Positions 1 to 59,282 of a DNA stretch of 59,282 nucleotides are shown one piece after another. The notes under the pieces were generated by a model. It saw nothing but the letters and a program-made list of their open reading frames with translations. It was not told the origin of the DNA and made no database searches. Source of the stretch: Flammeovirgaceae bacterium (GTDB lineage Bacteria > Bacteroidota > Bacteroidia > Cytophagales > Cyclobacteriaceae); assembly GCA_012032815.1 (NCBI GenBank), contig JAAUQD010000004.1, positions 1 to 59,282 of the forward strand, given 5' to 3'. Each line of letters begins with the position of its first letter. Within the stretch, counting starts at the first letter, position 1. The position numbers and the translations under genes were made by a program.

Positions 1-342
1 GACTTAGCACCTACCCGTAAAATGGTAGAGGAGTACAAAAGAAGAAGAGATGTTGTATTTAATTTGTTGAAGGAGATTCCCGGTATCAAAGCAAACTATC
101 CACAGGGAGCATTTTATTTTTTCCCGGATGTAAGTTCATACTACGGAAAATCAGCAGATTCCCGCGTCATAAACACAGGCGATGATTTGTGCATGTATTT
201 GTTGGAGACTGCCAATGTTTCGCTGGTACCCGGAGCTGCATTTGGTGAAGAGAAATGTGTTCGGCTCTCTTATGCAGCATCGGAGAACGAACTTCGGGAA
301 GCTATTCAGCGCATGAAAAATGCACTTTCAAAACTATCATAA
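1..342 (+). CDS. Class I/II aminotransferase, C-terminal part (aspartate aminotransferase-like)
   Basis: This is the last 113 residues of a PLP-dependent fold-type I aminotransferase; the reading frame is open from the first base, so the gene starts outside the window. The visible part is the small C-terminal domain. It carries the pattern PQGAFYFFPDVS and, later, GAAFGEEKCVRLSYAAS, whose arginine corresponds to the residue that binds the substrate alpha-carboxylate in aspartate aminotransferases. The lysine that binds PLP lies upstream and cannot be seen, so substrate specificity is an inference from the C-terminal pattern only. The stop codon overlaps the start of the next gene (TAATG), which suggests translational coupling with the heptose kinase although the two functions are unrelated. 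Confidence 0.85.
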   Translation, partial: DLAPTRKMVEEYKRRRDVVFNLLKEIPGIKANYPQGAFYFFPDVSSYYGKSADSRVINTGDDLCMYLLETANVSLVPGAAFGEEKCVRLSYAASENELREAIQRMKNALSKLS

Positions 343-1328
343 TGAAGATTCCGGTTGACAAGATTTTCCGCGATTTCAATTCCCTTCGGGTGCTGGTAAT
401 TGGCGACATCATGCTCGACAATTATATATGGGGAAATGTGGCCAGAATTTCTCCGGAAGCTCCCGTTCCTATTGTTCAGGTTAAGAAGCGAGATGTTCGA
501 TTGGGTGGTGCCGCCAATGTTGCATTAAATCTAAAAGCACTTGGGGCTACACCAATTCTGGTGGCACTTATTGGAAAGGATGAGTATGGTAACAAGCTGA
601 TGAATTGTTTGGCAGAAAACAAGATTTCAAAAGAAGGCGTTGTAATCAGTACGGATCGACCCACAACAGTAAAGACTCGCGTGATTGCCAGTCATCAACA
701 TGTAGTGCGTGTAGATGAGGAATCTGAAAAGGAAGCCAACGCAAAGGAGGAAAAAGAACTTTTGACAAAAATCACAAAATTGATCTCAGGATGTGATGTG
801 ATTGTTTTCGAGGATTATGACAAAGGGACCATCACACCAGGCTTGATTGATATGACAGTGAAAATGGCCGCGAAAAGGAAAGTACCCGTAGTTGTGGATC
901 CAAAAAAGAGAAATTTTCATAATTACAGAAATGTAGATTTATTCAAGCCAAATCTAAAAGAGCTTCGCGAAGGCCTTAAGAAAGAAATAAATCCATCCCA
1001 AACTGGTGAAGTAAAGAAAGCGGTAAGTGAGTTAAAGAAGAAGTTGAGTGTTGGAGGAGTTATGTTGACTCTGTCAGAGTATGGAATCTATATTGATTTT
1101 AAAGATGAACGTTTTCACATTCCGGCACATACCCGTGAAATTGCAGATGTATCAGGTGCAGGAGATACCGTGGTAAGTATAGCCGCATTATGCGTAGCGC
1201 TGAATTTATCTCCTAATCTTATCGCAGGACTTTCTAATCTTGGCGGAGGTTTGGTTTGTGAGCATATAGGCGTAGTGCCTATAGACAAGAAAGAGTTTTT
1301 GACGGAAGCAAAAAAAGAATTTCAATAA
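342..1328 (+). CDS. rfaE1: D-glycero-beta-D-manno-heptose-7-phosphate kinase (PfkB family)
   Basis: A 328-residue PfkB-family sugar kinase that matches the kinase half of HldE. It would phosphorylate D-glycero-D-manno-heptose 7-phosphate at C1 on the ADP-heptose route for lipopolysaccharide core. Visible marks are the N-terminal VLVIGDIMLDNYIWG, the RLGGAANVALN substrate-side motif and the C-terminal GAGD motif at about residues 272-275, whose aspartate is the catalytic base. The adenylyltransferase half of bifunctional HldE is absent, so this is the split form (RfaE1). The start at 342 is chosen over the longer open frame from 255 because homology begins here and the ATG overlaps the upstream stop (TAATG). 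Confidence 0.9.
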   Translation: MKIPVDKIFRDFNSLRVLVIGDIMLDNYIWGNVARISPEAPVPIVQVKKRDVRLGGAANVALNLKALGATPILVALIGKDEYGNKLMNCLAENKISKEGVVISTDRPTTVKTRVIASHQHVVRVDEESEKEANAKEEKELLTKITKLISGCDVIVFEDYDKGTITPGLIDMTVKMAAKRKVPVVVDPKKRNFHNYRNVDLFKPNLKELREGLKKEINPSQTGEVKKAVSELKKKLSVGGVMLTLSEYGIYIDFKDERFHIPAHTREIADVSGAGDTVVSIAALCVALNLSPNLIAGLSNLGGGLVCEHIGVVPIDKKEFLTEAKKEFQ

Positions 1329-1384
1329 TGTTTGAATTGCGTTTCAAGGGCGCCCGGCCGCTCAAGGTCTTTACATTTATTTTT

Positions 1385-2542
1385 TTATTCTAGCGGGCTT
1401 TCTTTAATGACATTATAATTGGCCCAGAATTTTTCGTTGTAGGGCATATCCTGATATTGAAGTCCATAACTTTTCATTTTAGTAGTAATCCGTTCTTCCG
1501 GATCAGTTTGTATGTTGTTGATCACTAATTGTTGATTCAGGATTGATTCAAAGCGCAACTCATCAGATCGTATATCATACCAGTTGATGTACGAATCAAC
1601 CGTCAGGTAGTTTAAATAGAGCGTACCATCGTAGTTTTTAAATTCAATAGTTCTTTTAAGTTTAACAAATTTACTTACTAATCCTTTCCGCTTACCCATT
1701 ACAGACTCATTTGTGTTTTCATATTCAATATGAACTATTCCATAGTTACGCTTATCCACGTACACGCGTAGCAAATAGTCACGATCGTTATAGACCATAA
1801 AAACCGGCTCATTGTTGTAATAACTATCGGCCCCGCGTTTGAGGTGATCGTAAAAAATATTTTCCTCAGGGAATTGACGGTACTTTACATTGTTGTGGAG
1901 CAATAAATCTTCCAGCAAATTGCCCTCATCAAAGTATGCAGTGAACTTACTGGCGTATCCCAAACTTCTTCGCACTTCCACCAACGAAACCCTTTCTCTT
2001 AGTTTGAATTTATTTCTTGGCCCAAGATAATCCTCATCATATATTTTTATGGCCGCTTCAAGCAACGAAAAATAATTTCCACCCACACTTTTTAAATCAC
2101 GATAAAAGCCATCCATCAGATATGGCTTCATCGGATAGTTTTGCTCAATTCTTGAAATGGCTATCTGCAGAATGTCACCACCGGTAAGGGAATCAGTGAT
2201 CACCACTTCCTTTAGAATAGTAGATGATTTTTTCATCTCCAACTGCGGCAACTGGTTATTAACCAACGTCCAGACAGGCGCCTCATAATTTTCATATCCG
2301 AGCATGCTAATCACCAGAATTTCATTTCTGAATTCTGAAGGAATATGAAAATCAAAGGAACCCTGAAGATTAGTTATAGTGCCCAGCGATCTGCCCTTCA
2401 GCCCTACTGAGGCAAAAGGTAATCCTTCATTCGATTCGATGTCAACGGCTTGTGATGAAATCGTGATGTTCTGGGCCAGATTATTCTGAGAAATTAAAAG
2501 AATAACCGTTGTACATCCAAAAAATTGTTTTATCCAACACAT
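1385..2542 (-). CDS. Exported protein with carboxypeptidase-like regulatory domain
   Basis: A 385-residue protein with a signal peptide (hydrophobic stretch at residues 10-20, likely cleavage after NNLAQ). Next comes a carboxypeptidase D regulatory-like beta-sandwich at about residues 28-110, with the usual pattern of 'GLPFASVGLKGRSLGT-T' and 'GYE'. Such domains sit at the N-terminus of many surface proteins and TonB-dependent receptors in Bacteroidota. Here no receptor plug or barrel follows. Instead there is about 270 residues of mixed beta-rich sequence that I do not recognise. A periplasmic or outer-membrane place is an inference from the signal peptide. It is convergent with rfaE1 and separated from it by 56 bases. 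Confidence 0.8.
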   Translation of the reverse strand: MCWIKQFFGCTTVILLISQNNLAQNITISSQAVDIESNEGLPFASVGLKGRSLGTITNLQGSFDFHIPSEFRNEILVISMLGYENYEAPVWTLVNNQLPQLEMKKSSTILKEVVITDSLTGGDILQIAISRIEQNYPMKPYLMDGFYRDLKSVGGNYFSLLEAAIKIYDEDYLGPRNKFKLRERVSLVEVRRSLGYASKFTAYFDEGNLLEDLLLHNNVKYRQFPEENIFYDHLKRGADSYYNNEPVFMVYNDRDYLLRVYVDKRNYGIVHIEYENTNESVMGKRKGLVSKFVKLKRTIEFKNYDGTLYLNYLTVDSYINWYDIRSDELRFESILNQQLVINNIQTDPEERITTKMKSYGLQYQDMPYNEKFWANYNVIKESPLE

Positions 2543-2669
2543 AGGCGATTAAAGTTACAATTTCTTATGTGGTACAAATTGATATTATCGGTATATATCT
2601 TACGTTCATCGTTTTTTGTTACACTAAACGGCTTAGTATTCAAATCATTAAATTTATCTTTCAATTTAG

Positions 2670-3796
2670 ATGGCAGTGACACTTGTTGACAGGGTACCTA
2701 AAATTTGGAAATGGGCGTATTTACTCATTTGTATTTGGTATGCCATCAATTTTCTGATCAGTGCCATCTTCGAATACAATTTTGTAAACCCGGCCGCCTA
2801 TGTATTGTGGAATGCCTTTTTTCTCTTTGAAGCGCTTTGCGTTTTTATCATCTTAATTTTCTTGTGGTCACACTGGCTTGTTCGATTTCCGTTGATCACG
2901 CAGGTGGCGAGTCATGTTGGGGGTCTGGTTGTTTTCTTCCTGATCATGGGAACGCTGTCTTATTATTTCACTGACTATATGGATGGACTGGTATACTTTG
3001 TTCATTGGAAGGAATATATGATAGACCTGATGAGCTGGGATGCCCTTCGCATTTATGATCAATACATTATTACCGTAGCCGTTTATTATATCATTCGTTA
3101 TTTTGAAGGATTACAGCGAAAAGAAAAGGAAAAAAGTCAGCTGGCTATTAAAAATAAAGAAATGCAAATCTCACTTTTAAAATCTCAAATCAATCCGCAT
3201 TTCCTTTTTAATACACTGAACTCAATCAGTACCCTGATACATTCCAGCAAAGAGCAGGCACGAAAAGTGATTACGCAGCTGTCTGATATTTTCAGATATG
3301 CGCTGGATGCACATGGCGGTGAACTTGTTTCATTGCTTCATGAAGTTGATTTTATCGAAAATTATATTCGGATTCAGCAAGTACGTTTCGGAAATCGATT
3401 GAAGTTTCAAAAAGAAATTGACCCAACTTGCTATAATGTTCAGCTTCCCCCTATGATTCTACAACCGCTCATTGAAAATTCAGTGAAGTATGGAATTGCG
3501 CCCAAGGAAGAGGGAGGGGAGATCGGGCTTATCGTTCGAAGAGAAGCAAAGAGGATATTCTTTGAGGTTTGGGATGATGGTCTTGGTATTAATGCAAAAA
3601 GGTAATGGATGGTTTTTCTTCCACCGGTGTGGGAATAAAAAATACCGATCAACGACTTAAAAGTTATTTTGGCGCTCGATCCGGCCTTCGGATTCGCTCT
3701 CACGACAAAGGTTATTCGGTTTCCTTTTACCTTCCGGATCGATCAGATAATAAAGAGAAAAAGAAAGATATCAGAACCGAAAAAATTAACGTATGA
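2670..3796 (+). CDS. LytS-type sensor histidine kinase (frameshifted)
   Basis: A restored 375-residue membrane histidine kinase of the His_kinase/LytS family. Four hydrophobic segments fill residues 15-150. A coiled linker leads to the phospho-acceptor motif SQINPHFLFNTLNS (His177), and an ATPase domain follows with N-box LIENSVKYGI and G1 box WDDGLGI. The frame breaks in the A-run at 3596-3600; one extra A joins GLGINAK to KVMDGFSSTGVGI and the normal C-terminal GTG/G2 region. The ATG at 2670 follows an AT-rich leader with TATCTTTC at 2655-2662, a near match to the Bacteroidota -7 box. The gene overlaps its response regulator by four bases (ATGA), so the two form a classical LytS/LytTR pair. 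Confidence 0.88.
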
Positions 3797-4536
3797 AAAC
3801 GACTTGCCTGGTAATTGATGATGAGAAATTAGCCCGTGATTTATTGCGGGAGTATCTCGATGAGTATGCACAAATAGAAGTGGTAGGAGAATGCGAGAAA
3901 GGAAAAGAGGCGCTGGAGAAAATTAATAATTTAAAACCGGATCTCATTTTTTTGGATGTTCAAATGCCGGGAATGAGTGGCTTTGATGTGCTCGATCAGA
4001 TGGATCATGATCCGCAGGTAATTTTTACAACGGCTTACGATCAATATGCCATTAAGGCTTTTGAGAAGAACGCAGTTGACTATTTGCTAAAGCCGCTTGA
4101 CGAAGACCGCTTCAGGATGGCGGTAGATCGTGCCCTTAGCCGGAAGAAGGCCGAACAAAACAACCTGAAGGAATTGCTGGAAAACTTAAAGGTAGGAACG
4201 AATAAAAATTATGACTCGCACATATTTGTTCAAAAATCTGAAAAACTGTTTAACCTTCCGGTTGAGGATATTATTTACCTTGAAGCGTCAGGGGACTACA
4301 CAATTATCACAACCCAATCGGATCAATTCGTCAGTTCATCTGGGATTGGCAAGCTTGAAGAGATTATGAATCCTGAAAGTTTCATACGAGTGCACCGCTC
4401 CACCATTATCAATGTCAGCTTTTTAAAAGAGATCGAAAGACACTTTAACGGGGGTATGATTGTAAAGATGCAGAACGGAAAGAGTTTTCCAGTAAGCCGC
4501 ACGTACGCCAAAGCCATTCGGAAAAAAGTGGTGTAG
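3793..4536 (+). CDS. LytTR family response regulator
   Basis: A 247-residue response regulator. The receiver domain (about 1-120) has acidic residues near the start (VIDDEK), phospho-acceptor Asp55 in FLDVQMPGMSGF, and the conserved Lys100 in LLKPLDE. The C-terminal LytTR DNA-binding domain (about 145-245) has the typical IIYLEASGDYTIITT, FIRVHRSTIIN and FPVSRTYAK patterns. It is coupled to the upstream LytS-like kinase by an ATGA overlap and is the likely partner of that kinase. LytTR regulators bind pairs of short direct repeats upstream of target promoters; I did not find a convincing pair in the neighbouring intergenic regions. Confidence 0.93.
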   Translation: MKTTCLVIDDEKLARDLLREYLDEYAQIEVVGECEKGKEALEKINNLKPDLIFLDVQMPGMSGFDVLDQMDHDPQVIFTTAYDQYAIKAFEKNAVDYLLKPLDEDRFRMAVDRALSRKKAEQNNLKELLENLKVGTNKNYDSHIFVQKSEKLFNLPVEDIIYLEASGDYTIITTQSDQFVSSSGIGKLEEIMNPESFIRVHRSTIINVSFLKEIERHFNGGMIVKMQNGKSFPVSRTYAKAIRKKVV

Positions 4537-4591
4537 GCATTCGTTTTCTTTTTTCAAAGCAATTTTGCATTGCAAGAACTATATTAGTTGC

Positions 4592-5733
4592 ATGAGATTC
4601 TTGAAGATTGTGTGGATGGTTACGGGTATATTGCTAATCATATCATCTTGTACAGATTCATACGTTGGAAGATGGATATTTTGGAATGTTTCAGACATTG
4701 AGGATTATGAAAAATTTCCAAATCATAAATTAGATAGAAGTGTTACCCCATTCTCGTTTTTCCCTTCATCGGACGATCGACAGGAAGTTTCATTTGCCGC
4801 TGGCCAAATTCTTGAAACCGATTTTAATGAAGCATTGGAGAAGTCGGGCACTACTGCATTTTTAATTATCCGAAATGATACACTGTTGTATGAGAATTAT
4901 TTCAATGACTACTCACGCGCATCCGTGAACACTTCATTTTCAATGGCAAAATCCATAACCTCTTTACTGGTGGGTATTGCGTTGGATAAAGCGTTGATTG
5001 GTTCCGAGTCAGACCCGGTTACAAAATATATTCCGGAATTGAGTTTGACAGACGCGAAATATTCTGAAGTAACCATCAATCACTTGCTCAATATGAAATC
5101 CGGAATCCGGTTTGCAGATCATGATGCGCCATGGGGGGATAAACCAAAAGCTTATTACTATCCGGATTTACGCGACAAAGTAAAATCGCTGGAGATTGAA
5201 TATTCACCTGGTGAAAATTTAAATACAATAGCTATAACCCCATTGTATTGGGGATGATCCTGGAAAAAGCAACGGGTACCTCACCGGCTATATTTTTTAA
5301 TGAATTTCTTTGGCTGAAAATCCAACCCGAATATGAGGCGACATGGAGTGTTGATAGTGAGGAGCATCAAATGGTGAAAATGGAGAGTGGTATCAATTGC
5401 CGGGCTATTGATTTTGCTAAATTCGGAAGACTCTTATTGAACGATGGAACATGGGGCGATGAAACCATTTTATCACAAAATCGAATGGCAAAATATTTGA
5501 ACCTGGATCGAAATCAAGCTTCGGAATATGTAAAAAATATTTATTACCAACAGGGATGGTGGCTTCACGTAGATGAAAATGATTCGGTGAAAGCAGTAGC
5601 TGCCTGGGGCCATCTGGGGCAGTATTTATACATCTTCCCTGAAAAGAATTTGATCATCGCTCGTTTTGGAAAGAAGACCGGAAAAGATATTCGATGGCCT
5701 TCATTTTTTATGAGTCTATCAGAAAGACTTTAA
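4592..5733 (+). CDS. Serine hydrolase of the beta-lactamase class C family, lipoprotein (frameshifted)
   Basis: A restored 380-residue serine hydrolase related to class C beta-lactamases, DD-peptidases and esterases (family 'Beta-lactamase', PF00144). The preferred start at 4592 gives a lipoprotein signal with lipobox ISSC (Cys20), so it is probably membrane anchored. The nucleophile motif is SMAK (Ser117, Lys120). The second motif is YNSYNPIVLG, and a GHLGQ near the end replaces the KTG box. The frame breaks around 5218-5223 (AATTTAAATAC). Adding one base there turns the dead-end frame into ENFKYNSYNPIVLGMILEKATG, which joins both halves. The true substrate cannot be told; many members are peptidases or esterases rather than beta-lactamases. 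Confidence 0.85.
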
Positions 5734-5748
5734 AAAGCAGACTAAGTA

Positions 5749-5958
5749 CTAGTTGTCAAATAATTCCCTGATTTCAAAATCATTTCCTTTTCCAAACTTA
5801 AAGAGTTCATTTAGTCTGTATCGCTCAAGCGTATGGATATCCTTTACCAGAAAATCATTTACCAGTATTTTCTCGATGACAAACTCTGAGCGTTCTCCAT
5901 AGTTGATTATGTAGTATGGTTTACCAACTCGTAACACATCAAAAGAAAGTCCTGGCAT
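5749..5958 (-). CDS. Small conserved hypothetical protein
   Basis: A 69-residue protein that I do not recognise. It contains alternating hydrophobic and charged residues suggesting a small beta-rich fold, with no signal peptide, membrane segment or cysteine. It starts nine bases after the stop of the GroES-like gene on the same strand, so the two are very likely cotranscribed and possibly functionally linked. It is convergent with the serine hydrolase, 15 bases away. Support for being real: a full-length open frame with an ATG, tight operon spacing and Bacteroidota-like codon use. Confidence 0.6.
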   Translation of the reverse strand: MPGLSFDVLRVGKPYYIINYGERSEFVIEKILVNDFLVKDIHTLERYRLNELFKFGKGNDFEIRELFDN

Positions 5959-5967
5959 TGGTGAAGT

Positions 5968-6342
5968 TTATAATTCCTCCTCCCGCTCCAACATTAAAAT
6001 GGAGGATTGAGGAACAATAAAATATTTTTCTCTTTCATAAATAACCTCAATGGCTCCTTTTTGAATAAAAATCGCCAAATCACCTTCCTGAGCCTGAAGG
6101 GGTAAATATTTTATCTGATCTTCCTTGCCTTTCCATACGTCATCATCATCGGTAGGCATAGGAAGCGGATACCCCGGTCCAACTTTAATTACAAATCCGC
6201 TCTGAATCTTTTCTTTTTCCTGTACGCCCGGAGGGAGATACAACCCGCTGGCTGTTTTGTCGGTTTGTTTAGCGGGCCGTATCAAAACACGGTCGCCAAC
6301 TACAATTAGTTTCCTTAATTTGTTATCTGAAGTGATTTTCAT
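5968..6342 (-). CDS. GroES-like co-chaperone family protein
   Basis: A 124-residue Cpn10/GroES-fold protein. The N-terminal LIVVGDRVLIRPAKQTDKTASGLYLPP is a clear GroES strand pattern, and GFVIKVGPGYPLPM follows the roof/mobile-loop region. It is longer than the usual 95 residues, with an acidic insert (TDDDDVWKGKEDQ) and a charged tail (LEREEEL). No groEL lies next to it, so this is probably the accessory GroES-like paralogue seen in many Bacteroidota rather than the housekeeping groES of a groESL operon. A role beside a chaperonin is inferred from fold only. Confidence 0.85.
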   Translation of the reverse strand: MKITSDNKLRKLIVVGDRVLIRPAKQTDKTASGLYLPPGVQEKEKIQSGFVIKVGPGYPLPMPTDDDDVWKGKEDQIKYLPLQAQEGDLAIFIQKGAIEVIYEREKYFIVPQSSILMLEREEEL

Positions 6343-6399
6343 ATACGTGGCTTCAAATATCGCGATAACCCCATGGTATTAAAAATCGTTAATGAATCT

Positions 6400-7014
6400 A
6401 TGAATATAAAAAATGCAATTTGGATTATTCTATTTGTTCCTTACATAGCATGCTCACAAACCGAAAGCAAACCAAACTGGTCGGGACTTTATAATTGCGA
6501 AGGTTGCGAAGCCATTTATGAGGGTACGGCCACATCATCATCAATACAAATTGCACCCAAAGGCGAACCTGGTGAACCATTGAATATATCCGGAATAGTA
6601 TATGAATCGGATGGTAGAACACCGGCAAAAGACATCATCCTGTATGTTTATCACACTAATCACAAAGGAATTTATCCGACTCGCGGAAATGAAAAGGGCT
6701 GGGGCAAGCGGCACGGTTATTTACGAGGATGGCTGATTACCAATGAAAAGGGCCAATATGAAATCAACACGATAAAGCCAGCCCAGTATCCTTCCCGCAC
6801 GGATGCGGCTCATATTCATGTTACCGTGAAAGAACCAAACCGAAAAGAATACTGGATTGATGAAATTGTTTTTTCTGATGATCCATTGGTCAACGATACC
6901 TACAGACAAGAGCAATTCAATCGGGGAGGATCAGGAATTGTAACGCTCCGAAAAATTCAAAATACCTGGACCGGTACACACAACATTATTCTTGCGCCAC
7001 CTGATTCCAAATAA
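6400..7014 (+). CDS. Intradiol ring-cleavage dioxygenase-like lipoprotein
   Basis: A protein of about 204 residues resembling the catalytic beta-sandwich of intradiol (protocatechuate/catechol-type) dioxygenases. The start at 6400 gives a lipoprotein signal with Cys18 (YIAC), and is preferred to the earlier in-frame ATG at 6373. The dioxygenase pattern runs LNISGIVYESDGRTPAKDIILYVYHT, then RGWLITNEKGQYEINTIKPAQYPSR, then AAHIHVTV. In the family, two tyrosines and two histidines bind ferric iron; candidate ligands here are the tyrosines near YLRGW and QYP and both histidines of HIH. Membrane-anchored members of this type are common in Bacteroidota and their substrate is unknown. It is divergent from the GroES-like gene. 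Confidence 0.8.
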   Translation: MNIKNAIWIILFVPYIACSQTESKPNWSGLYNCEGCEAIYEGTATSSSIQIAPKGEPGEPLNISGIVYESDGRTPAKDIILYVYHTNHKGIYPTRGNEKGWGKRHGYLRGWLITNEKGQYEINTIKPAQYPSRTDAAHIHVTVKEPNRKEYWIDEIVFSDDPLVNDTYRQEQFNRGGSGIVTLRKIQNTWTGTHNIILAPPDSK

Positions 7015-7022
7015 GCCCTCCG

Positions 7023-9083
7023 CTATGCAGGACTCACAGCCGGTGTTGGGCTAATTGACAATTTCAATTTATCCGTTGCATTATAAAAATAGAATATGGC
7101 GATGGTGAGGATCACATGGCTAATATCAATGTGATTAAACCAGGGATGCGGAGAAATCTTATACATGTAAAAAAGAGAACCAATCGTAGCAATGCCGACA
7201 GCCATAATTATCATTAAGCTCCCCTTATCTTTGGTGTAATAGTATACAACAAAATGAAACGGCACCACGATCGCCAGCAATCCATAAGCTGTGTGCAGTT
7301 CGATCCATCTGAAACTAAGTGTACTCATGGCGATTGTCATAATGGCTAATAACTCCACCACATTCAAAACGAGGAAGAATTTCCCCACGTTTGGTTTAAT
7401 GTATGGACGCGCATGCTCAATGGAAGACCGTTCGATCAGCGCAATAGACAGCATGCTCGTAATCCAGCCTGGGAGTTTCCAGCCGAAACTCAGCAAATAA
7501 AGAAACCCATGGCCGATCAATCCGCCAATCAGGGTGGCAATGCCCATCATGAGGAAGAAGAACCTGAAATAAGTAATGGTTTTATCGGGCAAATTCATTG
7601 CCGTGATTTTAAAATAAGACCACATGCATGTAGCAGATAGTATCAAATTAGTAAGGGTGGTTACAGGTTCGTCAATACGAATTCCAAGAACTGTAATCGT
7701 TGTAAGAGGTTCTACCATGTGGGATAAGTTATTTAAATAAGTTTTTTGGGATTCTTCTGTAGGTTTATCTGAATAGAGAGGAAGTTTATTCAGGTTTTTT
7801 GATAGCATCGATTCATCCATCTCAATTCCTTTTTGTTCGGCATCCGTTTTTCGATCTCTGATTTCATTCTCCAATTCTTTGTTATTGATTTGACGGGCTC
7901 GTCTTTCAATGGGTGGATTTAGCTTTTCTGCCCGTTCAAATTCAATTGTCTTTTCCAGAATATCTCTTGGCAAATCGGCTTCACTGCGGTAGACGAGTTC
8001 AAAAAACTGCTTGGCAAAAAATCCGTCAATTTGAATTCTTCGTTTAGAAAGATGAACAAACTTTCCGATCACTCTGCAAATATTTTCCCGCTCTTCGGGG
8101 CTGAGCTGTTCGGCAAATTCATAATCTTCAATTTTTCGAAGTGCCAGAATAATTGGCTCGAGCGAATCATTCGAGATAATATATACCGTATAGTCACTGA
8201 GTTTATATTCAAAATGCTGAATGATCTCCAGTGTATTCGTAGGCACAACAAGAAATATCTCTCTACGTACACCGTCTTCTTTTATGTATTTGCTTACGTT
8301 TTCAGCCTGATTTTTTAAGTATATCGGAAAATTGGACAAATCTTCACCCGCAGGACTTTTGGCATCCAGAATAATAAATTCCTCATTGATTTTTAATGTG
8401 TTATCCGGTTTGCCTTTAAAGGGAACGGTGTCCATATACTCAACGCCATGCCGGCTGCAGATCGCTTTTATTCTGTTGGCTACATCCTGTTCATGAGTGG
8501 ACCAGGTTTCTTTTAGCTTTTTGATTCGTTCGATTTCAGCCTGATACCGTTTTTCTTTTTCTTCACTACGTTCCCGCGTCAGTTGTTCCTGGATTTTATG
8601 AATGCCCGTTACCGACTTGTCGTATTCAATTCTCTTTTGCTCTTCAAACGTCTTGTATTGTGTGTTCTCTTCTCGTAGTTTTTTGTTTTCCTGATCAAGC
8701 AGTTCAATTTTCTGTTTTATGGCTGATAATTCAGTAGCCAGCTCAGTGCCTCTTTTCAAATAGTTTTCATTTTTTTCTTTTAATGTACTGAGTTCTTTTT
8801 GAAAATTTTCCTTGTCCTCGGCTAACCGGTTGATTGAATTCTCAAGTTTAATATTACCGGCTTGAAGGGATTCAGAATGGGATATCAGTTTTTGCAGTTC
8901 AGCACTGGTCTCAATAAGTAAGGTTTTGATCGTACCCCAGCGGAACAATCGATCCCAGAAGGAAAACGTTTTAAGTTCATTGAATAGTCTGCGAATGTTA
9001 TCCTGACCGATCTCCATGGTGTTCAAAGTTAACTCAAATAATCTTTCATCTAATGGGAATGCTATAAATGTTCTGGATTCCAC
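7023..9083 (-). CDS. RmuC-like coiled-coil nuclease-fold protein joined to a polytopic membrane domain
   Basis: The open frame encodes 686 residues. Residues 55-200 are coiled coil. A core at about 200-390 resembles RmuC, with a possible PD-(D/E)XK nuclease site: KPD followed by IILDAKSP. From about residue 456, beginning MVEPLTTITVLGIRIDEPVTTLT, there are six or seven membrane segments similar to small stand-alone Bacteroidota membrane proteins (DUF6962-like, by recollection). RmuC proteins limit inversions and are not normally joined to such a domain. The joint lies just downstream of an A6 run (plus-strand T at 7742-7747). One more A would end the first protein at 7729-7731 and let the membrane protein start at ATG 7718, so this may be two genes. 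Confidence 0.65.
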   Translation of the reverse strand: MESRTFIAFPLDERLFELTLNTMEIGQDNIRRLFNELKTFSFWDRLFRWGTIKTLLIETSAELQKLISHSESLQAGNIKLENSINRLAEDKENFQKELSTLKEKNENYLKRGTELATELSAIKQKIELLDQENKKLREENTQYKTFEEQKRIEYDKSVTGIHKIQEQLTRERSEEKEKRYQAEIERIKKLKETWSTHEQDVANRIKAICSRHGVEYMDTVPFKGKPDNTLKINEEFIILDAKSPAGEDLSNFPIYLKNQAENVSKYIKEDGVRREIFLVVPTNTLEIIQHFEYKLSDYTVYIISNDSLEPIILALRKIEDYEFAEQLSPEERENICRVIGKFVHLSKRRIQIDGFFAKQFFELVYRSEADLPRDILEKTIEFERAEKLNPPIERRARQINNKELENEIRDRKTDAEQKGIEMDESMLSKNLNKLPLYSDKPTEESQKTYLNNLSHMVEPLTTITVLGIRIDEPVTTLTNLILSATCMWSYFKITAMNLPDKTITYFRFFFLMMGIATLIGGLIGHGFLYLLSFGWKLPGWITSMLSIALIERSSIEHARPYIKPNVGKFFLVLNVVELLAIMTIAMSTLSFRWIELHTAYGLLAIVVPFHFVVYYYTKDKGSLMIIMAVGIATIGSLFYMYKISPHPWFNHIDISHVILTIAIFYFYNATDKLKLSISPTPAVSPA

Positions 9084-9153
9084 ATTGTTGAAATCTTGAT
9101 TGTCAATCCGTCTCTTAATTGGTAATTTGCAACTTCATTTTGAATACAAGATT

Positions 9154-10395
9154 ATGACTGAAGCAATTACATCTAGCAAGGAAGCCATAGAACTTGAAAA
9201 GAAATATGGTGCCCATAATTATGATCCGATTCCTGTAGTATTAACCCGTGGTGAAGGTGTATTTTTTTGGGATATTGAAGGCAAGAAATACTATGATTTT
9301 TTGTCGGCCTACAGTGCGGTAAATCAGGGACATTGTCACCCGCGTATAATTGGAGCATTAAAGGATCAGGCTGCTGAATTGACATTGACCTCACGAGCGT
9401 TTTATAACGACAAACTGGGGTTGGCCGAGAAATATGTCTGTGAAACGTTTGGCTATCAAAAGTGCCTGTTCATGAATAGCGGTGCTGAAGGCAATGAAAC
9501 GGGAATTAAGCTGGCGCGTAAATGGGGGTATACTAAAAAGGGAATTCCGGAGAATAAAGCAATTATCGTTGCGGCAAAGAAAAATTTTCATGGCCGCACC
9601 ACAACGGTAATTTCCGCATCGACCGATCCGAAAGCTCAGATTGGATTTGGTCCTTTTATGCCTGGGTTTGAAATAGTCGATTACGACAGTATTCCCGCTT
9701 TGGAAAAATCCTTGTCAAATCCCAATGTATGTGCTCTGTGGATAGAACCTATTCAGGGTGAAGCAGGAGTATTTGTACCATCGGATGGATATCTGAAAGC
9801 GGCTGAAACAATCTGTAGAAAAAATAATGTCCTGTTGATGATGGATGAAATTCAGACCGGCATTGCCCGTACAGGAAAAATGCTGGCTTCCGATCACGAA
9901 AATGTGCGTCCCGATTTATTGATATTAGGAAAAGCATTATCCGGAGGTGTACTGCCGATATCACTGGTAATGGCTGATGATGAGGTAATGATGGTCATGG
10001 GACCCGGAGAACATGGATCAACATTTGGCGGGAATCCACTTGCTGCCGCTGTAATCATGGAAGCCCTTCAGGTCATTAAAGATGAGAAGCTGGCAGAGAA
10101 CGCAATGCGACTTGGTAAAATTTTCAGAGAAAGAATGCAGGCTCTCATTAAGAAATCAAAACTTGTTGAGCTGGTGAGGGGAAAAGGATTATTAAATGCC
10201 ATTGTCATTAATGACAGCCCTCAGAGCAAAACAGCCTGGAACATTTGTCTTGAATTGGCAAAGAATGGCTTATTGGCTAAACCAACACATGGTAACATCA
10301 TTCGATTTGCGCCACCGCTGGTCATTACGGAAGATCAAATTCATGAATGTTGTGATATTATTGAAAAAGTGATTCTCGAATTTACGGTTAATTAG
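9154..10395 (+). CDS. rocD: Ornithine--oxo-acid aminotransferase
   Basis: A 413-residue class III PLP aminotransferase. It moves the delta-amino group of ornithine to 2-oxoglutarate, giving glutamate semialdehyde for proline/glutamate metabolism. The start at 9154 (MTEAITSSKEAIELEKKYGA) matches the family N-terminus; the frame is open further upstream but without similarity. Key residues: the ornithine aminotransferase signature HNYDPIPVVLTRGEGV, Asp231 in DEIQTGIARTGK for the pyridine nitrogen, and PLP lysine 260 in ILGKALSGG. It is convergent with the following monooxygenase-like gene and overlaps it by eight bases. Confidence 0.95.
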   Translation: MTEAITSSKEAIELEKKYGAHNYDPIPVVLTRGEGVFFWDIEGKKYYDFLSAYSAVNQGHCHPRIIGALKDQAAELTLTSRAFYNDKLGLAEKYVCETFGYQKCLFMNSGAEGNETGIKLARKWGYTKKGIPENKAIIVAAKKNFHGRTTTVISASTDPKAQIGFGPFMPGFEIVDYDSIPALEKSLSNPNVCALWIEPIQGEAGVFVPSDGYLKAAETICRKNNVLLMMDEIQTGIARTGKMLASDHENVRPDLLILGKALSGGVLPISLVMADDEVMMVMGPGEHGSTFGGNPLAAAVIMEALQVIKDEKLAENAMRLGKIFRERMQALIKKSKLVELVRGKGLLNAIVINDSPQSKTAWNICLELAKNGLLAKPTHGNIIRFAPPLVITEDQIHECCDIIEKVILEFTVN

Positions 10396-11731
10396 CCTTG
10401 TAATATCCGAATATTATTCCCATTTCATCCTCACTGGTCAGTCCAAAATTGACGGTTTTATTGGTGGTATTGTTATAAGTAATTTCTGATGTCAACCCTT
10501 CTCCCGGATTCAGCACAATAGGTGGATTGTAATTGAGCTGAGGGGGATGATGCCAATTCTCATTCGTGTAGACAGTCTCACCATCGCGTGCTCCACCTTT
10601 TATTTTGATTACAAACTTCTCACCAAGTTGATGAGTGTGTGACGTGAGACTATAAATTGTTCGCTTCTCATTAAAAATAAATGTTTTGGTCAGGGTGGTC
10701 CGTTGATTGGCAGGAAGATTCAGACTGTTGTTTGGCAGGTTTAGGGCGATGGCAATGTCAGTCACTTCACTTTGTGGAACGGTGTAAAGATTAATATACA
10801 CCTCACCCTCAATAGGGATTCCCTGTTTGTTTACATAGTGTGAATTAAAGTCCAATGCGTAGTCGGCAGGCAATTCCAACGCAATGCCGTCCGGAAATTG
10901 ATATGTGAAATGTGGTGTTTGTGAGCCGATAACGAAAACGTGGTAGGCCATGGGAATCATTAAACCCGTGGCCATTGAACCATCCGGATTGCGTATATCC
11001 CGCACAAAGTCAAACGGTGGTTTGATAGCACTTGGAATCTGGTCATTGAAATCATATAAAATGAAATGATGGCTGTTGTATCGCATTTTAATTTCAAATC
11101 GGTTTACAAATATTTTTTCAGTATTGCCAAGTTTTTTATACACGAACAATTCACGCTCAAAGTCGGGAGCAACTGAAAATGGCCCAACAGATACCTGAAT
11201 CCCTTCACCCGGTGCCGGAGGAAGTGGCGGAGTGAATGGATCTGGCTGAGCTATCTCATCATCCAGCAAAGCAGGATCAGCTACTTGTCCTTTCTGTGGG
11301 GCTCCTGCATCAATCCACTGTCGAATAAATTCAACTTGTCCTACAGAAAGTAAGGGTAATCCCAGCGGCATAGGACTTCCATAATTGCTTACCCCTGATG
11401 TGGTGCTGATTTTATGAAAGAGTAAGCTGAAATCCGATTCGTGGTGCTTTACTCGCAATAGATTATCGTGTTTCGCGTTGTGCAGTGTTGGCTCTACGCC
11501 CACCAAGTTGGAATAGGCGACCGATTTTTCAAGAACAAGATTATGTTGCAGAAATGCCGGATCTGATGTCGATGAATGACAACCGCTAATGGCGCATGAC
11601 GTGTCAAGGATTCTTGATTGGATTAGATCAAAAGACGATTCTGACAGGTCTTCATTCTGGCACGATAAAACTATTGTAGCCAGAGTGGCTATGGCTGCCA
11701 ATACATGTCGTGCTGAATATTTATTTCTCAT
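10388..11731 (-). CDS. Lipoprotein with cytochrome c-like N-terminus and PHM-type copper monooxygenase domain
   Basis: A 447-residue lipoprotein (Cys24 in VLSC). Residues 38-145 resemble the Bacteroidota/Planctomycete cytochrome c-like module: ILDTSCAISGCHSS (Cys46, Cys51, His52, a CX4CH motif) and a later SPMPLG, where a methionine could be the second haem ligand. Residues 180-445 resemble the two copper domains of peptidylglycine alpha-hydroxylating and dopamine beta-monooxygenases. All six classical copper ligands can be matched: His221-His222 and His298 for the first copper, His365, His367 and Met437 for the second. A proline-rich linker (160-176) separates the modules. The substrate is unknown. 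An exported electron-transfer/oxygenase role is an inference. Confidence 0.8.
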   Translation of the reverse strand: MRNKYSARHVLAAIATLATIVLSCQNEDLSESSFDLIQSRILDTSCAISGCHSSTSDPAFLQHNLVLEKSVAYSNLVGVEPTLHNAKHDNLLRVKHHESDFSLLFHKISTTSGVSNYGSPMPLGLPLLSVGQVEFIRQWIDAGAPQKGQVADPALLDDEIAQPDPFTPPLPPAPGEGIQVSVGPFSVAPDFERELFVYKKLGNTEKIFVNRFEIKMRYNSHHFILYDFNDQIPSAIKPPFDFVRDIRNPDGSMATGLMIPMAYHVFVIGSQTPHFTYQFPDGIALELPADYALDFNSHYVNKQGIPIEGEVYINLYTVPQSEVTDIAIALNLPNNSLNLPANQRTTLTKTFIFNEKRTIYSLTSHTHQLGEKFVIKIKGGARDGETVYTNENWHHPPQLNYNPPIVLNPGEGLTSEITYNNTTNKTVNFGLTSEDEMGIIFGYYKAN

Positions 11732-11791
11732 ATTTATTTAACAAATAAGGTGATTATTCGAATCATTACCAATTCACTTATTATTGCAGGT

Positions 11792-12389
11792 ATGAAAATA
11801 ATCATTGTTGGATCTACGGGAGTTATTGGAAAACATGTAACCAAAGAACTTGAGAAGCGGCACGAAATAATTCGCGTTGGCTCGAAAAGTGGTGACATTC
11901 AATGTGACATGACATCTACCGCAGCGGTTTGAGGTTATTTTAAAAGTGGGACAGTTTGATGCCTTGGTCTGTACAGCAGGTCACGGTCACTTTGGTCCTT
12001 TTGACCAAATGACGGAAGAGGATTTTTATAAAGGCATTCGAAGTAAGATGATGGGACAGATTAATCTGGTAATGGTGGGAAAGGATTTTATCAGTGATGA
12101 TGGTTCTTTTACACTGACTTCAGGGATACTATATAATGACCCCGTCAAGGGGGGTGTAGGATTAAGTTTTGTAAACGGTGCACTTAATTCTTTTACCCGC
12201 GCCAGTTCAATTGAGTTGAAGCGTGGCGTCCGGATCAATGTAGTAAGCCCCGGGTTAGTAGAGGATTCGTATGAAGATCTTGGCCAGTTTTTTCCGGGCC
12301 ACATTCCTGTAGAAATGCTGCGGGTTGTTCAGGCGTATGCAAAAAGCGTTGAAGGTGCGATTACCGGCCAGGTAATTGAAGTAATCTAA
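11792..12389 (+). CDS. Short-chain dehydrogenase/reductase family protein (frameshifted)
   Basis: A restored 198-residue short SDR protein. It has a glycine-rich N-terminal nucleotide site (IIIVGSTGVIGKHV) and an NAG-like CTAGHGHFGPF. The C-terminal VNGALNSFTRASSIEL and RINVVSPGLV are typical of SDR helix 5 and the following strand. The frame breaks at the T-run 11928-11930, where removing one T joins STAAV to EVILKVGQFDALV. The usual YxxxK catalytic pair reads FVNGA, so the tyrosine and lysine are absent; this variant is seen in a subgroup of small SDRs and classical reductase activity is doubtful. It abuts the permease gene tail to tail with no gap. Confidence 0.8.
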
Positions 12390-14740
12390 TCATTCGCTTC
12401 GCAGTACCTGAATAGGATTTGTAAGAGCGGCCCGGATTACTTTGTAGATGATCGTCAATAGCATCACGGCTATTAAACCAAGCGAACAAAACATAAAAAC
12501 TTTCCAGTCAAGCGAAATACGAAACTCAAAACTTTCCAGAAAATATTGACTGAGATAATAGGCCAGAGGTGATCCGATTATAATAGAGATAATGGACAAA
12601 AGAACAAAGTTGGAACACACCATGATTATAATGCCTTTCACGGAAGCTCCCATTACCTTTCTAATTCCAATTTCTTTCCGTCTGTTTTCAACGGAATAAG
12701 CGGCAAGACTATAAAGTCCAATGCACGAAAGGACGACAGCAATAACCGTGAAACTGATTGCCAGTTGATTGATTATTTTTTCGTCACCGTACAGGCTGGC
12801 AAATTCATCTTCAAGAATCGAATAATCAACAGGATATTCAGGATTATACTTTTTAAGGAGCGTTTGAAGAAACTGAATTGCTTCCTGAGTCTTGCCATGT
12901 TGAATTTTCATATAGAATTTTCTCGGCCATACTGTGCTGGATAAAAATACTACGGGGTTAATCTTTTCGTGCAGCGAGCGACTGTGAAAATCATGCGCTA
13001 CTCCAACTACGGTTCCCTCTATTCCCCACATTGAAACCCGCTGACCCAACGGGTCGGTCATCCGCATAGTCTCAACGGCTTTTTTAGTTAAAACGAAGCT
13101 ATTCGAATCATTATAGTCTCTGGAAAAACTTCTGCCCAAAAGGATTTTTATATCCATGGTTTCGAAGAAATCCATATCAACCATAATTCCCCGAAAGTAG
13201 TCATCATCGTCCTCCGTTTTTCCAGCCCAGGTCAGACTGCCCAGTACTTGCCCCTGAATTTCATACAAGTTTTGATTCCCTCGTGTGACCGACAAAATGA
13301 TAGGATTGGAAAGCGCATCGTTTCTAAAATTTTCATACGCGTTCATCAATTGACGTGTGCCCACAAACGTGATAATATCCTGCCGGTTGTAACCCATGTC
13401 CTTAGTATGTATAAACTGAAGTTGTCTGAATGTAAAAACAGCACAAACCGAAAGTATGATAGTAATTGAGAGTTGCGAAACAACCAAAGCATTTCTGAGA
13501 TTGCCTCCTTTTACCGATCCGGTTTCTCTTTTCATAACCTCGACAACACGGAAAGATGATAGCACGAATGCCGGGTACAAACCAGAAAGGAGAGTGACGA
13601 TTAATGATGCTGCAATCAATATCAGGTATATCCCCGGATCTGCAAGGTCCAAGTTAAACGAAAGACCAAATGATTTATTTAGAGCAGGAACCAAGAAATA
13701 GGCGGCCGCCATAGACATTAGAATTGCAATAAACACATTGACAAATGCCTCCGTGAGAAATTGAACAATGAGTGCGGCACGCGTAGATCCGGAAGCCTTA
13801 CGAACGCCTATTTCCTTTGCCCTGAGTGTGGCGCGAGCGGTTGCCAGATTAATGAAATTAATACAGGCAACCAAGAGAATGAAAATGCCGATGACTACAA
13901 AAATTCGTATAAATACAATCTTTCCTCCGGAAGGCAGACCATTCTCGAATTCAGATTTTAAATACCGATCGGTAAAAGGCTGCAGGTAAAAGTCAATATC
14001 GTCCTCCATTTCAGGAGTCGTGGCAAGGCTTGCTCTGTACTCGTTTATTTTTAGAGTAGCAGACTCCCGATGAGTGGGTTCATATAGTTTTACAAATGTT
14101 TGATAGGAGTAACTCAACCATGTAGGTTTGATATAGCTTTTATGAATTTCAAACGGAAGTATAAATTGAAATTTGAGTGTGGAGTGATCGGGGATATCAG
14201 CAAAAACAGAACTCACCAAAAGATCATAACGTCCCACCTTTACTTGTTTGCCAATGGGAGGCTCATCATTGAATAATTTTCTGGAAAGGGTTTGAGATAT
14301 AGCCACGGAGCTACTATTTGGCAGCGGGTGTTGAGGGTCGCCTTCAACGATTGGAAAACTAAAAATGGAGAAAAGTGCCTCATCACCCATAAATCCTTTT
14401 TCCAGAAAATAACTATCTCCGAATTGAAACAATTGATCGCCATCGTTGGTTATTCGGGCAATGAATTGAATTTCAGGAACTACGGAGGGTATCTCTTCGG
14501 TAAACGAACCGGGTACGGATATCCAGGTAATTGTGGTGTCTTCTGAGATTACATTGGTGAGCACCTGAAAAATGTTTTCTGAGTTTGAGTGAAAACGATT
14601 TACTCTGTACTCACCGTCTACCCACAAAAAATAAGAATAGCCGATGTCAAACCTGTTGTAAGTCCGAAAATGTTTAGAAAAGAGTAAGCTTTTTCTTTGA
14701 CAAAAATTCGCAGGGCTATCTTGAAAAAGTTACTGATCAT
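12390..14740 (-). CDS. MacB/FtsX-type ABC transporter permease (frameshifted)
   Basis: A restored 783-residue permease of the large Bacteroidota family with two MacB_PCD/FtsX units. The N-terminus (14740 onward) reads MISNFFKIALRIFVKEKAYSFLNIFGL, a membrane segment that the raw frame loses. One extra T in the run 14626-14631 (plus-strand A6) joins AILIF to LWVDGEYRVNRF. A periplasmic domain follows, then FtsX segments around GVRKASGSTRAALIVQFLTEA, a second periplasmic domain, and the closing FtsX unit with GIRKVMGASVKGIIIMV ending in NPIQVLRSE. No ATPase gene is adjacent, as is common for this family, which often acts in stress- or peptide-related export. Specific cargo is unknown. Confidence 0.87.
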
Positions 14741-14878
14741 AACTCTAAAATTTGAAAAAAACATGAGTTGTACAACCCGGGCGATCAACAACTAATGCAG
14801 ATGTATGAAATATTCTAAAATTCAATTTAAAGGATGATTGAATTTACATTGGCTCTAATGACTCTAAATCAAAGGGTC

Positions 14879-15714
14879 TCAGAATCGAGCGGTAACGATC
14901 CTTTCTTTTTTATCTAGATCATGAATAATGTCGATCTCATGGTAGCCCTTATGTTCAAAAATCTGGGCGACTTCATCGCCCCGATCCGCATGGATTTCAA
15001 CATAAATCTTCCCACCTGTTTTTAGTTTAGATAATCCCACCTCAGCGATTTTTTCATAAAAAATCAAAGGATTCTCATCTTCAACAAATAAAGCAATATG
15101 AGGCTCAAAGTCTCTTACATTTTTTTGAGAAAGGCTTTTTCAGATTTAGAGATATAAGGTGGGTTGCTTACAATAATGTCTAACTCAGAGATTGGGATTT
15201 GATTTTGAAAAATGTCAGCCATAATAAAGTTGACAGAGCCACCCAGAGTTGAATGATTCTTTTTGGCGATAGTAAGTGCCGGTTCACTGATGTCGACTGC
15301 AGTTACATGCGATGATGGAAGTTCCAAAGACAAGGTAATTGCAATGCAACCGCTCCCGGTTCCAACATCAAGTATGGAGGCATGGGAAGGTGTATTTTTT
15401 ATAATAGTTGAAACCAAAAGTTCGGTTTCGGGTCTGGGGATAAGAACACTTTTGTTAACAAAAAATGCTCTTCCATAAAAGTCAGCCTCTTCAATAATGT
15501 ATTGAATCGGTTCCTGCTGGTTAATGCGGTGGATGGCATTAGTTAATTCAGCTTCATGAGGTAGTTCAATTTCTGAGTTGGCAACTATATCCGCTTTGGA
15601 AAGACCAAGTACCTTTTCTAACAGGAGGTAGACCATAGACTCAATCTCATCGCGAGATTCATCCAGTTTAATTTGCCGGGTAACCTGCCAAAAGAGTTCT
15701 TTGGATTTAAGCAT
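14879..15714 (-). CDS. prmC: Peptide chain release factor N5-glutamine methyltransferase (frameshifted)
   Basis: A restored 278-residue PrmC/HemK. It methylates the glutamine of the GGQ motif in release factors RF1 and RF2. The N-terminal helical domain (1-75) precedes the Rossmann methyltransferase domain with SAM site ILDVGTGSGCIAI and catalytic NPPY near residue 185. The frame breaks at a run of seven A (plus-strand T 15120-15126). An eighth A joins SEKAFLKK to NVRDFEPHIALFVEDENPLIFYEKI and the C-terminal helix/strand region, restoring the family length. It is divergent from ribD with only 28 bases between the starts, so promoters must overlap the coding starts or act nearly leaderless. 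Confidence 0.92.
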
Positions 15715-15742
15715 GCTTACTTGATCTTTGCAATGTTAACAA

Positions 15743-16774
15743 ATGACTGTGATTTCGGATGAATTTTTTATGATGCGCGCGATGGAGCTTGCTCAACGGG
15801 GAGCAGGTTATGTAAGTCCAAATCCAATGGTCGGATGTGTCATCACACATGAAAATAAAATTGTTGGTGAAGGATTTCATGCTGTTTATGGACAGGCCCA
15901 TGCTGAGGTGATGGCGATTCGATCGGTAGCCGACTCGAGCATTCTGTCAGAAAGCGTTTTGTATGTAAGTCTTGAGCCATGTTCACATGTTGGGAGGACA
16001 CCTCCGTGTGCTGATTTAATTGTTGCTTCCAAAATTAAAAAGGTTTTCGTTTCAATTTTGGATCGCAATCCTCTTGTTTCCGGTCGCGGCATACAACGAT
16101 TAAAAAATTCAGGCGTTGAGGTTGAAGTAGGTTTATGTGAAAGACAAGCGGTTGAATTAAACCGAAGATTTTTTACAGCTATAGATGAAAAGCGACCTTA
16201 TGTGATTTTGAAATGGGCTCAAACTGCAGATGGATTTATAGCCCGCGAAAACGGTGAATCGAAATGGATTAGCAATGCACATTCCCGCCAGCTTGTGCAC
16301 AAGTGGAGGGGTGAAGAAGATGCAATACTCGTGGGTACAACAACCGCCCGGGTAGATAACCCGGCATTGACTGTGCGTAATTGGAATGGCAAGAATCCTT
16401 TACGAATTGTAATTGATAATGATTTAAAACTTAGTAAGGATTTAAAATTATTTGATGGCCTTTCACCTACTATTTGCTATACGTTAAAAGACCAGAACTC
16501 AAAGGAAAATTTGGAATATGTAAAGATTGCAAAGGAAAAGTTTTTGAAAAAGATTTTAAATGACTTACACCAACGCAAGATTCAATCCGTTATTATTGAA
16601 GGCGGAGCGCATACCCTACATTCTTTTTTAAAAGAAGGATTGTGGGATGAAGCCCGCATCTTTCATTCTACACAAAAATTTGGAATCGGAATTGAAGCAC
16701 CCAGGATATCGGGTAGCCCTTTTAGTAAGGAAGATGTAATGGATGATCGGCTGGAAATTTATCGTGCCCGTTAA
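15743..16774 (+). CDS. ribD: Bifunctional riboflavin biosynthesis deaminase/reductase
   Basis: A 343-residue RibD. It deaminates diaminohydroxyphosphoribosylaminopyrimidine and then reduces the ribose, steps two and three of riboflavin synthesis. The deaminase domain (1-145) has zinc ligands and catalytic glutamate in AHAEVMAI and the PCSHVGRTPPC motif. The reductase domain (148-343) begins RPYVILKWAQTADGFIA and has the NADPH-binding SKWISNAHSR and VIIEGGAHTLHSFL. The last four bases overlap the end of the convergent superoxide dismutase gene. No other rib gene is in the window. Confidence 0.95.
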   Translation: MTVISDEFFMMRAMELAQRGAGYVSPNPMVGCVITHENKIVGEGFHAVYGQAHAEVMAIRSVADSSILSESVLYVSLEPCSHVGRTPPCADLIVASKIKKVFVSILDRNPLVSGRGIQRLKNSGVEVEVGLCERQAVELNRRFFTAIDEKRPYVILKWAQTADGFIARENGESKWISNAHSRQLVHKWRGEEDAILVGTTTARVDNPALTVRNWNGKNPLRIVIDNDLKLSKDLKLFDGLSPTICYTLKDQNSKENLEYVKIAKEKFLKKILNDLHQRKIQSVIIEGGAHTLHSFLKEGLWDEARIFHSTQKFGIGIEAPRISGSPFSKEDVMDDRLEIYRAR

Positions 16775-17484
16775 CCGAGGCGTTCCGCCACAGTTTCCCA
16801 ATTCACAACGTTCCACCAGTTGGCCACATATTCGCTTCGCTTATTTTGATATTTAAGATAATAAGCATGCTCCCAAACATCAAGGGCCAGTAGCGGTATG
16901 CCTTTGAAATCAGAGGCATCCATCAGAGGGTTGTCTTGATTAGGTGTTGAGCCAATTTGTAGTTTTCCGTTTTCTTTGACGAGCCACACCCAGCCCGATC
17001 CAAATCGCGATAAGGAAGCCTGGGTAAATAATTCCTTAAACTTATCGAATGATCCAAAGGCCCCATTAATAGCATCAGCAATTTTTCCGGATGGGGTACC
17101 GGTGGATGGAGTCATGCATGTCCAAAATAAATTATGATTATAGGCTCCTCCACCATTATTCCTCGCTTTAGAAGACCTTTTGGAGATACCAGAGAAAAAT
17201 TCTTTTTCTGATTTAACTACAATTTTTTCATCCTGAATGGCTGCGTTTACATTCAGAACGTAGGCCGCGTGGTGCTTTGTATAATGAATTTCCATCGTCA
17301 TTTTGTCAATGCTCTTTTCAAGCGCATCATACGAATAGGGGAGTTTCAATTGCTGAAATTCAAAATTATTTTGAGGCGTAGAGGCAAAAACAGGTTGATC
17401 AGCCAATAGGAATGTTGCTCCAAGCGTAGTGGCCGATGCGCTTATTGATTTTTTGATAAATTTTCTTCTATTGATTGATTTCAT
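16771..17484 (-). CDS. Fe/Mn superoxide dismutase with Tat signal
   Basis: A 237-residue iron/manganese superoxide dismutase with an N-terminal twin-arginine signal (INRRKFIKKS, then a hydrophobic stretch ending near PVFA), which points to export of the folded, metal-loaded enzyme. The four metal ligands can be matched: His67 in HYTKHHAAYV, His117 in GAYNHNLFW, and Asp202 and His206 in LDVWEHAYY. GGGAYNH and FGSGWVWLV are further family marks. The metal used cannot be fixed with confidence from sequence. It would remove superoxide in the periplasm. The gene is convergent with ribD and divergent from chrA across a 127-base AT-rich spacer. Confidence 0.93.
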   Translation of the reverse strand: MKSINRRKFIKKSISASATTLGATFLLADQPVFASTPQNNFEFQQLKLPYSYDALEKSIDKMTMEIHYTKHHAAYVLNVNAAIQDEKIVVKSEKEFFSGISKRSSKARNNGGGAYNHNLFWTCMTPSTGTPSGKIADAINGAFGSFDKFKELFTQASLSRFGSGWVWLVKENGKLQIGSTPNQDNPLMDASDFKGIPLLALDVWEHAYYLKYQNKRSEYVANWWNVVNWETVAERLG

Positions 17485-17611
17485 GATAGTAAAGTTAGAT
17501 TAAAAAAAACGAGCGATGAACAATGACCTCGTTATCTGTATAATTTAAATTTACATAAAAATATTTAGCTTAGTAAATTCAAGCACCTCAATTGGATTAA
17601 ACTTAATGTAA

Positions 17612-18807
17612 GTGGCCGTTCAGCGCATTCGTTATTATATTTTTCTGAAAGATATATTGACATTGGCGTTGATTTCTTTTGGCGGCCCTCAAGCTCATCT
17701 GGCACATTTTATAAGAGTACTCGTAAAAAAAAGAAGATACGTAACAGAGGCTGAGCTGATGGAGTTGTATGCATTGGGACAGGTATTACCAGGCCCTACG
17801 TCAACGCAAACCCTTACTGCTGTTGGCTATAGGCTGGGTGGACCTAATCTCGCTTACCTAACTCTGCTTGTTTGGATTCTGCCCGCGGTTACGATCATGA
17901 CCTTTGCCGGAATATTGATCAGTAATTTTCATGATCGAAATATATCCCTGGAGTTTACCCGATTTGTTCTTCCAATAGCCGTAGGATTTGTTGCGTATGC
18001 GGCTTACTCTATTAGTAGCAAAACGGTAACAACCCGAACCGGATTAGTACTTATGGTGGCTGCCGGAGTGCTGTCCTTTTTTATTAATTCACCTTTTCTC
18101 TTACCGGTGATAATGCTGGTGGCCGGAAGTATTACTGCCTTGAAATACAAGGCTCATCCCGTGGAAAAGAAACAAAAATTCCATGTGCCCTGGGCTAATT
18201 TTTTTCTTTGGGCCGGAGTATTGGTTTTTGTTGCCATTTTAGGAGGTGTAACAAAAAGAATCCCCGAAGCCCTCCCGATCCGTTTGTTTGAAAATTTTTA
18301 TAGGAACGGCAGCCTCATCTTTGGCGGAGGTCAGGTATTAATTCCGTTAATGTTTGTCGAGTTTGTACAATATCTTCCCAAACAATATTTAACAGCTCAG
18401 GAATTCTTGTCCGGATATGCCATTGCACAATCCATACCGGGTCCTGTTTTTCGTTCAGCGCTTACATTGGTGCATTGGCTATGCGGGATTATGGTTATGG
18501 GGGGGAGATCATTGGTGGATTCATTTCGGCTTTTGGAATCTTTTTACCAGGAACATTCCTGATATTTTTTGTCATCCGAATTTGGGATAGCCTTAAAAAA
18601 TTCAGGCCTGTGAGGGCTTCACTGGAAGGGATCAATGCTGCCAATTCCGGATTGGTTGCAGCAGCAGCGATTCTTTTATACCAGCCCCTTGACGATACGC
18701 TGATCAACATATTGTTCATTGTTGGTTCATTTTGTGGAATGGCATTCACAAAAATGCCCTCATGGTTAATGATACTGATAGGATTAGTCCTTGGATTTGT
18801 ATTATAA
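17612..18807 (+). CDS. chrA: Chromate transporter, ChrA family (frameshifted)
   Basis: A restored 398-residue CHR-family transporter made of two homologous six-segment halves. The first half has the signature ISFGGPQAHLAHF and LGQVLPGPTSTQT; the second has SLIFGGGQVLIPLM and AIAQSIPGPVF. The frame breaks in the T-run 18447-18451. A sixth T gives GPVFSFSAYIGALAMRDYGYGGEIIGGF and joins both parts. The start is GTG at 17612; an upstream ATG at 17606 is followed directly by a stop. Family members export chromate, but many in non-resistant bacteria have unproved roles. A rho-independent terminator follows directly. Confidence 0.9.
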
Positions 18808-18809
18808 AA

Positions 18810-18840
18810 AAAGCCCCGTGTTTTCAGGGCTTTGACTTTT
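18810..18840. terminator. Bidirectional rho-independent terminator between chrA and tonB
   Basis: The stem AAAGCCC (18810-18816) pairs with GGGCTTT (18827-18833) around a ten-base loop. The plus strand continues GACTTTTTATT and the minus strand continues into TTTTATAAT, so it can end both the chrA transcript and the convergent tonB transcript. Confidence 0.8.
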
Positions 18841-18858
18841 TATTATGTAGTTGACTGA

Positions 18859-19532
18859 TCAGCCTAATCTAAAGGTGATCGGCAACACCATTCGTTGCTT
18901 TACCGGTTTTCCACGCTGCTTGGGCGCTTTCCATTTTGGCGCGCTCTCCACAACCCGAACGGCCTCTTCATCACAGCCAGCCCCAATACCTTTCACAGAT
19001 CTCACATCGGAAATTGAGCCATCCTTATTAATAACAAACTCAACAAACACTTTTCCTTCGATACCCATTCTTCGGGCTTGTGCCGGATATTTCATTTTAT
19101 CCTGAACGTATTTATAAAAAGCAGGGTAGCCACCAATGGGTTCTGCAGGATCTTCAACGATGGTAAAAATTTCATCAGTTTCCTCTTTAGGCGCTTCAGC
19201 CTGAATAACAATTTCCTGCACCTTGGTTTCTTCTGTTACCTCAACATCAAACTTTACTTCGATTTCTTCCTCGATTTCTTCTTCATCAGGAACTTCAATA
19301 ATTTGAGGCTGCTGAATTTGTGGAGGTGGTGGAGGGGGTTGCTCTGTTGGAGGAACCTCTAACATTTCTTCGAACGTGTTAATGTTCTTACCGCTTAAAT
19401 CGATAAGGGAATCATCATATTGCTTCCATTCAAAAGCCGTCACAACCAAAGTCATGGTGATGAGCAGGCCTACACTGAAAAAAAGCCTGTTTTCTTGGTT
19501 AGATCAGCACTTACTGTCTTTTTTGCTTCCAT
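18859..19532 (-). CDS. TonB family energy-transducer protein (frameshifted)
   Basis: A restored 224-residue TonB-like protein. The true start at 19532 gives MEAKKTVSADLTKKTGFF, a short cytoplasmic tail and one membrane segment; the raw frame starts inside that segment. An eighth T in the run at 19478-19484 (plus-strand A7) joins TGFFFSV to GLLITMTLVV. After it come a proline-rich periplasmic linker (PPTEQPPPPPPQ), an acidic stretch with EEEIEEEIE, and the C-terminal TonB domain with YVQDKMKYPAQARRMGIEGKV and PITFRLG. It would couple proton motive force to outer-membrane receptors. No exbB/exbD is adjacent. Its promoter is probably at 19552-19559. Confidence 0.92.
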
Positions 19533-19551
19533 TGGTTCTTGTTTAGGATTT

Positions 19552-19559
19552 CAAATATA
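19552..19559 (-). promoter_or_regulatory. Candidate Bacteroidota -7 box for tonB
   Basis: The minus strand reads TATATTTG, an exact TAnnTTTG, 19 bases before the restored tonB ATG. The same 19-base distance is seen for rimO and ileS. I see no clear TTTG at the expected -33 distance. Confidence 0.4.
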
Positions 19560-19639
19560 TAAAGAGAATCCCGTTATGGCCATTAGGTCACAATATTTCC
19601 ATGTCCTTTTTTCTTTGAATGGTGCTGTTTTTCAGGGCT

Positions 19640-20377
19640 TTATTTACGATTCCCGTAAAATAGGGTAAAAAAGACCGTGGGAAAAACGGAGTAATTCTCA
19701 GCCGTAGGCATTAGAATGATGTCATGAAAATAAGTGTCAACCAGGAATCCTATCTCAAACCCGGCCACCTGACTCTTTGTAATTCCCAGTTCAAAATTAA
19801 GTGCGGCTTTTGCATTAATACCTACCTGCATACTGGACTCACCAAGCCCTTCAAATACGCGGCCTGTTCCTAAAATGTTGTTAAAAGAGTGGGCGGGATT
19901 TGTAGGATCATATTGGGCTGTACGCGTAACAAAAAGACTTTGATCAACGGCCACTTCAATGTAATAAGGAGCCAGCAAACTCAGAGAGGGCCCCGCGGCC
20001 AGTACCGCTTTAATTTCTGCGCCTTGCTGAGGGGCCTTTTTAAAAAGAATAAAATCCCGGCCATATTGAAACCGGAACGCATATAAATAATTACTCTTTC
20101 CATAAATAAAGAAACTACCTGTTGATCGGGAACTTCTTCGCACCTCCTGATTGTGCTTCACGTTCATAATCTCCAGGCCATACGATTCCAGCATTCGGTC
20201 GCTCAGCTTCTTGGCTTTTTTAAATGTGAATCCCCCGATTAATCCTCCTGAAGAATTCTTGTTAATCCCCCATGTAAATTCTGAGGTATAATCATAGGAG
20301 TCCTGTTGCTGTGAAAGCGCGGGGCTGGAAGTAGCAGCTACTATTAAAACAAACGCTATTTTGAACAAAAGCCTCAT
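19640..20377 (-). CDS. Exported, probably outer-membrane beta-rich protein
   Basis: A 245-residue protein with a cleavable signal peptide (hydrophobic residues 5-20, likely cleavage after ALSQ). The rest alternates hydrophobic and polar residues with many aromatic and glycine positions, e.g. EFTWGINKNSSGGLIGGFTF, LYAFRFQYGRDFILF and the closing FPTVFFTLFYGNRK. A terminal aromatic strand of this sort suggests a small outer-membrane barrel. I know no function. The length, signal and good open frame support a real gene; similar unnamed proteins occur in Cytophagales. Confidence 0.75.
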   Translation of the reverse strand: MRLLFKIAFVLIVAATSSPALSQQQDSYDYTSEFTWGINKNSSGGLIGGFTFKKAKKLSDRMLESYGLEIMNVKHNQEVRRSSRSTGSFFIYGKSNYLYAFRFQYGRDFILFKKAPQQGAEIKAVLAAGPSLSLLAPYYIEVAVDQSLFVTRTAQYDPTNPAHSFNNILGTGRVFEGLGESSMQVGINAKAALNFELGITKSQVAGFEIGFLVDTYFHDIILMPTAENYSVFPTVFFTLFYGNRK

Positions 20378-20444
20378 TTACTCAGAATCTTGCAATAAAT
20401 TTAGAGTTTAATTGGTGTAACGAAAATATCAGATAAAAAATCCC

Positions 20445-20846
20445 ATGACTACATTAACAAGCAAATATACAGGAGGTTTAAGAACAATCTTAACACATAC
20501 GCGGTCAAACTCATCAATTACCACTGATGCCCCCGTTGATAATCATGGCCGTGGTGAAGCTTTCAGCCCCACCGATTTATTGTCGGCAGCACTCTGCTCA
20601 TGCATGATAACCGTAATGGGTATTTATGCCGAAAAGGAAGGAATCGATCTAACTGGTTTATCAGGCGAAGTAGTGAAAACAATGTCATCTGACCCAAGAC
20701 GAGTGAGTAAGATTGATATTGTTTTGTCTTATGATCTGCAGGCGACTGCTGATCAAAAACAAAAGCTTAAAGAAATTGCTTTGTCATGCCCGGTAGCGTT
20801 GAGTCTGTCAGAGTCACTTCGGCAAAACATTAAGTTCAATTTTTAG
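20445..20846 (+). CDS. OsmC family protein
   Basis: A 133-residue OsmC/Ohr-fold protein of the YhfA-like subgroup. Two cysteines expected for peroxide reduction are present: one in the LLSAALCSCMITVM helix (the region carries Cys-Ser-Cys) and one in SCPVALSLSES. In this family they reduce organic hydroperoxides or act on small thiols. It overlaps the convergent ytxJ gene by 11 bases, placing two thiol-chemistry genes tail to tail. In an organism that also encodes bshC, bacillithiol is a plausible partner, but that is inference. Confidence 0.9.
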   Translation: MTTLTSKYTGGLRTILTHTRSNSSITTDAPVDNHGRGEAFSPTDLLSAALCSCMITVMGIYAEKEGIDLTGLSGEVVKTMSSDPRRVSKIDIVLSYDLQATADQKQKLKEIALSCPVALSLSESLRQNIKFNF

Positions 20847-21198
20847 CCTGTTTAATTCTCTCGATTTCATTTCGAATAGATTCAAAACGAATCCCGAAAT
20901 GGGATTCATGGTAAACAACTTCCCCTTCATGAATTAAAAGCACTTGCGGAGATTGATGATCAACTGAATACGACTCTGAAATTTGATTGGATATCTCTCT
21001 GTCGCGGATTAGGTCTAACAGGAAAATGGGTATCTCACCGGATTCACTTACCGTCCCATTGCGTTTGAGTCTTTCCAGAGAAGTGTGACTGATAGAACAT
21101 CGGGTACTGTGTTTAAAAATCATGACCGGATTTGTCATAGACGTACGTTGAATTTCTTCCAACTGAGCGATGTCAGTCAATGAACGCCACTTTAGCAT
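20836..21198 (-). CDS. ytxJ: Bacillithiol system redox-active protein YtxJ
   Basis: A 120-residue thioredoxin-fold protein of the YtxJ family (DUF2847), described as a monothiol bacilliredoxin. The active-site motif is TRCSISH with a single cysteine, as expected for removing bacillithiol mixed disulfides from proteins. The cis-proline side of the fold is visible as HQSPQVLLIHEGEVVYHESH. The partner biosynthesis gene bshC is in this same window at 32177-33738. The gene starts 18 bases downstream of the large repeat-protein gene on the same strand. Confidence 0.9.
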   Translation of the reverse strand: MLKWRSLTDIAQLEEIQRTSMTNPVMIFKHSTRCSISHTSLERLKRNGTVSESGEIPIFLLDLIRDREISNQISESYSVDHQSPQVLLIHEGEVVYHESHFGIRFESIRNEIERIKQAKN

Positions 21199-21216
21199 AT
21201 TTCAGAAATTAGGTAT

Positions 21217-24036
21217 TTAATAGTACCACAAACCCTTCTCGCCCTTGTCATACCGTGGCTTACGGTCTTTCTCTTTAAGGTGATCAGGCTGTGTGTCATT
21301 CTTTTTAAAAAGATTTGACCAGAACAACTTGATTGAAGTAAAAATCGTTCGTTCCTCTTTAACATTATTTTCTTCAAGGTGAGCAAACTTGGCATCGGGA
21401 TGAAGATTTCTACTGGTGTACTTGCGCATTTTTTCATTGCCTTGAAAATCGGTTATCCTGGCATTGGCTTTACCCGGAGCATAAACTTTTAGGGCTTTTT
21501 CTGCGCTATTAGGATTGTGCTTTAAGCTCCAGTACATTTTCATAGTGCGGTTGTATTCTCCTGCTTTGGTACTTCCGGGTTTCTCTTTTTTTAATGATAA
21601 AGCAGAAGCATTTGGGTTTTGAACATACGTTTGTTCCAGAAATCCTTTTCTCTTTTTGTCGGTGTATTTTGCCAAAAGCAGATCACTTTTTTGCGGAATA
21701 ATCTGAGGATCTAGAGGTCTTTCTTTGTTGTTCCATAAAATGCCACTGACGCTTCCGCCACCAGTAACTGGTTTTTTGGATTTTATATTTCCAGAGAAGT
21801 CTCCTCCCTGTAGTGATTTAGGTGATGCTTTTTCTTTCAAATTACCCGTATATGATGCAATGTCGGACGAACTTTTGCCACCGCCCCGTGATGCAATGGG
21901 TGTTTCATTATTATTCCATAATTTTCCACTTACACTGCCACCGCCAATTTGTGGCTTCCGTGCTTTAAGATTTCCAGAATAATTTGCGCCCTGCGCAGAA
22001 AAAGTCGTACGCGAACTCCGCTTTATATTTCCCGTGTAGTCAGCTCCTTGTGCGGAAAAGGTAGCTAGGGAGCTCCGTTTAATATTTCCTGAATAGTTAG
22101 CTCCTTGTGCTGAGAATCCGGGCGATAATTCGCTGCGCTTGATATTGCCCGAATAGCTTGCCCCTTGTTCCGAAAAACCTGGTGATAGTTCTCCACGCCT
22201 GAAGTTCCCCGAATAGGTGGCACCCTCGTTTGAAACACCTGTACGAACAGGAATAGGAGTTCCATTATTATTCCACAGTTTACCGCTCACACTTCCTCCT
22301 CCCTTCAAAGGTCTCTTTGCTTTTAAGTTACCGGCAAAATTCACCCCTTGCGGTGAAAAACCTGGAGATAATTCTCCACGCTTGACGTTCCCCGAATAAG
22401 AGCCACCCTCATTTGAAACACCTGTACGAACGGGAATAGGAGTTCCATTATTATTCCACAGTTTTCCGCTCACACTTCCGCCACCTTTAAGAGGTTTTCG
22501 TGCTTTTAAATTACCGGCAAAATTTACTCCCTGTGGTGAAAAACCGGGCGATAACTCACCGCGTCTGAAGTTTCCAGTATAAGAGGCACCCTCATTTGAA
22601 ATACCCGTGCGAACAGGAATTGGTGTTCCATCGTTGTTCCAGGTTTCTCCGCTCACGCTGCCGCCTCCTTTGAAAGCCCTTTTTGCCTTCAAATTACCAG
22701 CGTAGTTAACACCTTGAGGTGAAAATCCGGGTGACAAGGTGCCCTTCTTAAAACTACCTTGATAAGCTCCTATGCGTTTCGATCCTCGGCCACTCATTCC
22801 CAGTTTAACGTGCCTTCCTTGCATTGATTTTGCAATTAAAAAATCACTATAACCTGGTTGTTTGGAAGGAAGTGGATTCGAACTGTTTTTTTTATTTTTT
22901 CTGGAAACAGATTTATATCCACTTCCGGGTAATGGTTTTGCTACGCGTCCACCGCGTTGACTCAACGACCGCTTGGGTGGTAAAAGGGGTTTGGTAAGTT
23001 TTTCAGGATCATGCTGAGTTACATTTTTTCTGATTTTTATTCCAGCTATATCTCCCTTCCATGCACGCTGGCCACTCTTCGATGATTGAAATCCTCCAGC
23101 CGATCCTTTATGTGGCCGATCAGAAATATTTTTTCTTCCATAATAGGGATTGAAGGTAGGCTTAACCAAACCGATGGGTGTGGATTGGAAATTCCGGGTT
23201 CTTAAAGGACGCCCGGCTATATCCGTAGTAATCACTTTTTCGCTTTTGGTATACTTTCCCCAATACACATTTTTCCTGCGGTTAACTACATAGGGTTTTG
23301 AAACCGATCGGGGGGTTATTGTTTTCTTATTTCGGGAGGATTCCTGTCTGCCTGATTTAGACATTCGGGTTACCCGTGCAACTTCTTTCTTGTTTGAAAC
23401 CGGTTGACCAACATAACTTGATCCCCGAGAAACATAATTTACAGTTCTTCCGGATTGCGGATAGCTTGGCTTTTTATACTTCGTTGGTTTCCGGGCCTGA
23501 AATTTTTTTCCGCGCAAGTTGCCCTTCCATGCAATATCCTTTCCTGAAGCCTTACGGGCTGAGGAGTGATTTACAAAGGGCCCTTTTTGAGGATAGACAT
23601 TGTGCCGTACATATTCTGTGGTTCGTGGTTGAAGTCGTTTTATGGGTTTGCCTGTTGCGGTTCCTTTCCAAGGGCGTTCGCCACTTCGCGGTGTTTCTGA
23701 ATAAATCGGTCCTCGGGGTGCAGCGGCTTTATCTGACTCAACAACTTTCCTTTTTGAATAGGGATTGGGCTGGGGAAAAGAAGAATTAGCCCTGGAAACA
23801 GATGACTTATTTTTAGTCCTTAATTTACGTCCTGCAATATCGCGGGTGGTGCCTCTCTCTTTTTTCTTTATGGATTTGGCTTTCGTATGCCGGACTTGCT
23901 GCTGGTTGGGAATAGGACGATCACCTTTCGTATTCTGCCCCTCTGCGGATTTGCTATTGAAAAAAATGAGCAAGCCTACGAGGACTGAATAGCTCCCAAA
24001 GGTTTTAAAATGCTGAATTAATTGATTCTTGCCCAC
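21217..24036 (-). CDS. Large secreted, very basic repeat protein of unknown function
   Basis: A 939-residue protein that I do not recognise. A signal peptide covers about residues 1-34 (GLLIFFNSKSAEGQ). The mature protein is rich in Lys, Arg, Gly, Ser and Asn and nearly without cysteine. The N-terminal half repeats motifs such as 'DIAGRKLRT', 'WKGDIAGIKI' and 'WKGNLRGKKF'. Residues 442-624 hold three near-identical 61-residue units built around YxGN, GGGSVSGKLWNN and TPIPVRTGxSNEG. They pass into 19-20-residue YSGNIKRS units up to about 690. The last 200 residues are non-repetitive and charged. It stands 30 bases downstream of E1 on the same strand. A secreted, surface-binding or structural role is only a guess. 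Confidence 0.8.
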   Translation of the reverse strand: MGKNQLIQHFKTFGSYSVLVGLLIFFNSKSAEGQNTKGDRPIPNQQQVRHTKAKSIKKKERGTTRDIAGRKLRTKNKSSVSRANSSFPQPNPYSKRKVVESDKAAAPRGPIYSETPRSGERPWKGTATGKPIKRLQPRTTEYVRHNVYPQKGPFVNHSSARKASGKDIAWKGNLRGKKFQARKPTKYKKPSYPQSGRTVNYVSRGSSYVGQPVSNKKEVARVTRMSKSGRQESSRNKKTITPRSVSKPYVVNRRKNVYWGKYTKSEKVITTDIAGRPLRTRNFQSTPIGLVKPTFNPYYGRKNISDRPHKGSAGGFQSSKSGQRAWKGDIAGIKIRKNVTQHDPEKLTKPLLPPKRSLSQRGGRVAKPLPGSGYKSVSRKNKKNSSNPLPSKQPGYSDFLIAKSMQGRHVKLGMSGRGSKRIGAYQGSFKKGTLSPGFSPQGVNYAGNLKAKRAFKGGGSVSGETWNNDGTPIPVRTGISNEGASYTGNFRRGELSPGFSPQGVNFAGNLKARKPLKGGGSVSGKLWNNNGTPIPVRTGVSNEGGSYSGNVKRGELSPGFSPQGVNFAGNLKAKRPLKGGGSVSGKLWNNNGTPIPVRTGVSNEGATYSGNFRRGELSPGFSEQGASYSGNIKRSELSPGFSAQGANYSGNIKRSSLATFSAQGADYTGNIKRSSRTTFSAQGANYSGNLKARKPQIGGGSVSGKLWNNNETPIASRGGGKSSSDIASYTGNLKEKASPKSLQGGDFSGNIKSKKPVTGGGSVSGILWNNKERPLDPQIIPQKSDLLLAKYTDKKRKGFLEQTYVQNPNASALSLKKEKPGSTKAGEYNRTMKMYWSLKHNPNSAEKALKVYAPGKANARITDFQGNEKMRKYTSRNLHPDAKFAHLEENNVKEERTIFTSIKLFWSNLFKKNDTQPDHLKEKDRKPRYDKGEKGLWYY
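22165..22713 (-). repeat. Three tandem 183-base coding repeats
   Basis: Three direct repeats with a period of exactly 183 bases (61 codons) lie inside the repeat-protein gene. For example the GTTCCATTATTATTCC-like segment recurs at 22259, 22442 and 22625. Copies differ at scattered, mostly third-codon, positions, which indicates selection on protein sequence. Shorter 57-60-base units follow at about 21970-22165. Confidence 0.9.
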
Positions 24037-24066
24037 TTTTTCTTTGTAAGAAACAGGCTAATTTAA

Positions 24067-26046
24067 TTAAAAATCGAGCAACTCGCTGATCGAGGTCTTC
24101 AGCCGTGTTTTGGGCAGAAAATTATCTTCCAGGGTTGGTGCAAAAGGGATTGCTGTATCCAGGCTGGCCACACGCTTCACAGGTGCGTCCAGTTGATCAA
24201 AACAATGCTCTGCAATCCAGGCCGAGATTTCACCCCCTATTCCTCCGGTCAATGTATCCTCATGAAGAATGATGACCCGGTTTGTTTTAGCCACGGATAA
24301 ACGAACTGCTTCTTTATCCCATGGGAGGAGCGTGCGTAAATCAATAATTTCGATTGAGCGCTCTGGGAATTCATCAATCATTTCGTTGGCCCAATGTACG
24401 CCCATTCCATAGGTAACAATAGTGAGCTCATTCCCTTCACGGACTACTCTCGCCTTCCCAATCTCTACTGTATAATAGCTATCTGGTATTTCTTCTTTGA
24501 TAGAACGGTATAACGCCTTATGTTCAAAGAAGAGATAAGGGTTAGGATCATTTATTGCCGCGCATAACATCCCTTTGGCATCATACGGTGTTGATGGGTA
24601 GACAACTTTTAATCCTGGCGTGTGAAAAAACCAGGCTTCGTTGGATTGACTATGAAAAGGACCTGCCGCTGTGCCGGCACCTGTTGGCATTCGCACTACT
24701 ACATCAGCGTGTTGTCCCCATCGCCAATGAATCTTTGCCAGATTATTAATGATCTGATTAAATCCTTCTGTAACAAAATCTGCAAACTGCATTTCAACCA
24801 TCGCTTTCATTCCCTGAATGGAGAGCCCCAACCCTGCCCCAACAATGGCGGCTTCACACAAGGGTGTATTACGCACTCTGCCTTTGCCAAATTTATTTAC
24901 AAACCCCTCCGTTATTTTAAAAACTCCTCCATAATCAGCAATATCCTGACCCATAAGTACCAATGAAGGATGCTTCTCCATGCTTTGCCTCAATCCATCT
25001 GAGATGGCATCCACATATCTCTTCTCAGATTTTTTAGTCGTGTTAAATTTTATTTCATCAGGTGCGAAGTTTGCATACACATCATTTAATTCGCGTTGGG
25101 TGTCAGGCTCGGGATAGGTCTCTTTGAAAGCTACTTGTAATCCTTCTTCAATTTTCTTTTTTAGTTTGGTGCGAGTTGCTTCAACAAAACTTTTGGTTAT
25201 GATTTTTTCTTTGAGTAAGAATTTTTCATAATTATCGACCGGATCTTTTTTCTCCCAGAACGTCATCAATTCTTTTGGAACATATTTAGTTCCTGAAGCC
25301 TCTTCATGACCTCTTCGCCTGAAGGTAATAGCCTCGAGAAGTACAGGCTTTGGTTTTCTTCTCATACTCTCGGCTAATGATTTTATAGTATCATAAACTT
25401 CAAGAATATTGTTGCCATCTACCTGTACACCCTCTATTCCGTACCCAATGGCTTTATCTACGAAGCTCTTACACCGAAATTGTTCGTTACTCGGAGTACT
25501 TAGTCCGTAACCATTATTTTCGATAATAAAAATTACCGGAAGGTCCCATACGGCTGCCACATTAACAGCTTCATGAAAATTTCCTTCACTGGTCCCTCCA
25601 TCACCATTAAAAACGGCTGTAACCTTTTTTTCTTTCTTCAAAATAGAAGCTAAAGCAATTCCGTCTGCAATTCCGTTTTGCGGACCGAGGTGAGAAATCA
25701 TCCCAACGATGTGATGCTCTTTCGTGCCGAAGTGAAAAGATCGGTCTCTTCCCTTGGTATACCCCCGCATGGTACCTTGCCATTGTGCAAACAGGCGATC
25801 GAGCGGAATTTTGCGGGAGGTGAACACGCCAAGATTTCTGTGCATAGGGAGAATGTATTCGTCCCTTTCCAGTGCAGCCGTTAACCCCACTGAAACAGCT
25901 TCCTGGCCTATTCCGCTAAACCATTTGCTGATTTTCCCCTGGCGCAATAGAATCAGCATCTTCTCCTCAATTAATCTTGGAAGCAGCAACTCTTCGTATA
26001 GGCTTTTTAAGAGAGGAGCGGTAAATTTTTTTCGATTAAACTTCAT
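24067..26046 (-). CDS. 2-oxoacid dehydrogenase E1, fused alpha and beta subunits
   Basis: A 659-residue thiamine-diphosphate enzyme in which the E1 alpha part (1-330) and beta part (345-659) are joined, as in many Bacteroidota branched-chain 2-oxoacid dehydrogenases. The alpha part has the ThDP motif GDGGTSEGNFHEAVNVAAVWDLPVIFIIENN and RRRGHEEAS. The beta part has GQDIADYGGVFKITEG, the E1 beta core MQFADFVTEGFNQIINNLAK, and the C-terminal transketolase domain with LREDTLTGG-like HEDTLTGGIGGE. The start at 26046 (MKFNRKKF) is preferred; the frame continues upstream without similarity. It decarboxylates 2-oxoacids and transfers the acyl group to E2. Substrate (branched-chain versus pyruvate) is not certain; no E2/E3 gene is adjacent. 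Confidence 0.92.
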   Translation of the reverse strand: MKFNRKKFTAPLLKSLYEELLLPRLIEEKMLILLRQGKISKWFSGIGQEAVSVGLTAALERDEYILPMHRNLGVFTSRKIPLDRLFAQWQGTMRGYTKGRDRSFHFGTKEHHIVGMISHLGPQNGIADGIALASILKKEKKVTAVFNGDGGTSEGNFHEAVNVAAVWDLPVIFIIENNGYGLSTPSNEQFRCKSFVDKAIGYGIEGVQVDGNNILEVYDTIKSLAESMRRKPKPVLLEAITFRRRGHEEASGTKYVPKELMTFWEKKDPVDNYEKFLLKEKIITKSFVEATRTKLKKKIEEGLQVAFKETYPEPDTQRELNDVYANFAPDEIKFNTTKKSEKRYVDAISDGLRQSMEKHPSLVLMGQDIADYGGVFKITEGFVNKFGKGRVRNTPLCEAAIVGAGLGLSIQGMKAMVEMQFADFVTEGFNQIINNLAKIHWRWGQHADVVVRMPTGAGTAAGPFHSQSNEAWFFHTPGLKVVYPSTPYDAKGMLCAAINDPNPYLFFEHKALYRSIKEEIPDSYYTVEIGKARVVREGNELTIVTYGMGVHWANEMIDEFPERSIEIIDLRTLLPWDKEAVRLSVAKTNRVIILHEDTLTGGIGGEISAWIAEHCFDQLDAPVKRVASLDTAIPFAPTLEDNFLPKTRLKTSISELLDF

Positions 26047-26080
26047 ACGCAAAGAAATGCAAAGTAAAGCAATCCGCAGC

Positions 26081-27298
26081 TTATGGTGATGTAGTGGATG
26101 GGGAATTCGGTTCTGATTCAGCCACCTCAGCTTTATTTTTCTTGCCCCCCAAACCAATAGGCATGATTAAGCTACTGGCAAGGATCACAAAGAATAGAAG
26201 CCCATTTTCCAGACTCAGTAATTTTAAGTTTTCGGGCAAACTGAAATATAACAAGATGCTAATGAGGCCGCGCGGTGAAAGAAAGATTTCGGTCAGTGAA
26301 GTCGATTTGTGAACAATGCGTTGGTAGATGAACCGAATACTATAAATGATCAGGATCACAATAGCTCCTTCGCTCAACATTTCAACACTGATCAATAAAT
26401 GTAAATCGATGGTATAACCAAAGATCAAAAAGAAAAATGTGCGCACCAGAAATGCACTTTCACCGGTCAGGACTTCCATCTCCGACAGGTCGGATTTAAA
26501 CCGATCATACATTATTTTATTCCGGAAGATGGGATTGCGGATTAGTTGGGCATTGGCCAGGAAAATACCAAAGGCCATGATTATAATAAGAGACGATAAA
26601 TGAAAGTACTTTCCTACCGCGAAAACCAAAATCAATACAGCAATAATCAGGAACGATTTGAGATGGTGCTGAATTCTTCCCAACAGGTAAATTAGAAAAA
26701 TGCAAAACGCAGCGGAGAGGATAACAATAAAAATTGACTCAACACCAAGATTAAAGAAAGACCGGAAGTTTACGGTTTCATTTATCAATATGAAATTGAA
26801 AAGAACGATACCAAGAATGTCAGAAAAGGATGACTCGTAAATAATAAATTCTTTTTTGTGTTTGGGTAAACTGGTAGCCGTAGGAATAGCAATCGCTGAA
26901 CTAATTATTCCCAACGGGATGGCGTTAAGCAGGCATACTCTGAAATTTTCACCCGTTATAAATGTGAAGAAAAATGCAATAGCCAGACTGGTTATGATCA
27001 GGATAACCAATGCAGAAAAAAAAGATTTAGACACTAAAGAAATTTTTTCGCGGTCAAGATTTAATTCCATTGATCCTTCCAGAACTATCAGCACCAATCC
27101 CACAGTACCTAATAGAGGTAAAATGGCAGCGAAGTTTATGGTATGTAACTTGAAGTACTCAGTAAAAAACTGGAAACCAATTCCCAGTAAGAGTAGCAAA
27201 ACCACCGATGGCACCTTGGTCTTCTTCGCTAAAAGATCAAAGAGGTATGAAAAGATAACGATTATACTAAGTACAATTAGAACAACTTCAACTTTCAT
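26081..27298 (-). CDS. Cation:proton antiporter (Na+/H+ exchanger family)
   Basis: A 405-residue membrane protein with about 12 hydrophobic segments, matching the CPA-type monovalent cation/proton antiporters. The conserved acidic site lies in the segment with YESSFSDILGIVLFNF, where Asp is expected to carry ions. LVLEGSMELNLDRE and a final FLSPRGLISILLYF are further family patterns. The start at 27298 (MKVEVVLIVLSII) is chosen because the earlier in-frame ATGs add a non-conserved 28 residues. A charged cytoplasmic tail ends the protein. It lies 34 bases upstream of the E1 gene on the same strand and is divergent from the M16 peptidase. Confidence 0.9.
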   Translation of the reverse strand: MKVEVVLIVLSIIVIFSYLFDLLAKKTKVPSVVLLLLLGIGFQFFTEYFKLHTINFAAILPLLGTVGLVLIVLEGSMELNLDREKISLVSKSFFSALVILIITSLAIAFFFTFITGENFRVCLLNAIPLGIISSAIAIPTATSLPKHKKEFIIYESSFSDILGIVLFNFILINETVNFRSFFNLGVESIFIVILSAAFCIFLIYLLGRIQHHLKSFLIIAVLILVFAVGKYFHLSSLIIIMAFGIFLANAQLIRNPIFRNKIMYDRFKSDLSEMEVLTGESAFLVRTFFFLIFGYTIDLHLLISVEMLSEGAIVILIIYSIRFIYQRIVHKSTSLTEIFLSPRGLISILLYFSLPENLKLLSLENGLLFFVILASSLIMPIGLGGKKNKAEVAESEPNSPSTTSP

Positions 27299-27367
27299 CT
27301 TTTGAAATATTTTTCCTGTGTTAAGGTACAAAAAACTATTTGGTACAAATTCATACATATACTTTTC

Positions 27368-27375
27368 TAATTTTG
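27368..27375 (+). promoter_or_regulatory. Candidate -7 box for the M16 peptidase, very short leader
   Basis: TAATTTTG is an exact TAnnTTTG and lies six bases before the ATG at 27382, so transcription would begin at or next to the start codon. A TTTG occurs at 27339-27342, 25 bases upstream, somewhat farther than the usual -33 spacing. Confidence 0.4.
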
Positions 27376-27381
27376 AACTCA

Positions 27382-28629
27382 ATGATTCACTACGAAGAGT
27401 TCACCCTGTCTAATGGACTGCAGGTTTTGGTTCATCCTGATCCAACCGTGCAGGTTGCTGTTTTAAATATTCTGTACCGTGTGGGGTCAAGGGATGAGAG
27501 ACCCGACAAAACAGGTTTTGCTCATTTATTTGAGCATTTAATGTTTGGCGGCTCAGCCAACATTCCGAATTATGATGAACCATTGCAGGCTGTCGGGGGA
27601 GATAACAATGCTTTCACCAGTCCAGACATCACGAATTATTATCTGACTGTTCCGTACGAAAACATCGAAACAGGTTTTTGGCTGGAATCCGACAGGATGT
27701 TAAGTCTTTCGTTTGATCCTGGAGTGCTTGACGTGCAGCGAAAGGTTGTTATTGAAGAATTTAATCAGCGGTATTTGAATCAACCGTATGGCGATACATG
27801 GCTGAAGCTTCGACCATTGGTCTACCAAAAGCATCCCTATCAATGGGCGACTATTGGAAAAGACCCTGAGCATATACGGAGTGCCAGCATGGAAGATGTG
27901 AAAGATTTTTTCTTCCGCTTCTACAGACCTGATAATGCCACGCTGGTCGTAGCCGGCAATGTAACTACGAAACAAATAAAGCGGTTGGCCGAAAAATGGT
28001 TTGGTCCAATTCCGCCCGGTCGGATTGAACGAAGTAAACTTGTTTTGGAGGATTATAATACTGGAAAGAAATTTATTGAAGTAAAGGCAAATGTACCAGC
28101 CGATGCTTTTTACATGACGTATTTGATGCCTGGCCGATTTGAATCATCTTATTATGCCACCGATTTGTTAAGTGATGTGCTTGGCCGGGGTGATTCAAGT
28201 CGATTGTACAATAAACTGGTCAAGGAAAAAGAAATATTCACATCTATTTCTTCTTATGTCACTGGATCGCTGGATCCGGGCTTGCTGGTGATCAGCGGAA
28301 GATTGAGGGAAACAGTTTCTATGGAGCAGGGACATGATGAAGTAGTAAAAATTATAGCCGGGCTGGTCGCTGATGGGCCAACCGAAAAAGAGATTGAGAA
28401 AGTGAAAAACCTGTCGTTGTCCAGTATTGAGTTTGATGAACTTGATGTACTGAATAGGGGCATGAATCTGGCCTTCGCTTCGCTTTCGGGCAATCCGGAT
28501 TTGGTGAACTCAGAACGGGAGATCATTTCAAAAATTACGAGAAATCAACTTGCCGAGGAAGCCAGAAAAATTCTGGTCGCTGAAAATTCAGGGGTAATGT
28601 ATTATCGCAGGTTTATTGAGGAAGTTTGA
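27382..28629 (+). CDS. M16 family zinc peptidase
   Basis: A 415-residue M16 (pitrilysin/insulinase) peptidase. The inverted zinc motif HLFEH (HxxEH) sits near residue 50 and the distal glutamate is in VVIEEFNQR. A second M16 domain follows, with GDSSRLYNKLVKEKEIFTSISS. No signal peptide is visible, so it is probably cytoplasmic like many bacterial processing-peptidase relatives. The start at 27382 (MIHYEEFTLSNGLQVLV) is set by family similarity; the frame is open from 27340. The last 17 bases overlap the end of the convergent histidine kinase gene. Confidence 0.93.
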   Translation: MIHYEEFTLSNGLQVLVHPDPTVQVAVLNILYRVGSRDERPDKTGFAHLFEHLMFGGSANIPNYDEPLQAVGGDNNAFTSPDITNYYLTVPYENIETGFWLESDRMLSLSFDPGVLDVQRKVVIEEFNQRYLNQPYGDTWLKLRPLVYQKHPYQWATIGKDPEHIRSASMEDVKDFFFRFYRPDNATLVVAGNVTTKQIKRLAEKWFGPIPPGRIERSKLVLEDYNTGKKFIEVKANVPADAFYMTYLMPGRFESSYYATDLLSDVLGRGDSSRLYNKLVKEKEIFTSISSYVTGSLDPGLLVISGRLRETVSMEQGHDEVVKIIAGLVADGPTEKEIEKVKNLSLSSIEFDELDVLNRGMNLAFASLSGNPDLVNSEREIISKITRNQLAEEARKILVAENSGVMYYRRFIEEV

Positions 28630-30310
28630 TTAAAAAAGTACTCCCTTCTCTCGGGGCTGAATGACAAGCTATATTTCCCCCAAGTTTTTGAAGCGTTTCT
28701 TTGACAATGTAAAGCCCAAGTCCTGAACCTTCGGAAGTTTCTACAGCCCGGAAGAACATATCAAATATTTTGTCCTGATGCTCAGGAGGAATTCCAATTC
28801 CATTATCAATGATTTGGATGGTAACAGATGTTGAATTCTGTTCAGCTTTTATTTTAACAAACTTATTTTTTTTGTTTTTATCCTGATACTTAATTGAATT
28901 GGTAATCAGATTGTTGAGAATTACTTTAACCCGGTTAGGGTCGGTATACACTACAAAATCATCGGGCATCTCAATTTGAAACTGAATTGCTTCTTTTGAC
29001 AGAAACTCAAATGATCCTATGATCTGATGAACCAGATCGCGCAAGTGAATCGGTTCATTCACTATTTCAAGCCGGCTGTTTCTGGAGTAGTCTGTGATTT
29101 CCTTGATAAATCCCTCCATGGTTATAATTCGCTTACGCATCAAATCAAAACAATGCGGTAAGTCATCAGGATTATCCGATTTTCTTGCCACTTCAATCAG
29201 TCCAAGCAACGAGCTCAGGGGCGCTCGCATATCATGAGAAGCGCTGTATACGAATCGATCCAATTCAGCATTGGTTTTGGCCAGTTCACTGTTTTTTTTG
29301 ATGAGTTCCTCCTCCGTTCTTTTTCTTTCGTGGATGTCAATGATTGAACCTACCACAACCTTTTGTCCATTTTGACTGTCACGAATGATGCCGCTATCCA
29401 GAAACCAGCGATAACTTCCTTCGTTGGTCTTCAGCCGCAGTTCATTCTGATACGGCCCCGTCCTGGATAAACTTTTTTGAATGGTCTCATTAGTCCGGGC
29501 AGCGTCATCGGGATGAACAAGCGAGATATAAAAACTAATGTCTATTGTACCGAGTTCGCCATTTTTGTAGCCTAATAACTCTTTCCATCTCGGACTTATA
29601 TAAATTTCATTGGAAGGAATTAGCCATTCATATATACCGGCTTTTGTACCTTCTACGGCCATCACAAAACGCTCCCGGCTGTGTTTTAATTCTTCCGAGA
29701 CATATTCCAGTTTTTTCTGATGATCGAGTAGCGTTGTCTCCGATTCGTGGTTCCTGGTAATAATAAAATAAATAATCAGTATGCTGGATGTCAACCCCAG
29801 GATAAAGTTGGTAATGAAATTTACTTTTAGGTGATAAGCCGACTGGTAGGGTGGTGGAATTGGAGACCAATCACCCAAAAAAGCCAGAAACCCAAGGACT
29901 AAAGAAATCGCTATAAAGAGATAGGCCCATTTTCTATTTTGATGACTAAAAAGTACGAGAGCTGTTGCGGAGGTGGTAACGAAAAAGATAAATACACCGC
30001 TGGCAGGATTATCGACAGCGGCAAAGAAATAAACCACCACATTAGAAATCACAAGGATGAGTATGGTGGCGGCTAAATATTTACGGAGCCGGTTTAACAG
30101 AATAATGAGGAAGGCCGCCAGAATGGTGAGGATATACCAAAAGATGAAAGTGCTTACTCCATTTACAGTATCAATAATGATATAGGTAACACATATGGCG
30201 GCTAACAAAAGCCCCAGCTGTCCACGTAACATAGCATACTTGTACGTAGATCGGGAGGTGATGTGGTCTTTTCCCAAAAGCAAATTTCGTAAGATATTGC
30301 CTGCGCTCAT
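28613..30310 (-). CDS. PAS-domain sensor histidine kinase, membrane type
   Basis: A 565-residue kinase. Five or six hydrophobic segments (residues 28-185) form a membrane sensor. A PAS domain (210-330) ends in the typical GSIIDIHERKR. The DHp helix carries YSASHDMRAPLSSLLGL with phospho-acceptor His359, and the ATPase domain has N-box NNLITNSIKY, G1 DNGIGI, F-box and G2 GSGLGLYIVKE. It is clearly paralogous to the two kinases at 42391-45008, sharing the ELDRFVYSASHD core. No response regulator is adjacent, so its output partner is unknown. Confidence 0.93.
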   Translation of the reverse strand: MSAGNILRNLLLGKDHITSRSTYKYAMLRGQLGLLLAAICVTYIIIDTVNGVSTFIFWYILTILAAFLIILLNRLRKYLAATILILVISNVVVYFFAAVDNPASGVFIFFVTTSATALVLFSHQNRKWAYLFIAISLVLGFLAFLGDWSPIPPPYQSAYHLKVNFITNFILGLTSSILIIYFIITRNHESETTLLDHQKKLEYVSEELKHSRERFVMAVEGTKAGIYEWLIPSNEIYISPRWKELLGYKNGELGTIDISFYISLVHPDDAARTNETIQKSLSRTGPYQNELRLKTNEGSYRWFLDSGIIRDSQNGQKVVVGSIIDIHERKRTEEELIKKNSELAKTNAELDRFVYSASHDMRAPLSSLLGLIEVARKSDNPDDLPHCFDLMRKRIITMEGFIKEITDYSRNSRLEIVNEPIHLRDLVHQIIGSFEFLSKEAIQFQIEMPDDFVVYTDPNRVKVILNNLITNSIKYQDKNKKNKFVKIKAEQNSTSVTIQIIDNGIGIPPEHQDKIFDMFFRAVETSEGSGLGLYIVKETLQKLGGNIACHSAPREGSTFLIKLPQ

Positions 30311-30426
30311 TTGTTTACTTGGGTTTCAAATTAGGGAATTGCAGCACAATAATTCATGCTGACGGACAACTCCTATGTAGTATTTGTATCACTTTCGAAA
30401 AAAAAGGAATTAAATTTCATGCAAAA

Positions 30427-30912
30427 ATGAAAATGAAGATGCGGATAGGTTTGGGGTATGATGTACATCAACTGGAGGTGAAAAAGGATTTTTGGCTCGG
30501 AGGCATAAAATTGAAGGCAGAAAAGGGTGCCGTTGGTCATTCTGACGCAGACGTTTTAATACATGCCATATGTGATGCTCTTTTAGGCGCTGCAAACCTT
30601 CGGGATATCGGGTTTCATTTTTCAAATACTGATGACCGCTGGAGAGGTAAGGAAAGTAGTTTCTTTTTAGCAGAAGTGGTAAAAATGTTGAGTGAAAACG
30701 GATGGCGGATTGGAAATATTGACTGCACCATTTGTCTTGAAAGACCAAAGATCAATCCGCATATTCCTGAAATGTGCAAGCTTCTGGCCGGTGTGATGAA
30801 CATTGATTCTAACGATATTTCCATAAAGGCTACAACCAATGAAAGCATTGGATTTGTGGGACGCGAGGAAGGTGTTGCTGCATATGCGATAGCGTTAATC
30901 GCTGCAATTTAA
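30427..30912 (+). CDS. ispF: 2-C-methyl-D-erythritol 2,4-cyclodiphosphate synthase
   Basis: A protein of about 161 residues that matches IspF, step five of the non-mevalonate isoprenoid pathway. It cyclises CDP-methylerythritol 2-phosphate with loss of CMP. Zinc ligands are in RIGLGYDVHQL (Asp and His) and GHSDADVLIHAICDALLGA. The C-terminal KATTNESIGFVGREEGVAAYA is the CMP-binding part. Three in-frame ATGs at 27, 33 and 39 (30427, 30433, 30439) all fit; family members usually begin one to four residues before RIG. The gene is followed six bases later by mnmD on the same strand. Confidence 0.94.
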   Translation: MKMKMRIGLGYDVHQLEVKKDFWLGGIKLKAEKGAVGHSDADVLIHAICDALLGAANLRDIGFHFSNTDDRWRGKESSFFLAEVVKMLSENGWRIGNIDCTICLERPKINPHIPEMCKLLAGVMNIDSNDISIKATTNESIGFVGREEGVAAYAIALIAAI

Positions 30913-30918
30913 TTTTTT

Positions 30919-31602
30919 ATGGAAGGAGTGAGTCTCATTACTACTTCTGATGGATCACACACACTATTAAATACCGTTCTGAATGAACCCTATCACTCTG
31001 TTCATGGAGCCTTGACAGAATCATTGCATGTTTTTATAAGTAATGGACTTGATGTTATTCTGAAAAGAGATTTACCCCTTGTCAGGATTTTAGAGGTGGG
31101 TTTTGGAACCGGACTTAATGCGCTCCTCACGTTGGGAAGGACACAACATTTTACAGCGCGAATTGAATACACGGCTATTGAAACTAATCCGGTTGATTTG
31201 TCATTGATCAAAAATCTGAATTTTATACAAGATCAACGTCTCAAAAAATTCCATAAGGAATTCATGGCCCTGCATGAAGCACCCTGGAATCGCTCAGCAT
31301 ACGTAACGCCACAGTTTGAGATCCATAAAATAAAAATTGGACTGGATGATTTTGAATCGTCTTCACAATTTGACTTGATTTATTACGATGCATTTGCCCC
31401 AAACAAACAGCCTGATATGTGGACTAGTGAGGCATTAGGCCGGGTAGAAAACTTAATGTCACCTAATGGAATTTTTGTAACGTATTGTGCAAAAGGGGAG
31501 GTGAAAAGAACATTGCGCTCGCTGGGGCTCACCGTTTACTCTGTGCCAGGGCCACCCCGCAAGCGTGAAATGATTCTCGCCAAAAAGATTCCGGCAATCT
31601 AA
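30919..31602 (+). CDS. mnmD: tRNA U34 methyltransferase MnmD
   Basis: A 227-residue SAM-dependent methyltransferase of the DUF752 family, corresponding to the methyltransferase half of MnmC. It methylates aminomethyl-2-thiouridine at the wobble position of tRNA. Marks are SVHGALTESLHVFI, the SAM site ILEVGFGTGLNALLT, and LIYYDAFAPNKQPDMWT with the conserved DAFAP. The FAD-dependent half of MnmC is absent, as usual in Bacteroidota. It lies directly after ispF and overlaps the convergent cyclo-ligase gene by four bases. Confidence 0.93.
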   Translation: MEGVSLITTSDGSHTLLNTVLNEPYHSVHGALTESLHVFISNGLDVILKRDLPLVRILEVGFGTGLNALLTLGRTQHFTARIEYTAIETNPVDLSLIKNLNFIQDQRLKKFHKEFMALHEAPWNRSAYVTPQFEIHKIKIGLDDFESSSQFDLIYYDAFAPNKQPDMWTSEALGRVENLMSPNGIFVTYCAKGEVKRTLRSLGLTVYSVPGPPRKREMILAKKIPAI

Positions 31603-32174
31603 AACGAATATATTTTCTCTGATGTAATGCAATAATTCAAAGCAACATCAAGCGTTGTTGTATCCTCAATTTTAACGACAGGCTGAAAAAAAGACAATCC
31701 GATTTTTTGACAGTCTGGTCTGCATTGAGCAAGAAATTTATCGTAGTAACCCTTCCCATAACCCACCCGATGTCCAGTTTGATCACAAATAACCATAGGT
31801 ACAATGACTACATCAATTTTTGAAACCTCTGCAGGTACGCCCTGTTGCGGCTCTTCAATTCCCCATTTGTTTTTTTTCAATTGATGCAATCCTTCAAAGA
31901 AGAAATGCTCCAACTCCTGACTTGTCTCATTTACCTTTGGAATCACTAAACGAATACCGGGGTATTCCCTTCGCAACCGGTCAATGATTAACCAGGTATC
32001 AGGCTCTCCCTTTGATGTAAGAGGAAGAAAAATGTGTAACACTTTAATGGCTGACAAATCAATGTGCGCAAAGAATTGATTGTAGAGTTGAAAGCTCAAT
32101 TGATCTCGTTGAGCCTGAGTGAGTGCTTTGCGTTTTTCAAGAAACTCTTTCCGATAGAAATTCTTGGAATTCAC
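31599..32174 (-). CDS. 5-formyltetrahydrofolate cyclo-ligase
   Basis: A 191-residue enzyme that turns 5-formyl-THF to 5,10-methenyl-THF using ATP. The N-terminal basic ATP motif is FYRKEFLEKRKALT, the middle has FLPLTSKGEPDTW, and the C-terminal signature GYGKGYYDKFL is present. Length is normal. It starts two bases downstream of the bshC stop on the same strand, which suggests a bshC-cyclo-ligase transcript. Confidence 0.94.
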   Translation of the reverse strand: MNSKNFYRKEFLEKRKALTQAQRDQLSFQLYNQFFAHIDLSAIKVLHIFLPLTSKGEPDTWLIIDRLRREYPGIRLVIPKVNETSQELEHFFFEGLHQLKKNKWGIEEPQQGVPAEVSKIDVVIVPMVICDQTGHRVGYGKGYYDKFLAQCRPDCQKIGLSFFQPVVKIEDTTTLDVALNYCITSEKIYSF

Positions 32175-32176
32175 AA

Positions 32177-33738
32177 CTACGGAATAAGAATGTTCATTTT
32201 GAAATCAAAGGGATCAAGGCCTTCCAAAAGTTTTTTAATAAATGTCGGGTCCTGCTGATAGAAGTTCAAAAAATTATTTACCCGTTCCTGGGGAGATCCA
32301 CCTGGAAAGAGCGTGTCTTTCAGCGCGGAGATTTGACCCAGCTTGTCGTGCTGAAATCTTTTTTCTGCCCGAATCATCTTTTTTTCAATTTTTTCCAAAC
32401 TGGATTGGATTCGTTTATGCTCCGCTTTCACCATGGGATCTAAAGTAGCATCTATTTTTTTAACCCGGTCCAGCAGCGAACTAAACAAGTCATTAGCAAG
32501 TTGCAATTCGTTAGCAATAGAAAGGTCATGCTGGGCATTGGTCTTCGTCCAATGTGTAAGCAATTCATCCTTTGGGATAAACAGGTCTGCAAGGGTCAGT
32601 TTTGTCTTTTCAAGCTTTCGCCACAATGGGGCATCAATGACCATCGCAAAATTTCGGGGCATCACGATGGGGAATGTAATTCCAAAATGATCGAAAGTAG
32701 ACTTTAATTGAAGCCAATAAACTACTTCTGCCGGTCCTCCAATGTAAGCTAGATTTGGGAGAATTACTTCCTGGTACACTGGACGCAGAATCACATTGGG
32801 ACTAAATTTTTCAGGTTCTTCAGTGATCAGTTTTTCAAATTCACTTGAGGAAAAATTCAAATCCGTATCAATAACCCTGTAGTGTCCATCCTGCTTTTCA
32901 ATTCTCGATCGAAGGCTTTTATCCAAATAAAAAAGATTTACCTCCCTTGCATGAACCTGAACAGAGTATCCAAGATGCTCTAGCTTTTTATTTTCTTCAT
33001 TCACTTTTTGTTTGGCGGAGTGAACCATCAAATCATCTTTTAGAACGGACGTGAAAAGATGTTTAAGGTCACGATGATCTGCATCAACGACAATAAGTCC
33101 CTCCTCGCCAAATAATTCATTCACGTAGTATCGAACAGCATCAGCTAAAGTTTTGTGTTGGAGATAGGCTGTTTTGAAAATGGAAGTTTCTCCCGGAATC
33201 TGCTCTGTAAGTTCCTTCAGTTCAGATGGGTCGAACCGTCCTACAGCTCCTGTTTGATTACTATTCCAAACATATTTCTTGCCGTCAAGTCTGAAATATT
33301 TTATTTCATCGAAATCATGATCCTCCGAAGCCATCCAATAGACAGGTACAAAGTGAAAATTGGGATACTGCTTTTTTAACTGTTTACAGATGTTAATCAC
33401 TGAAACAATTTTATAGATGAAGTAGAGCGGGCCGGTGTACAGATTTAACTGGTGGCCTGTGGTAATGGTAAACGTAGATTTTTCGCCTAGTTTGTTCAGG
33501 TTTTCCTCTACTTTGTGAGACCTGTCAATGTCTTTGTATTGTGATTGTAATGTGGAAACAAGAACCTGACGAGAATTATGATCAAACGATTTGTTTTTTC
33601 CTTCAGTTGATCCTCAAAAGCGGTAATGGATGGGAATCGATTATAAAATGATTTGAGCTGCTTGTTCTGACTGATGTAATCAAGAAAAAATCCGGAAAAA
33701 GAATGGGTATCTGAAAACGGAATTTTTTCAATTGGCAT
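32177..33738 (-). CDS. bshC: Bacillithiol biosynthesis cysteine-adding enzyme BshC (frameshifted)
   Basis: A restored 520-residue BshC, the last enzyme of bacillithiol synthesis, which adds cysteine to glucosaminyl-malate. The N-terminus at 33738 reads MPIEKIPFSDTHSFSGFF. The frame breaks at an A6 run (plus-strand T 33594-33599). A seventh A joins DQLKEK to NKSFDHNSRQVL and then TTGHQLNLYTGPLYFIYKI, the conserved first motif. VYWMASEDHDFDEI and IGGPAEVVYWLQLK follow, and a coiled coil near residues 440-480. Together with ytxJ in this window it shows that the organism uses bacillithiol as a low-molecular-weight thiol. Confidence 0.93.
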
Positions 33739-33816
33739 GGCAACAAACTTGGTAATTGAAAATCATTGCTCCAATAACGTCTTTTTTTGAGATAAAGTTG
33801 ACGAAAAACAGATGGA

Positions 33817-35127
33817 TTATGTCAGTGGTGCTCCCGTTAAATCAAATTCTGAAGCGTCTGTAATTTTTACATTCACAAAATCCCCGATTCGTAAGTGCTG
33901 GTTTGTTTTTACGATCACTTCATTGTCTACCTCAGGAGAATCAAATTCCGTCCGGCCAATATAACTTTCACCTTCCCTTCGGTCGATTAGCACTTTCAAT
34001 GTGCTTCCAATCCGCTTTTGATTGAGATCATACGAAATTGACTCTTGTAATTCCATCAATTGCTCCACACGTTCTTGCTTGATCTTATCAGGCACATCGT
34101 CAGCCATGGAATAAGAATGAGTATTTTCTTCATGTGAATATGGAAAAATTCCAAGTCGTTCGAACTTCGTCTCTTTAACAAAATCCATCAGCTCATTAAA
34201 TTCACTTTTTGATTCTCCCGGATGACCAGCGATCAAGGTTGTACGAATAGCAATCCCCGGTACTTTAGCTCGAATTGTTTTTAAAAGAGTTTCTGTTTTT
34301 TCCCGGGTTGTACCTCTTCGCATTAACTGCAACATTTTACTAGAGGCATGTTGAAGTGGAATATCCAAATAGTTACAAATCTTAGGCTCGTTGGCCATTA
34401 CATCCAGAACGTCCAATGGAAATCCTGTAGGAAAGGCATAGTGAAGGCGAATCCACTCTATGCCTTCAACTTTGCATAGTTGAACGAGCAATTCGGCAAG
34501 TTTTCTTTCCTTGTACAAATCCAACCCATAGTAGGTAGAGTCCTGGGCGATTAATAACAACTCGCGCGTTCCGTTTCTGGCCAGATGATGGGCTTCCTTC
34601 ACCAATTCTTCAATAGGTTTAGAAAGATGTTTTCCCCTCATTATGGGTATGGCACAGAAACTACAGGGACGGTCGCATCCTTCAGAAATTTTTAGATAGG
34701 CATAATGCCCGGGATTTGTGAGGATGCGCTCTCCCACTAACTCATGCTTGTAGTTGGCATTTAATTGTTTCAACAATCTTGAAAGGTCTCGTGTACCAAA
34801 CCACGCATCAACGTTTGGAATTTCTTTTTCCAAATCATCTTTATAGCGTTGAGACAAACATCCGGTTACATACACCTTTTCAACTAACCCCTCCTCCTTG
34901 GCATCAACATACCGAAGAATGGTATCAATTGATTCCTGCTTGGCGTTGTCAATAAACCCGCATGTGTTAATGACTACAATTTGTGAATCATCCATTTTCG
35001 ATTCATGGACGGCTTCAATATTATTACCCTTAAGTTGAGTCAACAGCACCTCTGAATCCACTACATTTTTAGAGCAGCCGAGCGTTACAATGTTGACCTT
35101 TACCTTCTTAGTTACACGTGTTTTCAA
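33817..35127 (-). CDS. rimO: Ribosomal protein S12 methylthiotransferase RimO
   Basis: A 436-residue radical-SAM methylthiotransferase that modifies an aspartate of ribosomal protein S12. Three domains are visible: the N-terminal UPF0004 domain with cluster cysteines 18, 56 and 90, the radical-SAM core with CDRPCSFC (Cys151, Cys155, Cys158), and a C-terminal TRAM domain (about 370-436). LDIPLQHASSKMLQLMRRG is a RimO/MiaB core pattern; the start KVNIVTLGCSKNVVDSE favours RimO over MiaB. It is divergent from the DUF6452 gene and has its own candidate -7 box. Confidence 0.95.
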   Translation of the reverse strand: MKTRVTKKVKVNIVTLGCSKNVVDSEVLLTQLKGNNIEAVHESKMDDSQIVVINTCGFIDNAKQESIDTILRYVDAKEEGLVEKVYVTGCLSQRYKDDLEKEIPNVDAWFGTRDLSRLLKQLNANYKHELVGERILTNPGHYAYLKISEGCDRPCSFCAIPIMRGKHLSKPIEELVKEAHHLARNGTRELLLIAQDSTYYGLDLYKERKLAELLVQLCKVEGIEWIRLHYAFPTGFPLDVLDVMANEPKICNYLDIPLQHASSKMLQLMRRGTTREKTETLLKTIRAKVPGIAIRTTLIAGHPGESKSEFNELMDFVKETKFERLGIFPYSHEENTHSYSMADDVPDKIKQERVEQLMELQESISYDLNQKRIGSTLKVLIDRREGESYIGRTEFDSPEVDNEVIVKTNQHLRIGDFVNVKITDASEFDLTGAPLT

Positions 35128-35146
35128 GTCGCGGAAAAGTGAACGG

Positions 35147-35154
35147 CAAAGTTA
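35147..35154 (-). promoter_or_regulatory. Candidate -7 box for rimO
   Basis: The minus strand reads TAACTTTG, an exact TAnnTTTG, 19 bases before the rimO ATG. No matching -33 element was clear. Confidence 0.4.
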
Positions 35155-35200
35155 CTAAAATTGAGAGGTAAGATAACCCTACGAGTCAAATCATAACCAG

Positions 35201-35208
35201 TATATTTG
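35201..35208 (+). promoter_or_regulatory. Candidate -7 box for the DUF6452/DUF6048 pair
   Basis: TATATTTG is an exact TAnnTTTG, 14 bases before the ATG at 35223. With the rimO box at 35147-35154 it would make a divergent promoter pair in a 95-base spacer. Confidence 0.4.
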
Positions 35209-35222
35209 CGAGATTAAATAGA

Positions 35223-35663
35223 ATGAAAAAGAGCGTTTCCTATTTTATGTTGGGGTGTATTTTTATATCGTGCCTGAGCGAAGCCGACTGTATCATTACC
35301 TATTCCAATGAAATTATCCTGAATATAAAAAGCAGTGTGGACGGTACATCAAAGACCGTGTTGTTTCAATCCGTCACACTTGAGGGGACGGGTCTTGTGT
35401 TTTATGAAAATGTTTCCACTAATCAATTGAAGCTTCCTGTCGATCCACAAGGAGATAAAGTGGTCATTAACTTAGATTTTGAAGGGAAAAATGAAATCCT
35501 TGAGTTTTCTTATATCAATACTCCACAATTGATTTCGCCCGACTGTGGAGCCTATAGTTTTATTCAGGATTTAAATGCCACATCGTTCACCATTTCAAAT
35601 GTTAGCATTGTAAATTCTGTTCTCTCAACTTCCGCAACGGTCAATGCTGAAATATTTATTTAG
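35223..35663 (+). CDS. DUF6452 family exported protein
   Basis: A 146-residue protein with a hydrophobic N-terminus and a cysteine at FISC (Cys17) that may be a lipobox. The pattern ADCIITYSNEIILNI, TLEGTGLVF, LPVDPQGDKVVINLDFEG and DCGAYSFIQDL matches the small Bacteroidota family DUF6452, whose function is unknown. The next gene, of the DUF6048 type, overlaps it by 20 bases, and these two families are regularly found as a pair. A joint role at the outer membrane or periplasm is inference. Confidence 0.8.
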   Translation: MKKSVSYFMLGCIFISCLSEADCIITYSNEIILNIKSSVDGTSKTVLFQSVTLEGTGLVFYENVSTNQLKLPVDPQGDKVVINLDFEGKNEILEFSYINTPQLISPDCGAYSFIQDLNATSFTISNVSIVNSVLSTSATVNAEIFI

Positions 35664-36301
35664 CTGCTTGCTTCTTGCTCTGACTATAAATGTAACGGGT
35701 CAGGAGCAAACACCGGACTCGCTGCACAGGTTTTCACCAACCGGTATTCGCTTTGGATTGGACCTCATTCCACCCATAAAGACGATGACCGATGATTCGT
35801 TTGCCGGTTACGAGTTCGTAGCTGATGTTGATTTCTATCGCTACTTCCTGGTAGTTGAATATGGAGGCTGGAGCAGAAATGAAGATGCATTGAATGGGGT
35901 TTATCAAAACGATGGAACGTATTTTCGAGCCGGTATCGATGTAAATTTTATAAAAGATGATCCTGATCAAAACGTTTTTTTTTCTGGGTATTCGATACGG
36001 CACATCCCGGTTTGATGAAAGCCTAACCTATACAGTATCCGATCCGAACTACGGAGATTTACTTTTCACAACATTCAATGATGGCCTTACCGGTTCATGG
36101 TTTGAGATTACAACGGGATTAAAAGTAAGAATCTGGAAAGGCTTGTTCCTTGGATTTACCGGACGATTTAAATTCGCGCCATCGGTAAAGGGAGACATTG
36201 AATTTATGCCGTATGATATTCCCGGGTATGGACTGGCATCAGAAAATACTTACTGGGGGTTTAACTATCAGGTCTTTTGGCGATTCCAGATCCGAAAATA
36301 A
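35644..36301 (+). CDS. DUF6048 family exported protein (frameshifted)
   Basis: A restored 218-residue protein with a signal peptide (LLLALTINVTGQ) and a beta-rich body resembling a small outer-membrane barrel, ending in the aromatic strand YWGFNYQVFWRFQIRK. The pattern PTGIRFGLDLIPPIKTMTDD and YRYFLVVEYGGWSR is typical of DUF6048. The frame breaks at a run of nine T (35975-35983); with eight, DPDQNVFFLGIRYGTSRFDESLTY is restored. It starts inside the end of the DUF6452 gene, so translation is probably coupled. Its stop is two bases from the convergent ftsY stop. Confidence 0.85.
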
Positions 36302-36302
36302 C

Positions 36303-37258
36303 TTACAGTTTCTTGAAAAGAGAATCTACAAACTCTTCTTTGTTAAAAACCTGTAAATCATCTACCTGCTCACCAACACCAATATATCGAACAGGGATTT
36401 TGAATTCATCAGAAATGCCAATAACCACGCCTCCTTTGGCGGTACCATCAAGTTTGGTGATGGCCAAACTCGTTACCTGAACGGCCTTCGTAAATTCGCG
36501 AGCTTGCACAAGCGCATTTTGGCCAGTACTCCCGTCCAAAACCAACATAATATCATGAGGGGCATCTGGAATAAGCTTTTGAATAACCCGCTGGATTTTC
36601 GAGAGTTCATTCATCAGGTTGACTTTGGTGTGCAAACGCCCCGCGGTATCAATAATAATAATGTCAGCGCCACTCTCAATTCCTGTTTTCACCGCATCAA
36701 AGGCAACTGCTGATGGATCGGTGTTCATTCCTTTAGAAACAACCGGAACGCCTGTCCGTTGCCCCCAAAGAATTAACTGATCAACTGCAGCAGCCCGGAA
36801 AGTATCAGCCGCGCCTAGTAAGACCTGTTTTCCGATTTTCTTGTATTGAGCAGCCAGCTTACCGATAGTTGTGGTCTTTCCCACACCATTTACACCAACC
36901 ACAAGTAGAACATACGGTTTAATGGAGGGTGTTTCAATCTGATGTGAATCTCCTGACTTATTCTCTGATAGCAGTTCAGCTATTTCTTCCCTCAGAATCC
37001 GGTCAAGTTCCTGGGTGCCTACATACTTGTCGCGTTTCACACGGTCCTGAATACGTTCAATAATTTTAAGGGTTGTATTAATTCCAACGTCTGAGGCAAT
37101 CAGTATTTCTTCCAGATCATCCAGGACGGCATCATCAACTGTTGATTTTCCGATAAGGACTTTCCAAGCTTTGAAAAAAATTCTCATTCGAGCTTTTCAG
37201 CCCTTTGTCGAGTGTTTTCTTTTTTTTCTTTAGAAAAAATGTTTTTAAGAATCGACAT
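36303..37258 (-). CDS. ftsY: Signal recognition particle receptor FtsY (two frameshifts)
   Basis: A restored 317-residue FtsY, the SRP receptor GTPase for co-translational membrane targeting. The G domain shows G1 GVNGVGKTTTIGKLA, DTFRAAAVDQL, DTAGRLHT, TKLDGTAKGG and the C-terminal GVGEQVDDLQVFNKEEFVDSLF. The N-terminal open frame looks cut (MRIFFKAWKVLIGKST). The true start is probably ATG 37258, giving MSILKNIFSKEKK. Two homopolymer corrections are needed: one A fewer in the run at 37220-37227 and one T fewer at 37174-37180 (plus-strand bases T and A). The result, KTLDKGLKSSNENFFKAWKVLIGKSTVDD, fits the NG-domain start of Bacteroidota FtsY. Confidence 0.93.
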
Positions 37259-37263
37259 AGGAG

Positions 37264-37295
37264 TTAAAATAAAAAAAGTCCCGATAAGGGACTTT
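37264..37295 (-). terminator. Rho-independent terminator of the rpmB-rpmG-DUF4295 transcript
   Basis: A perfect eight-base stem, AAAGTCCC (37275-37282) with GGGACTTT (37288-37295), and loop GATAA. On the minus strand it is followed by TTTTATTTT. It separates the ribosomal genes from ftsY, which starts six bases beyond. Confidence 0.85.
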
Positions 37296-37317
37296 ATTAT
37301 CCAACTGGGTTGGGGAA

Positions 37318-37472
37318 TTATTTTTTAGCCAAAGTATCTTTTACCAATTCGGCCGGCACAATTTCTTCCTTAAACGTATAGGCTCCCGTTTTATCTGATC
37401 GCACTGCGCGAATCACCTTTGCGTAATTTTTCCGTCTGTTTTTTTTAAACTAGCAACAACTTTCTTTGCCAT
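37318..37472 (-). CDS. DUF4295 family small protein (frameshifted)
   Basis: A restored protein of about 51 residues, MAKKVVASLKKTDGKNYAKV and then IRAVRSDKTGAYTFKEEIVP, ending KDTLAKK. This matches DUF4295, a small basic protein encoded next to L33 and L28 across Bacteroidota and possibly ribosome associated. The frame breaks at the run of five A (plus-strand T 37427-37431); a sixth A turns the premature stop into the family sequence. It starts two bases after the rpmG stop, in the same operon, and is followed by a strong terminator. It is too short and broken to appear as an intact open frame. Confidence 0.88.
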
Positions 37473-37474
37473 GA

Positions 37475-37657
37475 TTACTTAATTTCTTTGTGAAGCGTTT
37501 GTTTTTTCAAAATAGGATTGTACTTCTTCAGCTCAATACGCTCAGTTGTATTTTTCCTGTTTTTGGTAGTGATGTAACGACTCATGCCTGGCAATCCGGT
37601 TGCCTTATGTTCCGTACACTCTAAAATCACCTGAATTCTGTTTCCTTTCTTTGCCAT
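37475..37657 (-). CDS. rpmG: 50S ribosomal protein L33
   Basis: A 60-residue L33 protein. [17 protein letters not shown] and [21 protein letters not shown] are the family pattern. Only one cysteine is present, so this is the zinc-free (C-) form. It sits between rpmB (21 bases upstream) and the DUF4295 gene in the usual Bacteroidota order. Confidence 0.96.
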
Positions 37658-37678
37658 CGTTTTTTACGATTAATTACA

Positions 37679-37918
37679 TTACATGGATAGGGTTCCTTTT
37701 TTGCGGGCGTCTTTCAATACAGCCGATATACCCTTTTTGTTTATGGTTTTCAGCGCATTGGCGGATAGTTTCAGTGTCACCCACTTCTCCTCTTCCGGGA
37801 TATAAAAACGCTTTTTGTGAAGATTAGGGTAGAACTTGCGCTTTGTTTTATTGTTCGCGTGAGATACGTTATTCCCTACTCTTGGTCTCTTTCCTGTTAC
37901 TTGACAAACCCTGGCCAT
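37679..37918 (-). CDS. rpmB: 50S ribosomal protein L28
   Basis: A 79-residue L28 protein: [41 protein letters not shown] and a basic C-terminus. The start at 37918 fits the family; the frame continues upstream by 22 residues without similarity. It is the first gene of the rpmB-rpmG-DUF4295 operon. A perfect palindrome lies 17-32 bases upstream of the start and could act in the leader. Confidence 0.96.
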
Positions 37919-37934
37919 AATTTCTCTGTTTTGC

Positions 37935-37950
37935 CCCTTTTTGAAAAGGG
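37935..37950 (-). promoter_or_regulatory. Palindrome in the rpmB leader
   Basis: CCCTTTT-TG-AAAAGGG is a perfect seven-base inverted repeat with a two-base centre, 17-32 bases upstream of the L28 start. It could be an operator or, with a larger loop, an RNA element for ribosomal-protein autoregulation. Neither is proved. Confidence 0.4.
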
Positions 37951-38008
37951 ACTGCAAATATCGCCAAACAGGGCAATTATCCAAAATGAACAGAGAAATC
38001 TGATGAAA

Positions 38009-40185
38009 TTACTCCTCGAGAACAATGAATTTACTTCCGTAGGTATTGTCGCCAGTTGTAAAGGCTGCTATATATAGTCCGGCAGCCAAACTTTGGAGTT
38101 CGATAGTGTAGGTGACATTCGCTGAAATTTCTATCGGTTCAGAAATTTTTTGACCCATCAGGTTATATAACTGTACGATTCCAGCCCGGTCGGACTTAAT
38201 ATTTAGATCTTCCCCTTGAACTAGGGGGTTGGGATATAATAAAAGTATAGGCGCTTCAGGTAATTCATCCCCACCATCATTTCTGAGTATGAGCACACCC
38301 CCGGTAGTATTCCCCACCGCAATGGCCGGCTTATCCTCATTGAAGATGTTAACAACAAAGGGTTGTATCCTGCCTCCGAGGTTTTTTTGCTCATAAGCCT
38401 GAATAATCGGGTTGTAAATAATATCGGTGATCTCGGCAACTATTTCCGACCTGAAATCTGGATAAATTGTCACATTGCCTCGTTGATCTCCAATGACGAG
38501 ATCCATTTTTCCATCGGCATCAAGATCACCGCTGTGAATGGCTATATTAGACCGGGTGGTGCTGGGGCCTAGATCTAAGTATTGATTATTGATCAGCGTT
38601 AAGTTGAGAATTCCGGAGCCGGTATTTTCCCAATATTCAAGAGCGCCATTAAATCTACCTCGGAGCATATCCAAGTCTCCATCCAGATTTACATCGATCA
38701 GGTAAATGTTTTCATTAATGGCCATCGTGATGTTGGAATTTTGAATGGGTTGACCGCCAAAGTCAAGGCTTGAATTGCTTTTGTTGGATATGTACCTGAG
38801 CCTGGTGATGCCCTGCTGAAAGTCGGTTGAGGTAAAAGCAAGGTCGGTGGTTCCGTTACCATCTACATCAGCAAACTGTGGTTTTATATTATAGGATTGA
38901 GATAATGAGAACAAAAGATAATCATCATTGATCAGTACAAACTCCGGTTGCCATCGGGTGCCGGTATTTTCATATTGGGATATTCTTGTTATGAAATCCT
39001 GTCCTGCGTACTGTGCAATAAACATGTCAAAGTCCAGATCCCCGTCCATATCATAGAAAAAGGGTTTTGAATAATCGCCCCGATCTATCATGGTTTCCTG
39101 AAGAAAGTCAAATTTTGATAAATTAAAATTTGGGAATTGCGCACTGCCTGTATTTTGATAGAGCCACACCGAGTTGTCAAAACTGTTATTCATAAAAGTC
39201 CGACCATAAACGTTGGGAGAAGCAATGAGGTCGGGATTATTATCAAAGGTTACATCTTCATAAAATACACCGGGAAAGATTAGAAAATTTATTGGATTGA
39301 TTGCCGGAAACATGGTTCCTCCTCGCAGAATAGGGTTGGTGGCTGTTCCCTGGTTTTCCAGGTAGTAAACCCGCGCACAACTTTCTTCTGTGTAAAACAA
39401 TTCCTTGTCTCCGTCATTATCCAAATCAAAGGTTAATAATGCTTTGCCACCGGCATGATTAGTTCTTCCGCCACCCAACTGCTCGCAAGTCTCCCCAAAA
39501 GCAAATTGTCCGCAGTCGCATTCTTCAAAGTCGCCATAGTTTTGTGTGACCCTTTCAAGCTGGAGCGAATCGCAAGTGCCTGTGCGCTCCATGCTCAGGT
39601 TCTTATGAAACTCAACGGTACTGGTTCCGACAAACTTTACATTTAGAATATCTAAGTCTCCATCACCATCCACGTCATCAATAGCGGGAATATCACCATC
39701 ATTATTTTCAAATTGATATTTGACGTTGTCCCTTTGGTAATAAGCGGAAAGCCAGGATTGAATTGTCGCCATTTCAAGTCACCTCCCGGTGAAGTGATGT
39801 TGACAAAAACAACCACGCCAAATGGATCGCTTGTAAAAATGTCTTTTTTTCCATCGCAGTTGTAATCTCTAAGCAAAATCCATTGTGTAATTTCCTTTGG
39901 AAATAAGTACTCATACTCGGGTGCATGTATATATTGATTATTCTGATTTAGAAAAGTATATAGTCTTGCTGATGAGCGGTCATAAACAACAAGGTCTTGC
40001 TTCTGGTCATGGTTTAAGTCCATGGTATTAATCTGAGCCGCATTGAGTCCACCGGCCCACGGGTTGGTGAGGTTTTCACCATCGATCTGTACCGGAATAG
40101 AATAATCGGAAGAATAATTGAATTGTGCGCCCGCAGAAAAAACGGTAAACAGAAGATAAATACAATATTGCGGCCGGTAACTCAA
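38009..40185 (-). CDS. Secreted FG-GAP/VCBS repeat protein with type IX sorting domain (frameshifted)
   Basis: A restored 725-residue secreted protein. A signal peptide (LLFTVFSAGAQ) is followed by at least six calcium-type FG-GAP motifs: DLNHDQKQDLV, DVDGDGDLDIL, DLDNDGDKELF, DVDGNGTTDLAF, DVNLDGDLDML and DLDADGKMDLVIG. Such motifs form a beta-propeller. The last 75 residues are a T9SS C-terminal domain with LYPNPL and GLYIAAFTTGDNTYGSKFIVLEE, so it should cross the outer membrane by type IX secretion. A cysteine cluster (CDCGQFAFGETC) is at about residue 240. The frame breaks at GGG (plus 39730-39732); a fourth G gives TKGDNVKYQFENNDGD. The start codon is TTG. Confidence 0.87.
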
Positions 40186-40240
40186 AATATTATTTGATCA
40201 ATATTTCATTTCAGTAATAACGCAACACTTTTGTATCTGT

Positions 40241-40258
40241 TATCTTGCCTGCAAGATA
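40241..40258. promoter_or_regulatory. 18-base palindrome upstream of murF
   Basis: TATCTTGC-CT-GCAAGATA is a perfect eight-base inverted repeat with a two-base centre, 37-54 bases before the murF ATG, in the 109-base divergent spacer. It has the size and place of a dimeric regulator site. It lacks a T-tail, so it is not a terminator. Confidence 0.45.
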
Positions 40259-40294
40259 CTTTGAAATAGGCGGTCAGCGAAGAAATGCAATCAA

Positions 40295-41578
40295 ATGGAA
40301 ACTAAAGAATTGTATCAAAAATATCTCTCGGTTCGAAAGGTATCGACAGACACAAGGCACATCACCCCCGGTTCGGTATTCTTTGCTTTGAAGGGTCCAA
40401 ATTTTAATGCAAATCAATTTGCCAATGAAGCGCTGGATAAAGGAGCCAGTTTGGTTGTGTTGGATGATAAGAAATTTGCCACGAACTCCCGAATGGTAGT
40501 GGTTAACGATTCGCTCGAAGCACTTCAGCAACTGGCCACTTTTCATCGCAACCAATTGCAAATACCGGTAATAGGGCTTACCGGATCAAATGGAAAAACC
40601 ACCAGCAAAGAATTGGTATATGGTGTTCTAAGTAAGAAATATAAAACGTTTGCGACCCGGGGAAATCTCAATAATCACATTGGTGTACCACTGTCCATTT
40701 TGTCCATAGACGATACGCATGAAATAGCGGTCATTGAAATGGGGGCAAATCATGTAGGTGAGATTGCTGTTCTTTGCGGTATAGCCAACCCAACCCATGG
40801 GTTTATCACGAACATAGGGAAAGCACACATTGGCACATTCGGATCGTTTGAGAATATTATCCGCGGTAAATCAGAACTGTATCATCACCTGATACAACAT
40901 AAGGGAACAGTTTGGATTAATTCTGAAAACCGAATTCTGTCAAATATGGCGAAACGATTTGATGCTCCTTTGATGTATCCTACCAAAGGGGATTACTATA
41001 ATTCCGAATTGGTCGAAACGGATCCTTACATTAAAGTAAAAGATGAAAAAGGACAAGTAATAGCCACGCACCTCATGGGTGCCTATAATTTTGAGAATGT
41101 GGCGGTGGCGCTTTGTATTGGAAAATATTTTGAAGTGGATGCCGCGAAAGCCGCAGAAGCCATAGCTGAATACCAGCCGGCAAATATGAGATCGGAAGTG
41201 GTCAGAAAGAACACTAATACAATTATTCTGGATGCCTACAATGCTAATCCAAGCTCTATGGAAGCAGCGATAAAAAACCTGAAATCAATAAAAGCGGATA
41301 ACAAAGTAGTGATCCTGGGCGACATGTATGAATTGGGTGATCAAACTGAACGTGAGCATGGTGAGCTGGGCAAACTAATACTTGATGCCGGAATCCCCAC
41401 AGCCTATTTGTGTGGAGAGTTTACAAAATGGACAAAAGATATTGTGCCCCATGCCCGGTATTTTCAATCTCGTGAGGAATTAATTCAGGAAATTGAATCA
41501 AAGCCAATAAAGAATTCCACTATTCTGATTAAAGCTTCCCGAGGAATGGGGTTGGAGAAGATCATGGATTTTTTGTAG
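40295..41578 (+). CDS. murF: UDP-N-acetylmuramoyl-tripeptide--D-alanyl-D-alanine ligase
   Basis: A 427-residue MurF that adds D-Ala-D-Ala to UDP-MurNAc-tripeptide, the last cytoplasmic step of the muropeptide. The N-terminal domain (STDTRHITPGSVFFALKG) binds UDP. The central ATPase has GLTGSNGKTTSKE, the ligand-binding IEMGANHVGEI and NIGKAHIGTFG. The C-terminal domain has LDAYNANPSSMEAAI and VILGDMYELG. It is separate from any dcw cluster, which is common in Bacteroidota. The palindrome at 40241-40258 may control it. Confidence 0.95.
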   Translation: METKELYQKYLSVRKVSTDTRHITPGSVFFALKGPNFNANQFANEALDKGASLVVLDDKKFATNSRMVVVNDSLEALQQLATFHRNQLQIPVIGLTGSNGKTTSKELVYGVLSKKYKTFATRGNLNNHIGVPLSILSIDDTHEIAVIEMGANHVGEIAVLCGIANPTHGFITNIGKAHIGTFGSFENIIRGKSELYHHLIQHKGTVWINSENRILSNMAKRFDAPLMYPTKGDYYNSELVETDPYIKVKDEKGQVIATHLMGAYNFENVAVALCIGKYFEVDAAKAAEAIAEYQPANMRSEVVRKNTNTIILDAYNANPSSMEAAIKNLKSIKADNKVVILGDMYELGDQTEREHGELGKLILDAGIPTAYLCGEFTKWTKDIVPHARYFQSREELIQEIESKPIKNSTILIKASRGMGLEKIMDFL

Positions 41579-41602
41579 CTTCTCAATCTAAATTTCAAAA
41601 CC

Positions 41603-42258
41603 ATGGACATCATTTTAAAATTTCTGAAATCCCTGGCTAAAAACAATAACCGGGAATGGTTCGAAAAGAATAAGGACAAGTACCTGGAAGCTAAAAATCG
41701 GTTTGATCAATTTACAGCAGACCTGCTGAAAGAGCTTACCGTCATTGATTCATCGCTGATCGGCCTGGACCCAAAAAACTGACGTTTAGAATTTACAGGG
41801 ATGTACGGTTCAGTAAGGACAAGAGCCCTTATAAAAAGAATTTTGGAGCCGCCATTTCAGGAAGTGGCAAAGGCCTTGGCCGCCCCGGATATTATATTCA
41901 CATCGAACCGGGAAATAAAAGTTTTATTGCTGGGGGTTTGTTTATGCCCGAAGCAGACTTGTTGGCTAAGGTACGACAGGAAATAGACTACAATGGAAAG
42001 CGATTGGAAAAGATTGTCGCTGAGAAAAGTTTCAAAAAATATTTCAAAAAATTCTATGATGAGGATGCTTTGAAGACTTCACCGAAAGGATTCCCTAAAG
42101 ATCATCAGTATAATGAATGGCTCAAACTGAGGAGTTTTATTGTTTCTCACCAATTTTCAGATACTGACGTTGTTAAAAAATCATTTTTAAAAAATGCCAT
42201 GAAAGCGTATCTGGCAGTAAAGCCTTTGAATTCCTATTTGGCGGAAGCCATTTCTTAA
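41603..42258 (+). CDS. DUF2461 family protein (frameshifted)
   Basis: A restored 218-residue protein of the DUF2461 family, function unknown. The N-terminus MDIILKFLKSLAKNNNREWFEKNKDKY is the typical 'N-REWF--NK--Y' pattern. The frame breaks at the A6 run 41773-41778; a seventh A converts DPKN-stop into DPKKLTFRIYRDVRFSKDKSPYK, then GAAISGSGKGLGRPGYYIHIEP, and joins the C-terminal half. It is 24 bases downstream of murF on the same strand and may share its transcript. A possible terminator follows. Confidence 0.88.
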
Positions 42259-42273
42259 AATCCCAACCCATTT

Positions 42274-42310
42274 ATTGAAGAGTTTTCGATTGATAATTCT
42301 TCAATTTTGG
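42274..42310 (+). terminator. Possible terminator after the DUF2461 gene
   Basis: ATTGAAGA (42274-42281) pairs with TCTTCAAT (42298-42305) across a 16-base loop, followed by TTTGG. The stem is AT-rich and the loop long, so it is a weak candidate. Confidence 0.4.
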
Positions 42311-42372
42311 TCAAAACCTTGCATCGGGTCAAACTTATTGTAATCCGTTAATTATCATTTCATTAAGCTGAA

Positions 42373-42380
42373 TAGATTTG
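42373..42380 (+). promoter_or_regulatory. Candidate -7 box for the first tandem histidine kinase
   Basis: TAGATTTG is an exact TAnnTTTG, ten bases before the ATG at 42391. No clear -33 partner is seen. Confidence 0.38.
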
Positions 42381-42390
42381 ATGACTATAA

Positions 42391-43665
42391 ATGATAAAAA
42401 GGTTAAATAAATTTATTCTGGGTAATCGCAATGGAACGTATGGAGAAATCCGAAAAACTCTATTGGTCGGTTACTACATAATTATTTCCCTTTCTGCCGG
42501 ATCGATTTATTTTTTGGTGTATGCGCTGCTTGGCTATTATAATACTCTGCCCTGGTTGTTTCTTGTTTTTGCAATTCTGTCCTTATCATTTTTTTTAAAC
42601 CAAAAAGGAAAAAGAAATCTCGCGGTCATTATTTTATTTCCATTAATAAACCTTGCCATCTATTTATTTGCCAGCAGTGAACCTTATACTTCAGCTTCGT
42701 TTTTGCTGTTTCCCATTACGGTGTTTGCGGCATTTGTATTGTTTGGTTCAAAAGAAGTCATCAAACCCTTAGTGTTCGCCATTTTTACTTTCATGCTATT
42801 CATAGCTTCATATTGGGTTGATTTTTCAATTCTTCCTTATCGTGATTTCTCCCCCTCCACAGCAAAAATTTATTTATTTCTGAATTTTTCAGTTTTGATA
42901 TTAGTAACAAGCCTTATCATTCATATCTTAAATCAGATCAATGCGCACCAGGAAGGTGAAATTCTTGAAAAGAATCTTCAGTTGAGCAAAACCAATAGTG
43001 AACTGGATCGGTTTGTTTATTCGGCAAGTCATGATCTTCGCGCTCCTTTAAGTTCGGTAATGGGTTTGTTATACATTGCTAAGCACAGCAAGAGCACCGA
43101 AGAAATAAAATTTTATTTAAACTTAATGGACCAACGAATTAAGTCGTTGGAAAAATTCATAAAAGACATAACCGAATATTCCAGAAACAACCGGGTTGCT
43201 GTTCATGAGGAAGTGGTTGTTGTTCACGATTTGGTGCATGAAGTCTGGGAATCACTTCGGTACGGTCCGGAAGCAGATCAAATTACGCTGGAGTGTAATT
43301 TTGAACGAACACTTTCTGTTCGAACAGATCGTGAACGAATAAAAATTATTTTAAGTAACCTGATTTCCAATGCGCTGCGATACCATGACCTGGAGAAAAC
43401 AAACAGGTATGTGAAAGTCAATGCCTACTCCAAAGACAAATCGTTTATCCTGGAGATTGAGGATAATGGTCAGGGCATAGAAGATGAACATAAGTCACGG
43501 GTGTTCGATATGTTCTTCCGGGCCAATGAGAAGTCGATCGGTTCCGGTCTGGGATTATACATTGTCAAAGAGGCACTCGAAAAGATTTCAGGAATAATTC
43601 AGGTTAATTCGCGTATTAAAGAGGGATCCGTCTTTACCATACGGCTTCCATTCAAAGTAAGTTAA
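42391..43665 (+). CDS. Membrane sensor histidine kinase, first of a tandem pair
   Basis: A 424-residue kinase. Six hydrophobic segments (residues 24-182) form the sensor and no PAS domain is present. The DHp motif is ELDRFVYSASHDLRAPLSSVMGL with His214. The ATPase domain has SNLISNALRY, EDNGQGI, FDMFFRAN and GSGLGLYIVKE. It resembles the kinase at 28613-30310 without its PAS, and its neighbour at 43711-45008, so recent duplication is likely. No response regulator is nearby. Confidence 0.93.
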   Translation: MIKRLNKFILGNRNGTYGEIRKTLLVGYYIIISLSAGSIYFLVYALLGYYNTLPWLFLVFAILSLSFFLNQKGKRNLAVIILFPLINLAIYLFASSEPYTSASFLLFPITVFAAFVLFGSKEVIKPLVFAIFTFMLFIASYWVDFSILPYRDFSPSTAKIYLFLNFSVLILVTSLIIHILNQINAHQEGEILEKNLQLSKTNSELDRFVYSASHDLRAPLSSVMGLLYIAKHSKSTEEIKFYLNLMDQRIKSLEKFIKDITEYSRNNRVAVHEEVVVVHDLVHEVWESLRYGPEADQITLECNFERTLSVRTDRERIKIILSNLISNALRYHDLEKTNRYVKVNAYSKDKSFILEIEDNGQGIEDEHKSRVFDMFFRANEKSIGSGLGLYIVKEALEKISGIIQVNSRIKEGSVFTIRLPFKVS

Positions 43666-43690
43666 ATCAAGCCTTATTTTGGGCATTTGC

Positions 43691-43698
43691 TAATTTTG
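43691..43698 (+). promoter_or_regulatory. Candidate -7 box for the second tandem histidine kinase
   Basis: TAATTTTG is an exact TAnnTTTG, 12 bases before the likely ATG at 43711. Confidence 0.35.
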
Positions 43699-43710
43699 CC
43701 AAGATTTGGG

Positions 43711-45008
43711 ATGGCCCTGAACAAAAAATTGAATTGAACGATACATTATATTCTACTCTCAGTTTCGCTGATCGCAAGAGGAAAACACTCCTTCTTCAGC
43801 TTTCAGTTGTTGTGTTTATCGTCACCATTACCTACGCGGTTATTGATATTTCGATGAACATCCATGTTCCTCCTGCTGTGTATATCATGTTTCTGGCGCT
43901 TTCCCTTGTTACGAATTGGCTGACAAGGCGAAATCATGTTCATTTGACAAAAATTTTAAGCCTCAGTTTTTTTAATCTTTTTTATACTATTGGTGGCTAG
44001 CTCCGAGCCTTTTGAAACGGGCATGCACCTCCATTTTGTAACAGTAGGCACCATCGCGATGGCCCTTTTTGGGTATGAACGACTGTTGTACTCGCTTTTT
44101 TTGTTTCAGTGTCATTTCTTTTTTTTATGTCAACCTACCTTGAATGGTTTACGCCAGAGTTTATGGAATACAGGCAGGTCAATGAAGATGAAGCGAGGTT
44201 CTTTTTTGTAACCAATACAATCATTGCGTCTTTGGTTTCGGTTTATTCAATTCTCATGTACGCCAGGCTAAGTCATGAAACGGAAGAAAATTTATTGCTT
44301 AACGAAAAAATGGTTCGTGATCAAAACCACCAGTTGTTAAAAACCAATGATGAATTGGATAAATTGGTGTACTCCATATCGCATGATTTGCGATCCCCGC
44401 TGGCTTCTGTTTTGGGTTTGGTTCATTTGGCCGAGCGATCAGATAATAATCGGGAACTTAAGGAGTATTGTCAATTAATCCGGCAGCGGATTGAATCTCT
44501 CAATGCGTTTATCAGTAAGACAATTCATCTCGTGCGCAATGAAAAACTTGGGCAGGTTCGGGAGTTGATTAATCTGCCGTTTCTTGTGGCTGAGGTTTTT
44601 AAGAAATTAAACTATACCCAGGGGGCCGGTGATATAAAATTTGAAACTAAAATTGATGACAGTTTCTCAATTGAGACAGATCCATTGGCACTTGAAATTA
44701 TTCTAAGCAACCTTGTTTCCAACGCCATCAAATACAGAGATCATCAAAAAGATAATCAATTTGTAAGGCTATCTGCCAGTCAGGTGAATAGTACGATTGA
44801 AATCGTAGTGGAGGACAATGGAATAGGAATAGCCCCTGATCTTTTAAAAAACATATTCAATCTTTTTTACCGTGCAGATTCTGACAAAGAGGGGTCGGGC
44901 CTTGGATTATTCATTGTAAAGGATGCTGTGAACAAGTTGGATGGACAGATTACAGTGGATTCAAAGGTTGGGATAGGCACTACTTTTAAAATTTCACTTC
45001 GCCCTTAA
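43711..45008 (+). CDS. Membrane sensor histidine kinase, second of a tandem pair (three frameshifts)
   Basis: A restored 432-residue kinase with the same layout as its upstream neighbour. From ATG 43711 (MALNKKIELNDTLYSTLSFADRKRK) three homopolymer changes rebuild the frame: one A more at 43723-43728, one T fewer (or two more) at 43978-43983, one T more at 44096-44102. The last two fall in membrane segments, joining LFFNLF to ILLVASSEP and YSLF to FVSVSFLFFMSTYLEWF. The DHp motif is ELDKLVYSISHDLRSPLASVLGL, and the ATPase has SNLVSNAIKY, EDNGIGI and GSGLGLFIVKD. If the first A is not missing, a TTG at 43734 could be the start. It is orphan like its neighbour. Confidence 0.87.
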
Positions 45009-45056
45009 TTTAGCACTGTCGTGCATCATTATTTTAGAACTTTTGGCTCACCCTTC

Positions 45057-45064
45057 TATCTTTG
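45057..45064 (+). promoter_or_regulatory. Candidate -7 box for glyS, very short leader
   Basis: TATCTTTG is an exact TAnnTTTG six bases before the glyS ATG at 45071. This is the same spacing as for the M16 peptidase and would give a leaderless or nearly leaderless mRNA. Confidence 0.4.
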
Positions 45065-45070
45065 CGGCCT

Positions 45071-46614
45071 ATGGCCAATCAGGACGATAATCAATTAAAG
45101 AAGATCATATCCCATGCGAAGGAGTATGGATTTATTTTCCAAGCAGTGAAATTTATGATGGGTTAAGTGCCGTTTATGACTACGGGCAGAATGGTGTTGA
45201 ATTGAAAAATGCCATCAAAACATATTGGTGGAAGGCCATGACTCAGCTGCACGAAAACATTGTAGGCATTGATGCATCCATTTTTATGCACCCGACCACG
45301 TGGAAGGCCTCAGGGCATGTCGATGCTTTTAACGATCCGATGATTGATAACAAAGATTCTAAAAAACGATATCGTGCCGATGTCTTGATTGAAGATGCCA
45401 TTGTAAAGATTGAAGATAAGATTGAAAAGGAATGCGAAAAAGCGGCCAAGCGATTTGGAGATACCTTTGATCGTGAGATGTATATCGCTACAAATCCGAG
45501 GGTGAGTGAGTACACCAAAAAAATTAATGATATCAATGCCCGGCTCAAAGAGAGTATGGAGAAGTCGGATCTTATTGAGCTTAAGCAATTGATAGTTGAC
45601 CTTGAAATTGCGGATCCTGTAAGTGGGTCTCGCAACTGGACTGATGTACGTCAGTTCAATCTCATGTTTTCTACAGAAATGGGATCCGTGGTGGATGAAT
45701 CCAATAAAATTTACTTGCGGCCAGAGACGGCCCAGGGAATTTTTGTGAATTTCCTTAATGTCATGAAAACAGGAAGGATGAAAATTCCATTTGGGATTGC
45801 ACAAATTGGAAAAGCCTTCAGGAATGAAATTGTTGCCCGTCAATTCATTTTCCGCATGCGTGAATTTGAGCAGATGGAGATGCAGTTTTTTGTTAAGCCG
45901 GGTGACGAAATGACCTGGTATGAATTCTGGAAAGAAAAACGAATGAAGTGGCATCTGTCGCTTGGGCTTGGGGAGTCGAACTATCGGTTTCATGATCATC
46001 TGAATCTCGCACATTATGCGAATGCCGCCTGTGACATTCAATTTAACTTCCCCATGGGATTCAAAGAGCTTGAAGGAATTCATTCGCGCACCGACTTTGA
46101 TCTTCGAAACCATGAAAAATTTTCAGGAAAGAAGCTGCAATATTTTGACACGGAGAAAAATGAAAACTTTATTCCCTATGTTGTTGAAACATCGATAGGA
46201 CTGGACAGAACTTTTCTGGCCATTTTATCAAACGCATATACAGAAGAAAAGCTGGAAGATGGAAGTGAACGGGTGGCGTTGAGAATTCCACACGCCCTCG
46301 CACCAAATAAAGTTGCCATATTACCGTTGATAAAGAAAGACGGTTTGCCGGAGAAAGCGATTGCGATCATGAACGATCTCAAATACGATTATTCATGCTA
46401 CTATGAAGATAAAGATACTATTGGTCGCAGGTACAGACGAATGGACGCGATAGGCACTCCTTACTGCGTTACGATTGATCATCAGACGCTTCAGGATGAT
46501 ACGGTTACTGTCCGCGATCGGGATACTATGAATCAGGAACGAGTGAAGATTGAAAACTTAAATAAAGTAATTGGAGCCACGTGCTCCTTATCTGCGCTGC
46601 TCAAAAGCATTTAA
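45071..46614 (+). CDS. glyS: Glycyl-tRNA synthetase (frameshifted)
   Basis: A restored 514-residue class II glycyl-tRNA synthetase of the dimeric (eukaryote-like) type. The N-terminus MANQDDNQLKKIISHAKEYGFIF is followed by a break at the CC 45139-45140. A third C gives FPSSEIYDGLSAVYDYGQNGVELK. Motif 2 is visible as GKAFRNEIVARQFIFRMREFEQMEMQ and motif 3 as ETSIGLDRTFLAIL; the anticodon domain (about 400-514) follows. Essential in every cell, so the break is surely a sequence error. The stop overlaps the following gene start (TAATG). Confidence 0.95.
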
Positions 46615-47408
46615 TGCATTGGCTGATTTTTCTTCTAGTTGTCTTACCCATTCCGTTGCTGATTGCCTCTGTAGCGATTCGCGAGCAACGGTGGTTTAAG
46701 AAGATTCTTTTTTACCACTTCCCCAAGTATTTAAGACCTATCAGTCATCAGCTTGAGTTTATTAATGTCTACTACAACAATTTAACCCCCGAAAAAAGGA
46801 AAGAGTTTGAATGGCGGGCGTACTATTTTTTGGAAACAACAACTATTGAGTTCAGGAAATTCGGTCGATCACCGCTTACTAATTTCAACGCTATCCGCTA
46901 TCTCATTGCTTCGGTAGCCACACAAATGACTTTATTTTTAACGGAAGATTGCTTTGATGCTTTTAAAAGAATAATTGTCTACCCCGATAAGTATTACTCA
47001 CCGGTAACCAAACAATACCACAAGGGAGAAACCAATCCTGCGTTGGGGCTCATCGTGCTTTCGTGGCAAAGTTTTAAACATGGTTTTGATGATCCCAATG
47101 ATGGGATTAACCTGCTGGTTCATGAATTATCTCATGCGTTATGGCTCGAGAACAAATTATTTTCATACGAGATTTTTGACAGCGCCACGCTGGCAGAATA
47201 CAATCAGATTGTAGAAAGAAAAATTTCGGCAATTCCTGAAAATCATTTTTTCAGAAAATATGCTTTTAAAAATGAGGAGGAATTTTTTGCGGTGGCTGTT
47301 GAAAATTTTTTTGAGCGACCTGCGCAATTCAAGTCAGAACTACCAGAACTGTACGAGGTCATGACCCGGCTTTTGCAGCAAGACCCAATATTCCTTAACC
47401 ACAAATAA
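46614..47408 (+). CDS. MtfA-like zinc metallopeptidase (M90 family), membrane anchored
   Basis: A 264-residue protein with an N-terminal membrane segment (residues 3-21) and an MtfA/M90 peptidase domain. The zinc motif HELSH (His170, Glu171, His174) is followed by a Glu-rich EEEFFAVAVENFFERP, which supplies the third ligand in the family. PNDGINLLVHELSHALW is typical. In enterobacteria MtfA acts on the Mlc regulator; Bacteroidota members are uncharacterised, so the substrate is unknown. The start is fixed by the TAATG overlap with glyS. Confidence 0.88.
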   Translation: MHWLIFLLVVLPIPLLIASVAIREQRWFKKILFYHFPKYLRPISHQLEFINVYYNNLTPEKRKEFEWRAYYFLETTTIEFRKFGRSPLTNFNAIRYLIASVATQMTLFLTEDCFDAFKRIIVYPDKYYSPVTKQYHKGETNPALGLIVLSWQSFKHGFDDPNDGINLLVHELSHALWLENKLFSYEIFDSATLAEYNQIVERKISAIPENHFFRKYAFKNEEEFFAVAVENFFERPAQFKSELPELYEVMTRLLQQDPIFLNHK

Positions 47409-47427
47409 CTCGTATCTTGGCTCGTTC

Positions 47428-48750
47428 ATGAACTGGATTTCTCTATTATCTTCAAATCGTCTCGACCAAAAAAAGCCCGTTTCAGGACCTTCACGAAGCA
47501 TTTTTGAACAGGATTTTTGACCGGATCATTTTTTCACATCCGTTTAGAAGACTTCAGGATAAAACACAGGTACATCCACTGCCCGAACATGACTTTGTCC
47601 ATACCCGCCTTACTCACAGTCTCGAAGTGTCAAGTGTTGGTCGCTCGCTGGGCAAAAAAGTTGGAGAGGTCATTATCGAGCGTCATCCGAAACTCAAAAA
47701 GGATTATTCTTTATTTGATATTGGAGCCGTTGTTGCATCAGCATCCCTGGCTCATGATCTGGGCAATCCTCCATTCGGTCATGCCGGAGAAAATGCCATA
47801 TCAGATTATTTTATTCAACAGAATTCGGCATCGCTGATTAAGACTTCTGTATCTGAGGCAGAGTGGCAGGATTTGATTCGTTTCGAAGGGAATGCTCAGG
47901 GGTTCAGAATCATTAACAGTTATCAATACGGATTGAAACTTTCTTTGGCTGCTCTGGGTGCTTTTACCAAGTATCCCTGCAGTGCTTTACATTCCAATCG
48001 GAAAGGAGAAAAGAAGAGCCAGAAGAAATTTGGATTCTTTCAAACAGAGGCCCCGTTGTTTGAAAACCTGGCAACTCAACTCGAAATTGAAAAAGTACGG
48101 GAAGGAGTGTGGCTCCGGCATCCACTCGCTTTTTTAGTAGAAGCGGCAGATGACATTTGTTATCATATCATCGACCTTGAAGACGGATGCCGCTTAGGAT
48201 TGATTTCGTTAAATGAGACCATCGAATTATTGGCCGATATTCTCAAAACTGATTTTGACCAGAACAAACTGGATAAACTTTCCAGCCAAAATGAAAAGAT
48301 AGCGGTGCTTAGGGCAATGGCTATTAATAAATTGATTGATGAATGCGCTGCTGTATTTTTGGATTATGAAGAGGAGATATTGGCCGGCAAATTCGATGTG
48401 GCTTTAACCGATCATTGTCTCAGTAAAGAATCATTGTCTGCAATTCAGCAGGTATCTGTTGCCAAAATCTATAAATCACGTCATGTTGTTGAGATTGAGG
48501 CTGCCGGACATGAAGTGTTGCCCGGTCTCATGGAAGAGTTTGTTCGTGCCGGTGAGCATATCTTTCGAATGGTAAATCCAAGAAATACGACAATTTGATG
48601 CTCCTTTTGCCTCCAGAAGTCAGGGCCGCTATCGGGCAAAGCACATCATACTATGGCATGTTGCGCTTTATTATTGATTTTGTGTCGGGAATGACAGACC
48701 GATACGCCCTCTCGCTTTATCGCAAGATTAAAGGAATCTCTCTTTCCTGA
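47428..48750 (+). CDS. dgt: dGTP triphosphohydrolase (two frameshifts)
   Basis: A restored 440-residue HD-domain dNTPase that splits dGTP to deoxyguanosine and triphosphate. The raw frame shows only the middle. Removing one T at 47514-47518 adds the N-terminus MNWISLLSSNRLDQKKP and joins FEQDF to DRIIFSHPFRRLQDKTQV. Adding one A at 48583-48585 adds the C-terminus KYDNLMLLLPPEVRAAIGQS, then FVSGMTDRYALSLYRKIKG. The HD motif is HTRLTHSLE with AHDLGNPPFGHAGENA. The 152 bases after the raw stop therefore belong to this gene and are not an intergenic space. Confidence 0.92.
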
Positions 48751-48928
48751 GTAGAATCAGCCAGGCACTACCCATATAATTAATAAGAGCGGGGTGACCA
48801 AAAACTTCAAAATTCATTAGATTTGCCGCTTACTTTAGACCAGTCCCCGATCCAGCTGGCATATTGGATAGCAAAATCGATCTACTGGTTAATGTTAGAA
48901 GATAACCTTCATGTACCTGAACTAAACC

Positions 48929-51346
48929 ATGTGGACGCAGCTAGCTCATTTTATAATTAAGTACCGGCTATCGCTTTTCATTGTAATAGGGCTATTCACC
49001 ATTTTTATGGGGTATCATGCTTCGAAGGTAGAAATGAGCTACGATTTTCGAAGTACCGTACCGGCCAACGACCCCGAGATGATTTATTTCGAAGAGTTCC
49101 GAAAGCAGTTCGGAGAGGATGGCAACATTGTAGCCGTAGGTCTTAAAGACAGTTCGATATTTCAAATCGAAAACTTTCTCCAATTCCGGCAGCTTTGCTT
49201 TGAGATAAAAAAACTGGAAGGTGTAAATGATGTCATTGCCCTTCCTTTGATAAAAATGATTGAAAAGGATACAGCCAATACCAAGTTTGTATTGACTGAT
49301 ATTTTCCTGATAAAATCCGGGATCAGCAGGTGTTGGATAGTTTGCTGGACATTGCACAGAATCAGCGCTTTTACATCGGGCAGATTGTAAATGAGAATAA
49401 TGGAGCTATTGCCATGCTCGTTTCCATTCGTAAGGATGTTCTCAACTCATCCGGAAGAATAGATTTAACCAATAACATTATTTCGCTGGGAGAAAAGTTT
49501 AGTTCATCGACTAAACATTCAACTTCACTTTGCAGGGCTACCGTTTGTTCGATCGGTGATCGCAGATCAGGTGGGTTCGGAACTGAGAATGTTTTTGCTC
49601 ATCTCCGTTCTGATTACAGGAATAATACTGCTCATCTTCTTCCGGTCTTTTCGTGCGGTTATCTTTCCGCTGATCGTTATCGGAATTGTGGTAGTGTGGG
49701 TAATGGGAACTATCGTTTTGCTGGGCTTTAAGATTACACTACTAAGCGGAATAATTCCCCCGGTCATTGTGGTTATCGGTATACCCAATGCCGTGTACCT
49801 GATGAATAAATACCATGCTGAATTTGCCATGCACGGCAACAAAATGCTGGCCATTAGCCGTGTAGTGCGAAAAATCGGAATGGCTACACTGCTGACTAAT
49901 CTTACCACTGCCATCGGATTTTTAGTTTTACTGACAGCCGATATCACCGTACTTCGTGAATTTGGAATTGTAGCCGGACTGAATGTGATGGCTACGTTTG
50001 TTGTAAGTCTAATTCTGATTCCTGGTGTTTTTTCCTGGATGCCTCCTCCCTCGGCAAAGCACCTCCGTCATTTAGATCTAAAAGGTATTGATAAGATTTT
50101 GTCTGGAATTGATCTGATCGTTCACCGGAATCGACCAATGATCTATGGAGTCACGATATTAATAGTTGCCATAACGGCTGTAGGAATTTATAAAATGAAT
50201 GCCCTTTCCTACATGGTTGATGATCTGCCGGAAGAAAGTACAGTTAAAAAGGATCTTAAATTTTTCGAAGAAAACTTTAGTGGAGTAATGCCGCTGGAAT
50301 TTATGGTTGATACCGGCAAGCGCAGAGGGGTATTGGATGTTAAAAATCTGAAAAAGATTGAGGAGTTCGAGCAGTTTTTAGCCAGCCATCGCGATTTGTC
50401 ACAACCTGTGTCGCTGGTGAGTTTTGTCAAAGCTGCGAAGCAGGCGTTTTATAATAATAATCCAGCGCGATACTCATTGCCGGACAATAGAGAGCGCGCA
50501 TTTATCCTTCGATACATGAGGGATCAATCCGATAATTCCGGGCTATTCAATTCTTTTGTTGACTCCACCATGCAAAAAATGCGAATCTCACTGCAGGTAG
50601 CGGATGTTGGTTCCGATAAGATGGATTCACTGGTCAATCAGGTAATCATTCCTGGACGAGACAGCATTTTTGCCGATACTGAAATCAAAGCCACTATAAC
50701 CGGAACAACCCCGCTGTTTATCAAGGGCAATAAATTTCTGATTAGAAATCTGAGAGGGAGTTTGTTGTTGGCATTTGGTTTAATAGCCGTTACCATGGGA
50801 TTGTTATTCACCAATTTCAGAATGATCATTATTTCTCTTATTCCAAATATGATCCCTATGATGATTACGGCAAGTATGATGGGCTTTTTGAACATTCCAC
50901 TCAAACCCAGCACGGTAATTATTTTCAGTATAACGTTTGGTATCTCTGTGGATTATTCAATTCATTTTTTAGCCAAGTACAGACAGGAATTGCAGGCCAA
51001 CCGGTTCTATGTTCCGCTGGCAGTGAGTACCAGTATTCTGGAAATCGGATCGAGCATGTTCTATACTTCGGTAATTCTCTTTGCAGGTTTTATAATTTTT
51101 GCTTTCTCCTCGTTTGGTGGCACCATTGCTTTGGGAATTCTAACCTCATGTACACTGTTAATTTCCATGATTACAAACATGATATTATTGCCGGCTCTGA
51201 TCTTGTCATTTGACAAAGCCAATTATAAGCGGGGTGAGCGATCACTCATTGATGATGTTGATCCCGACTACTACCTGGAGGAACGAGATAAAGACATCGA
51301 TCTGAACCGGATTAAAATCAGTAACAGGCACCCGGCCGCTGAATAG
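48929..51346 (+). CDS. MMPL/RND family transporter (two frameshifts)
   Basis: A restored 805-residue RND-superfamily exporter with two units, each with a first membrane segment, a periplasmic loop and a five-segment bundle. The sequence starts MWTQLAHFIIKYRLSLFIV and shows FRSFRAVIFPLIV in the first bundle, and FGISVDYSIHFLAKYRQEL in the second, the MMPL core with its acidic residue. One T more at 49302-49305 gives DIFPDKIRDQQVLDSLLDIA. One A fewer at 49513-49515 gives SSSTNIQLHFAGLPFVRSVIADQV. Substrates (lipids, hopanoids or drugs) are not predictable. A TAGATTTG box lies at 48818-48825, about 100 bases upstream; the 178-base spacer holds nothing else. Confidence 0.9.
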
Positions 51347-51364
51347 AGTACAGCATAATAAGTA

Positions 51365-51372
51365 TAGATTTG
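51365..51372 (+). promoter_or_regulatory. Candidate -7 box for ileS
   Basis: TAGATTTG is an exact TAnnTTTG, 19 bases before the ATG at 51392. Confidence 0.4.
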
Positions 51373-51391
51373 CGCAGAATTTCAATTGACC

Positions 51392-54300
51392 ATGACAGAA
51401 AAGTACAGGGAAAGCAAGGAACTTGATTTGGCGAGGATTGCCGATGAAGTTTTGGCATTCTGGCAGCAGGAGAAAATTTTTGAAAAATCAGTATCAAACC
51501 GTGAAGGAAGCGAATCATTCACTTTTTATGAAGGTCCGCCATCGGCCAACGGAACACCGGGTATTCATCACGTCATGGCAAGAACCGTCAAGGATATTTT
51601 TTGCCGATATAAAACATTGGAGGGTTACCAGGTAAAACGCAAGGGAGGATGGGATACCCATGGTCTTCCTGTTGAGTTGCAGGTTGAAAAGCAGCTTGGC
51701 ATTACCAAAGATGACATCGGACGGTCGATCAGCGTGGCCGATTACAATCAGAAATGCCGGGAGACGGTCATGAAATATAAAGATCAGTGGGATGATCTTA
51801 CTCAGAAAATGGGATACTGGGTAGATCTTGACAATCCATATGTCACGTTCGATCGTAAGTATGTTGAATCGGTGTGGTGGATTCTTAAAGAACTTTATAA
51901 AAAGAAACTTCTCTATAAAGGATATACAATTCAACCCTTTTCTCCGGCAGCAGGAACGGGACTAAGTTCACATGAATTGAATTTGCCGGGCTGCTATAAG
52001 GATGTAAAGGACACATCGATCGTAGCGCAGTTTAAGGTGATCAGAAATTCGAAATCTGAATTCCTGTTTGGATCGGAGAGCGAGGAGGTAAGGGTATTAG
52101 CATGGACAACAACACCATGGACACTGCCGGCTAACACAGCACTCGCTGTAGGTGAGCGAATCGACTATATTCAAGTCAATACGTTCAATCCATACACGCA
52201 TAAGCCGGTAAAAGTTATTCTAGCCAGGAATTTGTTATCAAAATATTTCTCTGCAAAAAACGAAAGTGTAAAAATTTCTGATTACACACCGGGAGATAAG
52301 ATCATTCCATTTGAAATCACGAATGAATTTAGAGGGAGTAAGCTAGTTGGCATTCACTACGAACAGCTTATGCCTTACCTTTCTCCATTGTATGATGTTG
52401 AAAACGCATTTCAGATTGTTGCCGGTGATTTCGTAACTACTGAAGAGGGTACGGGTGTGGTGCATACATCACCCACGTTTGGGGCAGATGACTTTAGAGT
52501 AGCTAAGCAACATAACATTCCTCCGCTTACTATTAAGGATGAAACTGGAGTTGAGCTTCCGGTAGTTGATCGTCATGGACGGTTTATTGATGAGATTGGA
52601 AAAAATTAGCGGAAGGAGTTTCGACATATAAAATCAAAACACATAAGACTTTATCGGCTTCCGATTTTTATGTAAAGAACTATACCGATGAAGATGAATC
52701 ACATCCGGATTATAAAACTACGGACGTCATCATATCCATTATTCTCAAAGAGGAGAACAAGGCTTTTCGTGTAGAGAAATATGAACATTCATATCCGCAT
52801 TGCTGGCGCACTGACAAGCCTATTTTATATTATCCTCTCGATTCATGGTTTATAAAAACCACGGCTTGTAAAGACAAAATGGTTGAACTTAATAAGACCA
52901 TTAACTGGAAACCGGAATCAACAGGTGCCGGGCGCTTTGGCAATTGGCTTGAAAATCTTGTGGATTGGAATTTATCCCGCTCCCGATTTTGGGGAACACC
53001 GCTTCCCATTTGGCGAACGAAAGATGGAAAAGAGGAAAAATGCATCGGGTCGTTGGAGGAATTGAAGAAGGAAGTACAGTTATCTGTTAAGGCGGGCCTG
53101 ATGACTCAGGAGATTGATGAAAGCTTCGATCTTCATCGTCCCTATGTAGACGATATTATTTTAGTGGGTTCGGATGGGAAGGCAATGCATCGCGAACAAG
53201 ATCTGATTGATGTTTGGTTTGATTCGGGGGCTATGCCGTACGCCCAATGGCACTATCCGTTTGAAAATAAAGATGTTTTCGAAAAAAGTTTTCCGGCTGA
53301 TTTTATTGCTGAGGGAGTAGATCAAACCAGAGGATGGTTTTTTACACTTCACGCCATTGGAGCAATGCTTTTTGAAAGCGTAGCTTTTAAGAATGTAATC
53401 TCAAATGGACTGGTGCTGGACAAAGAAGGCAACAAGATGTCCAAAAGCAAAGGTAATGTCGTAAACCCGTTTGATACCATCTCCACCCACGGTTCGGATG
53501 CAGTGCGGTGGTACATGATTGAAAACGCACCGCCCTGGGAAAATTTAAAATTTAATGCTGACGGAATCTCAGAAGTAAAACGGAGGTTTTTTGGAACGTT
53601 GATCAATACGTATTCCTTCTTTGCGCTGTATGCAAACATAGACGGGTTCGTTAAAGATGAATTGGACAATGTGCCACAAAATAAACTAACCAATTTGGAT
53701 AGGTGGATTATTTCCAAACTACAACGATTAATTGTGGAGGTGTCGGAAGCGTATTCGGATTATGAGCCTACAAAAGCCGCCCGTGCCATCCAGGAATTTG
53801 TGAACGATCATTTATCAAATTGGTATGTACGATTGAATAGAAAGCGTTTTTGGCAACCTTCATCACGCGGTGAACTTTCAGAAAATAAAAAAGGTGCTTA
53901 CGAAACACTGTTCACGTGCCTTTTGGTAAACGCGCAGTTAATATCCCCGATCGCTCCGTTTATTTCAGACTGGTTGTATAAAGCGCTTACGGATAATGTC
54001 AGGGGCAAAGCAGTAAAAAACAATACTCCGCTTAGGTTTGAATCGGTTCATCTGACCGATTTGGTAAAACCTGAAGAGAAGTATATTGATGTGGATCTTG
54101 AAATATCAATGGACTATGCTCAGCGGATTTGTTCGCTGGTACACTCCATTCGCAAGAACGCCCAGATCAAAGTCAGGACCCCTCTCCAAAAAGTGCTGCT
54201 TCCTGTGCTTGATGATCAATTTTCGAAACGAATTCGTGAAGTGGAAGAAATTATTAGAGCAGAAGTAAATGTTAAGGCCATCGAGTACATTGACGATGCC

Positions 54301-54825
54301 TCAGGCCTGTTGGTTAAAAAGGCGAAGCCAAATTTTTCAAAACTGGGTCGGCAATACGGTTCTAAAATGAAAGATGTGGCTGCGGTAATTGCAACCTTTG
54401 ACCAAATGGAAATAAATAAGCTGGAGAAAGAAGGATTGCTTTCTAAAGGTGGATATGAGTTTGCGATGGAGGATGTGGTGATTGGTTCTGAAGATATTCC
54501 AGGTTGGTCGGTAGCAACCGACAACGAGGTTACGGTTGCACTGGATATTACCATTACTGAGGAATTGAAGCGGGAAGGGATAGCCCGTGATTTTGTGAAT
54601 CGGATTCAAAATTTGAGAAAAGAGATGGGACTGGAAGTGTTGGATAAAATCGGTATTGAGGTAGAAAAAGACGGTGAGCTGGTCACAGCCGCACTGACCG
54701 AGTTTCATGAATATATAAGCAGTGAAACCCAGGCACTGAGTTTGGAGTTGAAAGAGAAGGTAAATGAAAGTACCGAAGTGGATATGGATGATTTCAAACT
54801 TCGGGTGAGGATACAAGTAAAATGA
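51392..54825 (+). CDS. ileS: Isoleucyl-tRNA synthetase with altered HIGH motif (frameshifted)
   Basis: A restored 1144-residue class I synthetase of the long, eukaryote-like IleRS2 type. The signature that normally reads P-H-x-G-H is P-G-I-H-H (Gly57-Ile58-His59-His60, bases 51560-51571), so the first histidine and the glycine have exchanged places. VLAWTTTPWTLPANTAL marks the editing domain, NKMSKSKGNVVNPFDT the KMSKS loop, and a long anticodon-binding region follows. The frame breaks at an A6 run (52600-52605); a seventh A joins DEIGK to KLAEGVSTYKIKTHKTLSASDFY and fills the missing 270 bases. The ATG at 51392 is favoured over TTG 51386. It overlaps lspA by four bases. Confidence 0.95.
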
Positions 54826-55532
54826 AATACGCAAAATATTTTTTAATTGTTCTGGCGGTTATTGCAATCGATCAAACCAGCAAACTGTTGGTTCATAAAT
54901 ACATGTACCTGCACGAGGAAATAAATGTAATGGGTGAATGGTTTAAGCTTCATTATTTATTAAATCCGGGAATGGCGTTTGGTATTCGATGGGAAAATGA
55001 GTTTGGAAAACTGGCATTGACTTTTTTTAGAATAGGAGCCATGATTGGAATCGGGTATTACTTAGTCCGATCTATCCGGAAAAATTACCACGTAGGGTTT
55101 CTCCTGTGCTTATCCTTAATTCTTGGAGGAGCCGTAGGAAACGTGATTGACAGCACCTTCTATGGAGTGCTTTTGGATAACTCACTTCCCGAATCAGTTT
55201 CACCTTGGTTTCACGGGCAGGTCATTGACATGTTATTTTTCCCCATTATGGATTTCTTCTGGCCAACATGGGTTCCGCTTATTGGTGGCGACTACTTTCT
55301 TTTTTTTAGCCCTGTATTCAACATAGCCGATTCAAGTATTTTCATTGGAGTTGCATTTATTCTTATTCTGCAAAAACGATTTTTTAAAGAGGATAAAATG
55401 GAAAGTCCGGTAGGATCATCCACTACAGTTCAAATGAACAATCAGCAAATTGATACAATTGCTCAGTCCACCATGGGTGAAGAAGGAAGGGAAACAGGAC
55501 CGTCATCTTCAGTCTCAATCGAACAACCATGA
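54822..55532 (+). CDS. lspA: Lipoprotein signal peptidase (signal peptidase II)
   Basis: A 236-residue LspA with four membrane segments, which cuts lipoprotein signal peptides after lipid attachment. The two catalytic aspartates are in GGAVGNVIDS and FNIADSSIF. IDQTSKLLVHKYM and YLLNPGMAFGI are further family motifs. A Bacteroidota-type insert of about 35 residues separates the aspartates. The 45-residue hydrophilic tail (after RFFKEDK) is extra compared with typical LspA and has no recognised motif. It overlaps ileS (ATGA), the classic ileS-lspA coupling, and serves the several lipoproteins in this window. Confidence 0.94.
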   Translation: MKYAKYFLIVLAVIAIDQTSKLLVHKYMYLHEEINVMGEWFKLHYLLNPGMAFGIRWENEFGKLALTFFRIGAMIGIGYYLVRSIRKNYHVGFLLCLSLILGGAVGNVIDSTFYGVLLDNSLPESVSPWFHGQVIDMLFFPIMDFFWPTWVPLIGGDYFLFFSPVFNIADSSIFIGVAFILILQKRFFKEDKMESPVGSSTTVQMNNQQIDTIAQSTMGEEGRETGPSSSVSIEQP

Positions 55533-55535
55533 ATT

Positions 55536-56017
55536 ATGGCTGAACAACTTACCATCATAAATTCATCCAGTAAAAAAGAAAAGTACGAATCGCTGATTCC
55601 TCAAATTGAAGCTCTGATTGACGGGGAGGAAGATTTGGTGGCCAACCTGGCAAATATTTCGGCAGCGTTGAAACAGGCCATGCATTTTTTTGGGTTGGAT
55701 TTTACATGGTAAAAAATGATGAACTGGTTCTCGGTCCGTTTCAAGGGCCGATTGCATGCACCCGAATATCCTTTGGCAAAGGGGTGTGTGGTGCAGCCTG
55801 GAAAGAAAAGAAGATCATTCTGGTGCCGAATGTTGATGAGTTTCCCGGGCACATCGCCTGTAGTTCAGAAACCAAATCTGAACTAGTTGTTCCGATCATT
55901 AAAGATGGTCAGGTAATCCTGGTGTTGGATGTCGATAGTGACAAGCTAAACGATTTTGATTCAATTGATTCTTTCTTTTTAGAAAGGTTAGCTATCCGGG
56001 TGTCGCAATTCTGCTAA
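55536..56017 (+). CDS. msrC: Free methionine-R-sulfoxide reductase, GAF domain (frameshifted)
   Basis: A restored 160-residue single-GAF-domain protein of the fRMsr family, which reduces free methionine-R-sulfoxide. The N-terminus MAEQLTIINSSSKKEKYESLI leads to a break at the T-run 55685-55691; an eighth T gives HFFWVGFYMVKNDELVLGPFQG. The redox cysteines are matched in PIACTRI, KGVCGAAW and FPGHIACSS. It starts three bases after lspA. It adds to the oxidative-damage repair set seen in the window (OsmC, superoxide dismutase, bacillithiol). Confidence 0.9.
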
Positions 56018-56102
56018 TACCCAAATTCATTTTCAACCATTCATTAAAATCAATCTATGATTAGATTGAAAAATCTGTACTTTCAATTTCAATCCATACG
56101 TT

Positions 56103-57248
56103 ATGAATAATCTATCGAGAAGAAATTGGCTTAAGTCTGCCATTGCACTGGGCGTGGGCATCCCAATCGGATTATCGCTTTCTGATCAACTGCTCGCAGG
56201 TCCGGTGAGTAATGCGGAAAGAGACTTTACCCCGATGCTCAACAATGGAAAACTAATTCGTTTGGGCTCTAACGAAAATCCCTATGGGCCTTCGGCAAAA
56301 GCACGAAAGGCTGTGCAAGAGGCTATGAATGAATTTAACAGGTACGCGTTTGAGCCGGTAAGCGAGTTTAAAAAAGTAATTGCCGAAAAGGAAGGAGTAT
56401 CTCCAGACCATGTCCTGATTGTAAACGGTTCTTCAGAAACATTGTGTTTGGCAGGTTTAGCTGTTGGGCTTGAGGGTGGTGCCGTATTATCGGCTTACCC
56501 AACGTTTCGCTCCCTTATGGATTATGCCGTAAAGTTAAATGCTCGTTGGGATAAAGTTGATCTTGATGATTATCATGTCCATAATCTTGAAGCATTGGCA
56601 TCGGCTGTAAAAAGTGATACCCGACTTATGTTCGTTTGCAATCCAAACAACCCCACAGGAACGGTTTTAGAGGGAGCCAAACTTTCAGAGTTCTGTACGG
56701 AGATGAGCAAAAAAACAATTGTATTTGCCGATGAAGCCTACCTGCAGTTTCTTGAGCCATCCGAACAACGGTCAATGATGGAACTGGTGAAGAAAGGACA
56801 TAATGTGATCGTTTCACGCACTTTTTCTAAGGTATATGGACTGGCAGGATTACGAATTGGGTATGCTATTGCACAGCCGGATATGATTAAGAAGTTGTCC
56901 AGGTATCAAATGGGACCTGTCATTAATCAGGCCGCATTAGCCGCTGCCAAGGTGTCGCTGAATGATACTGAATTCGAAAATATGTCAAGAGCCAAGAACA
57001 ATGAAGCGTTAACCTATTTCCAAAATTATCTCGATTCCAAAAAATGGTTTCATGGAAAATCCCGTACGAATTGTGTTTTATTTCCAGCACCAAAAGATGG
57101 AAGAACAATTCTTAAGGAAGTAGAAAAGCGAGGATTCCAGATTCGGGTTTGGGACTATCAAAACAAAGAATGGTGCCGAGTTAGTATCGGAACTCTGGAT
57201 GAAATGAAATCTTTTACGAAAGCGTTTGACGAAGTAGTTGCCGGTTAG
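56103..57248 (+). CDS. Tat-exported class I/II aminotransferase, histidinol-phosphate aminotransferase-like
   Basis: A 381-residue PLP aminotransferase with a twin-arginine signal (LSRRNWLKSAIALGVG, likely cleaved near LAGPVS). The catalytic domain resembles HisC: LGSNENPYGPS, NGSSETL, NPNNPTGT, Asp210 in FADEAY and PLP lysine 243 in RTFSKVYGLAGLRIGYA. Export of such an enzyme is unusual because HisC acts in the cytoplasm; similar Tat-tagged proteins exist but their substrates are unknown, so no his assignment is made. It overlaps the convergent desaturase by four bases. Confidence 0.88.
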   Translation: MNNLSRRNWLKSAIALGVGIPIGLSLSDQLLAGPVSNAERDFTPMLNNGKLIRLGSNENPYGPSAKARKAVQEAMNEFNRYAFEPVSEFKKVIAEKEGVSPDHVLIVNGSSETLCLAGLAVGLEGGAVLSAYPTFRSLMDYAVKLNARWDKVDLDDYHVHNLEALASAVKSDTRLMFVCNPNNPTGTVLEGAKLSEFCTEMSKKTIVFADEAYLQFLEPSEQRSMMELVKKGHNVIVSRTFSKVYGLAGLRIGYAIAQPDMIKKLSRYQMGPVINQAALAAAKVSLNDTEFENMSRAKNNEALTYFQNYLDSKKWFHGKSRTNCVLFPAPKDGRTILKEVEKRGFQIRVWDYQNKEWCRVSIGTLDEMKSFTKAFDEVVAG

Positions 57249-58351
57249 GCACGCGCGGGACTAAGCACTGGTTTTTTCCCTAACTCCCTCATGATTGTAA
57301 AATGCCCTTTCATGGCATCCATGAATGTGTCTTTGGATTTATACGGAACCCCAAACTCAGCTGCAGTTTGCTTTACAATGGGAGCGATATCCCGATAATG
57401 AATGTGGCAAACATGCGGGAATAAATGGTGCTCAACCTGATAATTCAAGCCACCAACATACCAGGAAAGTATCCGGTTTTTATGAGCAAAATTCGTTGTC
57501 GTTTTCATTTGATGTACGGCCCAGTTATTTTCCAGGTTCCCTTCAGTGTCAGCTACCGGATATTCTGTCCCTTCGATGACATGCGCAGGCTGAAAGATAA
57601 CAGCTAGAATAAATCCTGCTATGTAATGCATGATGAAAAACCCAAGGAAAACCTGCCACCAGGTAAATGGAGTAAATATGATTGGTACAGCCAGGGTATA
57701 ACCCAGATAGCTGATCTTAGTAATCATTAAAAGTATCCACTCCTTGGTTAAGGTCGACCGTTGCTTCTCTACCATCCCATCTTTGCCGTAACGGTGCAAA
57801 CGCGAATAATCCTTAAATACGATCCACACAAAAGTGAGAAGTCCATAAAAAAACCATGCATAATAGTGTTGGTATTTATGGATTGGTTTCCAATCTGATT
57901 CTGGCGCCATTCGAATGATACCCCGAGGACTAATATCTTCATCAACTTCATGAACATTGGTATACGTATGATGGAGAACATTGTGTTGAACTTTCCAATT
58001 AAAGGCGTGCCCACCTACGATGTTCAGTGAAGCGCCAAGTACATTATTAATCCATTGTTTTTGAGAATAACTGCCGTGATTGGCATCATGCATAATGGAT
58101 AAACCGATTCCGGCCTTTCCAAATCCCATTAATATCCAAAGTATAAAGAACACCAAGAGGCTTGTTACTCCGGAGCCCACCATAAAGAAATAGGGAACGA
58201 AATAAAGCGAAAACATAAAAATGGTTTTAATGACCATCGATGCATTGGCATTTTTGCTAATGTTGTTCGTCTTAAAGTAAGAGTTCACCCGCTGATTCAG
58301 CGTAGCGAAAAACTCACGTGGCTCCGTAGAAAATTTAAGGTTATTGGTCAT
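57245..58351 (-). CDS. Membrane fatty acid desaturase
   Basis: A 368-residue integral-membrane desaturase with four or more membrane segments and the three histidine boxes that bind the di-iron centre: HDANH, HNVLHH and QVEHHLFP. The QVEHH form of the third box and HDANHGSY are typical of the front-end/delta-type acyl-lipid desaturase group. No cytochrome b5 domain is fused. It would introduce double bases into membrane acyl chains. The gene faces the Tat-aminotransferase and is followed upstream by a 144-base spacer before psd, in which nothing else was found. Confidence 0.9.
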   Translation of the reverse strand: MTNNLKFSTEPREFFATLNQRVNSYFKTNNISKNANASMVIKTIFMFSLYFVPYFFMVGSGVTSLLVFFILWILMGFGKAGIGLSIMHDANHGSYSQKQWINNVLGASLNIVGGHAFNWKVQHNVLHHTYTNVHEVDEDISPRGIIRMAPESDWKPIHKYQHYYAWFFYGLLTFVWIVFKDYSRLHRYGKDGMVEKQRSTLTKEWILLMITKISYLGYTLAVPIIFTPFTWWQVFLGFFIMHYIAGFILAVIFQPAHVIEGTEYPVADTEGNLENNWAVHQMKTTTNFAHKNRILSWYVGGLNYQVEHHLFPHVCHIHYRDIAPIVKQTAAEFGVPYKSKDTFMDAMKGHFTIMRELGKKPVLSPARA

Positions 58352-58495
58352 GAAATTTTTTTAAGTCTGAAGTTCTTCCGCGAACCAAGCTTTATAGTTA
58401 AAATGATCAAGGAATGGAATCAGAACCATAAAGGTAGCGATTACCATGGGTTGAGCATTGCTGGGTGTCTAAAAATTACCGCAGAAGTAAGTTTT

Positions 58496-59156
58496 TCAGC
58501 TTAGTTCAGCGATTACGGTCTTTCCGCCTTTTGTTTTATCTCCTGCTTTTACGCAAATCCTGGCCGATAGGGGAAGAAAGAGGTCTACGCGTGACCCAAA
58601 CTTGATGAAGCCAAACTCCTGCCCCTGCTGCATCTCATCTCCTTCCTTTACGTACCACTTAATTCTGCGCGCCAAGGCACCGGCAATCTGACGAAAAAGG
58701 ATTTCAGTTCCATTGTGCATTTTAGCTACTACGGTCGTTCGTTCGTTTTCGGTGCTGGATTTGGGATGCCAGGCTACCAGATATTTTCCGGCATGGTACT
58801 TAAAATAGCTGATCGAACCCTTCACCGGCATTCGGTTGACGTGCACATTTATGGGTGACATGAAAATTGAAACCTGTTTTCTTTTTTCTTTCAGGTATTC
58901 GGTCTCATCTGCTTCTTCAATGACTACAACTTTACCATCTGCAGGTGCCAGAATTTGATTGTCATTTTTTTGAATATCAAAAATCGGATTTCGGAAAAAC
59001 TGTAGTATGGTTATATAAACCAGTACACTGCAACCTATGGATACGTTGTGAGTCCATGACGAAGACGGGAAAAAGAACAGTAGCGCCAAGTTTATTCCAA
59101 AAAGTACAACCAGTAAGACGAAAAAGTAATGTTCTTCCCTCGCGGTGAATAGTCAT
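58496..59156 (-). CDS. psd: Phosphatidylserine decarboxylase family protein (frameshifted)
   Basis: A restored 219-residue phosphatidylserine decarboxylase of the short type. It makes phosphatidylethanolamine and self-cleaves to a pyruvoyl group. The cleavage motif is FIKFGSRVDLFLP (Gly-Ser). ILAPADGKVVVIEEA and IFMSPINVHVNRMPVKG are core patterns. The N-terminal membrane segments are cut in the raw frame. One T fewer (plus-strand A-run 59121-59125) restores MTIHREGRTLLFVLLVVLFG and then INLALLFFFP, from ATG 59156. A -7 box lies 21 bases upstream. Confidence 0.92.
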
Positions 59157-59177
59157 GATCTAGAATTCAAAAATGCG

Positions 59178-59185
59178 CAAAATTA
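59178..59185 (-). promoter_or_regulatory. Candidate -7 box for psd
   Basis: The minus strand reads TAATTTTG, an exact TAnnTTTG, 21 bases before the psd ATG. It overlaps the stop codon of the upstream dehydrogenase. Confidence 0.38.
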
Positions 59186-59282
59186 AAATCCACCTCTGTA
59201 CTTATAGGTCTTGGCCACTTTATCAATTGCTACAATGTAGGCTGCAATACGCATGGAAACATTATATTTTATTGACGTTTTA
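59183..59282 (-). CDS. Glu/Leu/Phe/Val dehydrogenase, C-terminal end
   Basis: The last 32 residues of a gene that enters from the right edge: SIKYNVSMRIAAYIVAIDKV and then AKTYKYRGGF, ending with TAA at 59183-59185. The closing 'MRIAAYIVAIDKVAK-YK-RG' helix is the usual C-terminus of Glu/Leu/Phe/Val dehydrogenases in Bacteroidota. Substrate cannot be told from this part. It lies 26 bases upstream of psd on the same strand. Confidence 0.75.
   Translation of the reverse strand, partial: KTSIKYNVSMRIAAYIVAIDKVAKTYKYRGGF

Follow-up and report, generated by a model that had tools for sequence, protein, structure and literature searches.

Among described enzymes, the closest counterparts of the gene analysed here are the IleRS2 enzymes in which the class I signature H-x-G-H is replaced by G/A-x-H-H. 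As far as the main text and Table 1 of Brkic et al. 2023 (Nat Commun 14:5498, PMC10485003) go, some IleRS2 carry this variant, stay active and exhibit mM Ki values for mupirocin; of 379 prokaryotic IleRS, 86 are G/AXHH IleRS2 and no IleRS1 has G/AXHH, the variant being inferred there to have arisen at least twice within IleRS2. Table 1 of that paper gives for Deinococcus radiodurans IleRS2 (ALHH) a mupirocin Ki of 6.6 mM that falls to 8.1 µM with HVGH (823-fold), while introduction of GVHH raises Ki from 0.20 to 35 µM in Thermus thermophilus IleRS2 and from 1.08 to 460 µM in Priestia megaterium IleRS2, the shift upon motif exchange in the three enzymes amounting to ~175- to 820-fold. According to the same text, GVHH insertion into the T. 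thermophilus and P. megaterium enzymes costs activity, up to tenfold, with kcat ~tenfold lower and KM for Ile ~fivefold higher in the P. megaterium mutant, and the third His is so positioned that it can replace the first one in function and, in a model, clashes with mupirocin. MIC and Ki values for IleRS2 bacteria and enzymes are spread over a wide range in the portion of PMC4861432 consulted. Regarding Bacteroidota, the string 'Bacteroid' is absent from the main text of PMC10485003, and the tree of that paper may well include the phylum; in the consulted parts of the literature searched, including PMC4861432, PMC8900306 and PMC11312133, no mupirocin measurement on any Bacteroidota IleRS or strain was found.

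In the window (the whole 59,282-nucleotide stretch of DNA analysed), positions 51560-51571 of the forward strand read GGT ATT CAT CAC and translate into Gly-Ile-His-His, residues 57-60 when numbering from the ATG at 51392; the surrounding sequence is PPSANGTPGIHHVMARTVKD. The tetrapeptide aligns without gap onto the HVGH of P. megaterium IleRS2 (8c8u, 8c8v, 8c9d) and of 1ile, whose sequence is identical to 1jzs, as well as onto GVHH in the P. megaterium mutant 8c8w, the top-ranked structure match. With D. radiodurans (ALHH) and Streptomyces griseus IleRS2, the window enzyme shares Gly or Ala at the first signature position, a hydrophobic residue at the second and His at the third and fourth. 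Among solved structures, those of P. megaterium (8c8u and 8c8v wild type, 8c8w mutant) match the two parts of the window gene best, ungapped through the motif, with the difference that the natural P. megaterium motif is HVGH, GVHH being there the product of mutation, whereas GIHH occurs naturally in the window gene. An earlier note on this DNA had described GIHH at residues 57-60 in the place of HxGH, in an unbroken frame ~1 kb before an indel, and had referred to published work on GxHH IleRS2 combining extreme mupirocin resistance with retained catalysis; translation and structure alignment agree with the former, no stop codon interrupts the frame between 51392 and its end at 52607-52609, and the published work, PMC10485003, does say so in its main text. 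A normal signature elsewhere in the gene, which would have spoken against this assignment, was looked for by scanning its whole length, and no H-x-G-H string was found in either the 5' or the 3' part.

As assembled, ileS is in two parts on the forward strand. The 5' part (51392..52609) comprises 405 codons plus a stop, its listed ORF starting 6 bases before the ATG, at a TTG, and the 3' part (open frame 52612..54825) encodes the C-terminal region as well as the remainder of the catalytic domain, KMSKS included, with an ORF from the ATG at 52879. TIGR00392 (ileS) is the best NCBIfam match for both, with 418.9 bits over profile positions 3-376 of 861 for the former, and 459.2 bits over positions 435-849 for 52879-54822 of the latter; each alone is below the whole-protein cut-off of 621.4 because the gene is split. 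Comparison with solved structures, whose IleRS1 and IleRS2 labels were taken from the text of PMC10485003 (for 1ile and 1ffy through the sequences they share with 1jzs and 1qu2, respectively), gave for the 5' and 3' parts 309 and 423 bits with 8c8w and 297 and 396 bits with 1ile, both IleRS2, versus 153 and 115 bits with 1ffy and 141 and 115 bits with 8c9e, both IleRS1. A further group of structures, including enzymes labelled cytoplasmic, reached 245-254 bits for the 5' part and 267-344 bits for the 3' part. With bit scores against IleRS2 structures roughly twofold to almost fourfold those against IleRS1 ones, the window enzyme is, as judged from its sequence, of type 2 and not of type 1.

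The distribution of the motif was then read in a phylum sample of 99 Bacteroidota genomes from 59 genera, some genera being sampled many times, by means of a TIGR00392 search; the phylum was assigned as Bacteroidota on the basis of the nearest named relatives and of the classification of Cyclobacteriaceae. An IleRS was found in all 99 genomes, over the cut-off in 98, the exception being the split window gene, and the motif as read from the DNA was GIHH in 73 (window included), GVHH in 26 and HxGH in none. The other 98 genes (GIHH in 72, GVHH in 26) comprise 30/30 loci returned with the search, 29 of them GIHH and one GVHH, and 68/68 further 5' ends, 43 GIHH and 25 GVHH; their frames span 1,048-1,261 codons, with a TAG inside the match in one genome (G124), and a two-piece match lying side by side on one contig (G114) was taken as one gene. 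Since the same swap is present in 98/98 other IleRS genes read, chance is excluded as its origin. Among matches listed at E <= 1e-80, and with no more than 8 candidates scored per genome out of as many as 13, TIGR00392 revealed no second IleRS in the sampled genomes. Fifteen extra TIGR00392 matches, all below the cut-off at 272-297 bits, proved to be ValRS, scoring 429-614 bits against the own ValRS and no more than 141 against the own IleRS. Among nearer relatives, an IleRS match was found in 56 of the 57 genomes besides the own one, the exception (G020) being 79% complete, and GIHH was present in 29/29 loci read of the 56 genomes with a match; in G028 and G054 the match is in two pieces, again adjacent on one contig and taken as one gene. 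Named relatives likewise showed GIHH in 80/80 loci (the best 80 of 574 confirmed relatives), the nearest of them being Cyclobacteriaceae and other Cytophagales MAGs, Spirosoma, Fibrisoma, Fulvivirga and Mucilaginibacter.

DNA patterns were also matched against 395 phylum genomes. The GxHH pattern has matches in 392 of them and in 370/370 of those of good quality, the genomes missed (G346, G393 and G409) being 88, 81 and 81% complete, respectively; 392/395 agrees with the genes read directly but is an upper bound because false pattern matches are included, and reliance is therefore placed on those genes. Among the places listed, one such match in the own genome (L121, contig C145) lies antisense to dapD and is a chance copy, a warning for motif counts made from DNA patterns alone, and three others (L127, L131 and L132) are not IleRS either. 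The HxGH pattern in an IleRS-like context, which fixes some flanking residues so that an unusual HxGH IleRS could escape it, matched in 15 of the 395 genomes, and all 15 places were read. Thirteen lie in frames reading FPPEPNG[FY]PH[IL]GHA, which we take to be the GlnRS/GluRS signature, and are not IleRS; the remaining two, L119 and L120, belong to frames of 75 and 157 aa that do not resemble a synthetase. None of the 15 places is an HxGH IleRS, and none aligns with the window ileS over its 5' part.

The frame of the window gene breaks at 52585..52620 (+), beside a run of A, so that the sequence exactly as assembled, split near 52.6 kb, would yield no whole protein; in 30/30 named relatives compared, the two parts adjoin in one frame. 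The assembly (2.78 Mb, 202 contigs, 84.8% complete) was searched for class Ia enzymes with PF00133, which returned the window IleRS together with one ValRS, carrying HMGH, one MetRS and one LeuRS, the latter as two matches on one contig. Neither TIGR00392 nor PF00133 found a second IleRS in this 84.8%-complete assembly, in whose missing part one could lie. With no other IleRS found, a genuine break should be lethal, so that the one seen here is most probably an assembly error. It leaves the motif untouched and is not taken against the membership of the native gene in the G/AXHH group.

The broken frame, taken together with the incompleteness of the assembly, might nevertheless suggest an ileS pseudogene, inactive or in decay and betrayed by its swapped motif, with a working IleRS encoded elsewhere. 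Considering that (i) the assembly yielded no other IleRS, (ii) each of the other 98 sampled genomes has the same motif in its single IleRS, the frames spanning 1,048-1,261 codons apart from the one TAG, (iii) the second signature motif is a normal K-M-S-K-S at 53434..53448 (+), in the context EGNKMSKSKGN, and (iv) the 5' part is 76-78% identical to its closest relatives over almost its full length, such decay is very improbable. A sequencing or assembly error might also be imagined at the motif itself, the same gene containing a probable indel error, but this is refuted because the same four residues recur in relatives from other assemblies (the 29/29 loci of the relatives search and the 80/80 named loci, sets that probably overlap partly), leaving an error at the motif with a negligible probability. 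The swapped motif is real, already a published variant and ordinary for Bacteroidota.

MupA and MupB are the staphylococcal mupirocin-resistant IleRS, and in this acquired resistance they are present as an extra copy beside the housekeeping ileS. They are related to the window enzyme, the NCBIfam MupA/MupB models matching both ileS parts, which could speak for an acquired or recently selected mupirocin-resistance gene, gained horizontally in this lineage in a MupA-like manner. On the contrary, the scores of these models, 294-296 bits for the 5' part and 416-430 bits for the 3' part, are together far below the family cut-offs of 1900 and are lower than those of TIGR00392 for each part, and the window gene differs from MupA/MupB in being single, the sole IleRS found in the assembly with no second one beside it. 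Furthermore, the same gene and motif recur in a conserved neighbourhood among relatives and throughout the phylum sample. In the window, the order dGTPase, RND-type exporter, ileS and lspA extends over 47504-55532; many of the 30 nearest named loci share it, which indicates a housekeeping locus passed on by inheritance. The lspA gene (lipoprotein signal peptidase, 54822..55532, +; NF011369 251.6 bits, cut-off 200) overlaps the end of ileS and follows it in all 22 compared loci, among the 30 named ones, that include the ileS end; an exporter gene lies upstream in 25/30 and a dGTPase gene in 16/30, some contigs being short. A horizontal gain is, on these grounds, very improbable, and the gene looks like the inherited housekeeping enzyme of the phylum.

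Altogether, the gene very probably encodes the housekeeping type-2 IleRS of an uncultured Cytophagales/Cyclobacteriaceae-like bacterium, bearing the published G-x-H-H signature. Its motif would be an old, fixed trait of the group rather than a resistance change acquired in this lineage. By analogy with the published enzymes, the third-position His may perform the catalytic task normally assigned to the first His and may also clash with mupirocin as the drug tries to bind, in which case the window enzyme would charge tRNA-Ile and yet be very insensitive to mupirocin. A Ki in the mM range together with activity is published for other G/AXHH IleRS2 in the main text of PMC10485003; catalysis, a mM-range Ki and cell resistance are predicted for the window enzyme from the IleRS2 of Deinococcus and Streptomyces and from the mutants of Thermus and Priestia. 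High mupirocin resistance is a sound prediction from homology. The earlier note expected this strain to be mupirocin resistant through its only visible ileS, and that expectation stands insofar as the gene is the sole IleRS found and of IleRS2 type, but not as a property particular to the strain, GIHH and GVHH being the sole forms in the phylum sample.

Beyond this locus, the one point worth keeping is that the swapped motif appears to be fixed throughout Bacteroidota. We consider it more probable than not that essentially all members of the phylum have GxHH as the fixed form of their single IleRS (99/99 sampled, the window included), that the phylum is intrinsically mupirocin hyper-resistant at the target, and that the motif dates from near the root of the phylum, long before any particular exposure to the drug and independently of it. 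Were this wider reading true, mupirocin insensitivity in Bacteroidota would be a built-in property of the housekeeping enzyme, and such an ileS encountered in a metagenome need not count as acquired resistance. It would also offer many natural enzymes whose class I signature is altered, useful for studying how catalysis proceeds when the first His is absent.

Two minor features of the locus and its relatives are also worth describing. The RND-type exporter gene at 48929-51346 is also split, into frames 48929-49390 and 49556-51346, and shows weak HAE3/HpnN model matches under the cut-off; its pieces share one frame in the compared loci holding both, one of which (L037) has its own break further along, and the split in the window suggests indel errors in this assembly. 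Finally, the fifth residue of the second signature is variable among 103 loci, with KMSKR in 76 and KMSKS in 27, the latter including L001, which is a ValRS locus, and L002, L003 and L007, all three copies of ileS from the window itself.
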